From positions 124,001 to 188,000 of the forward strand of contig NZ_AUJU01000003.1 in assembly GCF_000424385.1 (NCBI RefSeq): a DNA stretch of 64,000 nucleotides, in the 5' to 3' direction. Positions 1-64,000 of this stretch are shown piece after piece. Both the position numbers and the translations under genes were made by a program. How positions within the stretch are numbered: position 1 is the stretch's first letter; every line of letters begins with the position of its first letter. Origin of the DNA: Butyrivibrio sp. LC3010 (GTDB lineage: Bacteria > Bacillota > Clostridia > Lachnospirales > Lachnospiraceae). The notes below the pieces were generated by a model. The model was not told where the DNA came from and ran no database searches. It saw only the letters and a program-made list of their open reading frames with translations.

Positions 1-1091
1 CGCTCTGTGGTATCCATGGACATTACTTCCTCTATGTAGGCGACAATAGCCATCAGAACCTCATTTACGTCTTCCCTGAAATCTCCGGCATAAGGGACAT
101 ATCCCTCTCTTGCAAAATATAATGCATCCGGCTCCTGATTCTCAGCAAAGACAAAGCTTATGGAAGGAACTCCTACCGCACATAGCTCATACAGTGTTGT
201 TCCTGCCGGAGTTATGGCTACATCACAGCTGTTCATAATGTCCGCCACATTGGACACATTCTGATGAAGCGCCACATATCCGTCCTCAATATACTGCTGA
301 ACCTTCTCAGTTACCCTGTAGAAGCGTCCTGCCAAAAGATGAATTTTCTTTTTTCCGTCTTTAAAATGAAGCTCAGGATATCTCATGATTGCACTGATAA
401 TCATCTCAGATAATCCCATACTGTCTGCACCGCCAGTTGTAAGAAAGATGTTATCAATTCCTCCTATATCGTAGCCAAAGGTCCTGTGAGCACCATCCGC
501 AGACTCCTGATTCTCGCCTGCCACAATGTCGATATTCACAAGAGCCTCTCCATCCGTACCAAGTCTTCCGATATCACTACTTATTCCTGTTCCACGGGAC
601 ATCCTGTTTCTCTGTACAAACTGATCTCTTATGGGAATATACTTCGTTCCAAGAAGGAGTGTCGGTGCCTCTCCTTCATAGAATTCCTCATAGGCAAGAT
701 CCGGAGCCCCGGGACTGTAATTTAGTATCGCAGTTGCCGGGAATCTTTCTTTTTGCATATCATCGATGTACATGGTGCGGATATCATTTGTTTCAAGCAT
801 CCGGATATACTCAGGAGTTGCGTAATAGCTGTCAACCAGCATGGCTGAAATTCCTTCCTCATGAAGGAAATCAAGAAGAACTATTATCTCCTGCTCAGGA
901 TTTCTCCAGTCTGAATCCAAAATCGCACATTCAAATTCACCCTGAATATAAGGGATTATATTATTATCAGCAGACACAAAGACGACAGAACACCCCATTT
1001 GCTGCAGGCTCATTGCAATAGTCCTGCAGCGCATGATATGTCCCGTCGCCACTATTTCGTTTGCATCCACACGAATCGCTATCTTACTCAA
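1..1091 (-). CDS. pseG: PseG, UDP-sugar hydrolase of pseudaminate synthesis (partial, 3' end outside window)
   Basis: PseG removes UDP from UDP-2,4-diacetamido-2,4,6-trideoxy-altropyranose in the cytoplasm, just before PseI acts. The frame is open from a TTG at 1091 to the window edge. Near the N-terminus it reads VDANEIVATGHIMRC, which matches the family pattern of a GxGH-like turn followed by RC. Further on come a glycine-rich donor-site segment (FLTTGGADSMGLSEM) and a late TPAGTTLYELCAVGVPS segment typical of GT-B UDP-sugar hydrolases. The TTG start overlaps the pseI stop by 8 bases, so the two are probably translationally coupled. No ATG lies close to the expected N-terminus. About 363 codons are visible, near full family length, so only the last residues are missing. 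Confidence 0.85.
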   Translation of the reverse strand, partial: MSKIAIRVDANEIVATGHIMRCRTIAMSLQQMGCSVVFVSADNNIIPYIQGEFECAILDSDWRNPEQEIIVLLDFLHEEGISAMLVDSYYATPEYIRMLETNDIRTMYIDDMQKERFPATAILNYSPGAPDLAYEEFYEGEAPTLLLGTKYIPIRDQFVQRNRMSRGTGISSDIGRLGTDGEALVNIDIVAGENQESADGAHRTFGYDIGGIDNIFLTTGGADSMGLSEMIISAIMRYPELHFKDGKKKIHLLAGRFYRVTEKVQQYIEDGYVALHQNVSNVADIMNSCDVAITPAGTTLYELCAVGVPSISFVFAENQEPDALYFAREGYVPYAGDFREDVNEVLMAIVAYIEEVMSMDTTE

Positions 1092-2121
1092 TTTCACTCC
1101 ATTCCAGCGGTGTTCCACGTGTTAGCTTATGTTTTGCCTTTTTACCAAGTACTTCTTCGTAATGCTTGGGCTTCATTCCCTGAATGTTGTAGGATCTTAT
1201 GCTTCTCACATTTTTCTCAGTAAGCACCTCACCCTCTTCAACATCCTCAACAATAAACAGGGATCTTCTGTTGGTATATTCTCCTGCCTCTGCTTCAGTA
1301 GGTCCGTAGAATATCTTACCAAGCGCAAGCTCTGCATCATGTACTCCCTTTACCATATCTGCGAATTCATGCGGTTCCATGGAAAATGCGGAATCTGCAG
1401 AAGGAAGATTTCTATCAAGGCAGAAATGCTTCTCAATGACAACTGCTCCAAGAGCTGCCGCAGCAATAGCTGCTGTTCCTCCCATGGAATGATCTGAGAG
1501 TCCCACGGGAACTCCAAACCTCTTCTGCATATCAGGAATTGTCCTCAAATTAAGATCTGCAGAAACTGTCGGATAAACACTGCAACATTTCAAAATAATT
1601 ATATTATCATTGCCCTCAGATCTTATGGCATCGATAGCTTCCTGGATCTCTTCCTCTGATCCCATGCCGGTTGACATGATGATAGGCTTTCCTGTTCTTG
1701 CTATATATTTTATAAGCGGAATATCAACAAGCTCAAAGGATGCGATCTTGTAGAATTCCTCACCGATGTTCTCAAGATAATCCACAGAAGTCTTATCAAA
1801 TGGAGTGGAAAGAAAATCTATTCCACACTCCTCACACTTTTTCTTAATAGGCTCCATCCACTCCCAGGGAGTATAGGCTTCCTTATAAAGATCATGGAGA
1901 TTATAACCATCCCAGAGACCACCATGGATCTTAAAAGCCTCTGCATCACAATCAATAGTAATAGTATCAGCAGTATAAGTCTGAGTCTTTAAACAATCCG
2001 CACCTGCCTTCGCGGCTTCCTCAACGATCTTAAGTGCGTTATCAAGGCTTCCGCCATGGTTAGCACTCATCTCCGCTATCATGTACGCTCTGTTATTTTT
2101 AAGACATTCGTCTAATTTCAT
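1084..2121 (-). CDS. pseI: PseI, pseudaminic acid synthase
   Basis: Condenses 2,4-diacetamido-2,4,6-trideoxy-altrose with phosphoenolpyruvate to give pseudaminic acid. At 345 residues it has the expected NeuB-like TIM barrel (about 1-285) and a C-terminal SAF/antifreeze-like domain (about 288-345). Visible motifs are AEMSANHGG, TPWEWMEP, STPFDKTSVDYLE, KIASFE, STGMGSEEEI, GLSDHSMGG and EKHFCLD. The stretch LPSADSAFSMEP and the LWDGYNLHDLYKEA insert favour PseI over sialic acid synthase NeuB. An AGGAG ribosome binding site precedes the ATG. It lies between pseF (45-bp gap) and pseG (overlap). A legionaminate or sialate synthase is the alternative, but the pseB and pseG neighbours argue against it. 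Confidence 0.9.
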   Translation of the reverse strand: MKLDECLKNNRAYMIAEMSANHGGSLDNALKIVEEAAKAGADCLKTQTYTADTITIDCDAEAFKIHGGLWDGYNLHDLYKEAYTPWEWMEPIKKKCEECGIDFLSTPFDKTSVDYLENIGEEFYKIASFELVDIPLIKYIARTGKPIIMSTGMGSEEEIQEAIDAIRSEGNDNIIILKCCSVYPTVSADLNLRTIPDMQKRFGVPVGLSDHSMGGTAAIAAAALGAVVIEKHFCLDRNLPSADSAFSMEPHEFADMVKGVHDAELALGKIFYGPTEAEAGEYTNRRSLFIVEDVEEGEVLTEKNVRSIRSYNIQGMKPKHYEEVLGKKAKHKLTRGTPLEWSEIE

Positions 2122-2166
2122 TAACTACTCCTCTTTAAAACTAAATGGTTTTATGTAAAAACCAGA

Positions 2167-2871
2167 TTATCTCAAAATTCCCTGTTCGGTGAGAAATTTA
2201 TATTTAAGCTCTGCTAAGAGCCAGTCACTCTCATTATCTATATCCTGGGACTCCACCGGGTCTATGATATAAGGGATAGACTTCTCCATAGTGGTGTCCT
2301 TCTGAATCTTAAATGCATCATTTCTGAAAATATAAAACTGTCCGCACTCATGATACTGTTTCTGCAAATCCTGACTTCTGGTTGTAGCATACTCAGGATG
2401 AAGCATCTTAACCAGTCCCTTATCATCAATAAAGAGACCTCTCTGGGGCGGATACGAAAACTCCTGCATAGGTACGATAGACTCAGCGCCTGATTTTACA
2501 AGCTCATCCATAGCTTCCTTAAGCTTCCTTGCAGTAACAAACGGAGCTGTAGGATATATGCAGCAGCCGTATTCAAAGCTTCTACCCATCTCCTCATATC
2601 TGTCCAACACTTCAAGAAGCACATCAGCCGTAGTTGCTGTATCGTTTGAAGTCTCAGCGGACCTGTAAAACGGAACACTGGCACCTGCTGCCTTTGAAAT
2701 CTCTGCTATCTCCTCATCATCAGTTGATACCATGACTTCATCAAATATCCCGGATTTCAATGCCGCTTCTATTGAATAATTTATTATCGGTTTACCATTG
2801 AATATTTTTATATTTTTACGTGGTATACGTTTACTTCCACCACGAGCTGTAATTATTGCTATCGCACTCAT
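2167..2871 (-). CDS. pseF: PseF, CMP-pseudaminic acid cytidylyltransferase
   Basis: Activates pseudaminic acid with CTP to the CMP-sugar used by transferases. The 234-residue protein has the N-terminal nucleotide-binding motif ITARGGSKRIPRKN (7-20), the VSTDD segment near 49-53, and the YHECGQFY element that corresponds to the YPDAGQFY-like signature of PseF proteins rather than to sialate CMP transferases. GGAGAG upstream of the ATG serves as ribosome binding site. The order pseB, pseF, pseI, pseG means four of the six pathway enzymes are present. PseC (aminotransferase) and PseH (N-acetyltransferase) are not seen here and could lie beyond the window edge. Confidence 0.88.
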   Translation of the reverse strand: MSAIAIITARGGSKRIPRKNIKIFNGKPIINYSIEAALKSGIFDEVMVSTDDEEIAEISKAAGASVPFYRSAETSNDTATTADVLLEVLDRYEEMGRSFEYGCCIYPTAPFVTARKLKEAMDELVKSGAESIVPMQEFSYPPQRGLFIDDKGLVKMLHPEYATTRSQDLQKQYHECGQFYIFRNDAFKIQKDTTMEKSIPYIIDPVESQDIDNESDWLLAELKYKFLTEQGILR

Positions 2872-2936
2872 TAATGCTCTCCATAGTACTGAAATATGAT
2901 GTAAGAGTCAAAAAATAAATTTTGCCCTAAAAGTAC

Positions 2937-2961
2937 GAACCCCCGCAAACTGCAGGGATTC
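2937..2961. terminator. Hairpin between pseB and pseF (possible attenuator)
   Basis: A 10-bp stem (GAACCCCCGC paired with GCAGGGATTC, two G-U pairs when read on the minus strand) closes a 5-base loop. It sits in the 172-bp gap between pseB and pseF. No clean T-run follows on the minus strand (GTACTTTTAGG), so it is a weak terminator or processing site at best and could reduce expression of pseF, pseI and pseG relative to pseB. Confidence 0.4.
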
Positions 2962-3043
2962 GGATTTTTACAGGATATCGGATTTCCTAAAAAATTCGGT
3001 ATCACATAATTTATATAAGGTATTCTTACAATTAGCTCAGATA

Positions 3044-4045
3044 TCAGTGGTCAACAGCCTCATGAAGTCTGTTTCTGATCTCCTGTACGCTCATCCACTC
3101 AGTATTATTACCTGAGCTGTAGTAGAAGCCATCAGCAACCTTCCTTCCCTTGGGATCCGGAAGCTGTCTGTCGTTAAATATTACCTGAGGATATACAATG
3201 TAGTGCTTATCAAATTCATAGGTAAAAGGTGCATCCTCAACTGAAACCATGCATTCGTCGAGCTTCTCACCAGGACGGATTCCAACCTCAGTTGTTGCAA
3301 TACCCGGATACATAGCTTCTGCAAGGTCCTTGACATTAAATGAAGGAATCTTGCTGATAAAGGTCTCACCACCCTTAGCTTCTTCCAAAGCCTTGAGAAC
3401 AAGTTCAACACCTTCAGGAAGACTGATCCAGAAACGCGTCATTCTGTAATCAGTAATAGGAAGCTCCTTCTCACCATTTTCAACAAGTCTCTTAAAGAGA
3501 GGAATGATAGAGCCGCGACTTCCTGCTACATTACCATATCTGACAATTGAGAAATTGATATCCTTATTACCGGCATATGCATTAGCAGCTATAAAGAGCT
3601 TATCTGAAACCATCTTAGTAGCGCCGTAGAGGTTCACAGGATTTACAGCCTTATCGGTACTAAGCGCAACAACACGCTTAACTCCTGTATTCAGCGCAGC
3701 ATTTATAACATTCTGAGCTCCGTTTACATTCGTCTTGATAGCTTCATCCGGATTGTACTCACAAGCCGGAACCTGTTTAAGAGCTGCTGCATGGACTACA
3801 TAATCAACACCCTCCATAGCGCGCTCCATACGGGCACCATCTCTGACGTCACCAATGAAAAATCTCATCTGATCAGCATGTTCTCTATAAACCTTTTCAT
3901 TAGACATAGTGAACTGCTTATACTCATCACGGGAATATACTATGATCTTCTTGGGATTGTAATGCTCAAGAAGATACTCAGTAAAGCAATGACCAAATGA
4001 TCCTGTTCCTCCTGTTACAAGTATGGTTTTATCATCTAATTTCAT
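3044..4045 (-). CDS. pseB: PseB, UDP-GlcNAc 4,6-dehydratase (inverting)
   Basis: First step of pseudaminate synthesis: UDP-GlcNAc to UDP-4-keto-6-deoxy-AltNAc. It is a 333-residue short-chain dehydrogenase/reductase with the Rossmann motif TGGTGSFG (11-18), a catalytic STDKA segment (Asp131, Lys132) and YGATK (Tyr140, Lys144). The Asp-Lys pair replacing the usual Thr is the hallmark of the soluble FlaA1/PseB branch. Length also matches PseB rather than the long membrane-bound dehydratases. Ribosome binding site AAGAGG lies 7 bases before the ATG. It is separated by 123 bp from the upstream GT-C gene and may have its own promoter. Confidence 0.92.
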   Translation of the reverse strand: MKLDDKTILVTGGTGSFGHCFTEYLLEHYNPKKIIVYSRDEYKQFTMSNEKVYREHADQMRFFIGDVRDGARMERAMEGVDYVVHAAALKQVPACEYNPDEAIKTNVNGAQNVINAALNTGVKRVVALSTDKAVNPVNLYGATKMVSDKLFIAANAYAGNKDINFSIVRYGNVAGSRGSIIPLFKRLVENGEKELPITDYRMTRFWISLPEGVELVLKALEEAKGGETFISKIPSFNVKDLAEAMYPGIATTEVGIRPGEKLDECMVSVEDAPFTYEFDKHYIVYPQVIFNDRQLPDPKGRKVADGFYYSSGNNTEWMSVQEIRNRLHEAVDH

Positions 4046-4080
4046 TTAAATAACCTCTTTTCAATGAATAATACTTATTG

Positions 4081-4109
4081 ATTATACTATAAATAGGGAT
4101 AAATAACAT
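4081..4109 (-). promoter_or_regulatory. Possible promoter of pseB
   Basis: The minus strand has a perfect TATAAT (4086 to 4081) with a poor -35 (ATGTTA) 17 bases upstream, about 35 bases before the pseB ATG. The 123-bp gap in an otherwise tightly packed cluster makes a secondary promoter reasonable, but the -35 match is weak. Confidence 0.3.
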
Positions 4110-4168
4110 TATTTATTAATTTTGGCATTCCCACGCATGTTGCCATCAAGCCTTTTCCACAGGAAAGC

Positions 4169-5944
4169 CTACTCCATCACATACTGTGTCCACATCTCTT
4201 TATTATATACTTCCCTAAGATCCCCAAGGTCAGTCCTTTTCTCTTCCAGAGCTTTTAATATCGCATCCCTGTTATCATGGTCCGCTGCATAGATCACTAC
4301 CTTATCTGCTGCTGCAAGCTTCTCATCCTCAAGAGCTTTTGTATTTGCCTCACTTACATAATAAAGCTCATCATACTCCAAAAGCTCATCGGTAAGTCTC
4401 CAGATGTTGTCAGGTGTCGCATCATTGTACATTACCACTGCCGCGGCCCCTTTCCCATCCATCTCCTTTGCATAAGCTATTCGTCCGGCATCTTCAGGAT
4501 AGAGGAACAGCACGTTCTGATCTATAACAATACCCTTAAGTATTATTGTCAGGAACAGAATAAAGGTAACAAGTACCGGTATCTGCATATCCAAAAAACT
4601 TCTGTTGCCGACGATTGCTCTTATTCCAATTCTTGTAAAATATGCAGAAAGCAGAAGTACTATCGGATAAATGGGCATTTCATATCTGTTTGATGTATCT
4701 CCAAGAAGGAGCGCTGTCTTAGCAACGATCAGAAAATATCCCAGGGCAGCCACCGTAAGAATTCTTATGTGAGCAATGTGAAGCTTGTCCTTTTCACCCT
4801 TTACCCTGAGAAGGAAAAACAGAGCAATAAGGGCAATCACGATCATTACTATTACAATCCAGAGCATTCCTGAAAAAAGATAATCATCAGCAAGTCCGAA
4901 AAAGAAGCCAAAACGATCCAGGATGTTGGACATATCTGAAAAAGCATCCGCAGCTTCCTTCCCCCTGTATCCCCTGAAAATATGAGAAAGGGCTGCAGGA
5001 TAAATGCCAACTGCTGCCACAAGTGAAACTACAGCTCCTGCACAATAAACAACAATATATTTGAACCGCTCCGCCATAGAAGCCGCCTGCATTACAAACT
5101 CTTCATCCCCGAGAATGCTCTCTATGGTTATTGGATTTGTGTTATTTTCATTGTCACCTGTCTGCCTTTTTTTCCTTCTGTTTTTAGGCATAAGGAACAG
5201 GAACCATATGGAAAATGATAATCCCATCGTTACCATAAATATCAGGTAATAGTACTGCGTAAGAAATCCAAAAAGGCTTACAAGACAGATGCCTGCAACG
5301 TATCCTGCAAAACCCTTTTTAAATTTAGTATCGAAGGGCTTTGCAAGAACAAATCCCTTAAGTTCATTTCCTGAATAATATTTCTTTATAAGACTTATCA
5401 GCTTAAGATGCAGATATGCTGACGCAAGAATAAATACCGTAAGCCACATATACATTCTTATAAAAAGCACACAGGATATCGTCATAGGATTAAAGCCATA
5501 GGCAAACATCAAAGCAATCCTGAGCCCCCTGCTCATTCCTATACTTTTGGCAAGCTTTTCCAGAAGAACAAAGCTTATTATAAAAGCCAGGAGATTTACT
5601 GTTATTCCCTGCCATTTGCTGAATACTCCCGGAGTTATTGAGCATACTGTATGAAGCAGATCATAGAAAAACGGAGGATGCACATCCCAGGACTGAACCT
5701 GATGCACCAGACCATAATTAAAGCCCTCTCCCTTCTGCACTGTAAACTCATTTTCTATGACATCCGTATCAACCCATTCCCTGTCAGGGTAGTAGAATCC
5801 AAGACTTCTGTTGGTAGAAAAATATGAGTAATACTCATCCTGATGAAACCCTGCTTTCTGCACGCCAAAAAGACAGATACCTGCTATCTGCACGACCAAA
5901 ATAAGGAGTAATATTATAGTGTACTGTTTAGAATTGAATTTCAT
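4169..5944 (-). CDS. GT-C-type membrane glycosyltransferase, GT39/ArnT-like
   Basis: Predicted polytopic protein of 591 residues with about ten or more hydrophobic segments and a soluble C-terminal tail (about 490-591). Residues about 30-41 read KAGFHQDEYYSY, and the first large loop has WDVHPPFFYDL near residue 87. An acidic DE pair in loop 1 followed by DxHPP is the pattern of PMT/ArnT-like lipid-phosphate-sugar transferases. Such enzymes move a sugar from a polyprenyl phosphate donor to an acceptor outside the membrane. The donor could be made by the GtrB-like enzyme at 16037-16969 (inference). It shares a 4-base ATGA overlap with the GT2 gene upstream. Confidence 0.65.
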   Translation of the reverse strand: MKFNSKQYTIILLLILVVQIAGICLFGVQKAGFHQDEYYSYFSTNRSLGFYYPDREWVDTDVIENEFTVQKGEGFNYGLVHQVQSWDVHPPFFYDLLHTVCSITPGVFSKWQGITVNLLAFIISFVLLEKLAKSIGMSRGLRIALMFAYGFNPMTISCVLFIRMYMWLTVFILASAYLHLKLISLIKKYYSGNELKGFVLAKPFDTKFKKGFAGYVAGICLVSLFGFLTQYYYLIFMVTMGLSFSIWFLFLMPKNRRKKRQTGDNENNTNPITIESILGDEEFVMQAASMAERFKYIVVYCAGAVVSLVAAVGIYPAALSHIFRGYRGKEAADAFSDMSNILDRFGFFFGLADDYLFSGMLWIVIVMIVIALIALFFLLRVKGEKDKLHIAHIRILTVAALGYFLIVAKTALLLGDTSNRYEMPIYPIVLLLSAYFTRIGIRAIVGNRSFLDMQIPVLVTFILFLTIILKGIVIDQNVLFLYPEDAGRIAYAKEMDGKGAAAVVMYNDATPDNIWRLTDELLEYDELYYVSEANTKALEDEKLAAADKVVIYAADHDNRDAILKALEEKRTDLGDLREVYNKEMWTQYVME

Positions 5945-7080
5945 TTTATTCTCCTAATCCCCGCATGCACTTTTCTCACAAATTTGGGGCTTAAAGAAAG
6001 GAGTAACAGATATACTCTGTTTTTCTTTGAAAGATACGGATTGTTCAATATATCCTTCATATGTTTTCTCAAAAATCCTACAACAATTTTTCTATAAAAT
6101 TTATTGCTGTAATTCATCTTACTTATCGGAATATGCAGCAGGTAATCAAGCCTTTGTATAAGGCAGAATCTGACTGCAATCTCATGAAGCGAAGGAAAGC
6201 TCTTATTCACAAGTCTTAATGCCACATCCGAATTTCTTACAATATCCGTGAACACAGGAGGAAAATAGTCCTTCTGATCTGCTTTCTTTCTTGAATTACT
6301 GCCCGTTCTGTAAAATACGTGGTAATACTGCTGAGGTAAAATCACAAGCTTTCCTACCTTCTTAAGCATATGTATCATCAGATAGAAATCCTCATTTAAT
6401 TCTCCCTCGGGAAAGCCCTTGCAGCTGCCTGTAAAAAGCTCTCTGCTGGTGAGTTTCGTACAAAATGAGGCATCGCCTGTATGAAGAAGTAAAGTTTTTA
6501 AATGCTCCTCTCCTGAAATAATCAGCTGCTTCTTAGGGGGTATACAAACATCAGGAAGCCTTTCTCCGCTTTCTGCGATTTCATCCCTTGAAGCCTGAGC
6601 CATTAAAACAGGTGATTCCTCTGTGCTGTTCTCCTCAATGGCACGCATCAGATCCTCGTACATATGATGATCGATGTAGTCATCCGCATCGACAAATCCC
6701 AGATAGTCTCCTGTTGCAGCGGATATTCCAAGGTTTCTCGCCTTACTGCTGCCGCCATTTTCCTGATGAAGCAGTGTTATGGAAGGACCTGTGCTGTTTC
6801 TCAAAAAGTTCTCGCCTTCCTCATAGCGAAGCTGTCCCCAATTCTTTTTTATATATTCCTCTGCTCTTTTATAAGTGTTGTCTGTTGAGCCATCATCCAC
6901 GACTATAACTTCAAGAAGCTCATCAGGATAACTCTGATGACACACACTCTCAAGGCACCTTACAATAAGATCCTCTATGTTATAGGCAGGTATTATCACA
7001 CTTATCTTTTTTGTAAACAATAGTTCCTCCGATATCATTAAATCTGATTCATATTTATGCCGGGACTTCCGGTTATTCAT
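5941..7080 (-). CDS. Family 2 glycosyltransferase
   Basis: Cytoplasmic GT-A transferase of 379 residues. The N-terminal catalytic domain has ISVIIPAYN (about 26-34), VIVVDDGSTDNT and the metal-binding FVDADDYI; the C-terminal half is helical and rich in basic residues. The first 14 residues precede the domain and an internal ATG (MISEELLF) is an alternative start. The stop overlaps the next gene by 4 bases, showing operon coupling. Donor and acceptor cannot be read from the sequence. Confidence 0.8.
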   Translation of the reverse strand: MNNRKSRHKYESDLMISEELLFTKKISVIIPAYNIEDLIVRCLESVCHQSYPDELLEVIVVDDGSTDNTYKRAEEYIKKNWGQLRYEEGENFLRNSTGPSITLLHQENGGSSKARNLGISAATGDYLGFVDADDYIDHHMYEDLMRAIEENSTEESPVLMAQASRDEIAESGERLPDVCIPPKKQLIISGEEHLKTLLLHTGDASFCTKLTSRELFTGSCKGFPEGELNEDFYLMIHMLKKVGKLVILPQQYYHVFYRTGSNSRKKADQKDYFPPVFTDIVRNSDVALRLVNKSFPSLHEIAVRFCLIQRLDYLLHIPISKMNYSNKFYRKIVVGFLRKHMKDILNNPYLSKKNRVYLLLLSLSPKFVRKVHAGIRRIK

Positions 7081-7091
7081 ATAAATCCGGC

Positions 7092-8339
7092 TTATTCAAG
7101 ATGGTTATCCTCTTTTAAAGTCCTTCTTATTCCTGGAGCCTTTAAAACAAGCGCTTTACTTAACGGTCCATCATCCGGATTTTTAAAATCTTTGTTTTTG
7201 ATAATGCATTCGCTAAATTCAAGAAGTCTTTTTGCCGCAACACCTGCATTCCAGGTATCCGCTATGGCCAAATAGGCTTTTTTCTGAAGGCTTCTTACGT
7301 AGTCTGCTCTGACCATATAAGATCCATTCTTTTTATCAGCTTCTTCCAATAGCTCATCTATCTTCCCAAGAAGCTTATCCTTATCACAATCATCAAAGGT
7401 AAGTCCGTTTTCTCCATCCTTTATAAGGTAGGGTACTGCTCCCGCTTCAGAGGATGCCACCACTGCACAGGCACTGTTCATGGCTTCATTCACCACGGCT
7501 CCCCATCCTTCAAGGTAATTGCTTGCAAAGATGAAAAGATGGCTTTTTTCCATGATACCTCTTACTTTCTCAGGAGGTACTGCGCCATGCATGGTTACAT
7601 ATTCTTCGAGAGCCTTATCCTTTATCATCTCCTTAAGTCCGGATGAAAGTGGGCCGTCTCCCACAATATCCAAATGAAAATCGATATTTTTCTTCTTAAG
7701 ATACCCGGCTACCTCTAATGATAGTTCCGGGTGCTTAAGCTTTATAAGTCTTGCAGCAAAGCATATCCTTAGCTTTTCTCCATCCTTATATAGCATGTTC
7801 GAAAGTTCATCTTCACTATATCTTTTAAGAGGCGGAAAATATCCCCATTTAAAAAGCTTTCCGGGATAGGCACCTATAAGCTTAAAATCTCCTGATACAT
7901 ATGCCCCCGCACAGAGCATATAGACAGGACTGTTTCTATACTTTATGTGCTCTTCGAACTTTGCCTTCAAGCCTCTTGGTGATATGGCTTTCCATCTGCC
8001 CTCGCGGTATATTCTCTCACTAACCCTTATCACAGGTTTTCCCTGATCAAGTCTTTGCCTTATGAGGCGTTCCGAAGGGCTGTCCTTATCCTGACCTGTC
8101 CATCCGAGTATCAGAACGTCACAATCTCTGATCTTATCACCGCAGGACTTCTCATCCTCATATATCCTGAAAACATATGGCAAAGCTTTCGTGTCAGCAT
8201 TCCAGCCCATCTGTCTTCTGCCCTCATCCATAGGCTGAGACTCTATAAATGCAAAATCCTCTGAAAGCTCATCATATAACTCATCACATAACGGTATCTG
8301 ATGATGATTTATAAAGTTAGATATAAAAGTTATCTTTAT
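7092..8339 (-). CDS. Family 4 glycosyltransferase with apparent AUA start codon
   Basis: GT-B retaining transferase, 415 residues if read from ATA at 8339. The C-terminal half has the donor-site pattern (ICFAARLIKLKHPE, IVGDGP, SNYLEGWGAVVNEAM with the E-x7-E arrangement, AGAVPYLIKDGENGL). The first ATG is at 8231 but would remove 36 residues, including KITFISNFINHHQIPLCDEL, which is the conserved GT4 first strand and acceptor-site region. In frame between the stop at 8354 and 8231 there is no ATG, GTG or TTG. A perfect AGGAGG (8352-8347) stands 7 bases before ATA at 8339; ATC at 8342 is the alternative. Either a rare start is used or ATG mutated to ATA. Confidence 0.75.
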   Translation of the reverse strand: MKITFISNFINHHQIPLCDELYDELSEDFAFIESQPMDEGRRQMGWNADTKALPYVFRIYEDEKSCGDKIRDCDVLILGWTGQDKDSPSERLIRQRLDQGKPVIRVSERIYREGRWKAISPRGLKAKFEEHIKYRNSPVYMLCAGAYVSGDFKLIGAYPGKLFKWGYFPPLKRYSEDELSNMLYKDGEKLRICFAARLIKLKHPELSLEVAGYLKKKNIDFHLDIVGDGPLSSGLKEMIKDKALEEYVTMHGAVPPEKVRGIMEKSHLFIFASNYLEGWGAVVNEAMNSACAVVASSEAGAVPYLIKDGENGLTFDDCDKDKLLGKIDELLEEADKKNGSYMVRADYVRSLQKKAYLAIADTWNAGVAAKRLLEFSECIIKNKDFKNPDDGPLSKALVLKAPGIRRTLKEDNHLE

Positions 8340-8357
8340 GATTATTCCTCCTCAGGC

Positions 8358-9683
8358 TTAAGAAACTGATGAAATCATTGTCCTGTATATTTCTATAAGT
8401 CTCTTATAGTTCTCCGAAGCGTCATGGGTTATCATTGCATGCTTCCTTGCGTTATCACCGTAAACAGCTGCAATTACAGGTTCTCTGAACATCTGTCTTA
8501 TGCATTTTGCAAGATCCTGCGGATTGCCGGGTTCAAACAACAATCCATCCACATTTTTCTCCAGCATGCTTGGTATACCACCTGTTTCTGCGGCAATAGT
8601 GGGAACGCCCAGGAGCATTGCTTCCGCCATGGAATTAGGGGAGTTCTCCAATATTGAAGGGCATATGAAAAGATTGCACTTAAGTAGCTGTTCCTTCATC
8701 TGCTCTGCTGAAAGCTTCCCAAGCATTATAACCTTTCCGCCAAGCTTACCTCTACGTATAAGTCTTTTCAGATATTTACCATAGGCTGAAATTCTTATAG
8801 CCAGTGGATAAATGCTTTTCCCTGATGCATTTTTCTGTTCATCGGGAATAGTTACTGTTTTTCTTTTTATTTTTCCTATTACGCTGTTACCTGCCACATA
8901 TAATTTAGTGTCAGGAAACTCCTTTAGGATCTCAGGCAGTGCCTCAAGAACAAAGTGGAATCCCTTCAGGGGATAATCACCCTGCGATAAGAAAATACTG
9001 TGGGGAATCGTGTTTACAGATCTCCAGGCATTCTTATAAAACGTAGGCCTCATGGTCTCGTTCATCTTAAAGTACCTTGCCTTGGGATTTATTCTCTCAG
9101 TGACCTGTCTGTCAAAATCCGTTCGCCCTGTGATATTGCCTGCAAGTCTTATGGCTTCATTCTCATTCTCAGCGCGCTTTTCGAATTTCTCCTTTTGCTG
9201 CATGAGAGAGTCATTTTTATATCTGTCTCTGAAGGTTGTATCCGTTATTACATTATCGGGAAGACCTGCCATATAGACCTTTGCAATCTCGGAGCACACC
9301 CCCTGTATCCCCAGAAGTGTCCTCTCCGGTTTTCCAAATGCCTTTATTGCAGCAAGATTATGAGGGAATTCTGTTCCGAAAACATGCACGATATCCGGCT
9401 CAAAATCCTTATAAATCTCCTTGAATCTCTCCTCAATAGTGGCGTCATAAATTTCAGGAGCATTCAGATTCTCTGAAAATCCGTAAAACAAAACTCCATT
9501 TATTTTCTTTTTATTTAATCCTTCCGCAGGAAAAGCTACGCCAAGCGTTATTCCGCCTTCACCTTTCCCTGAAGAAATCCTCTCATAAGCGCCGGAAAGC
9601 CATCCCTCTCTCTCTGACCAGGAAAGGCCCACAGCCTTGGCATATGCCGGCAGCATTATGTTACAAACCCACAAAACTTTCAT
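8358..9683 (-). CDS. Family 4 glycosyltransferase
   Basis: GT-B transferase of 441 residues. The N-terminus MKVLWVCNIMLPAYA is the GT4 first strand. DIVHVFGTEFPHN lies in the acceptor domain. The donor domain contains LYVAGNSV, a variable insert about 290-330, CNLFICPSILENSPNSMAEAMLLGVP and ETGGIPSMLEKNVDGLLFEPG. A 10-bp gap separates it from the GT2 gene upstream and an 18-bp gap, containing the next gene's AGGAGG site, lies downstream. It probably adds a hexose or 6-deoxyhexose to the repeat unit on the cytoplasmic face; specificity is unknown. Confidence 0.85.
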   Translation of the reverse strand: MKVLWVCNIMLPAYAKAVGLSWSEREGWLSGAYERISSGKGEGGITLGVAFPAEGLNKKKINGVLFYGFSENLNAPEIYDATIEERFKEIYKDFEPDIVHVFGTEFPHNLAAIKAFGKPERTLLGIQGVCSEIAKVYMAGLPDNVITDTTFRDRYKNDSLMQQKEKFEKRAENENEAIRLAGNITGRTDFDRQVTERINPKARYFKMNETMRPTFYKNAWRSVNTIPHSIFLSQGDYPLKGFHFVLEALPEILKEFPDTKLYVAGNSVIGKIKRKTVTIPDEQKNASGKSIYPLAIRISAYGKYLKRLIRRGKLGGKVIMLGKLSAEQMKEQLLKCNLFICPSILENSPNSMAEAMLLGVPTIAAETGGIPSMLEKNVDGLLFEPGNPQDLAKCIRQMFREPVIAAVYGDNARKHAMITHDASENYKRLIEIYRTMISSVS

Positions 9684-9693
9684 TTATCCCCTC

Positions 9694-10674
9694 TTACCTG
9701 TGTCTGTAAATCAGACTTTTTATCTTATTATATACCCCTGCAGTTTTGGGGTTCTCAGCAATTTTCGTTCTAAGCGGAGCAAGTGTAAGAGCTCTTATGG
9801 TATCAAATCTCTGAATCTGCTTCTTAGTAAGGTAGAGATGTATTATCTGCTGCCTCTCTGTCTCAGAAACCTTGCGGTTTTCCCTTGTCTCTGAGAATCC
9901 GCCTCCCTCGTAGTCCGCTATCAGAAGGTTCATATACTTGGTCTCCGCTTTCTCAACATAGAAGCAGCGAAGGAAGTGCTCGTAATCAGCTCTAACCTTC
10001 CAGACCGTATCGAATGCATATCTAAGCACCAGCCTCTCATCATAAAAACACGCCTGGTGAGAAGGAACATTCCTATAACATGCAAAATCATCTATCTTTG
10101 GATTGGATGATACCCTCTGAGAGGTCTTCATCTCATATATATCGCCGTAATAAATAGTAGGCACTATCGTTCCTGAATTCTTGGCATCAAGCTGAATTTT
10201 CTCGTGAACCTTTTTCAGAACCTGATTACTGGAGAACACATCACCGCAGTTCAGAAAATAGACATACCCCGGTGCCGTATCCGATACACTGCGCCCCTTT
10301 TCATTTCTCATGGCGTCAACTGCCATATTCATGGCATCGTATATTCCGTGGTCTTTACTCCTTATGATTCTTATTCTTCCATCTCTGTATCTGATATCGT
10401 AAGAACCATTGGTGTTAATTTTGCCGGCACTTATGCGGCGTCTACCCTCGACAGTATTCTTTAAAGAATTATCATTCTTTCCATTGTCCAAAGGCTCCTT
10501 GTCTATTCCAAGGCATTTTGCGGCTCTCTCAAGAGAACCGTCTGTGGAGCCTCCGTCCTTTATGATGATTGCAACATCCTTAAAGGTCTGCATTTTAATG
10601 CTTTCCAGGGTCTTTATCAGGTCGTCCCCTGCATTATACGAAACAACTATAATTGTAAAAAAAGGTCTTTTCAT
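9694..10674 (-). CDS. Family 2 glycosyltransferase with internal insert
   Basis: GT-A enzyme of 326 residues starting MKRPFFTIIVVSYN. After IIIKDGGSTDGSLE (about 37-50) there is an insert of some 40 charged residues before IRSKDHGIYDAMNMAVDAM, so the usual motif spacing is stretched. VYFLNCGDVF stands where the DxD motif is normally found, with Asn-Cys-Gly-Asp in place of two aspartates; NCGD or NADD forms are common in the WcaA/EpsE-like subgroup. YEHFLRCFY near 240 corresponds to the acceptor-base region. It lies 11 bp downstream of the polymerase gene. Confidence 0.78.
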   Translation of the reverse strand: MKRPFFTIIVVSYNAGDDLIKTLESIKMQTFKDVAIIIKDGGSTDGSLERAAKCLGIDKEPLDNGKNDNSLKNTVEGRRRISAGKINTNGSYDIRYRDGRIRIIRSKDHGIYDAMNMAVDAMRNEKGRSVSDTAPGYVYFLNCGDVFSSNQVLKKVHEKIQLDAKNSGTIVPTIYYGDIYEMKTSQRVSSNPKIDDFACYRNVPSHQACFYDERLVLRYAFDTVWKVRADYEHFLRCFYVEKAETKYMNLLIADYEGGGFSETRENRKVSETERQQIIHLYLTKKQIQRFDTIRALTLAPLRTKIAENPKTAGVYNKIKSLIYRHR

Positions 10675-10685
10675 ATCATACCTCG

Positions 10686-11849
10686 TCAGCCAAATCCTCT
10701 TTCTGATAACGTAGCAGGAAGTTCATGGAACAAAAATGTTTCATAGGGAAGAATCCTTACTCCATCGGCACTGCCTCTTTTCATATACACGACAAAGTAC
10801 AGCGCACATCCGGCTATAGTCAAAATATAAAGGGTTTTCCCCAGCCTGTAGCTTTTATCATCCCTTGAGTTTATCACTTTGTTTATAAGTGCAGGTACAT
10901 ATAAAATCTGAGTCACGCTGTAATAATACGCAATTCTTGATACAGTTGGAAGGAATGCGCAGAACACATATAGTATCAGTGCCCCCAGATTTGCATAAAA
11001 GTAGAAGCTCATCCTTCTATCCTTTATTATATCCCTCCCAAGAATGATTGCAGCAAGTATCAGCACCCCTGCACATCTGAGTATACTGATTCTGCTTGTT
11101 CCGCCCTGTAGGTACTCTGTTCCCTCGTAGGATGGATAAAGCTTTATCGCTATTTTCAAATATATATCATTTAAGAAGATACATGATACAGATAAAAGTG
11201 CCAGCACGCAGTACATCCATCTCTTCCATTTCATGGCGGCAAGAGGATATAGCACTAAAACCACCAGCAGTGATTTATGAAAAAGGCTGCCGCACAATAT
11301 AAGCAGAACAAATCCCGGCCAGTCTTTTTTTATGCAAAGATCGATTGAGTAAAGCGCAATAGCAAGTGCCAGGTAGTATCTGACCGTGCTGATAGACTGA
11401 AAATAGTAGCCCAGCAGCATGAACATCATAAAAGATAAAAAAAAGTCCTCCGCCTGTCTGCTTATTGCAGCAAGGAAGAAGAAAACTGTCGCTGCCGCAA
11501 ATACAGCAAATACTCCTACATAATTCTCAAATCCCGATAATGTATAAATTATCTTTGTAAGATAGTTAAATCCCGCTTCCGTGGGAACCACTGCTCCGCT
11601 AAAGGTTCGGTGCATGAACTCCACATATTTACTGTAGTCATTCCCCACATTCAGCCTGAGTGCAGAAACTCCTGTGAGAAGTACAAATAAGGAAAAGAGT
11701 CCTGCTGCCTTCCTTGCCTGTCCTCTGCTTATTCCCCGATATATGAAATTGTACTCCTTTGTAACCTCAGGCACTGTAGCATTATTCCTCATGTTGATAG
11801 AATAGGCTATCGCCAGTGTTACCAGCGTGAGTGTTAAATATACCAGCAT
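10686..11849 (-). CDS. EpsG/Wzy-like polysaccharide polymerase
   Basis: Integral membrane protein of 387 residues with about ten to eleven hydrophobic segments. The pattern of a short N-terminal segment, then RLNVGNDYSKYVEFM, then GFENYVGVFAVFAA and YYLALAIALYSI, then GSLFHKSLLVVLVLY, is that of the EpsG family, in which polymerisation of lipid-linked repeat units takes place outside the membrane. It is the only polymerase candidate inside the main cluster. Its position between GT2 genes supports this role. No Wzx flippase gene is visible in the cluster, although one of the large membrane proteins could fill the gap. Confidence 0.7.
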   Translation of the reverse strand: MLVYLTLTLVTLAIAYSINMRNNATVPEVTKEYNFIYRGISRGQARKAAGLFSLFVLLTGVSALRLNVGNDYSKYVEFMHRTFSGAVVPTEAGFNYLTKIIYTLSGFENYVGVFAVFAAATVFFFLAAISRQAEDFFLSFMMFMLLGYYFQSISTVRYYLALAIALYSIDLCIKKDWPGFVLLILCGSLFHKSLLVVLVLYPLAAMKWKRWMYCVLALLSVSCIFLNDIYLKIAIKLYPSYEGTEYLQGGTSRISILRCAGVLILAAIILGRDIIKDRRMSFYFYANLGALILYVFCAFLPTVSRIAYYYSVTQILYVPALINKVINSRDDKSYRLGKTLYILTIAGCALYFVVYMKRGSADGVRILPYETFLFHELPATLSERGFG

Positions 11850-11885
11850 CTAAATTCCTCATCTGTAAGCAATTGTATTGTGGCC

Positions 11886-12692
11886 TCAATCTTCAACCTT
11901 ACCCTGCTTAATTCCTTTAAGCATAAGCCTGTAACACTCTAATGGCGGCTTTTCCCTGCACATCTCTTTTCTTTTCACTATAATAAATCTAAGGCTCATA
12001 AGCCCTGCTAGTCTGCCATAGAGAAAATGATATAACACACCTCTGTCAAAGAAGAATTTGTCATTAAACCCCTTAAACCAGGTTGATGGTCTCTCAGAAA
12101 CCTCGTGTCCGATACTGACATCTGTTCTATAGATCCTTATTCCTTTCTTTAAGCAGTCATGCAAAAAAAGTGAATCTTCTCCATTACTGTATTTTGCTCC
12201 GCCTCCAAAAAGAGTGGAAAACCTTACCCCGGCTGCCTTTATCTTATCTGTCCTTGCAACTATTGCATATGCAGGATATCTTCCGTAATTCTTCCAGGTA
12301 ACTCTTGCAAAATCTGTATTGTGGTAGGTCTCTCTTCCGGGAGCTGCCTTGACGTTAAATAAAAGCATATCCGCCTCGGCATGGGAGTCAAATTCCTTCT
12401 CAACTTTTTCCGTATAGCCATCATCGAGAACAATGTCCTCATCAGTAAACTGCAATAGTTCATGATCCGTATTATCAAGAGCAAGATTTCTTGATACCCC
12501 TACACCACGCTCGTTTCTGTCAAATATCCTTATGGTATTTTCTCTTCCGCTTTTATCTTTATATTCAACCCGGACAGTCCTGTCCTCATCACATTGATTG
12601 ACAATGACCGCATCGGACTGAATATTCATTTTTATTGGTAATTCGTCCGTGTTCTGCTTAACTCCGGACACCAGAAGCTCAATTCTCGACAT
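11886..12692 (-). CDS. Divergent family 2 glycosyltransferase
   Basis: 268 residues with a reduced GT-A fold. The N-terminal 30 residues (MSRIELLVSGVKQNT) lack the classical PVYN motif. VIVNQCDEDR replaces the usual VDDGS element, GVGVSRNLAL corresponds to the GxxxARNxGL step, and LLQFTDEDIVLDDGY gives the acidic DED metal site. GEDSLFLHDCLKKG (about 187-200) matches the ExxxL base region. Similar proteins occur in Firmicute capsule loci. It begins 1 base after the Wzz-like gene ends. Confidence 0.65.
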   Translation of the reverse strand: MSRIELLVSGVKQNTDELPIKMNIQSDAVIVNQCDEDRTVRVEYKDKSGRENTIRIFDRNERGVGVSRNLALDNTDHELLQFTDEDIVLDDGYTEKVEKEFDSHAEADMLLFNVKAAPGRETYHNTDFARVTWKNYGRYPAYAIVARTDKIKAAGVRFSTLFGGGAKYSNGEDSLFLHDCLKKGIRIYRTDVSIGHEVSERPSTWFKGFNDKFFFDRGVLYHFLYGRLAGLMSLRFIIVKRKEMCREKPPLECYRLMLKGIKQGKVED

Positions 12693-12693
12693 A

Positions 12694-13827
12694 TCACAGC
12701 CCCAGATATCTATTTAATAACTTCATATCGGCATCTGTCATGACGATACCATAAATCCTGCAATCCAGCTTTTTAAGGAGGGAAATAAGATGCTCTGTCA
12801 TGGCACCATTCTGCCTGCCCATTCCTATGGCTATTATAGCCCCGTCAACCTGGGAGAGCTTTTGCAGTGACTCATTATCATTTCCCGGAAGAGGCATTGA
12901 GATCAGCGCTGGCATATCCTTCATAAGAGTATCACCAATGACTTCCTCCATTCTTGAAATTGCATTTTTTGCTTTGTCTTCCCCAGTCTTATCATCAGAG
13001 CTTATAACACAGACCTTTGATGCTCCTTTTAGCTTTTCCCTGAACATCATGATCATCTCATTCCTGTAAAAGGATGGCTCTGTCTGTCCTTTTCCACTGA
13101 TAACACCAAGAACCGGAATTCTGTATCTTCGCTGGATATCCTCAGGAACATAGACACGCTCATCCACAAGGCTAAGGAAAATAAGTGACAATATTGAAAG
13201 TATCAGTCCTAAGACCGCTCCAAATATAGCAGCAACTCCCATTCTGTCAGATACTATCTCAAGCTTTGTGTCGCTCTTTCCCAGAAGCTTTATCTGCGTA
13301 AAGGCTTCATTGATCTTTCCATAGCTTACAAGAGCTTCATTAGCAGCATCTGCAATGGCTGCGGAAAGTTCCTTATCGGGGTTTTTAACAGTAAATATCA
13401 TTACCCTGACATCTGATGGAATATCAGCATTCACGGAGGCGATAACTTCATCCCTTGTAATGTCAATACCTTCCCTGTACCCGTTTTTCTCAAGATTCTC
13501 CATTATCAGGTCAAGGATATTCCCCTCCACTTTCACAGGGAGGTTCTGGTCCTCAGCCTTCACAAGAAGGTTCCAGGTGTAGGCATTGTAAAAATCCACC
13601 TCTGTTCCCTTGTTCTCATCATAGGCAAAATAAATATAAAGGGTTGATTCCGTAACATAATTCCTTGCAGGCGCATAAACAACCGTGGCAAGAAAGTAGA
13701 TAACTCCCGCTATCACAGCTCCGATAAGTGCCGACAGAGGAAGTATCCATATTTTCTTTAATAAAACAAGATAAAAAGCTTTGAGATTAAGTATTTCGTT
13801 ATCGTAATTTTCCCGTTTTGAAGCCAT
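12694..13827 (-). CDS. Wzz-like chain-length protein fused to a degenerate tyrosine-kinase-like domain
   Basis: 377 residues from the ATG at 13827, chosen because GAGGAC precedes it and an earlier in-frame start would run into the upstream gene. Residues 27-50 and 199-222 are membrane segments flanking an extracytoplasmic Wzz domain. After VDERVYVPEDIQRRYRIPVLG (221-241) comes about 135 cytoplasmic residues laid out like a CpsD/CapB BY-kinase: KVCVISSDDKTGEDKAKNAI (271-290) stands where the Walker A GEGKS loop belongs but lacks its GK[ST], and VDGAIIAIGMGRQNGAMTEHL parallels the later hydrophobic strand. The fold is inferred; kinase activity is unlikely. It controls polymer length with the EpsG-like polymerase. 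Confidence 0.72.
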   Translation of the reverse strand: MASKRENYDNEILNLKAFYLVLLKKIWILPLSALIGAVIAGVIYFLATVVYAPARNYVTESTLYIYFAYDENKGTEVDFYNAYTWNLLVKAEDQNLPVKVEGNILDLIMENLEKNGYREGIDITRDEVIASVNADIPSDVRVMIFTVKNPDKELSAAIADAANEALVSYGKINEAFTQIKLLGKSDTKLEIVSDRMGVAAIFGAVLGLILSILSLIFLSLVDERVYVPEDIQRRYRIPVLGVISGKGQTEPSFYRNEMIMMFREKLKGASKVCVISSDDKTGEDKAKNAISRMEEVIGDTLMKDMPALISMPLPGNDNESLQKLSQVDGAIIAIGMGRQNGAMTEHLISLLKKLDCRIYGIVMTDADMKLLNRYLGL

Positions 13828-13837
13828 TTTGTCCTCG

Positions 13838-15253
13838 TTATTTGTCACTGGAATCCTTAAGCGCCGTAATCTGCGTCTCATCAACACCTTCTGTTGCATC
13901 AGGTGTAAATAATATCTTAAGTGTCAGAAGCATAAGCTTGAAATCAAGCCACACCGAGTAGTTTTCTATATAGGCAAGATCCAGCTTTAACTTATCATAA
14001 GGTGTGGTATTGTATTTACCATAAACCTGCGCATATCCTGCCAATCCTGCCTTGACCTTCATTCTGAATGCAAACTCAGGCATACTCTCCATATACTGCG
14101 CTATAATCTCGGGGCGCTCAGGTCTTGGTCCTATAAAGGACATCTCTCCCTTAAGTATATTGAAAAGCTGCGGAAGCTCATCAATCCTGCAGGCTCTGAT
14201 AAACTTTCCTATAGGTGTTATTCTTGAATCGTTCTTGGTTGCGAGTCTTGCAACTCCGTCCTTTTCAGCATCCACCCTCATGCTTCTGAATTTCATTATC
14301 TTAAATTCTTTCTGATTCACCGTGCATCTGATCTGCTTATAAAGCACCGGACCACCATCATAGAGCTTAATGATGATAGCTGTTATCAGCATGACAGGTG
14401 AGGAAAGAATTATCAGTATAAGTGAACATACTATATCCACAATTCTCTTGACAGCGCGCTCCTCCACCTTGAGGTAATACTCTCTAAGAAGCAGTACCGG
14501 TGTGTCGAAAATATGAAGCTGCGTTGCGCCCTTAACCAGAACATCAGTAATCTTGGGCATCATGTAAACTCTTATTGAGTTAGAGTACAAAAACTTTAAG
14601 AGCTTGTTCCTCTCCATAGTGGGAATATCCCAGAGAACAACCGCATCATAGCGCTCAAGGCATTCTCTCTCAATAGTTGCAAGCCCCTCTTTGATGTTCA
14701 GGCATTTTACAATATTATATTTGTCCTGTCTGGAATTGAATTTTCTTAGAATGTCATCCACCGGATACTCTCCGCTTATAAGCAGCATCTGCCTTGCGGG
14801 GAATATAGCCCGGTATAGCCAGTTGGTACACACTGCCCACAGGAAGGATATCACCATCTGAATGGCGAACACTTCAAGCATGGGAATTACCGGAACCATC
14901 CAGTTCCTCATCAGTGATATTTGAAAATATGAGATAACATTTACCATGAAAAGGGCGAATATCTGTGAAAGGAATATATCCATGGATTTAAGATATCCTA
15001 TCTTCAGTCCGCCGTAAGTATTAGAGAAAAAGAGCATCAATACGAAGTAAATGGCAAGTACAAGTAAATGTCCTCTGAAATACAGCTTCAGACCGTTACC
15101 AAGCATGTATCCGTCAACGCTTATTCTGGGTGCGGATACCAGAGGATAATAAACCTTGAACCAAAAGAAACCATAAACCGCAGTCTGGATCAAAAGTCCA
15201 ATAAATCCAAGACATAATATAAAAACTCTTTTAATAGACTCAACCTGTTTCAT
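13838..15253 (-). CDS. Undecaprenyl-phosphate sugar-1-phosphate transferase (WbaP/CpsE-like)
   Basis: Priming enzyme that puts the first sugar-1-phosphate on undecaprenyl phosphate. 471 residues: four or five N-terminal membrane segments (to about 155), a CoA-binding-like middle domain, a further hydrophobic re-entrant segment (KRIVDIVCSLILIILSSPVM, about 272-291) and the bacterial sugar transferase domain with IMKFRSMRVDAE, RIDELPQLFNILKGEMS and IGPRPERPE. The size and architecture match the WbaP/CpsE group that uses UDP-galactose or UDP-glucose rather than the short PglC type. Gaps of 10 bp to both neighbours place it firmly in the operon. Confidence 0.88.
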   Translation of the reverse strand: MKQVESIKRVFILCLGFIGLLIQTAVYGFFWFKVYYPLVSAPRISVDGYMLGNGLKLYFRGHLLVLAIYFVLMLFFSNTYGGLKIGYLKSMDIFLSQIFALFMVNVISYFQISLMRNWMVPVIPMLEVFAIQMVISFLWAVCTNWLYRAIFPARQMLLISGEYPVDDILRKFNSRQDKYNIVKCLNIKEGLATIERECLERYDAVVLWDIPTMERNKLLKFLYSNSIRVYMMPKITDVLVKGATQLHIFDTPVLLLREYYLKVEERAVKRIVDIVCSLILIILSSPVMLITAIIIKLYDGGPVLYKQIRCTVNQKEFKIMKFRSMRVDAEKDGVARLATKNDSRITPIGKFIRACRIDELPQLFNILKGEMSFIGPRPERPEIIAQYMESMPEFAFRMKVKAGLAGYAQVYGKYNTTPYDKLKLDLAYIENYSVWLDFKLMLLTLKILFTPDATEGVDETQITALKDSSDK

Positions 15254-15263
15254 ACAATTTCCC

Positions 15264-16037
15264 TTATAATCTTCGAGCTGTCGCTTTTATTGCCCATCCC
15301 ACAAAATAATACAGACTCGCTGCGACAGAAAGACCTGCTATTTTTCTATATAGCCCCCAAATTCTTTTTAGCGCAACCAGTTTGTTTGATGAGAGTGATT
15401 TCGCGGGTCTTCTGTAGATTGCGAGAACCTCATCGAGTCCGTACGCAGTAACTCCCCCTTTAAGGATAGTCCACCAGGTTGCCGTATCTTCACTGGCAAT
15501 CTCCGGCATGTATATCTTATCTTTGGAGAGTTTATCTGTATCTATCATTACCGTTGTAGTGAAAATGATAGTTCTTGAAAGAGCCTCCCTGAAGGTCAGG
15601 GTCTCCGGTACATGAACAATCTTACCGGTGGGGTTGGCATTCTCATCTCCGAATTCGTAAGCAGAAAATATAAATGCTGCTCCCCTGCTCCTTATAAATT
15701 CAATCTGTTTTTCAAGCTTTCTCTCATTCCAGATATCATCAGCATCAAGAAAGGCAATATACCTCCCGGTAGCTGCTGTAATTCCGGTGTTGCGGGCCTT
15801 GGCGGCACCGCCGTTTACAGTCTTTGGAATGAGTTTGATTCTGTCGTCACCATTTTTGATGACTCCCTGTATCAATTCTACACTATTATCAGTTGAAGCA
15901 TCATCCACCAGTATGAGCTCAAAATTCTCATAGGTCTGACGCTGAACCATTTCTATTGTCTGGAGGATATAATCTGCAGCATTGTACACCGGTACTACAA
16001 TACTTACACGATTCCCAAGGCTTCGATCTTTTCCCAT
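15264..16037 (-). CDS. Family 2 glycosyltransferase, TuaG-like
   Basis: Compact GT-A enzyme of 257 residues. VSIVVPVYNAADY (about 12-24), ILVDDASTDNS, GGAAKARNTGI and the metal site FLDADDIWNERK are all intact. SEDTATWWTILKGG near 180 gives the ExxxW segment of the TuaG/CpsI group. A C-terminal hydrophobic patch (SLYYFVGWAI) may sit at the membrane surface. Its ATG shares one base with the stop of the upstream GtrB-like gene. Confidence 0.85.
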   Translation of the reverse strand: MGKDRSLGNRVSIVVPVYNAADYILQTIEMVQRQTYENFELILVDDASTDNSVELIQGVIKNGDDRIKLIPKTVNGGAAKARNTGITAATGRYIAFLDADDIWNERKLEKQIEFIRSRGAAFIFSAYEFGDENANPTGKIVHVPETLTFREALSRTIIFTTTVMIDTDKLSKDKIYMPEIASEDTATWWTILKGGVTAYGLDEVLAIYRRPAKSLSSNKLVALKRIWGLYRKIAGLSVAASLYYFVGWAIKATARRL

Positions 16038-16969
16038 TAAAGCTCTTCCTTAACAATATAAATCGGTCTTCTCTTCACTTCCAGATATGTCTTACTCAGG
16101 TACTGTCCCACAATTCCAAGACAAAACAGCTGAACACCGCTGATAAGTGAAATAATGCATACAAGAGACGGCCATCCGCTTGTGGGATCTCCAAAAGCTA
16201 CCTTTCTTACTATTGTAACTATTATAAGAACAAGTGCCAAAAAGCAGAATACTACTCCCAGTATGGATGAAAATGCAAGCGGTACGGTAGAAAAAGCCAT
16301 TATGCCGTCAAGAGCATATAAGAACAGTTTCCAGAAGGACCACTTTGTCTCTCCCTTTTTCCTCTCGATATTCTCAAACTCAAGCCATTTTGTTGAAAAA
16401 CCTACCCAGCCAAAAATTCCTTTCGAGAAGCGGTTATACTCCTCCATGGACAAGATGGCATCCACAAACTGTCTGGTCATAAGTCTGTAATCCCTTGCTC
16501 CGTCCACAATCTCGGTCTTGGACATCCTGTTTATAAGACTGTAGAATCTTCTGGCAAAGAAGGATCTTATCGGAGGCTCTCCCTTTCTTGTCACCCTTCT
16601 GGTGGCAACTGAATCATAACCTTCATTTACAATGTAGCCGTACATTTCAGGAAGCATCGCCGGTGGATCCTGAAGATCACAGTCAAGCATAACCACATAA
16701 TCACCCTTGGACTTCTGAAGTCCGGCATAAATAGCGGCTTCTTTCCCAAAATTTCTTGAAAAATTGATAAGGTGAACTCTCTCATCAGTCTCATGGAGCT
16801 TCTTTACTTCTGATACAGTTCCATCCTTAGATCCGTCATTTACATATATGATTTCAAACTGGACGTCGTGCTCCTTGAAAAAGCCCTCAGTCTTCATTAA
16901 CTCGTCGTAGAAATCCTTTATGTTCTCCTCTTCATTATAACAAGGAACGATTATACTGATCAGTTTCAT
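16037..16969 (-). CDS. Polyprenyl-phosphate glycosyltransferase, GtrB/DPM1-like
   Basis: 310 residues: a GT2 catalytic domain (SIIVPCYNEEENI, IIYVNDGSKDGT, MLDCDLQDPP, FGKEAAIYAGL) followed by two membrane segments (about 232-258 and 269-292) and a basic tail (VKRRPIYIVKEEL). This is the GtrB/YfdH arrangement: transfer of a sugar from a nucleotide donor to undecaprenyl phosphate at the cytoplasmic face. The resulting lipid-linked sugar would serve GT-C enzymes such as those at 4169-5944 or 17982-19778 (inference). Four bases after its TTTCAT start lies the fcl stop. Confidence 0.87.
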   Translation of the reverse strand: MKLISIIVPCYNEEENIKDFYDELMKTEGFFKEHDVQFEIIYVNDGSKDGTVSEVKKLHETDERVHLINFSRNFGKEAAIYAGLQKSKGDYVVMLDCDLQDPPAMLPEMYGYIVNEGYDSVATRRVTRKGEPPIRSFFARRFYSLINRMSKTEIVDGARDYRLMTRQFVDAILSMEEYNRFSKGIFGWVGFSTKWLEFENIERKKGETKWSFWKLFLYALDGIMAFSTVPLAFSSILGVVFCFLALVLIIVTIVRKVAFGDPTSGWPSLVCIISLISGVQLFCLGIVGQYLSKTYLEVKRRPIYIVKEEL

Positions 16970-16970
16970 T

Positions 16971-17912
16971 TTATCTCTCCGCTCTCATGGGGTTGTTCAA
17001 AAAGTCTTCATATGCAAGTCTTATTCCATCTTCAAGCTCTGTCTTGTAAGTCCATCCAAGCCCTGCAGCCTTTGATACATCAAGTAGCTTTCTAGGGGTT
17101 CCGTTGGGTTTTGTAGCATCCCATTCGATCTCACCTTCGTAGCCCACAACCCTTGCTATGGTCTCAGCAAGCTCCTTTATTGTAAGTTCCTTACCTGTTC
17201 CTGCATTAACTGTCTCATCACCGCTGTAATTATTCATTAAGAATACACACAGATTGGCAAGGTCATCCACATAAAGGAATTCACGAAGAGGTGATCCGTC
17301 TCCCCAGCAGGTAACCTTTGAAATACCTGCCTCTTTAGCCTCATGGAATCTTCTGAGCATAGCAGGAAGTACATGAGAGTGTGTCGGATGATAATTATCA
17401 TTTGGTCCATACAGATTAGTAGGCATAACTGAAATATAATCTGTTCCGTATTGCTTATTCAAAAATTCACAATATTTAAGACCTGAGATTTTCGCAAGAG
17501 CGTATGCTTCATTGGTCTTCTCGAGTTCGCTGGTAAGAAGGCAGCTCTCCTTCATGGGCTGAGGTGCCATTCTGGGATATATGCAGGATGATCCCAAAAA
17601 CTCAAGCTTCTTACAACCATTCTTCCAGGCAGAGTGAATAACGTTCATCTCAAGTATCATATTCTCATACATAAAGTCCGCAAGAGCGCTCTGGTTTGCT
17701 TCAATTCCTCCAACTTTTGCAGCTGCAAGAAATACGTATTCAGGCTTCTCTTTTGCAAAGAACTCTTCAACTGCATCCTGTCTAGTGAGATCCAGTTCCT
17801 TATGAGTTCTGGTAATAATATTTGTATAGCCCTGTTTTTCGAGCTCTCTGACAATAGCAGAACCAACCATTCCTCTGTGTCCTGCAACATATATTTTTGC
17901 GTTCTTTTCCAT
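16971..17912 (-). CDS. fcl: GDP-L-fucose synthase
   Basis: Converts GDP-4-keto-6-deoxymannose to GDP-L-fucose using NADPH. 313 residues from the ATG at 17912; the upstream TTG at 17927 lies inside the TTGGAGA ribosome binding site and is rejected. Motifs: GHRGMVG (11-17), SSCIYPR with Cys110, YALAK with Tyr137 and Lys141, and [16 protein letters not shown] carrying the second catalytic His. All epimerase/reductase residues are present. GDP-mannose 4,6-dehydratase (gmd), which supplies its substrate, is not in the window and must be elsewhere if the pathway works. Confidence 0.92.
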
Positions 17913-17981
17913 TATGTTTATCTCCAATCAAAATCAAACTACAATTCTTAATTTTACTCCATTTTGCGCATTTTTTAAAGT

Positions 17982-19778
17982 TCAGGACTTGGGCGGGAGA
18001 AAGCCGTCCTTTATCCTATCTCCAGCCAGGACGATATTGTCGGGATTCGGCACTGAGGGGAACGGATCATATCCGGTCCTGTCGCCCTCTGAAGGATAAT
18101 AGAACACCTTATCCCCAACTGTTTTTTCCTGCAGGTCATACCTATTGTATTCCTGCTGTTCAACCAGATACCCTGTTCTGAATCTCGGAATGTCATCCCT
18201 TACAAGTACCGCGCATTTAAATATCATGAAGAAGGCAAATATTGCCACTATCACTCTGTAGGCATAGCCATCTGCATCACTTCCGAGTCTGCTGTCCAGA
18301 AGTATGAGAAATCTTCCAAGAAGGATCATTCCGGGAAGCCATAAATAAACACCGCCATACCTTACAAGGGGTGCAGTAAAAATAAAATATGCAAGTGAAA
18401 TAAATGTAATACCCTCAATGAACAAAAAGTCCAGACCGGTTACCATTCGCCTGTTGGATAAATGGAATACCTTCTCCATCTTGAAGTTTCCGCCATCGGC
18501 CTTCATTTTGCTCTCATTGTTTTCAGTAACAAAATAATAAATGATACATCCGATATAAACAGGAAAACTGATAAGATCAAGGGCGAACATAAGCTTATTA
18601 AACGCCGAAAGATCGGACACCCATCTGGGAAACCATGAAATGAAGGGCTCACTGTATGCACTAAGATCCGTAAATCCTCTTCCGTATGCTGTTATCTCAT
18701 GGGCATCATTAAATGCAGTTTCTACAGGTATTTTCCAGCTTACATTGAATAAATCAACCTGAGGAAAAGGATATACCAGATATCCTGTAAGTATCACATT
18801 CCTTACAAAATAAGGAACCGCAATTATGAAGCAAAAAAGCACGCAGAGCAGTATCGCCCTTACTCCGCTTTTCCCGCGTTTTCTTATTATTCTGACTATT
18901 GGGTAGATTGACAGTAACACCAGCGGCGCAGCTGAAAGTTTAATGGTCGTAATATACACCGCAAATATTGCAAGAAGAGCATGGGGTAAAAAGGCTTTTT
19001 CATGGTTAGCAAAAAGATCAAGCCAGTGAATGACAATATAAAATACCATCGTAGCCATGAAATAGTCTGATGCCGGCGAAACTATCTCATCGAAAACAGT
19101 AAAGAGATAGTAGATCGCCATAACTCTGACAAAATCAGAAAGTACCGGATGGCCCCTTCTCACAATGTTCTTAAGATCTGCACACTGCCAGGCAAGCAGC
19201 AGGGCAAAATACCCCGCCATTGCATGCATGGGTTTTCCCATGAAAGCTCCGCTGTAAAGAGCCGAAAGTGCAAAGGATGCGCTGTTATACCCAAGCCTCA
19301 CATGGATATTTCCAAGCCCCTTTATGACGCCAAATTCCTCTATCCATCTTATTGACTGGGCATGATAAAGGTCTGTGTCATAATGCATCAACCCGTGTGA
19401 CGTACCATATGCCATTACAAGGAAAATAATCAGATACAAATGGATACTTTTTGAGGTTATTATTTTGGCAGCCCCGTCGATAATCCTGGAATTAATCTCC
19501 TCTCTATATGTGTAATACAAGAAGACACATGCCAGAATAAGTATAGCGTTGGCTGCCAAAGACACCTTGCCAAAAAGACTGAATATCTCTGCATAGACAT
19601 TAACTATAAGTATACCTGCTACCAAAAAGCTCTCATTATACTTATAGTTATATACAATCTTTTTCTTTCCTTTTTCAGTGTACATACAGGCAATCTTCGA
19701 AATACCTGTAAGCACTGCAAAACCTGTTATGTATGTAGTTATTATTACGTATATCCAATTAAAGATAACCGCCAGCAT
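17982..19778 (-). CDS. Large polytopic membrane protein, GT-C-like, function unknown
   Basis: 598 residues with about twelve to fourteen hydrophobic segments and a C-terminal soluble tail. I recognise no named enzyme. The first large external loop contains HGLMHYDTDLYHAQSIRW (near residue 130), an acidic DxD followed by His, which resembles the loop-1 catalytic site of GT-C transferases, and GNIHVRLGYNSASFALSAL follows. Similar proteins occur in other bacterial glycan loci without assigned function. It lies between rfbD (15-bp gap) and fcl, second in the cluster. Alternatives are a flippase or a polymerase. Confidence 0.55.
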   Translation of the reverse strand: MLAVIFNWIYVIITTYITGFAVLTGISKIACMYTEKGKKKIVYNYKYNESFLVAGILIVNVYAEIFSLFGKVSLAANAILILACVFLYYTYREEINSRIIDGAAKIITSKSIHLYLIIFLVMAYGTSHGLMHYDTDLYHAQSIRWIEEFGVIKGLGNIHVRLGYNSASFALSALYSGAFMGKPMHAMAGYFALLLAWQCADLKNIVRRGHPVLSDFVRVMAIYYLFTVFDEIVSPASDYFMATMVFYIVIHWLDLFANHEKAFLPHALLAIFAVYITTIKLSAAPLVLLSIYPIVRIIRKRGKSGVRAILLCVLFCFIIAVPYFVRNVILTGYLVYPFPQVDLFNVSWKIPVETAFNDAHEITAYGRGFTDLSAYSEPFISWFPRWVSDLSAFNKLMFALDLISFPVYIGCIIYYFVTENNESKMKADGGNFKMEKVFHLSNRRMVTGLDFLFIEGITFISLAYFIFTAPLVRYGGVYLWLPGMILLGRFLILLDSRLGSDADGYAYRVIVAIFAFFMIFKCAVLVRDDIPRFRTGYLVEQQEYNRYDLQEKTVGDKVFYYPSEGDRTGYDPFPSVPNPDNIVLAGDRIKDGFLPPKS

Positions 19779-19793
19779 ATTAGAATTTTTTCC

Positions 19794-20672
19794 TTATGCA
19801 AGAAGGTCTTTTAAATATCTTTCGATAGCATCATGCCAGTCTGCAAACATGAAATCAGATGTAAGCTTAAACATATAATTCTCAAGAATTGAATATGCCG
19901 GTCTCGGTGCAGCCTGAGGATTCTTTGCTGAATACTCAGCACTTGTAACATGATTAACCTTTGTGTTTTTGCCTGCTAATCTGAAAATTTCCTCTGTAAA
20001 GTCTGCCCAGTTGGTATCGCCTTCACAGGTTCCATGGAAAAGTCCATAGTTCTCAGTCTCAAGAAGGAAGTGAATTGCTCTTGCAAGCTCATATGTGCTT
20101 GTAGGTGTTCCAAGCTGATCGCATACAACGCTTACTTCGTCATATTTTTCAGAAAGACCAAGCATTGTCTTAACGAAGTTCTTGCCATCTCCATATAACC
20201 ATGCTGTACGGATGGTAAAGTAGTTCCTGGCAAACTTTTCAACAAACTGCTCACCGGCAAGCTTGGTTATTCCGTATTTACTTACAGGACCTGTCTTGTC
20301 AAACTCTGTGTAGGGTCTGTTACCGTCTCCGGAAAATACATAGTCTGTAGAAATATGTACAAGCTTAGCATCAGTATCAGTTGCTGCTATTGACAGGTTT
20401 CTGGGTCCGATGGCATTGATCTTATATGCAAGATCCACATCGCTCTCCTGTGCATCAACTGCAGTATAAGCAGCGCAGTTAATTATGGCATATGGCTTAA
20501 CTTCTCTTGCAAGAGCTGTAACCGCATCCACGTTGGTGATATCAAGAGGTGTTATTCCTTCACCCTCAAAAACATCAGTATTAACAAGCTCATATTCTCC
20601 TGTCTTTCCAAGTTCGATATTAACTGCTCTTCCAAGTTGTCCGTTACATCCTGTTACAATAATCTTTTTCAT
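19794..20672 (-). CDS. rfbD: dTDP-4-dehydrorhamnose reductase
   Basis: Last step of dTDP-L-rhamnose synthesis. 292 residues, short-chain dehydrogenase fold: TGCNGQLGR (7-15), NCAAYTAVDAQE (65-76), ISTDYVFSGDG (107-117) and YGITK with Tyr133 and Lys137. Length and motifs are standard. It is the first gene of the polysaccharide cluster, behind a 181-bp leader. The other rhamnose genes rfbA, rfbB and rfbC are not in the window. Ribosome binding site GAAGGAAGG lies upstream of the ATG. Confidence 0.93.
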   Translation of the reverse strand: MKKIIVTGCNGQLGRAVNIELGKTGEYELVNTDVFEGEGITPLDITNVDAVTALAREVKPYAIINCAAYTAVDAQESDVDLAYKINAIGPRNLSIAATDTDAKLVHISTDYVFSGDGNRPYTEFDKTGPVSKYGITKLAGEQFVEKFARNYFTIRTAWLYGDGKNFVKTMLGLSEKYDEVSVVCDQLGTPTSTYELARAIHFLLETENYGLFHGTCEGDTNWADFTEEIFRLAGKNTKVNHVTSAEYSAKNPQAAPRPAYSILENYMFKLTSDFMFADWHDAIERYLKDLLA

Positions 20673-20707
20673 TTCAATTCCTTCCTTCGCTCATATATTT
20701 ATGCACA

Positions 20708-20732
20708 GGCACGATTACTTTGTAATCCTGCC
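20708..20732. promoter_or_regulatory. Leader hairpin ahead of the polysaccharide cluster
   Basis: GGCACGATTAC paired with GTAATCCTGCC forms a 10-bp stem with one mismatch and a 3-base loop, about 35 bases before the rfbD ATG. A TTGACA (minus, 20778-20773) lies upstream but lacks a convincing -10 at 16-18 bases. The hairpin sits in the untranslated leader of an operon of about 20 kb, where antitermination or a stability element would be expected; that role is inference. Confidence 0.4.
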
Positions 20733-20816
20733 CTAAAGGCCAGAACCTTTTCAAATCATGATGGTTCCTACCTGTCAAAATATCTCATTTAAATACTTTG
20801 CTTTCATATAAAGCTT

Positions 20817-20840
20817 ACGGACGACAAAAATGCCGTCCGT
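20817..20840. terminator. Terminator-like hairpin after the HPr gene
   Basis: ACGGACGRCA-type arms form a 10-bp stem around an AAAA/TTTT loop, 14 bases after the HPr stop. The following T-run is short on both strands, so termination may be partial. It separates the glmM module from the polysaccharide cluster. Confidence 0.55.
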
Positions 20841-20853
20841 CGTATTTTAGTCT

Positions 20854-21117
20854 TTATTCACCAAGACCACCCTCTATGGCAGCAATCAAAGCTTCCATTG
20901 CTTCCTTTTCATCCGGTCCTTCGCATTTAAATTCAAGTTCATCTCCGCATTTTATACATGCACCAAGAACACTAAGTACACTTTTGGCATTTGCGGAATT
21001 CTCTCCGTACATAAATGTAATGTGTGATTTATAATTCATCGCGACTTTACATAAATTTCCAGCAGGTCTAAGGTGCAGTCCTGTGGGATTCTTAATTGTC
21101 ACCTTCTGTGTAATCAT
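20854..21117 (-). CDS. HPr-family phosphocarrier protein
   Basis: 87-residue cytoplasmic protein with the HPr active site NPTGLHLRPAG: His15 is the phosphoryl acceptor, with Leu16 replacing the more usual Ala. The regulatory site is also present as AKSVL with Ser46, the residue phosphorylated by HPr kinase in Firmicutes. It may therefore be a true PTS HPr or a regulatory paralogue (Crh keeps Ser46 but lacks His15, so this is not Crh). It lies 37 bp downstream of glmM and is probably co-transcribed, which would couple a carbon-status signal to amino-sugar metabolism (inference). Confidence 0.85.
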   Translation of the reverse strand: MITQKVTIKNPTGLHLRPAGNLCKVAMNYKSHITFMYGENSANAKSVLSVLGACIKCGDELEFKCEGPDEKEAMEALIAAIEGGLGE

Positions 21118-21154
21118 ATTAATTTCCTCTATATTGAAGCCGTAAATCAGTTGT

Positions 21155-22504
21155 TTACAGCATAACGTCCTGTATCAGCTCTGCAAGTTTCTTTGCTTCT
21201 TCATCAATAATCTTCTGATCCTTACCCTCGATCATTACTCTTACCAGCGGCTCTGTGCCTGAAGGTCTGATAAGAACACGACCGTCTCCGGCAAATTTCT
21301 TATCAAGCTCCTCAATAGCTGCTGCAATCTCAGGATACTCCATGAAGTGATCCTTTTTATGAGTAGGTACAGTTGCATTGCAAAGTGCCTGAGGCATAAC
21401 CTCCATTACCTGTGAAAGCTCTGAAAGCTTTTTACCGGTATCCTTCATAACCTTGAGAAGATGAAGTGCTGAAAGAAGTCCATCTCCAGTGGTGTTGTCA
21501 TCAAGGAAGATTATATGTCCTGACTGCTCGCCGCCAAGATTTGCTCCAATCTCCTTCATGCGCTCAAGAACATATCTGTCTCCAACCTTGGTCTTCTCAA
21601 TCTTGATCCCCTCGCGCTCTCCCATTTTGAAAAATCCGAGGTTACTCATAACTGTGGCAACGATAGTTTCGCCCTTAAGCATCCCGTTGTCCTTCATGTG
21701 CTTACCGATTATAGCCATTATCTCATCGCCATCGACAAATTTTCCGTTTTCGTCTACTGCAAGGAATCTGTCAGCATCTCCGTCAAAGGCAAGTCCTATA
21801 TCAGCTTTCTCAGTAACTACACGGCCCATAAGCTCTTCCATATGAGTTGATCCGCAGTTGGCATTGATATTTGTTCCGTCCGGATTGGTGTGAATCGCAA
21901 TAACCTGTGCGCCAGTCTGTCTGATTGTTTCAACTGATGTATATGAGCTTGCTCCTTCAGCGCAGTCCATTACAATCTTGAATCCGTCCAGTCTTACATC
22001 AACACAGTTAAGATTGTGGTTGATATACTCTTCTCTGGCATCAGTACGGTTCTTAATCTTTCCGACTCCTGCACCTGTAGGCATCTTAACACCTTCAAGG
22101 TTATTTTTTATAAGTTCTTCAATCTCATCCTCAAGAGCGTCAGGAAGCTTAAATCCATTGCCATCAAAAAACTTGATGCCGTTAAACTCCATGGGATTGT
22201 GAGACGCTGAAATAACTACTCCGGCATCTACGCGATACTTCTTGGTAAGATAGGCAACTGCAGGGGTAGGTAATACTCCTACATTTACAACATTTGCTCC
22301 TACTGAACACGCTCCTGCCATAAGTGCTGCACCAAGCATATCTCCGGAAAGTCTTGTGTCACATCCGACCATTATTGTGGGTCTGTGTTTGTTCTCCTTT
22401 GATAATACATATGCACCTGCCTGTCCAAGCTGCATGGCAAGAAGCGGTGTGAGTTCATCGTTTGCAACACCTCTTACGCCATCAGTTCCGAATAATCTAG
22501 ACAT
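21155..22504 (-). CDS. glmM: Phosphoglucosamine mutase
   Basis: Interconverts glucosamine-6-phosphate and glucosamine-1-phosphate on the way to UDP-GlcNAc, the precursor of peptidoglycan and of the PseB substrate. 449 residues, standard length. Active-site Ser101 sits in VVISASHNP, the metal-binding loop reads DGDADR near 240, and RPSGTEPLVRVMIEG is the C-terminal phosphate-binding loop. It follows cdaA and cdaR as in Bacillus and many Firmicutes; in several species GlmM binds CdaA and lowers cyclic di-AMP synthesis. Confidence 0.96.
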   Translation of the reverse strand: MSRLFGTDGVRGVANDELTPLLAMQLGQAGAYVLSKENKHRPTIMVGCDTRLSGDMLGAALMAGACSVGANVVNVGVLPTPAVAYLTKKYRVDAGVVISASHNPMEFNGIKFFDGNGFKLPDALEDEIEELIKNNLEGVKMPTGAGVGKIKNRTDAREEYINHNLNCVDVRLDGFKIVMDCAEGASSYTSVETIRQTGAQVIAIHTNPDGTNINANCGSTHMEELMGRVVTEKADIGLAFDGDADRFLAVDENGKFVDGDEIMAIIGKHMKDNGMLKGETIVATVMSNLGFFKMGEREGIKIEKTKVGDRYVLERMKEIGANLGGEQSGHIIFLDDNTTGDGLLSALHLLKVMKDTGKKLSELSQVMEVMPQALCNATVPTHKKDHFMEYPEIAAAIEELDKKFAGDGRVLIRPSGTEPLVRVMIEGKDQKIIDEEAKKLAELIQDVML

Positions 22505-22615
22505 TTTCTCCTCCTACTACTAACACCGGTTTATCCATAGCATAGACAACCGGCCTGATGCCGATACCGTAAACGGTCAAATAACCTTCAATTACGACAA
22601 ACGGATTTGAGTTAA

Positions 22616-23896
22616 TTACTCTGTTTTTCTAAGTTCTACTGTTACTTCAATAGTATCTGCAGTGGTAACTCCTCCCGGTAATGACAATGAAATATTTGTA
22701 TTATAATAACCGGAAAGGTCTTCCCCATCACCTATAAACTGCGAAAGATCGATAACTCCTGACACATCTCCTGCATCTATGGCATTAACCTTATCAGCAA
22801 GTCCGCTGACCTGAAGATTAAAAGTCTCTGAATTATCAGCCACGATAACATCATAGCCCTGAGGTGCATTCGTTATCTCTATCTGGTCAAAGGGAACACT
22901 GAGTGTCTTATCAATTTTCTTATCAATATAAGCAACAACGGTTGCGATACCATTAAAATCCTGATCTCCAAAGGACACATTACCCGGCAGATATCCTGAC
23001 AGGTCTATAGTCTTTGTAAGATTACCCGTGAGTCCCGTGATATCAAGTGAAGCATCTGCTACTGAGATAGAATCTATCTTGTTAAGCACAGACATTCTTC
23101 CTGCAAGAAGAACATCCTCCGGACTTGACTCAACAACTCCGGTAGCCACATATCCTTCGGCAGGAACGCCTGATACCTGATAGGTTATAGGCACTCTCTT
23201 GGTCGCAAGGATCGTAACACTGACTCCAACCGATGAACTGCTGAGCTTTAAGTTATCTCTTGATACTTCATTGCCATCCTCATCATAGAGATGTATCTCA
23301 GCATTGGTTCCGATGTTGGTTGTATAGCCTGTGACTTCTACATTAACTGATGCGTCCTTGACACTTTCAACCACAGATTTTGCACCAGTAATTCTTATCT
23401 GGTTCTGATCAGTAATGACATCCCCTATTATATACCCTTCCGTCAAGCTGCCGGATGTTGTGGCAGAAATAGCAAGAGTCTTGGATGCTCTGTCCTCGAT
23501 ACTGAGCTTTACAGCATCTATACTTCCGCTCAGACTCTGTATCTGATTTCTGTATTTGTTTGTATCAAGCTGAATAGCAACATAATAGGTGCCGTCAATA
23601 TTTGTGGTATTCTCAAGATCTGCGTAAGCAACTATATTCTCTCTGCTGAGTGAATCGACTATTGATCTTGGAGCATACACGGTAACGGTTGACAGTACAT
23701 CACTATCCTCCAAAACCTGATACACCTGATTGTTATCTGTAATACTGTTTGAATTTCTCAAAGTGACCTGCACATTGCTGAATCTCACCGAATCGACAGG
23801 ATCACTTATATTTGTTACCAGGAACCAAAGAAGTGCGGCAAAAAAAAGCGAAGCAATCTTCAGCCCCAGGTTTGCAGTAAAATTAAACTTTTTCAT
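22616..23896 (-). CDS. cdaR: CdaR, YbbR-domain regulator of the diadenylate cyclase
   Basis: Membrane-anchored regulator of CdaA. 426 residues: one N-terminal membrane anchor (about 9-26, LGLKIASLFFAALLWFLVTN) followed by an extracytoplasmic region of about four YbbR repeats, seen as recurring beta-rich units beginning near 30, 125, 220 and 310 with NVQVTLRNS, VNVEVTGYT and similar strands. Its ATG overlaps the cdaA stop by 4 bases. The 119-bp gap to glmM contains no clear terminator. Confidence 0.9.
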   Translation of the reverse strand: MKKFNFTANLGLKIASLFFAALLWFLVTNISDPVDSVRFSNVQVTLRNSNSITDNNQVYQVLEDSDVLSTVTVYAPRSIVDSLSRENIVAYADLENTTNIDGTYYVAIQLDTNKYRNQIQSLSGSIDAVKLSIEDRASKTLAISATTSGSLTEGYIIGDVITDQNQIRITGAKSVVESVKDASVNVEVTGYTTNIGTNAEIHLYDEDGNEVSRDNLKLSSSSVGVSVTILATKRVPITYQVSGVPAEGYVATGVVESSPEDVLLAGRMSVLNKIDSISVADASLDITGLTGNLTKTIDLSGYLPGNVSFGDQDFNGIATVVAYIDKKIDKTLSVPFDQIEITNAPQGYDVIVADNSETFNLQVSGLADKVNAIDAGDVSGVIDLSQFIGDGEDLSGYYNTNISLSLPGGVTTADTIEVTVELRKTE

Positions 23897-24774
23897 TTTG
23901 CAATCCCTTTCGCTTTTTTATTTCCCTTATTCTTTTTCTTCTTATCCTTCTTATCCTCTGAAGTCTTATTCTGTATCTGTCTGAGTCTCTCTCTTAAGCG
24001 CTCACTGTCCAGAGCTCTCTCAAGTTCTCCCATATATGCGACGCTAATTTTTCCTGTCTCCTCTGACACGATTATCGTGAGGGAGTCAGTGACCTCTGAT
24101 ACACCAACACCTGCGCGGTGTCTGGTTCCAAGTTCTTTTCCAAGCTCCATGTTGTCAGATAGCGGCAGGTAGCAGGTAGCTGATGTGATCCTGTCTCCTC
24201 TTATAATGACCGCGCCATCATGAAGTGGTGTGTTATGCTCAAAAATATTGATAAGAAGCTGGCTTGTAACAATTCCATCTATATCAATACCTGTTCTCTC
24301 ATATTCACTTAATGAGGACAACTGCTCAATAACAATAAGCGCACCGGTTCTGACCTTTGCCATCTCAACGCAGGCTCTTACGATTTCATTTATTGTCTTA
24401 TCTGAAAATCTTCCTTCTTCAGTTGCCTCAGCAAAATTGAACAATCCATGGAAGAAGTTCCTTCTTCCTATTCCCTCCAGGGCTTTACGAAGCTCCGGCT
24501 GTAAAATAACAACCATAGCTGTTACAGCTATTCCAAATACATTCTGCACTATCCACAAAATAGTGGACATGTTGAAAGCTGCTGCAATAACTATAAAGAC
24601 AACAATAACTACGATCCCCTTTAAAAGAGACCATAGTCTTGTAGTTTTAGCCCAAACCAGAATATGGTAGATCAAAAACGCTATGATAAGCATCTCCACT
24701 ATATCAAGCGCCCTGACCGTCGGCATATGCAGGCTTGTCAGATTGTTCTCAAGAAAAAATCCGATCTGTTGCAT
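23893..24774 (-). CDS. cdaA: CdaA, diadenylate cyclase
   Basis: Makes cyclic di-AMP from two ATP. 293 residues: three N-terminal membrane segments (about 24-95) and a DAC (DisA_N) domain with the catalytic DGAVIIRGDRI and RHRAGVGVSE motifs intact. The tail from about 268 is highly basic (DKKDKKKKNKGNKKAKG), longer and more lysine-rich than in typical CdaA. CdaR and GlmM follow directly, the canonical essential module controlling osmolyte and wall homeostasis. A membrane protein gene ends 6 bp upstream. Confidence 0.95.
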   Translation of the reverse strand: MQQIGFFLENNLTSLHMPTVRALDIVEMLIIAFLIYHILVWAKTTRLWSLLKGIVVIVVFIVIAAAFNMSTILWIVQNVFGIAVTAMVVILQPELRKALEGIGRRNFFHGLFNFAEATEEGRFSDKTINEIVRACVEMAKVRTGALIVIEQLSSLSEYERTGIDIDGIVTSQLLINIFEHNTPLHDGAVIIRGDRITSATCYLPLSDNMELGKELGTRHRAGVGVSEVTDSLTIIVSEETGKISVAYMGELERALDSERLRERLRQIQNKTSEDKKDKKKKNKGNKKAKGIAK

Positions 24775-24780
24775 TTATAT

Positions 24781-25746
24781 TTACTCGCCTCTGTCTTTGC
24801 CTCTGTAGTCTCTGCCGGCATTAGATCCACTGATCTTTTTTACCTTAGGCGCTGGTGTTGAAACCGTTACCTTCGGTACTGCCTTTACGTAGTAATAATA
24901 CTCGTCATCCTCAAACTGAACCTTTTCTATTCTGGTGTAGTCCAGATTGAAAGCAAAGAACTGCAAAATCATAAGTAATAAAATCGCTATTATTGACTGA
25001 ACAATCACCCCGATGAAGGAGAGCTGTGTCGTGTACATCATATCTCCAACAAGCAGGCAGATGATATCTGTAAGTGCACCGGCTATGATTGCAATAGTCC
25101 ATGCATGATCAACAGCCATTCTTCTGATCAAATATACAACCGCAACCGTGATTGCAAAAGCTGCAACAAATACCCACATGCGTTTGTTATTCATAAGCTC
25201 AGAAATAATACTCTGAAACTGTGTAGCTGAATCCTCTATCTCTGCTCCGGTAAGTGTTGTCGCGTTATCAGAAATGTAATTCACAAAAAATGCTACAATG
25301 ACGCCAAACGCCATTGATATGATGGATGCGGGTGATCCAAGAAGTCCAAGAGCTATAGGCATCACATAAGGGATGCTCAGATAGAAGCACATAGGTGTCA
25401 GCATCACAGCAAGAGTATCCTTCGGTGAAAATCTGAAATAAAGTAAAAACATTAAGAGGAACATAATAAGACCGACTACAGCACACTGAATCGAAAGCTT
25501 ATAAAGATGCGCCAAAATAAATCCGGCAGAAACCAGTACCATAAAATTGGATGGCATAATCGAGCATAAAAGTGCAGCCATTAATAAAATGGGTAGTTTT
25601 GTCAGATTCGTCTGATATCCGATCTTATTGCCAATCATTGTAAACGCTATAAGTGATAACAGAAACTTCCACAAATATGTGATATAAAGCTCGTATTTTG
25701 TATAAAAATTTTTAATATATTCCCGTAGTTCAAGTAAAGAAGTCAT
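24781..25746 (-). CDS. Polytopic membrane protein of unknown function
   Basis: 321 residues from the ATG at 25746, preceded by AAGGAATAGGAA; ten more upstream codons are open but would overlap the previous gene. About nine or ten hydrophobic segments end at residue about 255, then a charged tail with DDEYYYYVKAVPKV and a proline/lysine-rich end. I recognise no family. It forms a pair with the next upstream membrane gene (4-bp gap) directly ahead of cdaA, so a role linked to the envelope or to CdaA is possible but only suggested by position. Confidence 0.7.
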   Translation of the reverse strand: MTSLLELREYIKNFYTKYELYITYLWKFLLSLIAFTMIGNKIGYQTNLTKLPILLMAALLCSIMPSNFMVLVSAGFILAHLYKLSIQCAVVGLIMFLLMFLLYFRFSPKDTLAVMLTPMCFYLSIPYVMPIALGLLGSPASIISMAFGVIVAFFVNYISDNATTLTGAEIEDSATQFQSIISELMNNKRMWVFVAAFAITVAVVYLIRRMAVDHAWTIAIIAGALTDIICLLVGDMMYTTQLSFIGVIVQSIIAILLLMILQFFAFNLDYTRIEKVQFEDDEYYYYVKAVPKVTVSTPAPKVKKISGSNAGRDYRGKDRGE

Positions 25747-25750
25747 TTTC

Positions 25751-26140
25751 CTATTCCTTTTCGTACATTCTGCCAAGTCTCTTCAGGCAGGAGTAATATG
25801 CTCTCATATTTTTCCGCATTTTCCCATAGCGAATAGAATAAATGATGTATGAAATCACTGAATATACGGCTACAAGCACAATGTAATAAAGCAGATATTT
25901 TCTGGCGGTAGCAGCAATGTCAGTACTATATACATCCTGCAAAACATCAGAAAAATGATACATCACATATGCAGCGACCAGTATCAGATAAACCACTGTG
26001 GCACTGATGATTGATTTCAGTACCTGGAATCCGACATAGTCGCTGCGAAAGTACGAGTTTATAGCGTTATTCTTTTTCCCCTCATGCTGCTCGTAAGCAG
26101 CCATCCTGGTCATCAGGATTACTCTCTCCTCATTTAACAT
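25751..26140 (-). CDS. Small two-span membrane protein of unknown function
   Basis: 129 residues with two hydrophobic segments (about 41-64 and 84-107) joined by a short loop, a charged N-terminus (EQHEGKKNN) and a basic C-terminal helix (RYGKMRKNMRAYYSCLKRLGRM). No family recognised. The N-terminal ATG at residue 10 (MTRMAAYEQ) is a possible alternative start. It lies 7 bp after yvyF and 4 bp before the larger membrane protein. Confidence 0.65.
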   Translation of the reverse strand: MLNEERVILMTRMAAYEQHEGKKNNAINSYFRSDYVGFQVLKSIISATVVYLILVAAYVMYHFSDVLQDVYSTDIAATARKYLLYYIVLVAVYSVISYIIYSIRYGKMRKNMRAYYSCLKRLGRMYEKE

Positions 26141-26147
26141 AAATTCA

Positions 26148-26579
26148 TCATGTCCTAAGAAATTTCATACCGGATTTCTGATCCGATTTCTGTGCTGCCT
26201 GTTTCTTGGCAATCTCAGCTGCAAGTGCCTCCTGGCGCTTCTTGACAGTGTCACTGAGCGCATTGGTAACAGTTGCCTTGCACTTTGCGCATAATCTCCC
26301 CGTTTGTATACGTTCACCACAATTCTCACAGGTAATCTGAATCGGAGACTGTTCTGTGAACATAAGTCTCTCTTCCAGGATCCACTTCTTGAGCTGCTTG
26401 GTACTAACTTCGCACTCATCGGATATCTGTTTAAGTCCTGAGCCGGGATTATCCTGGATATACTTCTTTACCTGCTGGAATTTCTCCTCAATTGATTTCT
26501 TGCAGTTCTCGCAGAGAACATCACCTGCGATATAGTTGAACATCTTGCCACATCTTGAACAATTACGAACATTACTCAT
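26148..26579 (-). CDS. YvyF-like flagellar operon protein (TIGR03826 type)
   Basis: 143 residues. N-terminal zinc ribbon CSRCGKMFNYIAGDVLCENC (8-27), then EEKFQQVKKYIQDNPG, a winged-helix-like segment (KQISDECEVSTKQLKKWILEERL), a second four-cysteine knuckle (CENCGERIQTGRLCAKC) and a basic tail. This is the layout of YvyF, which in Bacillus sits between comF and flgM. Here comF also precedes it (30-bp gap), but flgM does not follow; two membrane protein genes do instead. Its molecular role is unknown, with regulation of flagellar genes proposed in Bacillus relatives. Confidence 0.82.
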   Translation of the reverse strand: MSNVRNCSRCGKMFNYIAGDVLCENCKKSIEEKFQQVKKYIQDNPGSGLKQISDECEVSTKQLKKWILEERLMFTEQSPIQITCENCGERIQTGRLCAKCKATVTNALSDTVKKRQEALAAEIAKKQAAQKSDQKSGMKFLRT

Positions 26580-26609
26580 GATTGCCTCCTACTTTTGCAG
26601 TGCTTATTT

Positions 26610-27329
26610 TCACACCACCTGGCCAATTGCAAGCGTCACAAAGAATATCCTATTTACCCCATGTCTACGAAATTCCCTGGCTAGCTCATCTATAGTACTG
26701 CCGGTCGTGTAAATGTCATCAACAAGGATTATACATTTAAATTTTACATCATTTCTGCTTATATTAAAAGCTTTTTTCAAATTTGAGCGTCTTTGTGATG
26801 CGGAAAGAACCTTCATCGGAACCGTGTTTCTGTTCCTTGATACAACATCATTTCTGACAGGAATTCCAAGCTCATCTCCAAGGGCATCAGCAAATACCTC
26901 TGCCTGATTATAGCCTCTTATCCTCTGCTTTCTTCGGTACATTGGAACAGGTATTATAGCATCTGCCTTCAGTCCCTTTATCAAGTCTCCAAGATACTCA
27001 CCGGTGGCTTTAGCATAAAAATCTGCGTACTCCTTTCGCCCGGAATACTTGAACCTGTATATTGAGCCGGATATGGTTCTGTATCTGAATACACCGAATC
27101 CTCTGTCAAAATAATGTTTCGTCTTTCTGCAGTCACTGCAGAACTCTTCTTCTCTATTTTTAATCGGCTTACCGCACTTTAAACATGTTACTGTTCCGGC
27201 AAATTTTATGATTTTTTTACATTTATTGTGTATGAGTCCTTCTTTTGCCGCTACGATTCCATCACATACAGGACATCTTCTGGGATAGAGGATGGATATT
27301 GCATGATCAAAAAATTCCTTAACCTGCAA
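26610..27329 (-). CDS. comF: ComF-family phosphoribosyltransferase-like protein
   Basis: About 239 residues. Two N-terminal cysteine pairs (CPVCDG, CLKCGKPIK and CSDCRKT) form a zinc finger, followed by a PRTase domain with the PRPP loop CIILVDDIYTTGST near 200. ComF acts in DNA uptake during competence, possibly on single-stranded DNA. Two TTG codons are possible starts; the one at 27329 is preferred because GGGAGG lies 6 bases upstream, whereas the one at 27335 abuts it. The start lies inside the end of recD2 in another frame (about 11-base overlap). Confidence 0.88.
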   Translation of the reverse strand: MQVKEFFDHAISILYPRRCPVCDGIVAAKEGLIHNKCKKIIKFAGTVTCLKCGKPIKNREEEFCSDCRKTKHYFDRGFGVFRYRTISGSIYRFKYSGRKEYADFYAKATGEYLGDLIKGLKADAIIPVPMYRRKQRIRGYNQAEVFADALGDELGIPVRNDVVSRNRNTVPMKVLSASQRRSNLKKAFNISRNDVKFKCIILVDDIYTTGSTIDELAREFRRHGVNRIFFVTLAIGQVV

Positions 27330-29541
27330 CTGCAACCTCCCGGATTCTGTCCATAAGACCGGTATATCTTTTAAGCTGCTCTTCGTTTTCTATCATGATA
27401 TCGATAGTTTCCCTGTTTCCAAGAACCACAACACATTTCTGTGCTCTGGTAACGGCAGTATACAAAAGATTTCTGTTAAGGAGCATCCTTGGTCCTCCCA
27501 GAAGTGGAAGTATCACTGCAGGATACTCCGATCCCTGAGACTTATGTATAGTAATGGCATACGCATGCTCAAGATCATCCAGATCAGAAAAAGGATAAAC
27601 AACTCTTCTTCCTTCATCGAATTCCACTACAAGCTCCTTCATCACAGTGTTTATCTCTTTTACAACTCCCATATCACCGTTGAATATTCCAAGCCCCTTT
27701 TCCACAGTGATGCCATGTTTTCCCTGAACTTCCCACTCAGCCTGATAGTTGTTGTGTATTTGCATCACTCTGTCACCGACTCTTATGATTCTGTCCCCAT
27801 GAACATATTCTTTCTTGTTGTCATCCGCAGGATTTAAATATCTCTGTAGTATAGTATTTAAGGTCTGCGCCCCCAGAGGCCCTCTCTTCATAGGGGTCAG
27901 CACCTGTATGTCACTGCTTGATGCCTTAACATATCCCGGAAGCTTGTCCCTTATAAGCTCGATCATATGCTTGTAGATCACATCGGCATTATCTCTTTTC
28001 AGAAAAAAGAAATCCTTGCTCTTATTGTCCAGCTTTATCTCCTCACCATCCTTGATATGATGGGCATTCATGACAATATCGCTCTCCTTCGCCTGCCTGA
28101 AAATTTTCTGAAGGGTAATTGTCGTATAGGCTCCGCTTGCTATAAGATCATGCAATACCTGCCCAGGTCCGACGCTTGGAAGCTGGGAGCTGTCACCCAC
28201 AAGGATAAGATGGGTTCCTGGAAGCACTGCTTTTAAAAGCGCTGCAAAAAGATGCATATCAACCATGGACATCTCATCTATTATTATCGCGTCTGCCTCC
28301 AGGGGATTATCTGCATTTTTCTCAAAATGGATTCTGGACTTTTCTCCAGAATCATCTGAGATTCCTCCACCGACTCCAAGTAATCTGTGGAGAGTGGATG
28401 CTTCATAGCCTGTTGCTTCCGTCATTCTCTTGGCAGCTCTTCCGGTGGGAGCTGCAAGAAGTATCTCCATCTGCTCCTCGGCATAATATTCGATTATTGT
28501 GTTGATGGTTGTGGTCTTACCTGTACCGGGACCTCCCGTTACAATGACCACTCCGTTAACAGCACTAGCCGCTGCTGCTTTTCTCTGAAGATCATCAAGT
28601 TCAATTTGGCGCCTTTCCTCAATCTTCTTTATTCTTTTTATAAGTGACTCCTCACTCTCATGAGAGACCTGAAGATTAAGCTCATTTAGCATCACAGCTA
28701 TCGCCTGCTCCTCATAGAAGTAGGAAGCTGCATATACTTCGTTTTCTCCTCGGTATATAAGCTTTCTCTCAGCCATGAGGTTGTCCATCATGACCTCAAT
28801 ATTCTTTTCATCAACACCCAGAAGTTCCTTGCTTTTTCTTAAAAGCTCGTCCTTTGGAAGATAGCTGTTTCCATCTGCGGCAGATTCCAGAAGGACATAC
28901 ATTATTCCGCTTCTTATTCTGAACTCTGAGTCCACGCTTATGCCGACCTTTGCAGCAATCTCATCTGCGGTCTTAAAGCCTATCCCTTCAATATCATCTG
29001 CAAGTTTATAAGGATTTTCCTTTAAAATCCTGTATACCTGTGCGCCGTATTTTTCATATATTCTCACTGACATGGTACTGGATATCCCATATCCCGCCAT
29101 AAAAACAAAGGCATCGCGCATCTCCCTTTTATCAGTGAGCTGAATAGCTATATCTCTCGCTTTTCTCTCGCTTATTCCCTTTATCTCCGCAAGTCTTTCA
29201 GGCTCATCTTCAATTATCCTGAAGGTATCCTTGCCGAATTTTTTCACAATGCGCCTTGCCATGGTCTCGCCAATTCCCTTGATGGCGCCTGAGCCCAGAT
29301 ACCTCTCCATGGACTCCACATCATCAGGGGCTGCAATTTTATAACTGCTGACCTTTATCTGTTCGCCGTAGACCGGATGATTAGTCATGTCTCCGGAAAT
29401 TTCCAGAGTGTCACCCTCATCCACATCAATAAAACTTCCGACGCAGGTGATTTCTTCTCCATCTGATATCAGAACCATTACTCCATAGGTTCTGTCCGGG
29501 CTTCTATATATAAAATGATCTATATATCCCTTAACTTCCAT
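27319..29541 (-). CDS. recD2: RecD2-type ATP-dependent 5'-3' DNA helicase
   Basis: SF1B helicase, RecBC-independent RecD form. 740 residues from the ATG at 29541 (AGGAG six bases upstream; an ATG four codons earlier lies within that site). Order: N-terminal OB-like domain, tandem helix-hairpin-helix repeats (AIKGIGETMARRIVKKFG, AEIKGISERKARDIA, DIEGIGFKTADEIA), Walker A TGGPGTGKTTT (about 338), Walker B IIDEMSMVD, QKIFRQA and the C-terminal ITIHKSQGSEYPAV/TRAQK. It is thought to take part in mismatch repair and fork processing in Firmicutes. First gene of the recD2-to-HPr run. Confidence 0.95.
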   Translation of the reverse strand: MEVKGYIDHFIYRSPDRTYGVMVLISDGEEITCVGSFIDVDEGDTLEISGDMTNHPVYGEQIKVSSYKIAAPDDVESMERYLGSGAIKGIGETMARRIVKKFGKDTFRIIEDEPERLAEIKGISERKARDIAIQLTDKREMRDAFVFMAGYGISSTMSVRIYEKYGAQVYRILKENPYKLADDIEGIGFKTADEIAAKVGISVDSEFRIRSGIMYVLLESAADGNSYLPKDELLRKSKELLGVDEKNIEVMMDNLMAERKLIYRGENEVYAASYFYEEQAIAVMLNELNLQVSHESEESLIKRIKKIEERRQIELDDLQRKAAAASAVNGVVIVTGGPGTGKTTTINTIIEYYAEEQMEILLAAPTGRAAKRMTEATGYEASTLHRLLGVGGGISDDSGEKSRIHFEKNADNPLEADAIIIDEMSMVDMHLFAALLKAVLPGTHLILVGDSSQLPSVGPGQVLHDLIASGAYTTITLQKIFRQAKESDIVMNAHHIKDGEEIKLDNKSKDFFFLKRDNADVIYKHMIELIRDKLPGYVKASSSDIQVLTPMKRGPLGAQTLNTILQRYLNPADDNKKEYVHGDRIIRVGDRVMQIHNNYQAEWEVQGKHGITVEKGLGIFNGDMGVVKEINTVMKELVVEFDEGRRVVYPFSDLDDLEHAYAITIHKSQGSEYPAVILPLLGGPRMLLNRNLLYTAVTRAQKCVVVLGNRETIDIMIENEEQLKRYTGLMDRIREVAVAG

Positions 29542-29669
29542 GTTACTCCTCATCTATAAACAAATGTATTTCCTGTCTGCAGTTTTCCCTTTAGTGATGT
29601 GAAAACCGTCACCAAAATTGTTTTCGATTAACGTATTCTACTAATCCTACCACGTACAGACATAGAAAA

Positions 29670-29695
29670 TCCCTCTTTTGTAATAAAAAGAGGGA
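29670..29695 (-). terminator. Rho-independent terminator of the mbl-flagellar rod operon
   Basis: TCCCTCTTTT pairs with AAAAGAGGGA around a 6-base loop, giving a perfect 10-bp stem that ends in TTTTC on the minus strand. It lies 14 bases past the stop of the FlgJ-like gene and cleanly ends this operon before recD2. Confidence 0.8.
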
Positions 29696-29708
29696 CTTTG
29701 ATTACATT

Positions 29709-30083
29709 TTATAAATCATAATTGCGCTTCATGTTCTCATAAAGCATCTGAGCAAAACCATTGCTCTGTGTATCTGCCCCCGTGGCAGCTATATCCTGAA
29801 TTGTCATATCTTTGAAGTAGTCAACAAGGGTACCCATGGATTTCGATTCGTCCTTGCTGAATACTTTTGCCGTCTTCTCATATCCTTTATAAATCTGTTC
29901 CATAAAATATGCTTCAAACTGCTTGCAGGCATCCATAAGCTCTTTATCGGCTTTTGCCTGATCTTCATCAGTTTTGGCATTCCTGGCTTTTGATGCCGCC
30001 TGATTTGCCTTTTCAGATGAAGCCTGACTTGCAGCAAATTGCGATATTCCGGACACATTCATTGAATTCATATCTATAGCCAT
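29709..30083 (-). CDS. Rod-binding protein (FlgJ N-terminal domain)
   Basis: 124 residues. The C-terminal two thirds carry the rod-binding domain, recognisable by DACKQFEAYFMEQIYKGYEKT (about 51-71) and the final GFAQMLYENMKRNYDL. The N-terminus is low in complexity (ASQASSEKANQAASKA). The muramidase half of enterobacterial FlgJ is absent, as usual in Firmicutes. It probably caps or scaffolds rod assembly by FlhO and FlhP outside the membrane. It follows flhP with a 95-bp gap. Confidence 0.8.
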   Translation of the reverse strand: MAIDMNSMNVSGISQFAASQASSEKANQAASKARNAKTDEDQAKADKELMDACKQFEAYFMEQIYKGYEKTAKVFSKDESKSMGTLVDYFKDMTIQDIAATGADTQSNGFAQMLYENMKRNYDL

Positions 30084-30178
30084 GCTGTTTCCCCTTGCGA
30101 AAATCCTGTGAAATCCACAATTTATAAGACAAATTCATATTCCTCAAAGCCTTATAAAACAGGATCATCTCACACTAA

Positions 30179-31006
30179 TTATCTCTTAAGCTGGTTTGCT
30201 GTCTGCATCATCTCATCCGTTGTGGTGATAGCTGTTGAATTCATCTCGTAAGCTCTCTGCGCAACAATCAGATTAACCATCTCCGTAGCAACACTTACAT
30301 TTGAGCCTTCGAGATATCCCTGAACAACCTGGCTTCGCTTGATTCCGGGTGTTGTTGCTTCAGGAAGCGGATCTCCACTTGCCATAGTAGCCATAAAGCT
30401 TGTATCTCCAACTCTCTCAAGACCTTCAGCATTCCTGAACTGGAACAGTGCGATTGTTCCGATATCCTGTCTTACCTGGTTTGCATCAAGGTAGTACAGA
30501 TTGCCCTCTGTATCACAGGTGATATCTGATGCCTTGATAGTCTCATCATTTACAATGAGCGGATTGCCATCAACACCGATTACCGGATTACCTTCAGAGG
30601 TTGTAAGTTCCAGAGTGTTCTGATCTGTAAGAGCCCATACAAAGTTACCGTTTCTGGTAAACCTTATATTAGTGGGATCAAGGTTCTGCGCATCAGTTGA
30701 GTAAGCAAAGAAGCCATCTCCCTGTATCGCAAATGCTGAGCTTGAATCATTGTCCTGAAGGTTTCCTTGAGTAAAGAACGAATTAATCGAGGAAACTCTT
30801 ACACCAAGACCTACATCTGAATTAACCGGTGATCCGGTAGTCTGAACCGTCTTGGTCTTAAGCTCCTGATAAAGCAATGATTTAAATTTTGCACTCTGTG
30901 CCTTGTAGCCTGCAGAGTTAACGTTAGCCAGATTATTTGCTATGGTGTCTACATTCGTCTGTTGTGCATTCATTCCGGATGCTGCTGTCCATAAGCTTCT
31001 TACCAT
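30179..31006 (-). CDS. flhP: Flagellar rod protein FlgG-like (FlhP)
   Basis: 275 residues from the ATG at 31006, chosen for its AGGAGG 8 bases upstream; the 49 open codons before it do not fit the family. Starts MVRSLWTAASGMNAQQ with IANNLANVNSAGYKAQ, the flagellar rod N-terminal motif, has the central GVRVSS and FFAYSTDAQNLD region and ends VNLIVAQRAYEMNSTAITTTDEMMQTANQLKR, the conserved C-terminal coiled region. Exported by the flagellar type III system. In Bacillus it follows mbl and flhO exactly as here. The name flhP rests on synteny. Confidence 0.88.
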   Translation of the reverse strand: MVRSLWTAASGMNAQQTNVDTIANNLANVNSAGYKAQSAKFKSLLYQELKTKTVQTTGSPVNSDVGLGVRVSSINSFFTQGNLQDNDSSSAFAIQGDGFFAYSTDAQNLDPTNIRFTRNGNFVWALTDQNTLELTTSEGNPVIGVDGNPLIVNDETIKASDITCDTEGNLYYLDANQVRQDIGTIALFQFRNAEGLERVGDTSFMATMASGDPLPEATTPGIKRSQVVQGYLEGSNVSVATEMVNLIVAQRAYEMNSTAITTTDEMMQTANQLKR

Positions 31007-31158
31007 AAAATACCTCCTAGCCGTGCAGTTGTAAAAACAACGACTTCTTAAATGCAATATGGAAAAGCCTTCAAGAATCCTGCGTTTTTCAAGAAACTGC
31101 TCCAATACGAATATCGAATTTCCAAAGAAATCCAATAGTCTATAATCTGCCAATTAAT

Positions 31159-31185
31159 ATATCGGCTATTCACTCTATAAGATTA
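31159..31185 (-). promoter_or_regulatory. Possible sigma-D promoter ahead of flhP
   Basis: On the minus strand GCCGATAT (31166-31159) is preceded, 15 bases upstream, by TAAT (31185-31182), one base off the TAAA -35. It lies in the unusually long 186-bp gap between flhO and flhP, about 150 bases before the flhP ATG, the same distance as the stronger site in front of mbl. Confidence 0.45.
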
Positions 31186-31192
31186 ATAGTCC

Positions 31193-32053
31193 TTACTGAA
31201 CTTTTCCAAGCTGGTTAACTGCTATATCCAATGTGTCCTCCTCAGCCTGCAGAGCCTTGGAATTGGTATCATACTGTCTCTGTATGGTAATTATGTTAAC
31301 CATCTCATCAACCACACTTACGTTTGAAGCTTCGAGATATCCCTGATTAACAGTGGCATTAGCTTCTGCCGCCGTGGTCGAAACCACCTGAGCACCACCC
31401 TCACCGATAATGAAAGCATTATCCTGATATCTCTGCAAAAATTGAGGATTGTCAAATCTTGCAACCTGTATGGTTGAAACCACGTTCAAATCCTGGACTA
31501 TAGTACCGTCCTGATTTATTGTAGTATCTATATTCGGATCTATCTGAATGGGATTATTGTTGACATCCAGGACATTATTACCCTCACTTGTGACTAGGTA
31601 GCCATCAAGCGTAAGGGTAAAATTACCGTCTCTGGTATATTTGATAAGTTGTCCGCCGCCATCAGGATCATCTGATGCGTAAGACGTTGCAAAAAAGGCA
31701 TTACCGCCCGCTGTCATGTTGTCATTAACAGAGTTGTCATCTACATTGGGAAGCCCGTTATTAAGAGCAAGATCAAAGGTCTGACCTGTTTGTCTGAGCC
31801 CTCCCTGTTCGAAGTTAGTATAGGTTCCGGCGAGCTTAACTCCCGGATTCATAAGGCCAAGTCTCCTGGCAGTCCAAGGCGCATCAGAATAGTCCTTAAT
31901 CTTCAATGCCAGAAGATCACGGAATGACTGGCTTACCGAACGTTCCTCCTTGAAACCGGTAGAATTCACATTGGCGAGATTATTTGTCTCGATATCCATG
32001 CGTTTTTGTTCGTTTACCATACCTGTGTATGCAGTGTACAGACCTTTAACCAT
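31193..32053 (-). CDS. flhO: Flagellar rod/hook-basal body protein FlgF/FlgG-like (FlhO)
   Basis: 286 residues. N-terminus MVKGLYTAYTGMVNEQKR with ETNNLANVNSTGFKEE, a central region with GNNVLDVNNNPIQIDP, and the C-terminal motif NQGYLEASNVSVVDEMVNIITIQRQYDTNSKALQ split here by family convention into the rod C-terminal domain. It forms part of the distal or proximal rod outside the membrane. It lies 23 bp after mbl and before flhP, as in Bacillus subtilis. The name flhO rests on that synteny. Confidence 0.87.
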   Translation of the reverse strand: MVKGLYTAYTGMVNEQKRMDIETNNLANVNSTGFKEERSVSQSFRDLLALKIKDYSDAPWTARRLGLMNPGVKLAGTYTNFEQGGLRQTGQTFDLALNNGLPNVDDNSVNDNMTAGGNAFFATSYASDDPDGGGQLIKYTRDGNFTLTLDGYLVTSEGNNVLDVNNNPIQIDPNIDTTINQDGTIVQDLNVVSTIQVARFDNPQFLQRYQDNAFIIGEGGAQVVSTTAAEANATVNQGYLEASNVSVVDEMVNIITIQRQYDTNSKALQAEEDTLDIAVNQLGKVQ

Positions 32054-32076
32054 ATACCGTCCCCTATTTATTTATT

Positions 32077-33069
32077 TTATACTTCGCGATAACCTGCAAG
32101 GAACTCTACATATCTTCCTGTTCCGATAGCAACAGCCGTCATCGGATCATCAGCCGTAACAGTATTGATACCTGTCTTGGAAGCAATGAGGTCATCCAGT
32201 CCGCGAAGAAGGCTTCCGCCACCTGTAAGGACAATTCCTCTGTCAGCGATATCAGCAGCAAGTTCCGGAGGGGTCTTCTCCAAAACTCCGTGGATAGCTT
32301 CTACGATCTGAGCTGTAGTCTCACGAAGAGCCTCTTCTGTCTCCTCAGATGAAACCTTAACTGTCTTAGGAAGACCTGTAACCAGGTTACGTCCTCTGAC
32401 ATCCATATAATCAGCCTCAGCTCTGGGATAAGCTGCGCCAATCTTGATCTTGATATCTTCTGCAGTTCTCTCACCGATAAGAAGATTATGCTTTTTACGC
32501 ATATATCTTACGATTGCTTCATCAAAGTCATCGCCTGCAATCTTAACTGATGTACTTACAACTGTTCCGCCAAGTGAGATAACAGCGATATCAGATGTAC
32601 CACCACCTATATCAACAATCATGTTACCGCAAGGCTTTGTAATATCTATACCTGCTCCAATGGCTGCAGCAATAGGCTCCTCGATAATACGGACATCTCT
32701 TGCACCTGCCATTAAAGTAGCATCTTCAACTGCTTTTCTTTCAACTTCTGTAACTCCACTCGGTACACAAACTGCTATGAGCGGCTTACGGAAGGTTCTG
32801 TGTCCAATAGCCTTGGTGATGAAGTACTTCATCATCTGCTCTGTGACTTTGTAATCTGAAATAACACCCTGTCTAAGCGGTCTTACAGCAACAATATTAC
32901 CTGGCGTACGACCAAGCATAAGTCTCGCATCCTCACCGATTGCCTTGATCTTCTCAGTATCCCTGTCATAAGCCACAACTGAAGGCTCCTTCAAAACTAC
33001 ACCCTTACCACGGATGTAAACCAGGATGCTGGCTGTACCTAAGTCAATTCCAATATCTGTATACTGCAT
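32077..33069 (-). CDS. mbl: MreB/Mbl family actin-like protein
   Basis: Cytoskeletal ATPase guiding lateral wall synthesis. 330 residues with the actin-fold signatures DIGIDLGTASILVYIRGKG (phosphate 1), MIVDIGGGTSDIAVISLGG (phosphate 2), EPIAAAIGAGIDI and IVLTGGGSLLRGLDDLI (adenosine site). Length is normal. The assignment to the Mbl branch comes from its neighbours flhO and flhP. The promoter upstream looks like a sigma-D site, which would place this gene under motility control. Confidence 0.9.
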   Translation of the reverse strand: MQYTDIGIDLGTASILVYIRGKGVVLKEPSVVAYDRDTEKIKAIGEDARLMLGRTPGNIVAVRPLRQGVISDYKVTEQMMKYFITKAIGHRTFRKPLIAVCVPSGVTEVERKAVEDATLMAGARDVRIIEEPIAAAIGAGIDITKPCGNMIVDIGGGTSDIAVISLGGTVVSTSVKIAGDDFDEAIVRYMRKKHNLLIGERTAEDIKIKIGAAYPRAEADYMDVRGRNLVTGLPKTVKVSSEETEEALRETTAQIVEAIHGVLEKTPPELAADIADRGIVLTGGGSLLRGLDDLIASKTGINTVTADDPMTAVAIGTGRYVEFLAGYREV

Positions 33070-33226
33070 GAAATCTATTACCCCTTTCTGGAAATAAGGC
33101 TAAGAGCGCATAGTCGCTCACAATAATTATTTAAAGATATAATTCATTAAGCATTATAAACCAATAGGGCAATATTTGAAACATCAAATCACAATTTTTT
33201 AATTGGCTCTACACTTGTCTATAGGT

Positions 33227-33254
33227 TTATCGGCAGAACTTTATAAAAACTTTA
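33227..33254 (-). promoter_or_regulatory. Sigma-D/sigma-28-type promoter of the mbl-flhO-flhP operon
   Basis: Minus strand: TAAAGTTT (33254-33247), 12 bases, then GCCGATAA (33234-33227). Both boxes equal the enterobacterial sigma-28 consensus, with one extra base in the spacer, and fit the Bacillus sigma-D form TAAA-N16-GCCGATA. It starts 21 bases after the uvrA stop and leaves a leader of about 150 bases before mbl. Confidence 0.75.
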
Positions 33255-33274
33255 TACTTTTTATCAAGAAATAT

Positions 33275-36172
33275 TTATTTTTTTTCCAACATTTTTTTGA
33301 TGTACTTACCTGTGTAAGATTTCTTACATTTTGCCACCTCTTCAGGTGTTCCCTTTGCCACAACCGTACCACCGCCGGAGCCGCCTTCAGGTCCCATATC
33401 AATGATATAATCCCCGGTTTTTATGACATCCAGGTTGTGTTCTATCACAATTACAGTATTCCCGGCATCAACAAGTTCATGAAGGATCTTAACGAGCTTT
33501 TGCACATCCGCAAAATGAAGTCCTGTAGTAGGCTCATCAAGAATATAGATTGTTTTTCCGGTACTTGCCCTTGAAAGCTCTGTGGCAAGCTTTATTCTCT
33601 GTGCCTCTCCTCCGGATAGCTCTGTTGAGGGCTGTCCCAGCTTGACGTAGCCAAGTCCCACATCATAAAGAGTCTTTATCTTTCTTTTTATTGTCTTGAT
33701 GTTTTCAAAAAACGGCAGAGCTTCTTCAACTGTCATATCAAGAACATCATATATGTTCTTGCCCTTGTATCTGACTTCCAGCGTCTCTCTGTTATAACGT
33801 TTTCCGCCGCAGACTTCACAGGGAACATAGACATCCGGCAGGAAGTGCATTTCGATCTTTATTATGCCATCTCCGCCGCAGGCTTCGCATCTTCCGCCCT
33901 TTACATTAAAGGAAAATCTGCCCTTCTTATAGCCCCTTGTCTTGGCATCAGGAGTACCTGCAAAAAGATCTCTTATCATGTCAAATACGCCTGTATATGT
34001 AGCAGGATTGGATCTGGGTGTTCTTCCGATGGGAGACTGGTCAATAGCAATTACCTTATCAAGCTGCTCAATTCCTTCTATTCCCTTGTGCTTTCCGGGA
34101 ATACATCTTGCCCTGTTAAGGTCTCTCTCAAGATGCTTGTAAAGTATCTCATTTACGAGAGAGCTCTTTCCCGAACCGGAGACACCGGTTACTATGGTTA
34201 ATACTCCAAGAGGGAATTCAACATCAATATTTTTAAGGTTGTTCTCCTGAGCTCCTTTTACCTTTATCCATCCTGTGGGCTGTCTTCTGTGGTCCGGAAC
34301 CGCAATTTTAAGCTTTCCTGAGAGATATTGTCCGGTTATGGATTCCTTTACCTTCATTATCTCCTCGGCGGTTCCTGCTGCCACAATCTCACCACCATGG
34401 GAGCCTGCTCCCGGCCCCACATCCACTATGTAATCCGCAGCTCTCATAGTATCCTCGTCATGTTCAACCACGATAAGTGTATTACCCAGGTCTCTTAAGT
34501 TTTTAAGGGTATTAAGAAGCTTATCATTATCTCTCTGATGAAGTCCGATACTCGGCTCGTCAAGGATATAGCACACTCCGCAGAGACCTGACCCGATCTG
34601 GGTTGCAAGTCTTATACGCTGTGCTTCACCGCCAGATAGTGTACCTGTAGCTCTGGACAATGACAGATAATCAAGGCCAACATCAATTAGGAAGCCTACT
34701 CTTGCTCTGATTTCCTTAAGTACCTGTGCTCCGATGATTTCCTGCTGCTTTGTGAGCTTTAATCCTTCAAGATATTCATGAAGCTCTCCAATCGAAATTG
34801 ATGTTATCTCATATATATTTTTATCATCAATAGTCACAGCCAGAGAATCCGCCTTTAGTCTCTGTCCCTTACATGCAGGGCAGGGTGTAATTCTCATATA
34901 CTGCTCATATTCTGCCTTCTGGTTTTCAGAAAATGTCTCGCGATACCTCTGCTCCACATTCTTTATAAGTCCGTCGAACTTTATGGGATATCTTCCTTCT
35001 CCGCGCTGTCCCGAATATGCCACTGTCACTTCTCTGTCAGCACCGTATACAAGCATATGTCTGACCTTGGGACTGAGCTTTTCAAACGGAGTATCCATGC
35101 TGAATTTGTATTCCTTCGCAAGAGCCTTAAGAGTTGCATTGGTAAAGCTGCCTTCCTTATTAGAAGACTGCCATCCCATTACCTGAAAACATCCATCATT
35201 TATGGATAGGGATTTATCAGGAATCATCAGCTCCTCGTCGAATTCCATCTTATAGCCAAGTCCTGTACACTCAGGGCAGGCACCGAAGGGATTATTGAAG
35301 GAAAAGCTTCTGGGCTCAATCTCGGATATACTTATCCCGCAGTCAGGACAGGCAAAGCTCTGACTAAAGTTCATGGGCTTTCCATCTATGACATCTACTG
35401 TCAAAAGTCCCTCAGCAAGATTAAGAGCGCTCTCTATTGAATCTGTAAGTCTTCCTCTTAATTCCTCAACCTCATCTCTGATAACAAGTCTGTCGACAAT
35501 AATCTCGATATTGTGCTTTATGTTCTTATCGAGCTTGATCTCCTCTGAGAGGTCATACTGACTGTCATCTATTCTCACACGCACAAAGCCTGCTCTTTTA
35601 GCTCTGTCCAGAACCTTGGCATGCTCACCCTTACGTCCTCTGACAACCGGTGCCAGAATCTGGAACCTGGTTCCTGAAGGAAGAGAGAGAATCTGATCAG
35701 CCATCTCATCAACGCTCTGTCTCCTTATCTCACGTCCGCAATTCGGGCAGTGAGGAATTCCTATTCTTGCATATAAAAGTCTGAAGTGATCGTAAATCTC
35801 TGTAACTGTTCCGACAGTAGATCTGGGGTTTCTGTTGGTGGATTTCTGATCGATTGAAATTGTAGGTGACAGCCCTTCAATTTTTTCCACATCAGGCTTA
35901 TCCATCTGTCCCAAAAACATTCTCGCATAGGAAGAAAGAGATTCCATATATCGTCTCTGTCCCTCAGCAAAAATAGTGTCAAAGGCAAGGGAAGATTTAC
36001 CTGAACCGGAGAGCCCCGTAAATACTGTGAGGGTCTCTCTTGGTATATTTACCTTTACGTGCTTAAGATTGTGTTCATTAGCGCCACGAACACGGATGTA
36101 GTCATGGATGTCATCCGATAATATTCGCTTTGCAGATGTGTTTTCTTTTATCATATGTGAATTTTCAGCCAT
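33275..36172 (-). CDS. uvrA: Excinuclease ABC subunit A
   Basis: DNA damage sensor of nucleotide excision repair; a dimeric ABC ATPase that loads UvrB. 965 residues from the ATG at 36172, with GAGG upstream; the TTG at 36187 is inside that site and rejected. First Walker [15 protein letters not shown], zinc module CPNCGREI, large insertion with CPDCG and CPECTGLG, signature [13 protein letters not shown], second Walker [29 protein letters not shown] zinc finger and second signature [13 protein letters not shown]. All expected parts are present. It follows uvrB with a 164-bp gap full of small hairpins. Confidence 0.97.
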
Positions 36173-36252
36173 TTTTATCGTCCTCAAGAATTCTATATAC
36201 TCCGGTAAAATATCCCGCGAGCATCACATGTTGTATATGTAGCCCGCAAGAA

Positions 36253-36288
36253 TCCTGCTTTGCAGGACACGCCCCTCGCTTTGCGAGG
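36253..36288. repeat. Twin mini-hairpins between uvrB and uvrA
   Basis: Two perfect 15-base hairpins of the same design stand 6 bases apart: TCCTGC-TTT-GCAGGA (36253-36267) and CCTCGC-TTT-GCGAGG (36274-36288). The stems differ at several positions but keep pairing, and both have a TTT loop on the plus strand (AAA on the minus). No T-run follows. Confidence 0.7.
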
Positions 36289-36302
36289 ACCTAGTCCAAT
36301 AC

Positions 36303-36334
36303 GATTCCCGTTTTTCTAAGGAAAAACAGGAATC
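36303..36334. terminator. Strong hairpin immediately after uvrB
   Basis: GATTCCCGTTTTTC pairs with GAAAAACAGGAATC over 14 bp around a 4-base loop, starting 2 bases past the uvrB stop. No T-run follows on the minus strand, so it looks more like a 3'-end stability or processing element than a classical terminator; uvrA expression downstream would be adjusted by it. Confidence 0.55.
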
Positions 36335-36336
36335 TA

Positions 36337-38331
36337 TCATTTTCCGCCGGTTACCTCCAAAAGATGTTTCTTCAGATCTATCATCTGGTCTCTCAGCATT
36401 GCTGCAGTTTCGAAATCAAGTTCCGTAGCTGCCCGCTTCATGCGCTTCTCAACATCCTTAATAACCTTTTCAAGCTCTTTCCTATCCATGGACTCGGGAT
36501 CCTTCTCAAACTGAACCTCCTGTTTTGCAACAGCCTTGGTTACGCTTATAAGGTCTCGAACTGCCTTTCTTATGGTCTGAGGTGTTATTCCGTGCTCCTC
36601 ATTATAAGCCTGCTGAATTTTCCTTCTGCGCTCCGTTATCTCTATGGCGTTCTTCATGGAATCAGTCATGTTATCCGCATACATGATAACGTGTCCATCA
36701 GCATTTCTCGCAGCTCTTCCGATGGTCTGAATAAGCGATGTCTCAGAGCGAAGGAAACCTTCTTTATCTGCATCAATTATGGCAACCAGAGATATTTCAG
36801 GTATATCAAGGCCCTCTCTTAGTAGGTTGATTCCCACAAGCACATCAAATACATCAAGTCTCATGTCCCTTATTATCTGTGCTCTCTCAAGGGTGTCTAT
36901 ATCTGAATGCATGTATTTTACACGAATGCCTGTCTCTGCAAGATATTCAGTCAGGTCCTCAGCCATCTTCTTTGTAAGAGTAGTTACAAGCACCTTACTC
37001 TTTTTAGCTGTCTCCTTGTTGATCTCGGTAATAAGGTCATCTATCTGTCCTTCAACAGGTCTCACGGATATCTCCGGATCAAGGAGCCCTGTAGGTCTTA
37101 TTATCTGCTCAGCCCTAAGAAGCTCGTGCTCTGCTTCATAGGGTCCCGGCGTAGCGGAACAGAACAGCATCTGATCAATATGAGTCTCAAACTCCTCAAA
37201 ATTAAGCGGTCTGTTATCAAGTGCAGAAGGAAGTCTGAATCCATAATCCACCAGCGTGGTCTTTCTGGATCTGTCTCCATGGTACATGGCTCCTATCTGA
37301 GGGATTGTCATATGGGACTCATCCACAATTATCAGAAATTCACCGTCAAAGAAGTCCATAAGTGTAAGCGGTGGAGAACCGGGTTCTGCAAAATTAAGAT
37401 GCCTTGAATAGTTCTCAATGCCGGAGCAAAAACCAGTTTCACGCATCATCTCCACATCAAAGTTAGTACGCTCTGCTATTCTCTGGGCTTCAATCAGTTT
37501 ATCCTCGCCCTTAAAAAACTTTACCTGCTCATCCAGCTCAGCTTCTATGTTCTTGCAGGCAAGATTAATTTTTTCCTGAGGAACAACATAATGAGAGGCC
37601 GGATATATCATTACGTGACTGAGTTCATTTTTTATTACTCCCGTAACAGGCTCAACCTCGCATATTCTGTCTATCTCGTCTCCAAAAAGCTCAACTCTTA
37701 TGAGATAATCATCTGCCTGTGCAGGGAAAATCTCAATTGTATCGCCTCTTACGCGGAAGTTACATCTGTTTATGTCAAGGTCATTTCTTGTATACTGGAT
37801 GGCAACCAGATCCTTAAGTATCTGATCCCTTCTCCTCTCCATTCCCGGTCGCAGAGAAATTGACATTCCCTTGAATTCATCCGGGCTACCAAGTCCGTAT
37901 ATACATGACACACTGGCAACAACGATAACATCCCGTCTCTCAGTAAGGGAGGCTGTAGCAGATAGCCTTAGTTTATCTATCTCATCGTTGATGGCAGAAT
38001 CCTTGGCAATGTAGGTATCCGTCTGAGGTACATAGGCTTCAGGCTGATAGTAATCGTAATAGGACACAAAGTACTCTACGGCGTTATTAGGGAAAAACTC
38101 CTTAAACTCACCATATAGCTGTCCTGCAAGAGTCTTATTATGACTGATAACAAGAGTGGGTTTATTCAGTGCCTGAATTACATTTGCCATTGCAAAGGTT
38201 TTACCTGAGCCGGTAACTCCCTGAAGAGTTTCGAACTGGTTTCCCTTCTTAAACCCCTCCACTAATGCTTCTATAGCCTGAGGCTGATCACCTGTCGGTT
38301 TGTATTCAGATTTAAGTTCAAAATGATCCAT
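36337..38331 (-). CDS. uvrB: Excinuclease ABC subunit B
   Basis: Helicase-like damage verification subunit that recruits UvrC. 664 residues from the ATG at 38331 (AGAGG 7 bases upstream, and [17 protein letters not shown] is the conserved N-terminus). Walker [11 protein letters not shown], beta-hairpin region [21 protein letters not shown], motif II DESH, motif [21 protein letters not shown], and a C-terminal UVR domain [32 protein letters not shown] split by its two helices. Complete. A kinase gene ends 63 bp upstream on the same strand. Confidence 0.97.
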
Positions 38332-38394
38332 ACGATTACCTCTGCTGTTGTCCGAACATATTTTCGATTCAATCATTTAATTGTATCACATGCT

Positions 38395-39342
38395 TTATAA
38401 AAACTCAATCGAATCACAGGTCCTTACTATATCAATAAAAATGGCTTCTTTCTCGGTATTTATGCGATTCTTTCGATTCCATTCCTGAAAACTTTCACAA
38501 AATTTAATAAAACACTTTCTTTTTTTGGCAGCCTTAAGTCTTAAAATATCAAGTTTAATATCTGCTGCCCCTGCATATCTTTCTCCAATGCAGGTGCTGC
38601 TGCATCTTTGGATGATTACATCCATACTCTCCCTGAACTTAGAGGAAACCACGACTTCATTAAGGCATTTTTCCATGGTCTGCCCCAGTTGATAAATATC
38701 AGTCCTGATGCCCTCGTCAAATCCGCCGTACTGTTCCGGAGCCGCAAAGCCTCTGGTCCCGACACCTGCGCATTCTTTTTTAGCGCCCGGTATCTCCTTC
38801 CCATAGCATTCAAGGATTTTAGCCGTGCCATAGTCAATAATCCTTATATTCCCTTTATCATCCAGCATTATATTAGAGGGTTTTATGTCCCTGTGTATCA
38901 CCGGCGGATTTAAACCATGAAGTTCCAAAAGAGCATCGCAAAGACACATAAAAAGCTCTTTTATCTCAAGTTCCGAATACCTTCTGACATCAAGCTTATC
39001 CAATGTGTATCCGGAAATAAGCTCCATAACAATTTCATTATCGCTTCCGCTATATAGCCTTGGCGAAACTTTACAATTGCTTGCTGCCAGATATTTCAGG
39101 ATTCTTTTCTCATTTTCAAACTGTGTTCTGTACAGTTCTCCTTTTTTGGCAATTTTCACTGCACATTCCCGGTTGCCCTTTATGGCAGTTGTCCTGTAAA
39201 CCCTGGCATTACCACCGCTACCGATGACAGATACTGTTTTCTCCGTTTCGCATATACTTGCGTCGCAGCAAGTAGCTGATGCCAATCTCCCCACATCACC
39301 TATACTTCTGCCAAAACCAATAAGCGATCTAAACCTCTTCAT
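38395..39342 (-). CDS. Soluble Hanks-type Ser/Thr protein kinase
   Basis: 315 residues from the ATG at 39342, chosen because it forms an ATGA overlap with the upstream stop; ATG codons at 39351 and 39393 are possible. Kinase motifs are complete: glycine loop IGSGGNARVYR (40-50), AVK with Lys63, HRDIKPSN (150-157), DYG (170-172, Tyr instead of Phe) and APEQYGGFDEG. There is no membrane segment and no PASTA domain, unlike PrkC, so it senses through a partner or the C-terminal basic region (about 265-315). It is coupled to a PP2C-like protein upstream and followed by uvrB. Confidence 0.88.
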   Translation of the reverse strand: MKRFRSLIGFGRSIGDVGRLASATCCDASICETEKTVSVIGSGGNARVYRTTAIKGNRECAVKIAKKGELYRTQFENEKRILKYLAASNCKVSPRLYSGSDNEIVMELISGYTLDKLDVRRYSELEIKELFMCLCDALLELHGLNPPVIHRDIKPSNIMLDDKGNIRIIDYGTAKILECYGKEIPGAKKECAGVGTRGFAAPEQYGGFDEGIRTDIYQLGQTMEKCLNEVVVSSKFRESMDVIIQRCSSTCIGERYAGAADIKLDILRLKAAKKRKCFIKFCESFQEWNRKNRINTEKEAIFIDIVRTCDSIEFL

Positions 39343-39944
39343 CTTACACATACCGCCACCGCTGATACAGGCCGCTTTTCTCCTCTGCTCCATAGAAGCT
39401 CGCTTAAATATTCAATATTCTTCTGCATGGAATTCTGGCTGGTGCACATCTGCGGACATAGCCTTTTATATATGTCAGCTCCAATCTGCCTTTCAAAAAA
39501 GGCTTCATTTCCTGCAATGAGAGTGCTTCCCTCTGAAAGTCTCCCTTTGGTGCAGTAATAATCTGCACTTTCCTTGCTTATTTCTTCTATCAAAAGCCTT
39601 CCCGCTCTCATGACCTTGTTTTTCCCACTGTTTAACACATAATAGTTTATGCCCTTTAAAATCAGGATAGTTAAATCCGTGTCATATCTCCATATAAAAA
39701 AGCCTCTTTTACTGTATTTAAGAAAGAGCTTTTTTAGTAATTGCCTGCATTTTCCTGCCTTTTTATTAACTATTTTTTCAGCAGTCCTCACTACCTTATC
39801 ACTCAGTTTTCCGTTTCTGTAATCAGTACTTAGCACCATGACGACAACATCATCATTTTTATCAGTATGAAAACCCTTTATCATAAGTCCGTCATTATTT
39901 AATTTTTCTCCCGGCTCTCTTAGAAAAGCCGCATAATAATCCAA
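39339..39944 (-). CDS. PP2C-like protein with lost metal ligands (probable pseudophosphatase)
   Basis: 201 residues from TTG at 39944, which has AAAGGA nine bases upstream. The length and order of hydrophobic strands resemble a PP2C domain placed beside its kinase, as in PrpC/PrkC pairs. LREPGEKLNNDGL (8-20) keeps the family R-x-NED-like start with Asp18. The expected VADGMGG is VLSTDYRNGKLSD, the expected SDG is AGNEAFF, and the final DN before the last strand is VSAVAVCV. So most aspartates that bind Mn are gone. The assignment is by pattern and position; it may instead be an unrelated partner protein. Confidence 0.55.
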   Translation of the reverse strand: MDYYAAFLREPGEKLNNDGLMIKGFHTDKNDDVVVMVLSTDYRNGKLSDKVVRTAEKIVNKKAGKCRQLLKKLFLKYSKRGFFIWRYDTDLTILILKGINYYVLNSGKNKVMRAGRLLIEEISKESADYYCTKGRLSEGSTLIAGNEAFFERQIGADIYKRLCPQMCTSQNSMQKNIEYLSELLWSRGEKRPVSAVAVCVR

Positions 39945-40029
39945 AGTCACACTTCCTTTCAATTAAATTATTTAATGGAAATTGAATCCGGTGAATCCGA
40001 ATTCTTAATCAGAATAAAAATCAATGAAG

Positions 40030-40058
40030 ACTATACCCTATAAGAACAACTTTGTAAA
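40030..40058 (-). promoter_or_regulatory. Sigma-A promoter for the PP2C-like/kinase (uvrBA) transcript
   Basis: Minus strand TTTACA (40058-40053), exactly 17 bases, TATAGT (40035-40030): five of six matches in each box. The start point would be near 40023, about 80 bases before the TTG start of the PP2C-like gene. Confidence 0.7.
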
Positions 40059-40216
40059 GTCATAGATTCTTGTTTTTCCGCTTTTGCCCACAAAAAGTCA
40101 TATATTTTACATTTTGTGTAACAGTCTTTTTGATGCCAGCCCCCTCATGTATCTGAACTGAAATGTTTGTTTTCATCTGCGAGGCTGGGCTGTCAGTAAA
40201 TACTTTCACATAACAC

Positions 40217-40262
40217 AAGGGGCATCGCCCAGATGATATAATCATCTAAAGCGACGCCCCTT
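40217..40262. terminator. Long hairpin downstream of ctpA
   Basis: AAGGGGCATCGC pairs with GCGACGCCCCTT (one mismatch), and an inner AGATGAT/ATCATCT stem closes on ATA. It lies within the 396-bp gap 39945-40340 between ctpA and the PP2C-like gene and should end the ftsE-ctpA transcript. The same gap holds a CCAGCC/GGCTGG pair (about 40137-40188) and the promoter at 40030; I see no gene in it. Confidence 0.65.
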
Positions 40263-40340
40263 TAAGTAGAGTACTTGATGATGTATTCTCGAATCCGTTG
40301 CGATTCACTCAAATCCACCAGGGACCTTCGAAAATCTTTA

Positions 40341-41597
40341 TCACGCTGCCTTATCAGTTTTTTTGTCTGATTTTCCAAGCTCATCCTTAAGGACTTCAAC
40401 CGCTTTATTAAGCTGGTTGTCTGTGCCATCCTTGGAGTAAGCTTCATTATCAAGAGGTATCTCGATGTCAGGAGTTATTCCAACACCATTAATGTCGTTT
40501 CCGTTAGGAGTAAAGTAATTACTGATAGTAAGCTTAACCGCTGTTCCATCTGTGAAGGGGAAAATCCTCTGTACTACTCCCTTTCCGTAGGTTGTCTCCC
40601 CTATTATGGTTCCTTTTCCGTAGTCCTTAATAGCACCTGACAGGATTTCGGAAGCACTGGCAGAATATCCATTTACAAGAACCGCCATAGGGATGTCTAT
40701 TTCATTTTCTCCATCACATTCGTAATCTTCTCTGTTACCGCCTCTGTCTACTGTATATACTATGTCGCCCTTAGGAAGAAGCTGTCTTGCAATATCACAT
40801 ACTGCTGCAAGGCTTCCGCCGGGATTGGATCTAAGGTCAATTATAAGAGCTTCAATGTCTTTGCTCCTAAGTTCCTGCAAACCATCAATAAACTGACTTG
40901 TAGTAACAGAATCAAACTCTGTGATTCCTATGTAACCTATGTTATCCTCAAGCACCGTGGTATTTATCGTCTGGGCTTCAACCTTGTCTCTTTCAACCTC
41001 AAAATCAAGGTAATCAGATTCTCCCTCACGATATATTGTTACCACCACCTTTGTTCCGATCTCACCTCTTATCAGTCCCACAACTTCTGTAAGAGTAAGT
41101 CCCTGAACGGTCTCTCCGGCAACCTTGTAAATTACATCATTCGCCTTAAGTCCGGCCTTTTCAGCTGGTGAATCTTTGATTGTTCCGGTGATTCTCGGAA
41201 GATTCATCTCTTTATCCATGCTGACATATGCACCTATGCCGTAATAAATGCCCTGAGTGTCTGACATCAGATCCTCATACTCTTTGGTTGTATAGTACTC
41301 CGAATAGGGATCTCCCAGAGATGCCACAACGCCTTTATAAATTGCATTAGCTTCAGCAGATCTGTCAACATCCTTCTTGTAATAGTAGGTATCTATCGTA
41401 TCCTCTATCACTTTGACTTTATTGATTGTTTCTTCGCTTATAGCGGAGTCATTAGTCTGACCTTTTATCGGACTAATCGCAAAGCCCTTTATACTAATAA
41501 TAAAAAAGCCAGCGGCCACAGCCAGTGCTGAAGCTGCAACCCCCATAATCAGCCCTGTAAAGAGCATCGCCATTTTGTTGTTTTTTGGTTCTTCCAT
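40341..41597 (-). CDS. C-terminal processing protease, S41 family (CtpA-like)
   Basis: Membrane-anchored serine protease with its active domain outside the cell. 418 residues from the ATG at 41597 (AAAGGA upstream). One N-terminal membrane segment (about 9-32), a PDZ domain (about 90-180, YGIGAYVSM to EGESDYLDFEV) and the protease domain with LRSNPGGSL, VNGYSASASEILSG (catalytic Ser) and GETTYGKGVVQ (catalytic Lys). In related bacteria these proteases trim cell-wall hydrolases or their activators, which fits its place 27 bp after the M23 gene and below ftsEX. Confidence 0.92.
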   Translation of the reverse strand: MEEPKNNKMAMLFTGLIMGVAASALAVAAGFFIISIKGFAISPIKGQTNDSAISEETINKVKVIEDTIDTYYYKKDVDRSAEANAIYKGVVASLGDPYSEYYTTKEYEDLMSDTQGIYYGIGAYVSMDKEMNLPRITGTIKDSPAEKAGLKANDVIYKVAGETVQGLTLTEVVGLIRGEIGTKVVVTIYREGESDYLDFEVERDKVEAQTINTTVLEDNIGYIGITEFDSVTTSQFIDGLQELRSKDIEALIIDLRSNPGGSLAAVCDIARQLLPKGDIVYTVDRGGNREDYECDGENEIDIPMAVLVNGYSASASEILSGAIKDYGKGTIIGETTYGKGVVQRIFPFTDGTAVKLTISNYFTPNGNDINGVGITPDIEIPLDNEAYSKDGTDNQLNKAVEVLKDELGKSDKKTDKAA

Positions 41598-41624
41598 GAT
41601 AGTTCTTCCTTTCAAAGGAGTCCA

Positions 41625-42848
41625 TTACTTCAGATAATTCCATGGACTTACATAATTACCGTTTAATCTTACTCCAAAGTGGAGATGTGGTCCTGTAGAT
41701 CTTCCGGTTGTACCAACCGAAGCTATTCTCTGTCCTTTTGACACTTCAGCGCCTGTGGAAACGCTCAGTGAGGACGCATGCATGTAAATTGTATACAATC
41801 CACTTCCATGAGATATCATAACATAATTTCCCATGGTTGAATTATAAGCTGCAGCAACAACTTTTCCGTCATATGCTGCAAGTATGGCTGAACCGCTTGG
41901 CGCAGCAAGATCTATCCCGTTATGCATCTTTTTTACACCAAGTGTAGGATGCATTCTCATTCCAAAATCATCAGATATTCTGGAATATGACGGGCAAGGA
42001 AAAGAGAACACGCCGCCATCGTATTTTCTTGCATTCTGGGCAGCAAGTTCAGCTTTTTCAGCTTCAACCGCTTTCTCAAGAGCAGCAATCGTGGCATTTT
42101 CTTCAGCAATCTGCTTCTCATATTCCGCGATTGCGGTTTCTTTATCCTTGATATCCTTAGTGAGTGAGCTGACCTCGGAATTTTTCTGTGCTATAAGATT
42201 CTGAAGATTTCCTTCCTCTATAACAACATCAGCCTTAGCTTCATCAAGAGTCTTCTTCTCCTCTTCAAGAGCTTCCTTTGTCAGTGTTGTCAGCTCTGTG
42301 TGAGCTATATACTCCTCAAGCTTTTTCCTGTCATAAGCTGAGAGTTCTTCTATATACTCCGCCTTATTAAGCATATCTGAAAAAGTACTTGTATTAACAA
42401 AAAGCTGATAATATACCGCATTTCCTTTTTCATACATAAAGCGTATACGTTTCTTCATAGCTTCATACTGCTCATTCTGCACACGAATGGCTTCTTCAAG
42501 CTCTGCCGTTGTCTCCTCGATATCCTGCTTCTTCTGCTCTATCTTTGCAGTAAGGTCTTCGATCTTTTTCTGAATATCCTCCAGATTAGCGTCAAGTTTT
42601 GTTATATATGTATTAAGGTCAGATTTCTCTTTTTCCAAAGATTTCTTCACCGACTGAAGATCAGTCAGCGAACTTTTCATAGAGTCTCTTTCCTTTTTAG
42701 CACTTGATATCTGTCCCTCTTTTTTCTTAATGCTATCTGCTGTGACCGCTGCTCTCACAGAATTAGCACTAAAAGAAACTGTGCCTGCAATCAGGCACAG
42801 AAGTATAGCAATTCCTACTATTCTTTTTCCGTATCCTCTGCCGTTCAA
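41625..42848 (-). CDS. EnvC/CwlO-like coiled-coil murein hydrolase with M23 domain
   Basis: 407 residues: a signal segment (about 10-33, GIAILLCLIAGTVSFSANSVRA), a long coiled coil (about 38-265, rich in Lys/Glu heptads with a short interruption where FMYEKGNAVYYQLFVNTS lies), and a LytM/M23 peptidase domain (about 290-405). Zinc ligands are visible in MHNGIDLAAPSG and GPHLHFGVR, so the enzyme may be active rather than only an activator. It follows ftsX by 29 bp; FtsEX is known to open such coiled-coil hydrolases at the division site or sidewall. Confidence 0.9.
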   Translation of the reverse strand: MNGRGYGKRIVGIAILLCLIAGTVSFSANSVRAAVTADSIKKKEGQISSAKKERDSMKSSLTDLQSVKKSLEKEKSDLNTYITKLDANLEDIQKKIEDLTAKIEQKKQDIEETTAELEEAIRVQNEQYEAMKKRIRFMYEKGNAVYYQLFVNTSTFSDMLNKAEYIEELSAYDRKKLEEYIAHTELTTLTKEALEEEKKTLDEAKADVVIEEGNLQNLIAQKNSEVSSLTKDIKDKETAIAEYEKQIAEENATIAALEKAVEAEKAELAAQNARKYDGGVFSFPCPSYSRISDDFGMRMHPTLGVKKMHNGIDLAAPSGSAILAAYDGKVVAAAYNSTMGNYVMISHGSGLYTIYMHASSLSVSTGAEVSKGQRIASVGTTGRSTGPHLHFGVRLNGNYVSPWNYLK

Positions 42849-42877
42849 AATAGCAGCCTCCCCAAATGATGCTCTGA

Positions 42878-43774
42878 TTATACGTGCAAATGCTTACGAA
42901 CTGTTGTAACACTTCCAAGGAAACCAATACCCACACCGATCATGATTGATATAGGTGTAAGTGCTTCAAAAATCTGGCTTACAGGAAGTATATCCAATAT
43001 TGAATTCAACATTGAAAATCTTAATGCCACAAATTCTGCTGCCCTGTTATATACAAAATAGATGATCACAAGGGGAATCAGTGAACCGATAATTCCTATT
43101 ATAATACCCTCTACCACGAATGGAGCCCTGACGAAGAAATCGGTTGCACCGATGTACTTCATGATATTTATCTCTTCTTTTCTTACAGAAATACCGATTG
43201 TAACCGTATTGCTGATAAGGAAGATTGACACCAGAAACAGTATTGCAATAATTCCAAATGATACATAAGCAATCAGCTTATTGATTCCGCTGAGTGTAGA
43301 GGCTGTTACCTCTGATCTGTTGACCGTCCTTACCGTGTCAATTGATTCAAGATATGTAACAAGTGCAGGCTGCATTGACACATCGCTAAGATAAATCTGA
43401 AGGTTAGCCGAATCCTCCAGAGGATTCTCAGTAAATCCGTCTGCATACTCTCCAAGGTAATCAGTCTTGAAACTCTCCCAGGCATCAGCGGCTGAAATGT
43501 AATCAACTTTGCTGACCTCAGGTCTTTTCTCTATAAGTGATTTAGTAGCAAGGATCACGTCCTCAGTGGTACCTTCATTGAAGAATACTGTAACTGAAAC
43601 ACCTTCCTCCGCTGTCTTAACCACATGCTGAAAATTGGTAACTACTGAATAAAATATTCCAAACAAGAACAGACAGGCGCTTATTGTCGCTATTGATGCA
43701 AGCGTATACCATCTGTTTCGGCGCAGATTTTTAAAGCCCTGCCCTATAGTATATAAAAAACTACTCATCCTCAT
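42878..43774 (-). CDS. ftsX: FtsX, permease subunit of the FtsEX complex
   Basis: About 298 residues with one N-terminal and three C-terminal membrane segments and an extracellular domain (about 45-165) that would contact the M23 protein. QGFKNLRRNRWYTLASIATISACLFLFG split across the first helix is typical, as is the ending with GIGFLGSVTTVRKHLHV. The start overlaps the end of ftsE; ATG at 43774 is chosen, with GTG at 43786 and ATG at 43768 as alternatives. It transmits ATP hydrolysis in FtsE to the hydrolase outside. Confidence 0.93.
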   Translation of the reverse strand: MRMSSFLYTIGQGFKNLRRNRWYTLASIATISACLFLFGIFYSVVTNFQHVVKTAEEGVSVTVFFNEGTTEDVILATKSLIEKRPEVSKVDYISAADAWESFKTDYLGEYADGFTENPLEDSANLQIYLSDVSMQPALVTYLESIDTVRTVNRSEVTASTLSGINKLIAYVSFGIIAILFLVSIFLISNTVTIGISVRKEEINIMKYIGATDFFVRAPFVVEGIIIGIIGSLIPLVIIYFVYNRAAEFVALRFSMLNSILDILPVSQIFEALTPISIMIGVGIGFLGSVTTVRKHLHV

Positions 43775-44504
43775 CGTGATACTCACCCTCTTCTTCGTCG
43801 TGAATCACGACGCCTTTTTTCATAGTTATAACGCGCTTGTGCATGGCGTTAACGATCTCCCTGTTATGGGTAACGACAATAACTGTCGTTCCATTAAGGT
43901 TTATCTGCTCCATAAGCTTCATGATTTCCCAGGTATTATTGGGATCAAGGTTACCGGTGGGCTCATCCGCAAGAAGAATCTCCGGCTTATTAACAATTGC
44001 TCTGGCAAGAGCAACTCTCTGCTGCTCACCGCCTGCAAGCTGAGTAACCTTACTCTTATATTTTCCGGCAAGTCCGACCATAGCCAGCACAGACGGTACA
44101 TTCTTCTTGATGTCTCTGGTGGATTTCTGGATTATTCTCTGGGCAAAGGCAACATTCTCATATACATTCCTGTCCTTCAAAAGTCTGAAATCCTGGAAAA
44201 CTATTCCGAGTTTTCTTCTGAATTTAGGAATATTCCTGTGTCTCATTCTGCCAAGATCCTGACCCATAACGGTTATTGTTCCATCCGAAGGTACAAGTTC
44301 TCTAAGAAGGAGCTTTATCAGCGTGGATTTTCCCGATCCGCTGTCTCCCACTATAAAAACAAATTCACCCTTCTTTATATGAAGGGTGACTCCATTTAAA
44401 GCTGGTGCACCCGTCGAATATGATTTTGTCACGTTATCCAGCGTGATTATATCATCGGCAGGCACCGCTTCAGCTCTGCGCTTTCTTCTGTTAACTTTTT
44501 CCAT
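43761..44504 (-). CDS. ftsE: FtsE, ATPase subunit of the FtsEX complex
   Basis: 247 residues, ABC ATPase. Walker A GDSGSGKST, Q-loop VFQDFRLL, signature LAGGEQQRVALARA, Walker B LLADEPTGNLD and the H-loop VTHNRE. The N-terminus has a basic extension (MEKVNRRKRRAEAV) and the C-terminus an acidic tail (HDEEEGEYHDEDE) beyond the usual 228 residues. First gene of the four-gene wall-hydrolysis operon. Confidence 0.95.
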   Translation of the reverse strand: MEKVNRRKRRAEAVPADDIITLDNVTKSYSTGAPALNGVTLHIKKGEFVFIVGDSGSGKSTLIKLLLRELVPSDGTITVMGQDLGRMRHRNIPKFRRKLGIVFQDFRLLKDRNVYENVAFAQRIIQKSTRDIKKNVPSVLAMVGLAGKYKSKVTQLAGGEQQRVALARAIVNKPEILLADEPTGNLDPNNTWEIMKLMEQINLNGTTVIVVTHNREIVNAMHKRVITMKKGVVIHDEEEGEYHDEDE

Positions 44505-44538
44505 ACCTAATTCCTCTACTACCTAATTAAAAATCTTG

Positions 44539-44568
44539 TTTTCGGAGATTGCTGAGCTACTCCGAAAA
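44539..44568 (-). terminator. Hairpin upstream of ftsE
   Basis: TTTTCGGAG pairs with CTCCGAAAA over 9 bp with a 12-base loop, followed 5 bases later on the minus strand by ATTTTTAATT. It lies 35 bases before ftsE and may stop read-through from the regulator gene. Confidence 0.55.
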
Positions 44569-44629
44569 TATTTGCATCAATTATCGATGGCAATACTGCA
44601 ACCCCAAAATTGCAGCAATTATATACAAT

Positions 44630-44666
44630 GACCGGATATTTGCCTGTGAATCTCACCTATCCGGTC
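44630..44666. terminator. Hairpin after the PucR-type regulator gene
   Basis: GACCGGATA pairs perfectly with TATCCGGTC, and the enclosed segment can fold again (GTGA/TCAC). It begins 13 bases after the regulator stop. No T-run follows, so termination is uncertain. Confidence 0.45.
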
Positions 44667-44678
44667 CGCCTGTATGTA

Positions 44679-45761
44679 TCAATAGCGCTCCATATACTTC
44701 ATATATCTGACTACCATGAGCGCAATCTTAAAGGTTATCGCATCATCAAAAACTCTAAGATCAAGACCTGTGCTCTTCTGGAGTTTATCAAGTCTGTATA
44801 CCAGTGTGTTTCTATGGATAAACAGCTGTCTTGAAGTTTCTGACACGTTCAGGTTGTTCTCAAAGAATTTATCAATGGTTGTAAGTGTCTCCTGATCGAA
44901 TCCATCGGGATTTCTTCCTCCGAAGATCTCACGGATAAACATCTTGCAAAGAGGAATGGGCAGCTGATAGATCAGTCGTCCGATTCCCAACTCTCCATAG
45001 CTTATAACCTTTCGCTCATCAAAGAAAATTCTTCCTACATCAAGTGCCATCTTCGCTTCCTTGTAGGAACGGCTGACTTCCTTGATCTCGCCTACAACAG
45101 TACCTATTGCAATATGAACATTGGTTATTCCCATGGACTCTAAATGTTCCTGAAGTTCAATTGCTGACTTGGAAATCTCATCGGGTCTTCCAAGTTCGGA
45201 AACGTCCTTAACAACAATTACGTTATCCTCATCTACTTCTGTTACAAAGTCGCCGCCGTTTCCTGTACCATGTGTGCGTATAAGTTCAAGCACATTGTTT
45301 TCACGGATCTTATCAGCGGAGATAATCATTGTTACTCTCTTGGCATCAGCCGGAATATGCAGTTTCTTCGCCCTACTATATATGTCCACAAGGAGAAGGT
45401 TGTCAAGAAGCAGGTTCTTGATGAAATTATCTTTATCAAAGCGCTCCTTGTAAGCTACAAGCAATCCCTGTATCTGATAAGCTATCATCTTACCTATAGT
45501 ATAAATGCTCTCGCCGCTTCCAGCAGCTATGAGAATATATTCAAGCTGCTGCTCGTCATATACCTTAAAGAACTGATGTCCCTGTACCTCCTGTGAATCA
45601 GCAGGTGATCTGACGAAGTCCCTGACAGACTCTCCCATATCGGTAAAATCAGGTCTTGTGGCTGCTACCTCGTTGCCATCAACATCGAGCACGGATAAAT
45701 CCACGTGGGCAATGCCTTTAAGACCGTCTATAGTATTTTGAAGGATCTGATTTGAAATCAT
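44679..45761 (-). CDS. PucR/CdaR-type transcriptional regulator
   Basis: 360 residues. Order: an N-terminal sensory region (about 1-130; HVDLSVLDVDGNEV and YKVYDEQQLEYILI-like strands resemble the sugar-diacid sensor fold), a degenerate GGDEF-like domain (about 140-275), and a C-terminal helix-turn-helix of the PucR type: LTTIDKFFENNLNVSETSRQLFIHRNTLVYRLDKLQ, read in two parts here as ENNLNVSETSRQLF and IHRNTLVYRLDK. The inducer is unknown. It is divergent from yjfB, with a 20-base sequence repeated in the gap that may be its operator (inference). Confidence 0.8.
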   Translation of the reverse strand: MISNQILQNTIDGLKGIAHVDLSVLDVDGNEVAATRPDFTDMGESVRDFVRSPADSQEVQGHQFFKVYDEQQLEYILIAAGSGESIYTIGKMIAYQIQGLLVAYKERFDKDNFIKNLLLDNLLLVDIYSRAKKLHIPADAKRVTMIISADKIRENNVLELIRTHGTGNGGDFVTEVDEDNVIVVKDVSELGRPDEISKSAIELQEHLESMGITNVHIAIGTVVGEIKEVSRSYKEAKMALDVGRIFFDERKVISYGELGIGRLIYQLPIPLCKMFIREIFGGRNPDGFDQETLTTIDKFFENNLNVSETSRQLFIHRNTLVYRLDKLQKSTGLDLRVFDDAITFKIALMVVRYMKYMERY

Positions 45762-45823
45762 AGTGAATCTCCCACAATTAGTTTTTCATTGTTCTTATAC
45801 CATTCTACTCGATAAATGCATAA

Positions 45824-45843
45824 AAATCCACAAATTTAATCAA
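45824..45843. repeat. 20-bp direct repeat, copy 1
   Basis: AAATCCACAAATTTAATCAA, identical to the copy at 45903-45922, 79 bases away. It lies about 65 bases ahead of the regulator start on the minus strand, near where its promoter should be, and 23 bases before the yjfB -35 box. Confidence 0.85.
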
Positions 45844-45865
45844 TTTTTTTGTTTATTTTATATAA

Positions 45866-45893
45866 TAAATTTTTACATGATAATTACCGATAT
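45866..45893 (+). promoter_or_regulatory. Sigma-D-type promoter of yjfB
   Basis: TAAA (45866-45869), 16 bases, ACCGATAT (45886-45893). The spacing equals that of the site in front of mbl. The start point would be near 45900, just ahead of or within repeat copy 2, and about 55 bases before the yjfB ATG. Confidence 0.7.
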
Positions 45894-45902
45894 ATGATAT
45901 AG

Positions 45903-45922
45903 AAATCCACAAATTTAATCAA
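45903..45922. repeat. 20-bp direct repeat, copy 2
   Basis: Same 20 bases as at 45824-45843. This copy begins 9 bases past the -10 box of the yjfB promoter, so a protein bound here would block initiation or early elongation. Confidence 0.85.
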
Positions 45923-45954
45923 ATGTACAAGTGGATGTAAGTAAGGAGGTGCCT

Positions 45955-46146
45955 ATGGACATACCCGAATTATCAATGGCCCTGTCAGCCAGTAAGGTTC
46001 AGTCAGATTGGGGTACAGCTATGCTGGCCAATAATCTTGATGCCCTGGCAGAAGCAGGAAAGTCCATTGAGGAGATGATGGATGTGTCCGCTCTTGAAAG
46101 GTCGGTTAATCCGAACCTGGGTGGCACAATCGACATCAGACTCTGA
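45955..46146 (+). CDS. yjfB: YjfB-family small motility-associated protein
   Basis: 63 residues from the ATG at 45955, set by AAGGAGGT (45943-45950); an in-frame GTG or ATG eight codons earlier lies ahead of that site. MDIPELSMALSASKVQSDWG at the start and SVNPNLGGTIDIRL at the end match the YjfB family, whose function is unknown but which is under sigma-D control in Bacillus. The sigma-D-like promoter here supports a link with motility. No signal peptide or membrane segment. Confidence 0.85.
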   Translation: MDIPELSMALSASKVQSDWGTAMLANNLDALAEAGKSIEEMMDVSALERSVNPNLGGTIDIRL

Positions 46147-46152
46147 TGAAAT

Positions 46153-46222
46153 CAAAGAGCCTCTTGCGACTCTTTGCTCGCCGAGCGCAGTTGCTTTAGC
46201 AACTATTTTCCTCTCGCGCGAG
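46153..46222. repeat. Cluster of small palindromes downstream of yjfB
   Basis: Within 70 bases: CAAAGAG...CTCTTTG (46153-46176), GCTCG-C-CGAGC (about 46176-46186), GTTGC-TTTA-GCAAC (46190-46203) and CTCGCGCGAG (46213-46222). The word GCGACTCTTTG and the word CGCGCGAGCG recur at 54991-55010, the first inverted. Confidence 0.65.
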
Positions 46223-46243
46223 CGCGCATCCATAACGGAGCGC

Positions 46244-46286
46244 TTTTATCCTGTAGGAAATATAACGGAATTTCTACAGGATAAAA
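46244..46286. terminator. Bidirectional terminator hairpin
   Basis: TTTTATCCTGTAG pairs with CTACAGGATAAAA, extended by AAAT/ATTT, around a short loop. With A/T runs on both sides it can terminate yjfB (plus) and cvfB (minus), which converge here. Confidence 0.75.
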
Positions 46287-46288
46287 TG

Positions 46289-46367
46289 CCCCGCATATAT
46301 TATGTAGTTCTTTCCGTTTCGATGAGATAAGTAACGAATCGGAAAACGCTACATAGTATATGCGGGG
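46289..46367. repeat. 79-base near-perfect inverted repeat
   Basis: The outer arms CCCCGCATATATTATGTAG and CTACATAGTATATGCGGGG pair over 19 bp with a single G-U, and an inner TTTCCG/CGGAAA plus TTCG/CGAA stem extends the fold. TTGTTTTATG follows on the plus strand. It is far longer than needed for termination. Confidence 0.8.
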
Positions 46368-46441
46368 TTGTTTTATGCGTTAAAGCAAAATCTTAAGTTC
46401 TATTTATCATAGTCCGTACTTATACATATCCCCCCGAAGAC

Positions 46442-47275
46442 TCAGATCATCCTAATCTCATTCTCACCGATCTCGATCTTACCTTCTTTTAAGAGGTGTC
46501 CTATAGCACGTTTGAATTCGTTTTTACTCATGGACATTTCATCTCTGATAAGCTGTGGATCTGCCTTATCGGTAAACGGAAGGACTTTTCCGTTTTTCTC
46601 CATCTTCTCAAGAATGATCTGTGCATCAGAGTCTATCTGCAGGTATGCTTTTTCGCGAACGCTCAGGGTGAGCTTGCCATCTTCCCTTACATCTATTACT
46701 CTGGCAGTTATCTCATCGCCAATCTTGATATCTCCATAGAGTTCCTTCTTGGGAATAAGCGCTGAAAAGATGTCATCAACTGCCACAAACAGGCCAAAGT
46801 TACTGCTTGTCTCGTAAACCGTTCCGCGTACTCTGTCTTCTTTGTGATAAGGGCTATCTGTACGCAAAAACTCGTAAACATTCATTGTAACCGCAAGTCT
46901 TCCGGATTTATCAACATAAAGTGCACAGAGCACGTTTTCATCTTTTTTAACCTTTCTGGTCTGCTCTCTGAAAGGCAAAAGAACATCCTTTTCCAGGCCC
47001 CAGTCCATGAAAGCGCCAATCTTACCTACATCGTTAACCTTAAGCATGTTAACCTGACCAAGCATAAGTTTAGGCGTCCTTGTGGTAGCAATAAGTCTGT
47101 CATCAGAGTCTTTATATAAGAACACCGTGAGCTTATCACCGATTCCGGCGTCCTCCGGCACCTGCTTTTTAGGAAGCAGCACCTTATCATCACTTCCCTC
47201 TTTTTCAGCAAGGTAAACACCAAAATCTACCTTCTTTATAATTATCAGTTCCTGTTTTTCTCCAATTCTTAACAT
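46442..47275 (-). CDS. cvfB: CvfB-like S1 RNA-binding protein
   Basis: 277 residues with three S1-like OB units (about 1-63, 68-135, 143-208) and a C-terminal winged helix (about 215-277, MSMSKNEFKRAIGHLLKEGKIEI). Diagnostic strings are LPKKQVPED, GAFMDWGLEKDVLLPFREQ and NFGLFVAVDDIFSALIPKKEL, split over adjacent strands. CvfB/YitL proteins bind RNA and affect virulence and stress genes in other Firmicutes. The start overlaps the thioesterase stop by 7 bases. Confidence 0.88.
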   Translation of the reverse strand: MLRIGEKQELIIIKKVDFGVYLAEKEGSDDKVLLPKKQVPEDAGIGDKLTVFLYKDSDDRLIATTRTPKLMLGQVNMLKVNDVGKIGAFMDWGLEKDVLLPFREQTRKVKKDENVLCALYVDKSGRLAVTMNVYEFLRTDSPYHKEDRVRGTVYETSSNFGLFVAVDDIFSALIPKKELYGDIKIGDEITARVIDVREDGKLTLSVREKAYLQIDSDAQIILEKMEKNGKVLPFTDKADPQLIRDEMSMSKNEFKRAIGHLLKEGKIEIGENEIRMI

Positions 47276-48036
47276 TTCTCTATCCTTTTTATTTCAACTA
47301 TTGAATATGGTTTATTATTACTGTCATTCAGAAAAGCTGTGTATTCATTATCCTTTACATATATCACAGGGCTTATCTCGTCCCCGAGATACGCCTGCTG
47401 CCTGTACTCAGCCCTTATCTGAATATTTTCCCTACTGACTGAGAGGGCCTTCAAGGCATCAATTCCTTCCCTCTCCGCAACCTGGCCAAACGCCTGCAAA
47501 GCAATCCTTATATGCTGTCCGTTGTTTACATGATTATTGGAATCAAGGTGATGTTTACCGACCTTTTTCCTGTCAGCCTCATAAATTGCAGCTCCCTCCG
47601 GAACAGAAATTTTTCTTGGTGCATAGTCCATAGGAAGCTTTTCATCAAGTGGGTATGTCTGTACTACCAGATCGTCTATTCTGGCAGGGCTTCCTTTTTC
47701 CAGATTTATCAGTGACCACACTGAGTTTGCAACTGAGAGCCGCTCTCCCTCATCAGTATCCATATAAAAATTTCTAAGTCCGATAAAGCCTTTCAGATCA
47801 TAAGGCACAGTTCCTATGGTAACCCTTTCGCCAAGTTTCGGCAGTCTGTTTACCACCACCTGCCAGCTGTTAATCACCCAGGCCTGTCCCTTTCTGCTCA
47901 TCTCTTCTATTGTAGCCGGTCCCTCCTGAGTCTGGAAGGTTGAGCAATCCTGGAAATAATCGATGAGTGATTCAAAGGTCAGGTATTGTTCAATATCCGT
48001 TTCCGTATATCTGATTCTAGAGTCAAAGCTGTACAT
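47269..48036 (-). CDS. Acyl-ACP thioesterase
   Basis: Releases fatty acids from acyl carrier protein in the cytoplasm. 255 residues forming two hotdog domains (about 1-130 and 150-255). FQTQEGPATIEEM, WVINSWQVVV and NRLPKLGERVTI are typical of the first; VGKHHLDSNNHVNNGQHIRIA (about 166-186) carries the Asn and His of the catalytic network in the second, in the form shared with plant FatA/FatB. It lies between the DUF6020 gene (12-bp gap) and cvfB. Confidence 0.9.
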   Translation of the reverse strand: MYSFDSRIRYTETDIEQYLTFESLIDYFQDCSTFQTQEGPATIEEMSRKGQAWVINSWQVVVNRLPKLGERVTIGTVPYDLKGFIGLRNFYMDTDEGERLSVANSVWSLINLEKGSPARIDDLVVQTYPLDEKLPMDYAPRKISVPEGAAIYEADRKKVGKHHLDSNNHVNNGQHIRIALQAFGQVAEREGIDALKALSVSRENIQIRAEYRQQAYLGDEISPVIYVKDNEYTAFLNDSNNKPYSIVEIKRIEKC

Positions 48037-48048
48037 TGTAGAATTACC

Positions 48049-49851
48049 TCAGTCAAAATCTGTTGTTTTTCTTCCTTTTATAATAACACAGATTGCAACC
48101 GTAAGAGGCATAAGCATTACAATTCCGTACTCATACCTGAAGTCTACCATAGGTGCTGCTATTAAAAGAGTCAGGATAATCGCAAGCTGCAGGATAAAAA
48201 GAGGCAAAAATCTCTTACTTTTCGCATCCTTGCGATTAATTATCAAGATAAAAAGCGAAAGGACAACAATCCACGTGTATGCTCCTGCACACCATAACAT
48301 TCCATATAAAGGAATGAAGCTTCCAAGCTTTATAAGAATCTCTTTACCTTTGACTACTGCCTTTCCTCCAATAAGAGGCGTGGGTATAAGTCCGTAATCA
48401 TTTTGCATTATTCCATCGATATTTCCTACTTCATAGGGAATATCAGAATACACGTATCCGCCCTCCAAGTCAAACCAGGCACGCAGATAATCTATCGGAT
48501 GCCTGAATCCAAGCCTGAACCAAAGCCCCAGATATTCTAATTTGTTCTTTTCAAGAACCTCATGGTGACCGGCTCTCACCAGTTCCTTGATATTGTCAGC
48601 AAAATCGGGAGCATATAATTCGTGGATATAAGTGGTATCAATAACAGCATCAATTAAACTTTTGTCTTTTTCAGACAGTTCCCTATCTTCTACAAGAACT
48701 CTTGCAACCTGCTGAACAGGTAGTGATAAGGACTCAGCGAAATCAGGCCCCGCAATGTTTGCAGCGCTCATGACAGGACCCTTCACTATAATCACAACAG
48801 CAATAACTGTTATTGCGGATATGATAAGCTTTGCCGCATCCTTCCTGAATATATAAATTACAAAAGGTATACTGATAAGGAAACCATACCATCCGTTTGA
48901 CCTAAAAAGTGAAACCATTATGCCCTCAATAGTAAAGGTTATGGCATCAGCTATCGATTTTTTTTCCTTCAATGCCATCTCACAAAGGGTACATCCCATC
49001 AGCATCATTATTCCTGCAAATGGTACATCCTTCCATATTGTTACTGCAAAAACAGCATTAAAGGGCACAAGGGCAAAAAAGGCAAGAGGTAGCAGAATCC
49101 CCCAAACATTACCCAGAAGCTTTTTTATCTGAACAACAACCCGTGAGCAGCAACCCGCCAGAAACAGCATCTGGAAAACAGTGTAAAAACTTATAGCTTT
49201 ATTGACATCTCCCGTTATAGAAAGCCCGAGTCTGTAGCACAAAGAGATAACAAGTGTATGCACCACAGGATGATGATTGGACCAGGGAATCCTTCCGATA
49301 GCCTGCTCATATTGAACAATGGAATCAGCTGTCATTATCCCGGGATATTCATATAGAAAATATGGAAGCCAGCACAGCATACATATAATAAATGCCAGCA
49401 GAAAGACCGTTGTATCTCCCAAAGGCATATTTCTTTTATTATTCACAGCGGTATTTTTCAGACCGCCGTTACAGGCTGCTTTTGCTTTACCGAAGCCAAA
49501 TGGTTCCCCTATTCCAAACACCAGCTGGAAGACTCTGAAATACGAAAGGAATAGTCCGACAAACATGATCCCCATTCCCAATATTTTGAACAGGGAGCTT
49601 GAAAATCCGGCAACAGAAGCCTGTCCAAATAATAAAACAGCCACAATCGATAAGAGCAAAGCAAAAGTGATAGCCGGTATCATTCCCTTCTTCTTATTTG
49701 CCTGCACCTTTTTTCCTATATAATAGAACACTCCGAAAAATATAAGAGTAAGCGGATTTCTTACCGTTATACAGCACAAAATCTGCAGGCCCCAGGTGCA
49801 CATGAACGCTATGAGCGCATTCTTCAATTCTTTTGTCTCTAAATTACACAT
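48049..49851 (-). CDS. DUF6020-type large membrane protein
   Basis: About 600 residues from the ATG at 49851; AAAGGA lies 11 bases upstream, and a longer form would overlap the divergent gene. About twelve membrane segments. The external segment YPGIMTADSIVQYEQAIG, followed by WSNHHPVVHTLVI (about residue 185-225), marks the family, and WKDVPFAGIMML follows. It has a GT-C-like look (acidic residue and HHP in the first large loop) but no known substrate. It is divergent from the polymerase-like gene, with only 57 bp between them. Confidence 0.72.
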   Translation of the reverse strand: MCNLETKELKNALIAFMCTWGLQILCCITVRNPLTLIFFGVFYYIGKKVQANKKKGMIPAITFALLLSIVAVLLFGQASVAGFSSSLFKILGMGIMFVGLFLSYFRVFQLVFGIGEPFGFGKAKAACNGGLKNTAVNNKRNMPLGDTTVFLLAFIICMLCWLPYFLYEYPGIMTADSIVQYEQAIGRIPWSNHHPVVHTLVISLCYRLGLSITGDVNKAISFYTVFQMLFLAGCCSRVVVQIKKLLGNVWGILLPLAFFALVPFNAVFAVTIWKDVPFAGIMMLMGCTLCEMALKEKKSIADAITFTIEGIMVSLFRSNGWYGFLISIPFVIYIFRKDAAKLIISAITVIAVVIIVKGPVMSAANIAGPDFAESLSLPVQQVARVLVEDRELSEKDKSLIDAVIDTTYIHELYAPDFADNIKELVRAGHHEVLEKNKLEYLGLWFRLGFRHPIDYLRAWFDLEGGYVYSDIPYEVGNIDGIMQNDYGLIPTPLIGGKAVVKGKEILIKLGSFIPLYGMLWCAGAYTWIVVLSLFILIINRKDAKSKRFLPLFILQLAIILTLLIAAPMVDFRYEYGIVMLMPLTVAICVIIKGRKTTDFD

Positions 49852-49863
49852 ATCTGCTATAAT
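49833..49863 (+). promoter_or_regulatory. Extended -10 promoter of the plus-strand membrane gene
   Basis: TGCTATAAT (extended -10; TATAAT at 49858-49863) with a weak TTGTCT 19 bases upstream. It lies 46 bases before the ATG at 49909 and overlaps the start region of the divergent DUF6020 gene, so the two promoters must interfere. Confidence 0.5.
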
Positions 49864-49908
49864 CCTTTTAGAATAATTGGCAAAAAGCCTTAAGGAGTAG
49901 TAATTCCA

Positions 49909-51507
49909 ATGGAACACTCAAGTATTTCCCGTAGTACAACCATCAGAATAAATGAACTTATTTATTATATATATTTCCTGTGTCTTTTCGGAAGCCGCGC
50001 AGTAGGTCTCTATGATGGCCAAAAGCTTTACAATGCTTTCCTTGTGCTCGGTGCCGGTTTCTTTGTTATTAAGATTTGTACAACAAGACATATTCTTGCT
50101 GAATATATTGGAAGCTTTGCTATGCTTTTTATCGCAGGCCTCACTTACATCTTTTCCGGTGAAAAGGGACTTCTAATATACTTTACCATGATGCTTGGCA
50201 TGAAGGGTATTGCAAAGGAAAAGGTCATCCGCACAGGTCTTTATGTCTTAGGTATTTCTTATTTCATATTATATTTTCTGTCGGTAACAGGACTTATAAC
50301 CGAACTAAACCACATGAACAAGCGCTCCGGCTATGGTTTTTTGATGCGGCACTCCCTGGGATATCCTTATCCCAACACAGCTCATACAACATTTCTGATA
50401 CTTGTCATTCTGTTCTTTTATTTATATAAATCAGAATCTACCATCAAACTGATAAAAGCGTCTGTTATAGCAATGCTGCTAAACCTATATATCTATGTCT
50501 ACACAGTAAGTTTAACAGGCCTCATATCAGTGACAATTTATCTTCTTGTGAATTTCTATCTTCAGAAGAGAACCGGACGTTCAAAAATCGAAAACGTCCT
50601 TATATTATTATTATTCCCTGCGGTTGTAATTTTCTCCATCGCAGGACCTCTTCTGGCAAAAGGAGATATCTTCTCTTTTATGAATAAGCTCCTTCACAAG
50701 AGATATGAATACGCCCTGTACTTTCTTACAAATGAAAAGGTCACTCCTTTTGGTTCATATTTCAAGGCACCTCCGACAAACTGGTATATGCTGGACAACT
50801 CCTTTTTATATCTGTTCTTACAACTTGGAGTAATCTCATTTATAGTTGTCTGCATTATCTATATCCTATGGATAAAGAACCTGATAGATGAGGATCAAAG
50901 ACCTGAACTTGCAGTTATGATAACCTTTTGCTTTATTGGAATGAGCGATCCGTTTCTTTTTAATTTAAGTTACAAGAACATAACCTTTATATTTATAGGC
51001 TCATGGCTCTTTAGTGAGTTTGCAAAAAGATCTGATAATCTCCCTAAACTGCTAAGGAAGGATTTTATCCTGCTTCCCATCGGAGAAAAGGAGCTAACCT
51101 TTAACACAGGCAGTCTTGCAAAAATAAAGTCAATTACGTCAAAAACATTTATTAAAACCGGTAAAAGTTTTATAGCATATACTATTATTTTTGCTGCTGC
51201 TTTATTCATTGGCTATGCCGCTTATACCGGAACTCATACTGAACCCAAAATACTGTATGTTGATTCCAAAATTGCTGACCCTTATTTTTCACACAGCAAC
51301 ATCGAAATGACTATGCAGGATGTAAACACAGCCCTCGCTGAAGGCAATCTGGTGGAAGGCTATGACGAAGAAGATCCCACAATGTATGTCTTCAAGAAAA
51401 AGGCTCCGCATATGGAATACATACGGAGCGCGCTGACCTGCGGTGTCTTTTCAGGCCTTATCCTTGTACTTCTGATATCAATTATCGGAGCCTTCCGTAA
51501 AGGTTGA
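49909..51507 (+). CDS. Wzy/O-antigen-ligase-like membrane protein
   Basis: 532 residues with about ten or eleven membrane segments up to residue 360, a polar stretch (about 362-415), one more membrane segment (about 424-441), an external domain of about 65 residues with DPYFSHSNIEMTMQDVN, and a last membrane helix before a short basic end. The middle loop (LLHKRYEYALYFLTNE, APPTNWYMLDNSFLYLFLQLG) resembles Wzy polymerases, in which DNSFLYLLLQ-type strings are common. AAGGAG precedes the ATG. It converges with the cupin gene, the last 30 bases overlapping. Confidence 0.65.
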   Translation: MEHSSISRSTTIRINELIYYIYFLCLFGSRAVGLYDGQKLYNAFLVLGAGFFVIKICTTRHILAEYIGSFAMLFIAGLTYIFSGEKGLLIYFTMMLGMKGIAKEKVIRTGLYVLGISYFILYFLSVTGLITELNHMNKRSGYGFLMRHSLGYPYPNTAHTTFLILVILFFYLYKSESTIKLIKASVIAMLLNLYIYVYTVSLTGLISVTIYLLVNFYLQKRTGRSKIENVLILLLFPAVVIFSIAGPLLAKGDIFSFMNKLLHKRYEYALYFLTNEKVTPFGSYFKAPPTNWYMLDNSFLYLFLQLGVISFIVVCIIYILWIKNLIDEDQRPELAVMITFCFIGMSDPFLFNLSYKNITFIFIGSWLFSEFAKRSDNLPKLLRKDFILLPIGEKELTFNTGSLAKIKSITSKTFIKTGKSFIAYTIIFAAALFIGYAAYTGTHTEPKILYVDSKIADPYFSHSNIEMTMQDVNTALAEGNLVEGYDEEDPTMYVFKKKAPHMEYIRSALTCGVFSGLILVLLISIIGAFRKG

Positions 51508-51915
51508 TATTTCCTTTACATACTCGTCATAATCTCTTATATATTCGTTGGCATCATAATGTTCACTGGCCAGTACTAAAAGAACTGAATCCGGGCTGAA
51601 TTCATACATCTCTTTCCATACCATGTTAGGGATGTAAACCCCGGTATTTGGTCTGTTTAGGCAGAAAATTGCTTCATTCCCTGCTCCGTCCATTACCTTT
51701 ACTTTACTTGTTCCTGCAACATTTATCAGCACAAATTCCGTTTTTCTGTTGGCATGCTGTCCACGTACAACGGTGGCATCACTTCCATACATATAGAATG
51801 CTCTCTTTATATCGAAAGGGATATCTTTTCCTCCCTCAACGATGACAAGCTGTCCCCTCTCATCACCCATATCCTTGAACTCTATCATTTTTACCCTGTC
51901 TGTATGATTAAGCAT
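51478..51915 (-). CDS. FdtA/QdtA-family cupin (dTDP-keto-sugar isomerase-like)
   Basis: 145 residues, single cupin domain. FdtA and QdtA are 3,4-ketoisomerases acting on dTDP-4-keto-6-deoxyglucose. DERGQLVIVEGGKDIPF and KRAFYMYG are standard. The active-site string is RGQHANRKTEF: His54 is kept but the second histidine of RGxHAH is Asn56. Substrate or activity may therefore differ. GGAG precedes the ATG. No aminotransferase or acetyltransferase of a Fuc3NAc-type pathway lies beside it. Confidence 0.75.
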   Translation of the reverse strand: MLNHTDRVKMIEFKDMGDERGQLVIVEGGKDIPFDIKRAFYMYGSDATVVRGQHANRKTEFVLINVAGTSKVKVMDGAGNEAIFCLNRPNTGVYIPNMVWKEMYEFSPDSVLLVLASEHYDANEYIRDYDEYVKEISTFTEGSDN

Positions 51916-51965
51916 CTTTTCACTCCTATCCGTATATTATTAAACGAAACTTAATAGTTTTTTAA

Positions 51966-51994
51966 TTGAATCATAGTCACTCAAATACTAGAAT
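51966..51994 (+). promoter_or_regulatory. Sigma-A promoter of the AI-2E family gene
   Basis: TTGAAT (51966-51971), exactly 17 bases, TAGAAT (51989-51994). The start point would be near 52001, 50 bases before the ATG at 52051. Confidence 0.6.
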
Positions 51995-52050
51995 GTACTT
52001 ATAAAATACAATAGATTGGGGGTTTGTGCAATTAAGGCACATCGTTAACT

Positions 52051-53208
52051 ATGAACTTCTTAAAAAAATGCATGAACCAGAAATGGTTTCCCTACACCGT
52101 AGCAGCATGTTCTGCAGTAATTGTTTATTTAGCCCTGTCACATCTGGGATTACTATTTAACGGGCTTAGCATACTTGGAAAATATTTTGCTCCTGTAATC
52201 ACAGGTCTGATACTGGCATATGTAATTCATCCGCTAGTAGCCTTTTTTGAAAAAACTATTCTGTCAGGAATAAAGAAAAATGGAATAAAGAGGCCGCTGG
52301 CTATTTTGCTTGCATTTCTTGTAATACTCCTATTTATCGCCATATTGATGCTGGCGCTGATTCCTCAGCTCATTGACAGTATTTCAACCTTTGTAACAAA
52401 CATCAACAGTTATTCCACATCCCTTGAAGAACTGCTGACTAAATTCAGCAACAGTGCAAGGCATTTTAATATTGATCTGTCAGGCATAACAAGCAGAATC
52501 AATACCTTTCTGTCAGAGCTGGCTCAAAAGCTTCCTGCTGCATTAACCCAGATAATAAATGTTTCTGCCGGAATCGGTAAGGGATTCTTCAACTTCATCC
52601 TTGGTTCTATTTTGGCAATCTACTTTTTGGCAGGTCAGGAAAAGCTTGTTGCCGGCACCACCAGACTTATGAAGCTCTACATAAAGCCCGCAGCCTATGA
52701 AAAAATGGGCAATTTCTGGAGCAGAAGTAACGATATCCTAAAGCGTTACATTGCAGGAGATATCCTTGATGGACTTATCGTGGGCATTGCAAACTGGATT
52801 TTCATGATGATCACCGGAATGTCATATTCCGTACTCATATCACTTTTTGTCGGAGTAACCAACCTTGCACCCACCTTCGGACCGATTGTAGGTGCTATAT
52901 TAGGAAGCTTTATCCTGGTACTGGTTAATCCCATGCATGCACTGATTTTCCTTATTTTTACAATTGTACTTCAGACTTTGGACGGATACGTTATAAAGCC
53001 AAAATTATTCGGCGATACCCTTGGTGTATCAGCTGTCTGGATACTTGTCACATTGGTAGTCGGCGGAAGAATGTTCGGTATAGCCGGCATCATGCTCTCT
53101 ATACCATTCGCTGCTATCTTTAATTTTTCGTATCAGGAATGGATCCAGAAAAAAGAGGCACAGGTCTCTTCTAAGGATGAACTGACGGAACCTAATAAAG
53201 AGGAATAA
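52051..53208 (+). CDS. AI-2E family transporter (PerM-like)
   Basis: 385 residues with eight predicted membrane segments: two pairs at the N-terminus, a polar extracytoplasmic region (about 105-175) and a C-terminal block. The typical family strings are seen in SIFVGVTNLAPTFGPIVGAI-like form (about 270-288) and KPKLFGDTLGVSAVWILV. The family includes autoinducer exporters and Na/H antiporters, so substrate is open. The ribosome binding site is poor (AAGG 13 bases upstream). The GGDEF-EAL gene begins 2 bp after its stop, so they share a transcript. Confidence 0.85.
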   Translation: MNFLKKCMNQKWFPYTVAACSAVIVYLALSHLGLLFNGLSILGKYFAPVITGLILAYVIHPLVAFFEKTILSGIKKNGIKRPLAILLAFLVILLFIAILMLALIPQLIDSISTFVTNINSYSTSLEELLTKFSNSARHFNIDLSGITSRINTFLSELAQKLPAALTQIINVSAGIGKGFFNFILGSILAIYFLAGQEKLVAGTTRLMKLYIKPAAYEKMGNFWSRSNDILKRYIAGDILDGLIVGIANWIFMMITGMSYSVLISLFVGVTNLAPTFGPIVGAILGSFILVLVNPMHALIFLIFTIVLQTLDGYVIKPKLFGDTLGVSAVWILVTLVVGGRMFGIAGIMLSIPFAAIFNFSYQEWIQKKEAQVSSKDELTEPNKEE

Positions 53209-53210
53209 CT

Positions 53211-54893
53211 ATGAACGTTGAGGAGTATACATATCATGAGCTAAAGCAAATGATGGATTATATGAAACGAATGTATGACACAGTTCGTCTTGTTGACCCT
53301 GTTGAGTGTCGCGAGATAACTGTGGATACCTCCGGCGAAATTCACTATGAAAAAGAGTGCTACTCCGCCTGGAATGCCGCTTCACGCTGTTCTAACTGCT
53401 CCAGCTACAGAGCTGTAATGAGCGCCCAAAGACAATCCAAGGAGGAAATATACGATAATCACAGGTTTCTTATACAATCCATACCAATCAAGCTCATTCT
53501 TCCCGACAGAAACAATTTTGCCTGCGTAATGGAGCTGATAAGCATAGATGAGAATGAATGTGACTGCAGCAGCGCTGCACCAACAATCATTGCAGGTGAA
53601 ACAGGCAAGCAGATGTCCCAGGGAATGACTGAAGCTGATTATGTGGCAACTCATGACCTCCTCACCAGACTTTATAATCTTGATGGAATCTGCCGTGAGG
53701 TCAGAAGACTCCTTGTGGATGATCCCGAAACAGAACGCGTACTGATAACCGGGGATATAAGGCATTTTCGTATATTAAATGAGCGCTATGGTGTTCAGCG
53801 TGGAAATGAAGTGCTGATAGCCATTGCCGATATGTTAAGAAAAAGCTGTGGCCCTGATACTGTATATGGCAGAACCCATGCTGACCACTTTGTTCTTTGT
53901 ATGCCCGAGAACCGTTTTGATGAAGGCGTATTCATGGATGCTGTGGAAGAAATCGGAAAAATGATAGATACCGAAAACTATCATCTCTATTTCCATCTTG
54001 GTGTATTCAGGATTGAGGATCCCGACATCCCTGTAACAATGATGATAGACAGGGCTGATCTTGCCCTTCAGACGCTCCATGACAGACGTGAGAACATTCT
54101 TACGTTTTACACAAACAAGCTCTTAAAACAAGCTGAGACAGAAACGGATTTTCTCAATAATTTCAAATCCCTTCTGGATGATGGCCAGTTCCATATTTTC
54201 CTTCAGCCTGTTTTTGATGCAAATATGAATGTAACCGGAGCTGAGGCCCTTACAAGATGGATTAAACCTGACGGAACCACTATTTCATCCGATAAGTACA
54301 TCCACATCCTTGAAAGAGGCGAACACATAGCAATGCTTGATACCCGCAACTGGGAGCTTGTTATGAAGCAGCTTCGTTCCTGGCAGAATACTGCAAGGCA
54401 CAATTTTGTCATATCCGTAAACGTATCTCCCAAGGATCTTTTCTACATGGATGCCCTTAAGAAGGTAAAAGAGCTGGTCCACGCCTATAATGTCGATCCC
54501 AACAGGCTAATCCTTGAATTCTCAGAAGTGGATCTTATGAAGGATACGGAGCAGCATCTGGCCATTATTGATCGTTTCAGGCAGGAAGGCTTCAGAGTAG
54601 CCATAGATAATTTCGGTGCAGGTAATCTCTCCATCACCATGATAAAGGAACTCCACACCGACTATGTAAAAATCGATAAATCCTTTATAGCAGATTGCGA
54701 CAACGATGAACGAAGCAGAATGGTTCTGGAAGCTTCCGTCAAACTGGTCCAGCAGCTGGGAATGAACGTAGTTGCAGAGGGCGTGGAAACAGAGCAGCAA
54801 TACGAATACCTAAAATCCATAGGCTGCAACAAATTCCAAGGATTCTACTTCTCACATGCAATCCCCATTAAAGACTTTGAAGAGAAGTACTAA
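53211..54893 (+). CDS. EAL-domain protein with degenerate GGDEF domain
   Basis: 560 residues. N-terminal PAS-like domain with a CxxC-type motif SRCSNCSSYRA (about 60-70) common in clostridial signalling proteins; GGDEF domain (about 160-310) whose active loop reads RTHADHF in place of RxGGDEF, so it cannot be a cyclase; EAL domain (about 318-560) with AEALTRW, SVNVS, LEFSE, VKIDKSF, AEGVET and FQG intact. The DDFG motif is IDNFGAG: the second metal-binding Asp is Asn. The protein may be a weak phosphodiesterase or a c-di-GMP sensor. No membrane segment. Coupled to the AI-2E gene. Confidence 0.88.
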   Translation: MNVEEYTYHELKQMMDYMKRMYDTVRLVDPVECREITVDTSGEIHYEKECYSAWNAASRCSNCSSYRAVMSAQRQSKEEIYDNHRFLIQSIPIKLILPDRNNFACVMELISIDENECDCSSAAPTIIAGETGKQMSQGMTEADYVATHDLLTRLYNLDGICREVRRLLVDDPETERVLITGDIRHFRILNERYGVQRGNEVLIAIADMLRKSCGPDTVYGRTHADHFVLCMPENRFDEGVFMDAVEEIGKMIDTENYHLYFHLGVFRIEDPDIPVTMMIDRADLALQTLHDRRENILTFYTNKLLKQAETETDFLNNFKSLLDDGQFHIFLQPVFDANMNVTGAEALTRWIKPDGTTISSDKYIHILERGEHIAMLDTRNWELVMKQLRSWQNTARHNFVISVNVSPKDLFYMDALKKVKELVHAYNVDPNRLILEFSEVDLMKDTEQHLAIIDRFRQEGFRVAIDNFGAGNLSITMIKELHTDYVKIDKSFIADCDNDERSRMVLEASVKLVQQLGMNVVAEGVETEQQYEYLKSIGCNKFQGFYFSHAIPIKDFEEKY

Positions 54894-54896
54894 AAG

Positions 54897-54986
54897 AGCT
54901 TTCATTACGCCCAGCCCCTACGATATCCATTTGGAACTGCACAGTTCCAAACGGATATCTTCTGAGCCGGGCTGTTTATGAAAGCT
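54897..54986. repeat. 90-base nested inverted repeat after the EAL gene
   Basis: Outer arms AGCTTTCAT (54897-54905) and ATGAAAGCT (54978-54986) enclose CAGCCC/GGGCTG and an inner 18-bp arm pair (54922-54939 with 54942-54959) that has one mismatch and only two bases between the arms. It starts 3 bases past the stop codon. Confidence 0.75.
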
Positions 54987-54990
54987 AGAA

Positions 54991-55025
54991 CAAAGAGTCG
55001 CGCGCGAGCGGTATTGCGAAGCAAT
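54991..55025. repeat. GC-rich palindromic word shared with 46153-46222
   Basis: CAAAGAGTCGCGCGCGAGCG followed by ATTGC-GAA-GCAAT (55013-55025). CAAAGAGTCGC and CGCGCGAGCG both recur downstream of yjfB, 8.8 kb away, suggesting a dispersed intergenic repeat. Confidence 0.5.
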
Positions 55026-55048
55026 TAAATACCTTTATGATAAAATAC

Positions 55049-55077
55049 AAAAGCCGAACCTCTAAGAGTCCGGCTTT
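55049..55077. terminator. Terminator between converging EAL and CPBP genes
   Basis: AAAGCCG pairs with CGGCTTT with an inner CTC/GAG stem. On the minus strand TTTGTATTTT follows, so it should end the CPBP transcript; on the plus strand it backs up the 90-base element. Confidence 0.7.
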
Positions 55078-55128
55078 ACTTCAAAACTTTATTCAATAGT
55101 TATTATCTTAAATTGTAAGTAATCTATG

Positions 55129-55764
55129 TTATCTTAATGATATCCTTGCCACATCGATAATTATAGAAGGTATATGCTGATACATCATAAACAGGATGTG
55201 TACTGTAATGGGTATATATATGTTTCTTGTGCAGAAAAAGGCGATAGCATAGGGAATTGCAAGGACCATGGCACTAACAACTCCAAGTGGAAGATATGCA
55301 TAGCTAAAGCCGCACAATACAAGTCCAAGTACAAATGTCAGCATAGCTGATGTAGCACTATCAAAATCCATAAGCGCTTTGCGGAAAAAGAGTTCCTCAG
55401 AAACAGGACATAAGAACAATAATGTTATAGCATAGAGGAATTCACCTATGTAGCTGTTCTCCCAGGTGATGCCGTATGTGCCATCCAGCACACCTATGAA
55501 ATTATCCATTATCAGGTTCTGCTTAATTATATAAGCAAGCTGTGTGGCAACAGCTGTAAGTACAACGGGTATCCAGAATTTCTTAAAGCTTCTGAAATTA
55601 CGTGAATACTCAGCAAAAGAAAAATCCTTACTATAGTACACAAGTAAAACCAGGTAAAACACAAAGAATATATAAAGTGTCTTAAACGGCTTTATGATGC
55701 TAAAAGCTATAAATAACAATTCCCATACAATAGGAAAAGCCAAATTCTTAATTTGCGATTTCAC
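55129..55764 (-). CDS. CPBP-family membrane protein, motif 2 altered
   Basis: 211 residues with about seven membrane segments. The CPBP glutamate motif is present as VSEELFFRKALMDF (Glu123, Glu124, Arg128). In motif 2 the usual FxxxH is FSYAY (153-157), with Tyr157 in place of the histidine; the third motif keeps His189 in ITVHILFMM. These proteins are Rce1-like intramembrane proteases or, when altered, non-catalytic proteins linked to bacteriocin self-protection and other roles. No bacteriocin gene is nearby. Single gene flanked by terminators. Confidence 0.75.
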   Translation of the reverse strand: MKSQIKNLAFPIVWELLFIAFSIIKPFKTLYIFFVFYLVLLVYYSKDFSFAEYSRNFRSFKKFWIPVVLTAVATQLAYIIKQNLIMDNFIGVLDGTYGITWENSYIGEFLYAITLLFLCPVSEELFFRKALMDFDSATSAMLTFVLGLVLCGFSYAYLPLGVVSAMVLAIPYAIAFFCTRNIYIPITVHILFMMYQHIPSIIIDVARISLR

Positions 55765-55913
55765 AACCCACCTCTAAGTCAGTTTTACCATATTTTCGAA
55801 TATTATATCACAATAATACATGATGTTTACATAATATTAATAATTCTTAAGATTTCCAGTGTCTACAATCATGTCCGCCCGGCTTATTCTTTTGTAAAAC
55901 AAACATTGAATAT

Positions 55914-55946
55914 AAAAAATACTCCCCAGAAGTAATTCTGAGGAGT
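55914..55946 (-). terminator. Terminator of tRNA-Gln
   Basis: ACTCCTCAGAA pairs with TTCTGGGGAGT over 11 bp (one G-U) and is followed by ATTTTTT on the minus strand, 5 bases after the tRNA 3' end. Confidence 0.85.
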
Positions 55947-55950
55947 TTAG

Positions 55951-56023
55951 CTGGGCTAGTAGGATTCGAACCTACGGAGTGACGGAGTCAGAGTCCGTTG
56001 CCTTACCGCTTGGCGATAGCCCA
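55951..56023 (-). tRNA. tRNA-Gln (CUG anticodon)
   Basis: 73 bases folding into a cloverleaf: acceptor TGGGCTA/TAGCCCA, D-arm GCC/GGC, anticodon stem ACGGA/TCCGT with loop CTCTGAC (anticodon CUG, reading CAG), T-arm GTAGG-TTCGAAT-CCTAC and discriminator G. The 3' CCA is not encoded. The U1-A72 pair is usual for glutamine tRNAs. It stands alone with its own promoter and terminator; CUG is the rarer glutamine anticodon and normally accompanies a UUG tRNA. Confidence 0.93.
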
Positions 56024-56036
56024 TCGACAAGAATGA

Positions 56037-56065
56037 ATTATACGTAAGTTTAGGATAAAATGCAA
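56037..56065 (-). promoter_or_regulatory. Promoter of tRNA-Gln
   Basis: Minus strand TTGCAT (56065-56060), exactly 17 bases, perfect TATAAT (56042-56037). The start point would be about 7 bases before the tRNA. The rest of the 290-bp gap 56024-56313 is AT-rich and otherwise holds only the glnN terminator. Confidence 0.75.
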
Positions 56066-56252
56066 GCACTTTTTTTAATTTTTTTAAAAATATTTTCTAC
56101 GAGGACCAGAGTTTTCTCTATTAGCCTTATACTACTGGTTTTTCGCAAAGCTATTAAATAATAGTTTTTTTTAAAATATCTCCATTTTCCACTTTCATGG
56201 CGCATAACGTTATTGTCATCAGAAAATTTTTACTCTCTTTTTATTAACTTTT

Positions 56253-56302
56253 AAAAAATCCCAACCACAGACGAAAGGAATTCCTATCGTCTGTGATTGG
56301 GA
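56253..56302 (-). terminator. Terminator of glnN
   Basis: TCCCAATCACAGACGA pairs with TCGTCTGTGGTTGGGA (16 bp, one G-U) around a 12-base loop and is followed on the minus strand by TTTTTTAAAAG. It starts 12 bases after the glnN stop. Confidence 0.9.
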
Positions 56303-56313
56303 AATATTGATTA

Positions 56314-58425
56314 TCAGCCCTCAAAGAGGAGATCAGCATATGTCGGGAACGGCCAGTCATTTTTATCAACCAGCATTTCCAGATTATCTGCAGGAATTCT
56401 AAGAGCTGTCATTGTAGGAACAACCTTATCCTTGCAATAATATGCACGCTCTCTTGCATCCACTATTGTTCTTGCCTTCTCTTCTTCCTTCTTAAGCTTA
56501 TCAAGCGCCTTCTTCATGGCGTTAAGCTCGCCTGTTATCTCTTTAAGCTCACTTACCATTACAGAGGCATCACAGCCTGTATTTGTAACTTCATTGATAT
56601 CTGCAGCCAGTCTTCCTGCATACTTCATAACAGCGGGAATAATCTGCTTGCTTGCCATATCTATCATTGTAAGAGCTTCGATATTGATTGTCTTTGAATA
56701 TGTAGCAAAGATAATCTCCTGTCTGGATTCAAGCTCTGTCTTTGTAAATACGCCAAATTTCTTGTAAAGCTCTACTGCCTTTGTGGTTGTAAGAACTTCT
56801 GCTGCCTCAATTGTTGAAGGAATGTTGGGAAGTCCTCTTCTCTCAGCTTCCTTCTTCCACTCATCAGAATATCCGTCACCGTTGAAGATTACTCTCTGGT
56901 GCTCTGTGAGATATTCCTTGATAATATCATGTACTTCCATATCGAAATCAGATGCCTTCTCAAGTCTGTCTGCTGCCTCACAGAAAGCCTCTGCTACTAT
57001 AGTATTAAGAGCTGTATTTGAGCTTGCCATAGAATCTGATGAACCTACCATACGGAACTCAAACTTGTTACCTGTAAAGGCAAAAGGTGATGTACGGTTT
57101 CTGTCTGTAGCATCCTTCTCGAATTCAGGAAGTGTGGAAACACCTGTCTTGAGCTTTCCGCCACGTTTTGATCTCTTGGCTTCACCTGTCTCTATAAGCT
57201 GGCGAACTACGTCCTCAAGCTGCTCTCCAAGGAAAATAGAGATTATAGCCGGAGGTGCCTCATCTGCGCCAAGACGGTGGTCATTACCTACATCTGAAGC
57301 GCTCTGTCTAAGTATATCTGCATGACGGTCTACTGCCTTAACAATGCATGCAAGTACAAAAAGGAACTGAATGTTTTCATTAGGAGTATCACCGGGATCA
57401 AGAAGGTTTACTCCATTGTCTGTGCAAAGTGACCAGTTGTCATGCTTACCTGAACCGTTTACACCGGCAAAGGGCTTTTCATGAAGAAGACATCTCATAT
57501 TATGATGCTCTGCAACTCTCTTCATGGTCTCCATGATTATCTGGTTGTGATCTACAGCTATATTTGCTGTCTCATAAATAGGTGCGAGCTCGTGCTGTCC
57601 GGGAGCTACCTCGTTGTGCTGAGTCTTACCTGGAACACCAAGCTTCCAAAGCTCATTATTAAGATCCTTCATAAACTCTCCAACGCGCTCTCTGATAACG
57701 CCGAAGTAGTGATCCTCCATTTCCTGTCCCTTAGGCGGCTGTGCTCCGAAAAGAGTACGACCGGTAAAGATAAGGTCAGGGCGCTTTAGGCTCTTCTTCC
57801 AGTCTACAAGGAAGTATTCCTGCTCAGGTCCAACAGATACATTTATTTTTTTAGCATCAGTATTACCAAAAAGATGAACAATCCTGAGAGCCTGCTGACT
57901 TACAGCCTCCATGGATCTAAGAAGCGGAGTCTTCTTATCCAGAGCCTCTCCGTTATAAGAGCAGAAAGCTGTAGGTATGCAAAGTGTAACACCTGCTCCT
58001 GATTCCTTCAAAAACGCAGGAGAAGTTATATCCCATGCCGTATATCCTCTAGCCTCAAATGTTGCGCGAAGACCACCTGACGGGAAAGATGACGCATCAG
58101 GCTCGCCCTTAATGAGATCCTTTCCGGAGAAAGAAGTCATCATGTGTCCATCGCCTCTGGCGCTTGTTATAAACGCATCATGTTTTTCTGCAGTGATACC
58201 AGTAAGTGGCTGAAACCAGTGAGTGTAGTGTGTAGCACCATTCTCCATAGCCCAGTTTTTCATTGCATTAGCCACGGCATCTGCTGATGCAAGTGAGAGA
58301 TCTCCGCCATTTTCCATGACCTGGACAACCTCTTTATACACGCTCTTGGGCAGACGCTCACGCATCTTCTCAAGTGTAAATACATTTTTGCCAAATAATT
58401 CTTCAACTTTGACCTGCTCGCTCAT
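56314..58425 (-). CDS. glnN: Glutamine synthetase type III
   Basis: ATP-dependent synthesis of glutamine from glutamate and ammonia. About 703 residues from the ATG at 58425 (GAGGTG just upstream), the size of GSIII and much larger than [70 protein letters not shown]-like [12 protein letters not shown], and [18 protein letters not shown] are the family signatures; all metal and nucleotide residues appear intact. GSIII is typical of Bacteroides, cyanobacteria and Butyrivibrio/Lachnospiraceae. Single gene with its own promoter and terminator. Confidence 0.96.
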
Positions 58426-58463
58426 ATACACCTCATTTTTTTAAAATAATAATTTCGCCAATG

Positions 58464-58492
58464 ATTGTACACTATTAATAGAAAATACACAA
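58464..58492 (-). promoter_or_regulatory. Probable promoter of glnN
   Basis: Minus strand TACAAT (58469-58464) with TTGTGT (58492-58487) 17 bases upstream, about 38 bases before the glnN ATG. No obvious operator palindrome is seen beside it. Confidence 0.5.
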
Positions 58493-58546
58493 ACAAAACT
58501 GAAATCAATTCTTAAATCAGAATAAAAAGGAATTCCTATATGATAA

Positions 58547-58581
58547 GAAAAAATCCGGTTCAAACGCATGGGATGAACCGG
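58547..58581 (-). terminator. Terminator of the ireB-to-U32 gene run
   Basis: CCGGTTCA pairs with TGAACCGG around an 11-base loop and is followed by ATTTTTTC on the minus strand, 13 bases after the U32 stop. Confidence 0.85.
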
Positions 58582-58594
58582 GTTAAAAAGCTCT

Positions 58595-59851
58595 TTAGCA
58601 GGATATATTTTCTGATTTACCTGTGTGAACTCGCAAGATATCATATTTTTCAGTTTCTTTGTCCAACTTTATGTAAAGCACCTGCTTGGGATGAGGACAA
58701 CTTTCCATTGCCTCTCCGTTTTCATTGGTAATACCGAGAACTTTAGTCTCAATATCACGTCCGTCAGGCTTCATGATCTCGATGGTGTCACCAACTGAGA
58801 ATTTATTTCTCTGCTCAATCTTCGCACGACCGTCCTCTGTAACCTCACCCACAATACCAAGATATGTATATTCATTCACATAAGTGTTGGCGTCATATAT
58901 CTGAGCTTCATCAGATGGCTTTCCAAAATAGAAGCCTGTGGTGAACTGTCTGTATGTACATCTTGAGATCTCATCAAGATACCAGGGCATATTCTCTTTG
59001 TACTTCTCTTCAGATTCGAAGTAATCATCAATAGCCTTACGATAGGTTCGCGCAACAGTCGCTACGTAAAGGGCTGTTTTCATGCGTCCCTCGATTTTGC
59101 AGCTGTCAACACCGGCGTCAACCAGCTCAGGAATATGTTCTATCATGCACAGATCTTTTGAATTGAAAATAAAGGATCCTCTCTCATTTTCATAGACAGG
59201 AAGATATTCGCCGGGTCTCGTTTCCTCCACCACAGCATATTTCCAGCGGCAAGGATGTGTGCATTCTCCGTGGTTAGCATCTCTTCCGGTAAAATAGTTA
59301 GATAACAAGCATCTTCCGGAATAGCTTATACACATAGCTCCGTGAATAAAGCTCTCAACCTCCAGATCATCCGGTATGTTCTCTCGAATTTCTTTTATTT
59401 CTTTAAGTGAAAGCTCCCTGGCTGCAACGACTCTCTTGGCACCAAGATCCGCCCAGAATTTATAGGTCTCATAGTTGGTGTTATTTGCCTGTGTAGATAC
59501 GTGGATATCAATCTCAGGGCATATTCTTCTCGCCATCATGAACATACCAGGATCTGCGATAATAAGCGCATCAGGTCCCAGTTCCTTTAATTCATGAAAA
59601 TACTCCTCAGCTCCCTTAAGATCATCATTATGAGCAAGGATATTAGCAGTTACATGTACATGCACTCCATGCTCATGAGCAAATTTTATACCCTCTGCCA
59701 TGTCATCATGGCTGAAATTTTTTGCCTTGGCGCGAAGTCCGAAGGAGTTACCTCCTATATAAACCGCATCCGCTCCAAATATAACTGCTGTTTTTAGTAC
59801 TTCAAGGCTGCTTGCAGGTATAAGCAGCTCAGGTTTACGTCTTCTACTCAT
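58595..59851 (-). CDS. trhP: U32-family protein, TrhP-like tRNA uridine hydroxylation enzyme
   Basis: 418 residues. N-terminal TIM-barrel part (PELLIPASSLEVLKTA, GADAVYIGG, RAKAKNF), the U32 signature ESFIHGAMCISYSGRC (about 166-181), and further cysteines in HGECTHPCRW that with it hold an Fe-S cluster in TrhP. U32 proteins of this branch (YegQ, Bacillus YrrN/YrrO) make 5-hydroxyuridine at tRNA position 34 rather than acting as peptidases. It directly follows trmR, whose product methylates that base. Bacillus has two adjacent genes; here one is present. Confidence 0.85.
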   Translation of the reverse strand: MSRRRKPELLIPASSLEVLKTAVIFGADAVYIGGNSFGLRAKAKNFSHDDMAEGIKFAHEHGVHVHVTANILAHNDDLKGAEEYFHELKELGPDALIIADPGMFMMARRICPEIDIHVSTQANNTNYETYKFWADLGAKRVVAARELSLKEIKEIRENIPDDLEVESFIHGAMCISYSGRCLLSNYFTGRDANHGECTHPCRWKYAVVEETRPGEYLPVYENERGSFIFNSKDLCMIEHIPELVDAGVDSCKIEGRMKTALYVATVARTYRKAIDDYFESEEKYKENMPWYLDEISRCTYRQFTTGFYFGKPSDEAQIYDANTYVNEYTYLGIVGEVTEDGRAKIEQRNKFSVGDTIEIMKPDGRDIETKVLGITNENGEAMESCPHPKQVLYIKLDKETEKYDILRVHTGKSENISC

Positions 59852-59863
59852 TATTTACCTCTT

Positions 59864-60505
59864 TTATAACTTCAGCGACATTGCCATTCCGTCGCCCACA
59901 TTTAATATTACACTGGATAGCTCCGGATCATGTTTGATTGCAAACAGATACTCCCTCATTCTCTCATGGATGGTCCTGTTGCGTCTTGTCACCGCAAAGC
60001 GTGATTCCATCACATCGCCGTCCTGTAACACGTTATCAGAAAGGAGCAGCCCACCGGCCTTAAGTAATCTCTTACAATCCGGTAAAAAATTAATGTACTG
60101 ACCCTTTGCAGCATCCATAAAAATAAAATCATACTGCCCGGAGAGCTCTGCCAAAATGTCGGCTGCATCCCCCTCAAGCAGTGTGATTTTATGGTTGGTA
60201 TCGTATTTATCAAAGTTTTCATGAGCCACCGGTATACGTTTCTCAAACTTCTCAATAGTCGTAATCTTAGTATCCGGATCTGAATAGGTTGCCATCAAAA
60301 GTGCAGAAAAGCCTACCGCACAACCAACCTCCAATATGTTCTTAGGATGATTCATCTGAAGAAGGAACTTAATAAGACTCTGGGTATCCTTCCTTATTAT
60401 CGGAACATCTCCCGAAAGCGATTCTCTTTCAAGCTCATCTAAAAACGGCTCATTGCCCTGATCCAGTGAATTGATGAAGGTACTTATTCTCTCGTCACTG
60501 ATCAC
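59864..60505 (-). CDS. trmR: TrmR-like tRNA 5-hydroxyuridine methyltransferase
   Basis: 213 residues, class I SAM-dependent O-methyltransferase of the YrrM/caffeoyl-CoA-MT-like fold. SAM motif ILEVGCAVGFSALLMA (about 54-69), acidic TTIEKFE, FIFMDAAKG (motif with the metal Asp) and LLLSDNVLQDG. YrrM in Bacillus converts ho5U34 to mo5U34. Start is GTG at 60505, which overlaps the preceding stop as GTGA and has AGGAGG 7 bases upstream. A catechol-type methyltransferase is possible from sequence alone, but the neighbours favour TrmR. Confidence 0.83.
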   Translation of the reverse strand: MISDERISTFINSLDQGNEPFLDELERESLSGDVPIIRKDTQSLIKFLLQMNHPKNILEVGCAVGFSALLMATYSDPDTKITTIEKFEKRIPVAHENFDKYDTNHKITLLEGDAADILAELSGQYDFIFMDAAKGQYINFLPDCKRLLKAGGLLLSDNVLQDGDVMESRFAVTRRNRTIHERMREYLFAIKHDPELSSVILNVGDGMAMSLKL

Positions 60506-60909
60506 TCCGCAGCCTCCTTGTCAGCTTCTATGCTAGCTGCACACATGATTCCGATTATCTCATCCGGTGTCATTGAAGGACTAAGATCATAGGTTCCCGG
60601 AGCGATCATTCCGTGATATTCAGAAAAACGCTCCTGCAACCAAAATAGATTTTTATCCTTAACAAGTCCACGGTTCTCCAAAAGCTCCGCAATCTCTGTC
60701 ACCGACATACTGTCAGTTATCGAAATCGTCACGGTTCTGGTATCATACTGTGAAGCCGGTGTCTGATTGTAAATATGATATCCGTAATCATAAGCCACGG
60801 ATGCATATTTACTAATCATCATTATGCAAACAATAACCAAAAAACCTTTTACGATGGTATCCAGTATACCTAATCCAACACCTCTGGCGTCCATAACTCC
60901 TCTTTTCAC
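60502..60909 (-). CDS. Short MltG-like membrane protein lacking the catalytic domain
   Basis: 135 residues: one membrane segment (about 15-40, GILDTIVKGFLVIVCIMMIS) and an external LysM-like YceG subdomain (about 55-125) with SVTEIAELLENRGLVKD, APGTYDLSPSMTPDEII. Bacillus has the full transglycosylase MltG (about 360 residues) at this place in the same gene order, but the glutamate-bearing catalytic part is absent here. Start GTG at 60909 is uncertain; ATG at 60894 has GGAG only 2 bases away. It lies between RNase J (1-bp gap) and trmR (4-base overlap). Confidence 0.7.
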   Translation of the reverse strand: MKRGVMDARGVGLGILDTIVKGFLVIVCIMMISKYASVAYDYGYHIYNQTPASQYDTRTVTISITDSMSVTEIAELLENRGLVKDKNLFWLQERFSEYHGMIAPGTYDLSPSMTPDEIIGIMCAASIEADKEAAE

Positions 60910-60910
60910 A

Positions 60911-62593
60911 TCAGTAATTAGAATCCATGATTATTGGAAGTATCATGGGTCTTCTCTTAGTCTTTTTCCATATAAAGTCAGACAGGACATCCTTAACTAT
61001 ATTCTTAAGCTTGTTCCAGTCGGTTATGTTCTTATCAAGTGCCTCAGTGATCTCATCAAGAACAAGATCAGTAGCATCATCTATAAGCTGATCTGATTCA
61101 CGCACGTAAACAAATCCTCTGGAAACGATGCTGGGTCCTGAAATAAGCTGAGCATTTTCCCTGTCTATACCGAATACAACAATGACTATACCATCCTCAG
61201 CCAGTCGCTGTCTATCGCGCAGAACCACATTACCCACGTCTCCGACGCCCAATCCGTCAACAAGTATCGCACCTGTAGGCACCTTACCAACAACCTTGGC
61301 ACTCTCCTCCTTAAGCTCAAGAACATCACCGGATCTTATGATGAAAATATCATCCTTATCCATTCCAAGTCCCATTGCAATATTCTTCTGGGCAATGAGG
61401 TGCTTATACTCACCGTGAACAGGAATAGCATATTTAGGACGTACCAGTGTATATATCAGCTTAATATCCTCCTGGCAGGCATGTCCTGAAACATGTACAT
61501 CCTGGAAAATAACATCAGCTCCTCTCACAAGAAGATCGTTGATGATATTGGTAACCGCCTTTTCATTTCCCGGTATAGGATGTGATGAAAAGATAATTGT
61601 ATCACCGGGGTGAATGCTAATCTTTTTGTGCTGACCGCTAGCCATACGGCTCAGTGCAGCCATGCTCTCTCCCTGACTTCCCGTGGTAATGATAACGGTT
61701 TTATTGTCGGGATAATTCTTTAACTGGTCTATATCCACAAGGGTGTTATCAGGGATCTTAATACATTCGAGTTTCTGGGCAATATCTATGATATTGACCA
61801 TACTCCTTCCCTCTACTACAACCTTTCTTCCAAACTTGTAAGCAGTATTTATGATCTGCTGAACTCTGTCCACATTGGATGCAAACGTAGCAACAATGAT
61901 TCTTGAATCAGAGTGTTCTTCAAAAAGAGAATCAAATGTCTTACCAACAGTTCTCTCAGATGCTGTAAATCCGGGACGTTCTGCATTGGTAGAATCACAC
62001 ATAAGTGCAAGAACTCCCTTTTTACCAATCTCTCCAAATCTCTGCAGATCGATAGGATCACCAAAAACAGGTGTGTAGTCCACCTTAAAGTCTCCTGTGT
62101 GGACAACTATTCCCGCAGGTGAATAGATTGCAAGTGCAGCAGCATCTACGATTGAGTGATTTGTTCTGATGTACTCAACCCTGAAATCTCCAAGATTTAT
62201 TGACTGTCCAAACTTTACAACCTTACGTCTGACCTTCTTCAAAAGGCCGTGCTCTTCAAGCTTATGTTCAATTATGCCCATCGTAAGTCTTGTGGCATAG
62301 ATTGGAGCATTCAGCTCCTTAAGTACATAGGGAAGAGCTCCTATGTGGTCCTCATGTCCGTGTGTTATTACGAATCCCTTGACTTTATCAATGTTATTTT
62401 TCAAATATGTAATATCCGGAATAACCAGATCAATTCCCAGCATATCATCATCCGGGAATGACAGACCGCAATCCACTACAATAATACTGTCCTCATATCT
62501 GAAGGCAGTAATGTTCATACCAATCTGTTCCAGGCCGCCAAGCGGAATCACTTGCAGTCCTGAACCAGAATTATTCGTTTTCTTTTTATTCAA
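60911..62593 (-). CDS. rnj: Ribonuclease J
   Basis: Metallo-beta-lactamase/beta-CASP RNase with 5'-3' exonuclease and endonuclease activity in mRNA decay. 560 residues from TTG at 62593 with GGAGG 9 bases upstream. Zinc motif THGHEDHIG (His78, His80, Asp82, His83), NHSIVDA, HTGDFKVD, beta-CASP strings ATFASNVDR and TGSQGE, and QDVHVSGHACQED near 370, followed by the C-terminal domain. All catalytic residues present. In Bacillus no RNase J lies in this cluster, so its position here is a lineage feature. Confidence 0.95.
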   Translation of the reverse strand: MNKKKTNNSGSGLQVIPLGGLEQIGMNITAFRYEDSIIVVDCGLSFPDDDMLGIDLVIPDITYLKNNIDKVKGFVITHGHEDHIGALPYVLKELNAPIYATRLTMGIIEHKLEEHGLLKKVRRKVVKFGQSINLGDFRVEYIRTNHSIVDAAALAIYSPAGIVVHTGDFKVDYTPVFGDPIDLQRFGEIGKKGVLALMCDSTNAERPGFTASERTVGKTFDSLFEEHSDSRIIVATFASNVDRVQQIINTAYKFGRKVVVEGRSMVNIIDIAQKLECIKIPDNTLVDIDQLKNYPDNKTVIITTGSQGESMAALSRMASGQHKKISIHPGDTIIFSSHPIPGNEKAVTNIINDLLVRGADVIFQDVHVSGHACQEDIKLIYTLVRPKYAIPVHGEYKHLIAQKNIAMGLGMDKDDIFIIRSGDVLELKEESAKVVGKVPTGAILVDGLGVGDVGNVVLRDRQRLAEDGIVIVVFGIDRENAQLISGPSIVSRGFVYVRESDQLIDDATDLVLDEITEALDKNITDWNKLKNIVKDVLSDFIWKKTKRRPMILPIIMDSNY

Positions 62594-62817
62594 TCAGTTT
62601 ATCCTCCAATTTGTTACAAAGCTAAAAAGTTTAACCTGAGGATGGAAATAATCTCCAAAACATTAATAGAATTCCGAACATTTTCCCTTGTTCATAGTTC
62701 GGATAATCCTGAATGGTCACTTCAATCGATCCGATGTAACTTTAAAGCCATTAAATATTTTTAGATTCCTACGCGCATCACCGTTTTTTACGTTAAAGAA
62801 ATCACTATTATCATTAA

Positions 62818-63078
62818 TCAATCTAATCCGATATCATCTTCTTCAAGAAGCTTTCTGAAAATAACAGCTACCGCCTCAAGCTCCTTGTCATCATCGACGA
62901 TGGTATAGTTTGCCTCAGCTTCATTCTCAGCTGAATCATCACGCAAAATAAGCGCCTCTCCGTCTCCATCTTTAGTATCTGTAACAAGAATATAAGATTT
63001 TGCTCCTATCACAGTCTGTTCCAACACAAAAAAGTCCACCGGCTCTCCGCCTTCAGGACGAAATGTAATCTTTTCCAT
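62818..63078 (-). CDS. DUF1292 protein (YrzB-like)
   Basis: 86 residues, strongly acidic. ITFRPEGGEPVDFFVLEQTVIG and SYILVTDTKDGDGEALILR give the DUF1292 beta-sheet pattern, ending VIFRKLLEEDD. Function unknown. In Firmicutes it regularly follows ruvX, as here (8-bp gap). The 224-bp gap downstream to RNase J contains no gene that I can see. Confidence 0.88.
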   Translation of the reverse strand: MEKITFRPEGGEPVDFFVLEQTVIGAKSYILVTDTKDGDGEALILRDDSAENEAEANYTIVDDDKELEAVAVIFRKLLEEDDIGLD

Positions 63079-63086
63079 ATATTTTA

Positions 63087-63521
63087 TTATTTAACCTCTG
63101 CTTTATCACGGTTATCAAGATAATCCTGCAAAATTATCTGAGCCGCGATCATATCTACGTATTCTTTTCGGTCGGCCTTCTTGATACCCACTTCATCCAT
63201 AATGGCATCCGCCTCTACCGTCGTCAGGCGTTCATCCCACATTATCACAGGGATGGCAGTGCGTCTCTCAAGCTTGTCCCTAAACTCTTCTGATAACACA
63301 GAGCGCACAGATTCAGACTGATCCATATTAAGCGGAAGTCCCAGCACGATCATTTCCACTTTATACTCCTGGATCAGTTCCTCTATACGCGCAAGCGTTT
63401 TCCGAAGCTTGTTTTCATCTTTTCTACGGATAATCTCCTTGGCCTGGGCTGTAAGCAAAAGCTCATCGCTGATTGCAACCCCCACGGTCCTCGATCCGTA
63501 ATCCAAACCCATAATTCGCAT
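63087..63521 (-). CDS. ruvX: YqgF/RuvX-family Holliday junction resolvase-like protein
   Basis: 144 residues with an RNase H-like fold: [16 protein letters not shown] (Asp6 as first acidic residue), [11 protein letters not shown], and [11 protein letters not shown] carrying the later acids. The family is linked to 16S rRNA 5' end processing in E. coli and to resolvase activity in other species. It shares one base with the ireB stop and is followed by DUF1292, the standard Firmicute order. Confidence 0.93.
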
Positions 63522-63796
63522 TATTTTCTGGACCAGTTATTATTCTTAATGTACTCCGTGAGCATCTCCTCAACAAGTTCGTCTCTTTCAACTTTCATGA
63601 TAAGGCTTCTTGCTCCCATATGGCTGGTAATATAAGTCGGATCACCTGACATAATGTATCCAACTATCTGATTGACCGGGTTATATCCCTTCTCCAGAAG
63701 TGCTTCATATACGATTGAAAGCACCTTCTTAACGCCTGTCTCAGGATCAACCTCAACTTTAAAAAATTGTGTGTTTCCAAGATTAGTATCTGCCAT
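63521..63796 (-). CDS. ireB: IreB-family regulatory phosphoprotein
   Basis: 91 residues matching IreB/Yrz[10 protein letters not shown] at the N-terminus and [30 protein letters not shown] split over the two core helices. In Enterococcus this small protein is phosphorylated on N-terminal threonines by the PASTA kinase IreK and modulates cephalosporin resistance; Thr4 and Thr9 are candidates here. It starts the ireB-ruvX-DUF1292 set. A soluble kinase gene at 38395 is the only kinase in the window, and nothing links them directly. Confidence 0.93.
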
Positions 63797-63888
63797 TTTG
63801 TTGTCCTTTCTTGATTTATATATAATTCGCAGTCACCCTGCGCTACTTTATCCGATACTTAGTTAAGTATAATGATAGTACAAATCCC

Positions 63889-64000
63889 TTAAATAAGCAA
63901 TGTATCGTCTCTTAAGAAACTATTAAGCGTATGTTCTGTTATGCTTCCTGATACGATATTTAAGGCTTTTGCATCATCCTCTTTAACTGCGACTCTTATA
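63889..64000 (-). CDS. C-terminal fragment of an unidentified gene (partial)
   Basis: An open frame enters from the window edge and stops at TAA 63891-63889, giving about 36 residues (start of visible part IRVAVKEDDAKALNIVSG). I do not recognise it. In Bacillus alaS precedes ireB, but this does not look like an alanyl-tRNA synthetase end. The 92-bp gap to ireB should hold the ireB promoter. Confidence 0.45.
   Translation of the reverse strand, partial: IRVAVKEDDAKALNIVSGSITEHTLNSFLRDDTLLI

Follow-up and report, generated by a model that had tools for sequence, protein, structure and literature searches.

Organization of the transferase locus

The window analyzed here is the whole stretch of 64,000 nucleotides from Butyrivibrio sp. 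LC3010 (genome G000), and all gene coordinates refer to its minus strand (Table 1). A gene for a GT4-type glycosyltransferase is located in an exopolysaccharide cluster. The predicted protein matched the Pfam family PF00534 (Glycos_transf_1) with 107.2 bits against the Pfam cut-off of 26.4; no NCBIfam model reached the cut-off for this protein. The predicted model is GT-B-like, with a mean pLDDT of 89.3 and a pTM of 0.90, and its best match among solved structures was BshA (6n1x; E value 3.9e-16; TM 0.59 by query length), followed among the GT-B structures by MshA and, further down the list, by PimB' and HepE.

Table 1. Features of the glycosyltransferase locus and its start region
Feature	Position	Strand	Evidence or remark
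GT4-type glycosyltransferase gene, 415 codons counted from ATA	7092..8339	-	PF00534 match; GT-B-like model
ATA, most likely glycosyltransferase start codon	8337..8339	-	7 bases past AGGAGG; alignment to homologs
AGGAGG, Shine-Dalgarno (SD) sequence	8347..8352	-	duplex of -12.1 kcal/mol with anti-SD tail
ATA ATC, additional in-frame AUN codons, less likely starts	8340..8345	-	ATA 8345, spacing 1; ATC 8342, spacing 4
TGA, last in-frame stop ahead of the transferase gene	8352..8354	-	sequence
ATG, codon 37, first in-frame canonical start, not a likely start	8229..8231	-	would remove beta1-alpha1-beta2
Upstream glycosyltransferase gene	8358..9683	-	TAA ends 18 bases before ATA
GT2-type transferase, upstream in syntenic block	9694-10674	-	sequence
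Presumed polymerase, upstream in syntenic block	10686-11849	-	without family match
Downstream GT2-type glycosyltransferase	5941..7020	-	likely start TTG 7020

The label of polymerase in Table 1 represents our own assumption. Homologs of PseI, PseF, and PseB, all above the NCBIfam cut-offs, are encoded at 1084-4045 of the window, and thus the synthesis of a pseudaminic acid-type sugar is encoded nearby. An EPS polyprenyl glycosylphosphotransferase also passes the NCBIfam cut-off as a neighbor of the transferase. With respect to the downstream GT2-type gene, the probable TTG start follows GGAGG and is preferred to ATG 7080; its relatives start mostly with TTG or GTG.

Layout of the start region

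The order of elements on the minus strand is TAA (8360-8358), TGA (8354-8352), AGGAGG, AATAATC, ATA (8339-8337), and AAG ATA ACT TTT, the first A of AGGAGG being the last base of the TGA. The initial annotation had described a stop at TGA, a perfect AGGAGG, and an in-frame ATA 8339 at a 7-base spacing, that is, a correctly spaced SD sequence before a non-canonical codon, and these letters and coordinates proved right. Its second statement, that neither ATG, GTG, nor TTG is present in frame from ATA 8339 for 36 codons, until ATG 8231, was likewise confirmed by the sequence. The duplex of this SD sequence is among the strongest of the genus homologs compared. Since the probability of finding AGGAGG anywhere in a random 20-base stretch is about 0.004 and the hexamer is placed at a start defined by homology, its presence is more than chance. 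Folding of the start-region RNA (100-base folds) in four species gave nothing unusual, with z scores of 0.69 for this genome and -0.64, -0.24, and -0.82 for the others, leaving RNA structure at the start unsupported as the cause of the weak codon.

Constraint on the codons preceding ATG 8231

Substitutions were compared for all pairs among 12 genomes. The differing fractions at codon positions 1, 2, and 3 were 0.071, 0.089, and 0.496 for codons 2-16; 0.223, 0.177, and 0.529 for codons 2-36; and 0.282, 0.213, and 0.573 for codons 37-415. The ten codons (30 bases) upstream gave 0.691, 0.674, and 0.706 in an ungapped comparison, indicating that they are unconserved. Across 39 homologs, nine residues do not vary (S7, N8, I10, N11, H12, H13, Q14, P16, and C18), and they map to beta1, the following loop, and helix alpha1 of the predicted model. 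A start at codon 37 would drop beta1 (residues 3-7), alpha1 (15-28), and beta2 (29-33) of the predicted fold. Because variation is mainly at the third position and beta1-alpha1-beta2 is predicted there, the codons before ATG 8231 look translated by this comparison, with protein-level constraint on codons 2-36.

Start codon of the homologs within the genus

Among 79 genomes of the genus searched, 72 were read at the start and 70 contained the anchor motif; G018 and G033 were read but lacked the motif, and no usable start was obtained from G015, G017, G039, G102, G103, G108, and G115. The codon aligned with ATA 8339 in the 70 homologs was ATG in 32, GTG in 15, TTG in 12, ATA in 6, ATC in 2, and ATT, TTA, and GCA in one each. 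Since 59 of the 70 homologs thus carry ATG, GTG, or TTG at the aligned codon, the canonical start was lost. All 23 named loci from more distant relatives (L033-L055) have ATG at this codon. Additional relatives were sought in viral_contigs, giving none, and in plasmids, giving one distant match (30.6%).

As for the 11 homologs without NTG at the aligned codon, eight have an in-frame NTG upstream; in the remaining three, G000, G054, and G036, NTG does not occur in frame anywhere from the last in-frame stop to the conserved motif. The sister genome G054 carries AAGGAGG-7-ATT (SD, -11.7 kcal/mol), the ATT being on the same codon as ATA 8339, and G036 carries GAGGG-7-ATA (SD, -6.9), the ATA being one codon earlier than the aligned codon. 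Candidate starts upstream were found in G011 (TTG, 3 codons before the aligned codon; SD, -8.7), G005 (ATG, 7 codons before; SD, -6.8), and G055 (GTG, 13 codons before; SD, -2.1). These may be the real starts there, and for this reason the strictly NTG-free cases are counted as three. In G026 and G027, ATG is located at the preceding codon, in G013 ATG is located two codons before, and G029 has GTG in place.

Of the 59 homologs with NTG at the aligned codon, 27 have GTG or TTG; for the starts with the best SD, the corresponding counts are 60 of 373 (G000 sample) and 75 of 331 (G054 sample). This genus-wide excess for the transferase hints at a preference for low output but falls short of proof, as the two counts were not made in quite the same way and the homologs share ancestry.

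Loss of the canonical start in a six-species clade

As a control, 12 other genes of the cluster were examined over the same 11 genomes, and 121 of the 132 gene-genome pairs were readable; for two of these genes, the expected position (codon 21 and codon 25) was assigned manually once the starts of the relatives had been seen. The transferase had no canonical start within two codons in 6 of the 11 genomes; among the control pairs, this was the case in 1 of 121. The corresponding values were 9/11 against 7/121 at a tolerance of 0, 7/11 against 1/121 at a tolerance of 1, and 5/11 against 1/121 at a tolerance of 3. The Fisher values were less than 1e-5, which overstates the case because the genomes are related.

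The six species without a canonical start within two codons are G000, G054, G036, G011, G005, and G055. In a tree of five neighboring genes from 14 genomes, with supports read as bipartitions, this six-species clade was recovered with a support of 100 and the pair of G000 and G054 with 99; in the tree of the transferase alone, the supports were 45 and 96, respectively. In the simplest history, the canonical start would have been lost once, ahead of the split of the six species, with later codon turnover and possibly new upstream starts. The presence of ATT in G054 and of ATA one codon earlier in G036 points to an old loss that is not confined to this strain, and ATA 8339 is unlikely to be a private mutation or an error. 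The initial annotation had proposed either a functional start or an ATG-to-ATA mutation, to be settled by alignment with relatives, and the alignment gave something of both: the canonical codons of most homologs bear out the loss of a normal start, but the non-canonical codons of the close relatives argue against a recent mutation in this strain. Because the lineages are so few, the missing return to ATG should not be taken as evidence of selection against ATG.

Frequency of AUN starts

ORFs were screened for an AUN codon preceded by a strong SD match (duplex, -8.5 kcal/mol or better) and separated by more than 3 codons from the first NTG downstream; we excluded AUN codons with NTG one or two codons on, which adjoin ordinary starts, as well as SD matches inside a frame that already has NTG upstream. 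In a G000 sample of 464 kb (the window and 400 kb of other stretches), the transferase was the only one among 375 ORFs to be selected, and a separate scan with exact SD hexamers over 378 ORFs likewise gave AUN candidates at the transferase only. In the G054 sample (417 kb), three of 335 ORFs were selected including the transferase, the other two being followed by NTG after 9 and 7 codons. Neither of these samples thus shows AUN starts in wide use. The infC gene of Butyrivibrio-type genomes has GGAGG and then ATT at the aligned start in 11 of 11 cases (L096-L106; read by eye).

A dispersed palindromic element

A dispersed palindromic element with a GGATGAGG tail was observed among the relatives (for instance, L057:8551-8577 and L062:9124-9150), and the changes within its stem (GGCAC/GTGCC, GGCGC/GCGCC, and GGCCC/GGGCC) preserve pairing. 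Exact copies numbered 54 in G036, 51 in G055, 47 in G011, 13 in G054, 10 each in G005 and G026, one in G013, and none in G000; as the source of AGGAGG in G000 the element was therefore rejected. One copy lies just upstream of the transferase gene in G011 and G055, and a stem-changed variant in G005 (by eye), where the element may supply the SD sequence of this gene. In 8 of 32 copies (30 loci; two copies counted twice), an ORF starts no more than 30 bases from the end of the element, so in some cases its tail may act as an SD sequence.

Evaluation of alternative explanations

The identification of AUA 8339 as the start of a GT4-type transferase, as the initial annotation had it, is well supported by genome comparison. 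The explanation that we consider probable is that this AUA represents a weak AUN start aided by a strong SD sequence, forming a lasting low-output start, with the loss of the canonical codon predating the six-species clade. Translation from ATG 8231, with the preceding 36 codons untranslated or vestigial, is what gene-finding software that accepts only ATG, GTG, and TTG would choose, this being the first such codon in frame, but it appears very improbable in view of the protein-level constraint on codons 2-36, the nine invariant residues up to C18 that precede codon 37, and the loss of beta1-alpha1-beta2 from the predicted fold. A sequencing or assembly error at 8337, the true codon being ATG, could be imagined from the single strain of the species being represented by one draft assembly (66 contigs, 4.59 Mb) and from ATA being one base away from ATG. 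Such an error is, however, hardly credible, given that this codon is ATT in the separately assembled sister G054 (6 contigs) and that G036 is also without NTG at this place. As close relatives thus also lack a normal start there, a lasting low-output start is favored over a sequencing slip.

That several species have lost a canonical start codon might point to gene decay, with the transferase turning into a pseudogene, but all 415 of 415 codons are open here, the orthologs in G054, G011, G036, G005, and G055 contain no internal stop, and the substitution pattern of the whole gene is that of a constrained protein, leaving decay with hardly any probability. Translational coupling, in which ribosomes ending at TAA 8360-8358 re-initiate 18 bases on, would use the same start codon by another mechanism. 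The SD sequence lies between this stop and ATA, the upstream stop is 26 bases (G054) and 13 bases (G036) before the aligned codon, and in G026 and G027 the stop and the start overlap as ATGA; the stop-to-start distance is nevertheless not conserved (40 in G005, 53 in G055, and 115 in G011), and coupling leaves the loss of the canonical codon unexplained, so that we regard it as rather unlikely. Fusion or frameshift with the upstream gene was rejected because the upstream TAA and the second in-frame TGA both precede the transferase gene; it is also countered by the frame relation to the upstream gene, which differs among the relatives.

Comparison with known non-canonical starts

To our knowledge, few natural AUA or AUU starts have been documented outside infC. 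The expression of E. coli pcnB is reportedly limited by an inefficient AUU start, as the title of a paper has it; this gene shares an AUN start with the transferase but is unrelated. The AUN start of infC is repressed by IF3 (PMC5472188), and in S. aureus this start is AUA (PMC13009471). Like the transferase gene, infC has its AUN start after an SD sequence, but its product is IF3, which closes a feedback loop, whereas the product here is a sugar transferase whose control by IF3 is putative. The starts of Staphylococcus ccpN (AUA) and cvfC1 (AUU) were mapped by Ribo-Ret, and AUA and AUU starts in S. aureus gave a reporter yield below that of AUG and carry extended SD sequences (PMC13009471). 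These genes resemble the transferase in that an AUN start goes with an SD sequence that is strong or extended, but they are unrelated genes with conserved, experimentally mapped starts, while the putative transferase start turns over between species. Streptomyces sigR starts with GTC, or GTT in two species, and is kept genus-wide with a conserved strong RBS, as described in PMC5472188. There, a non-canonical start, a strong RBS, and a codon change within the genus are shared with the transferase; the codon is GTC and not AUN, and repression by IF3 and stoichiometry were demonstrated for sigR (PMC5472188). Non-canonical starts with a good SD sequence are thus already known (infC, sigR, ccpN, cvfC1, and pcnB), and what is new here is a glycan gene. 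A prior report of this AUA start was not found in the literature searched, among the matches listed.

Proposed mode of initiation and its implications

Initiation with fMet would take place at AUA 8339, where the poor codon-anticodon match would be offset by the perfect AGGAGG at a spacing of 7; the 30S subunit would be held by the strong SD sequence with AUA in the P site, and initiation would be inefficient. Very strong SD sequences accompany the non-canonical codons in both this species and its sister G054. IF3 opposes initiation at AUA-type codons (PMC5472188), and might discriminate against AUA 8339 as at infC, the likely effect being a low output of one exopolysaccharide transferase. By analogy with infC, sigR, and staphylococcal ccpN, the start is probably IF3-sensitive. 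The start would have been canonical in distant ancestors, lost by the ancestor of the six-species clade, and non-canonical since then, with turnover between ATA and ATT. From these comparisons we infer initiation at 8339 itself together with a low yield, sensitivity to IF3, and any selection for a low dose. A reduced dose, dependence on IF3, and an altered glycan structure, as suggested at the outset, would fit the evidence.

Gene finders restricted to ATG, GTG, and TTG would shorten proteins with such starts. Comparison among relatives reveals here a start codon that ceased to be canonical and stayed so in related species, with a strong SD sequence in place. The locus offers a simple natural test case for two questions: do weak starts persist in glycan assembly because they restrict dose, and does IF3 in this group control more than its own gene? 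More speculatively, and with considerable doubt on our part, this Butyrivibrio clade may keep an SD-balanced AUN start for a low and IF3-responsive level of the exopolysaccharide transferase, which would then be an IF3-sensitive glycan-assembly gene through which the state of the translation machinery would tune the composition of the surface glycan.
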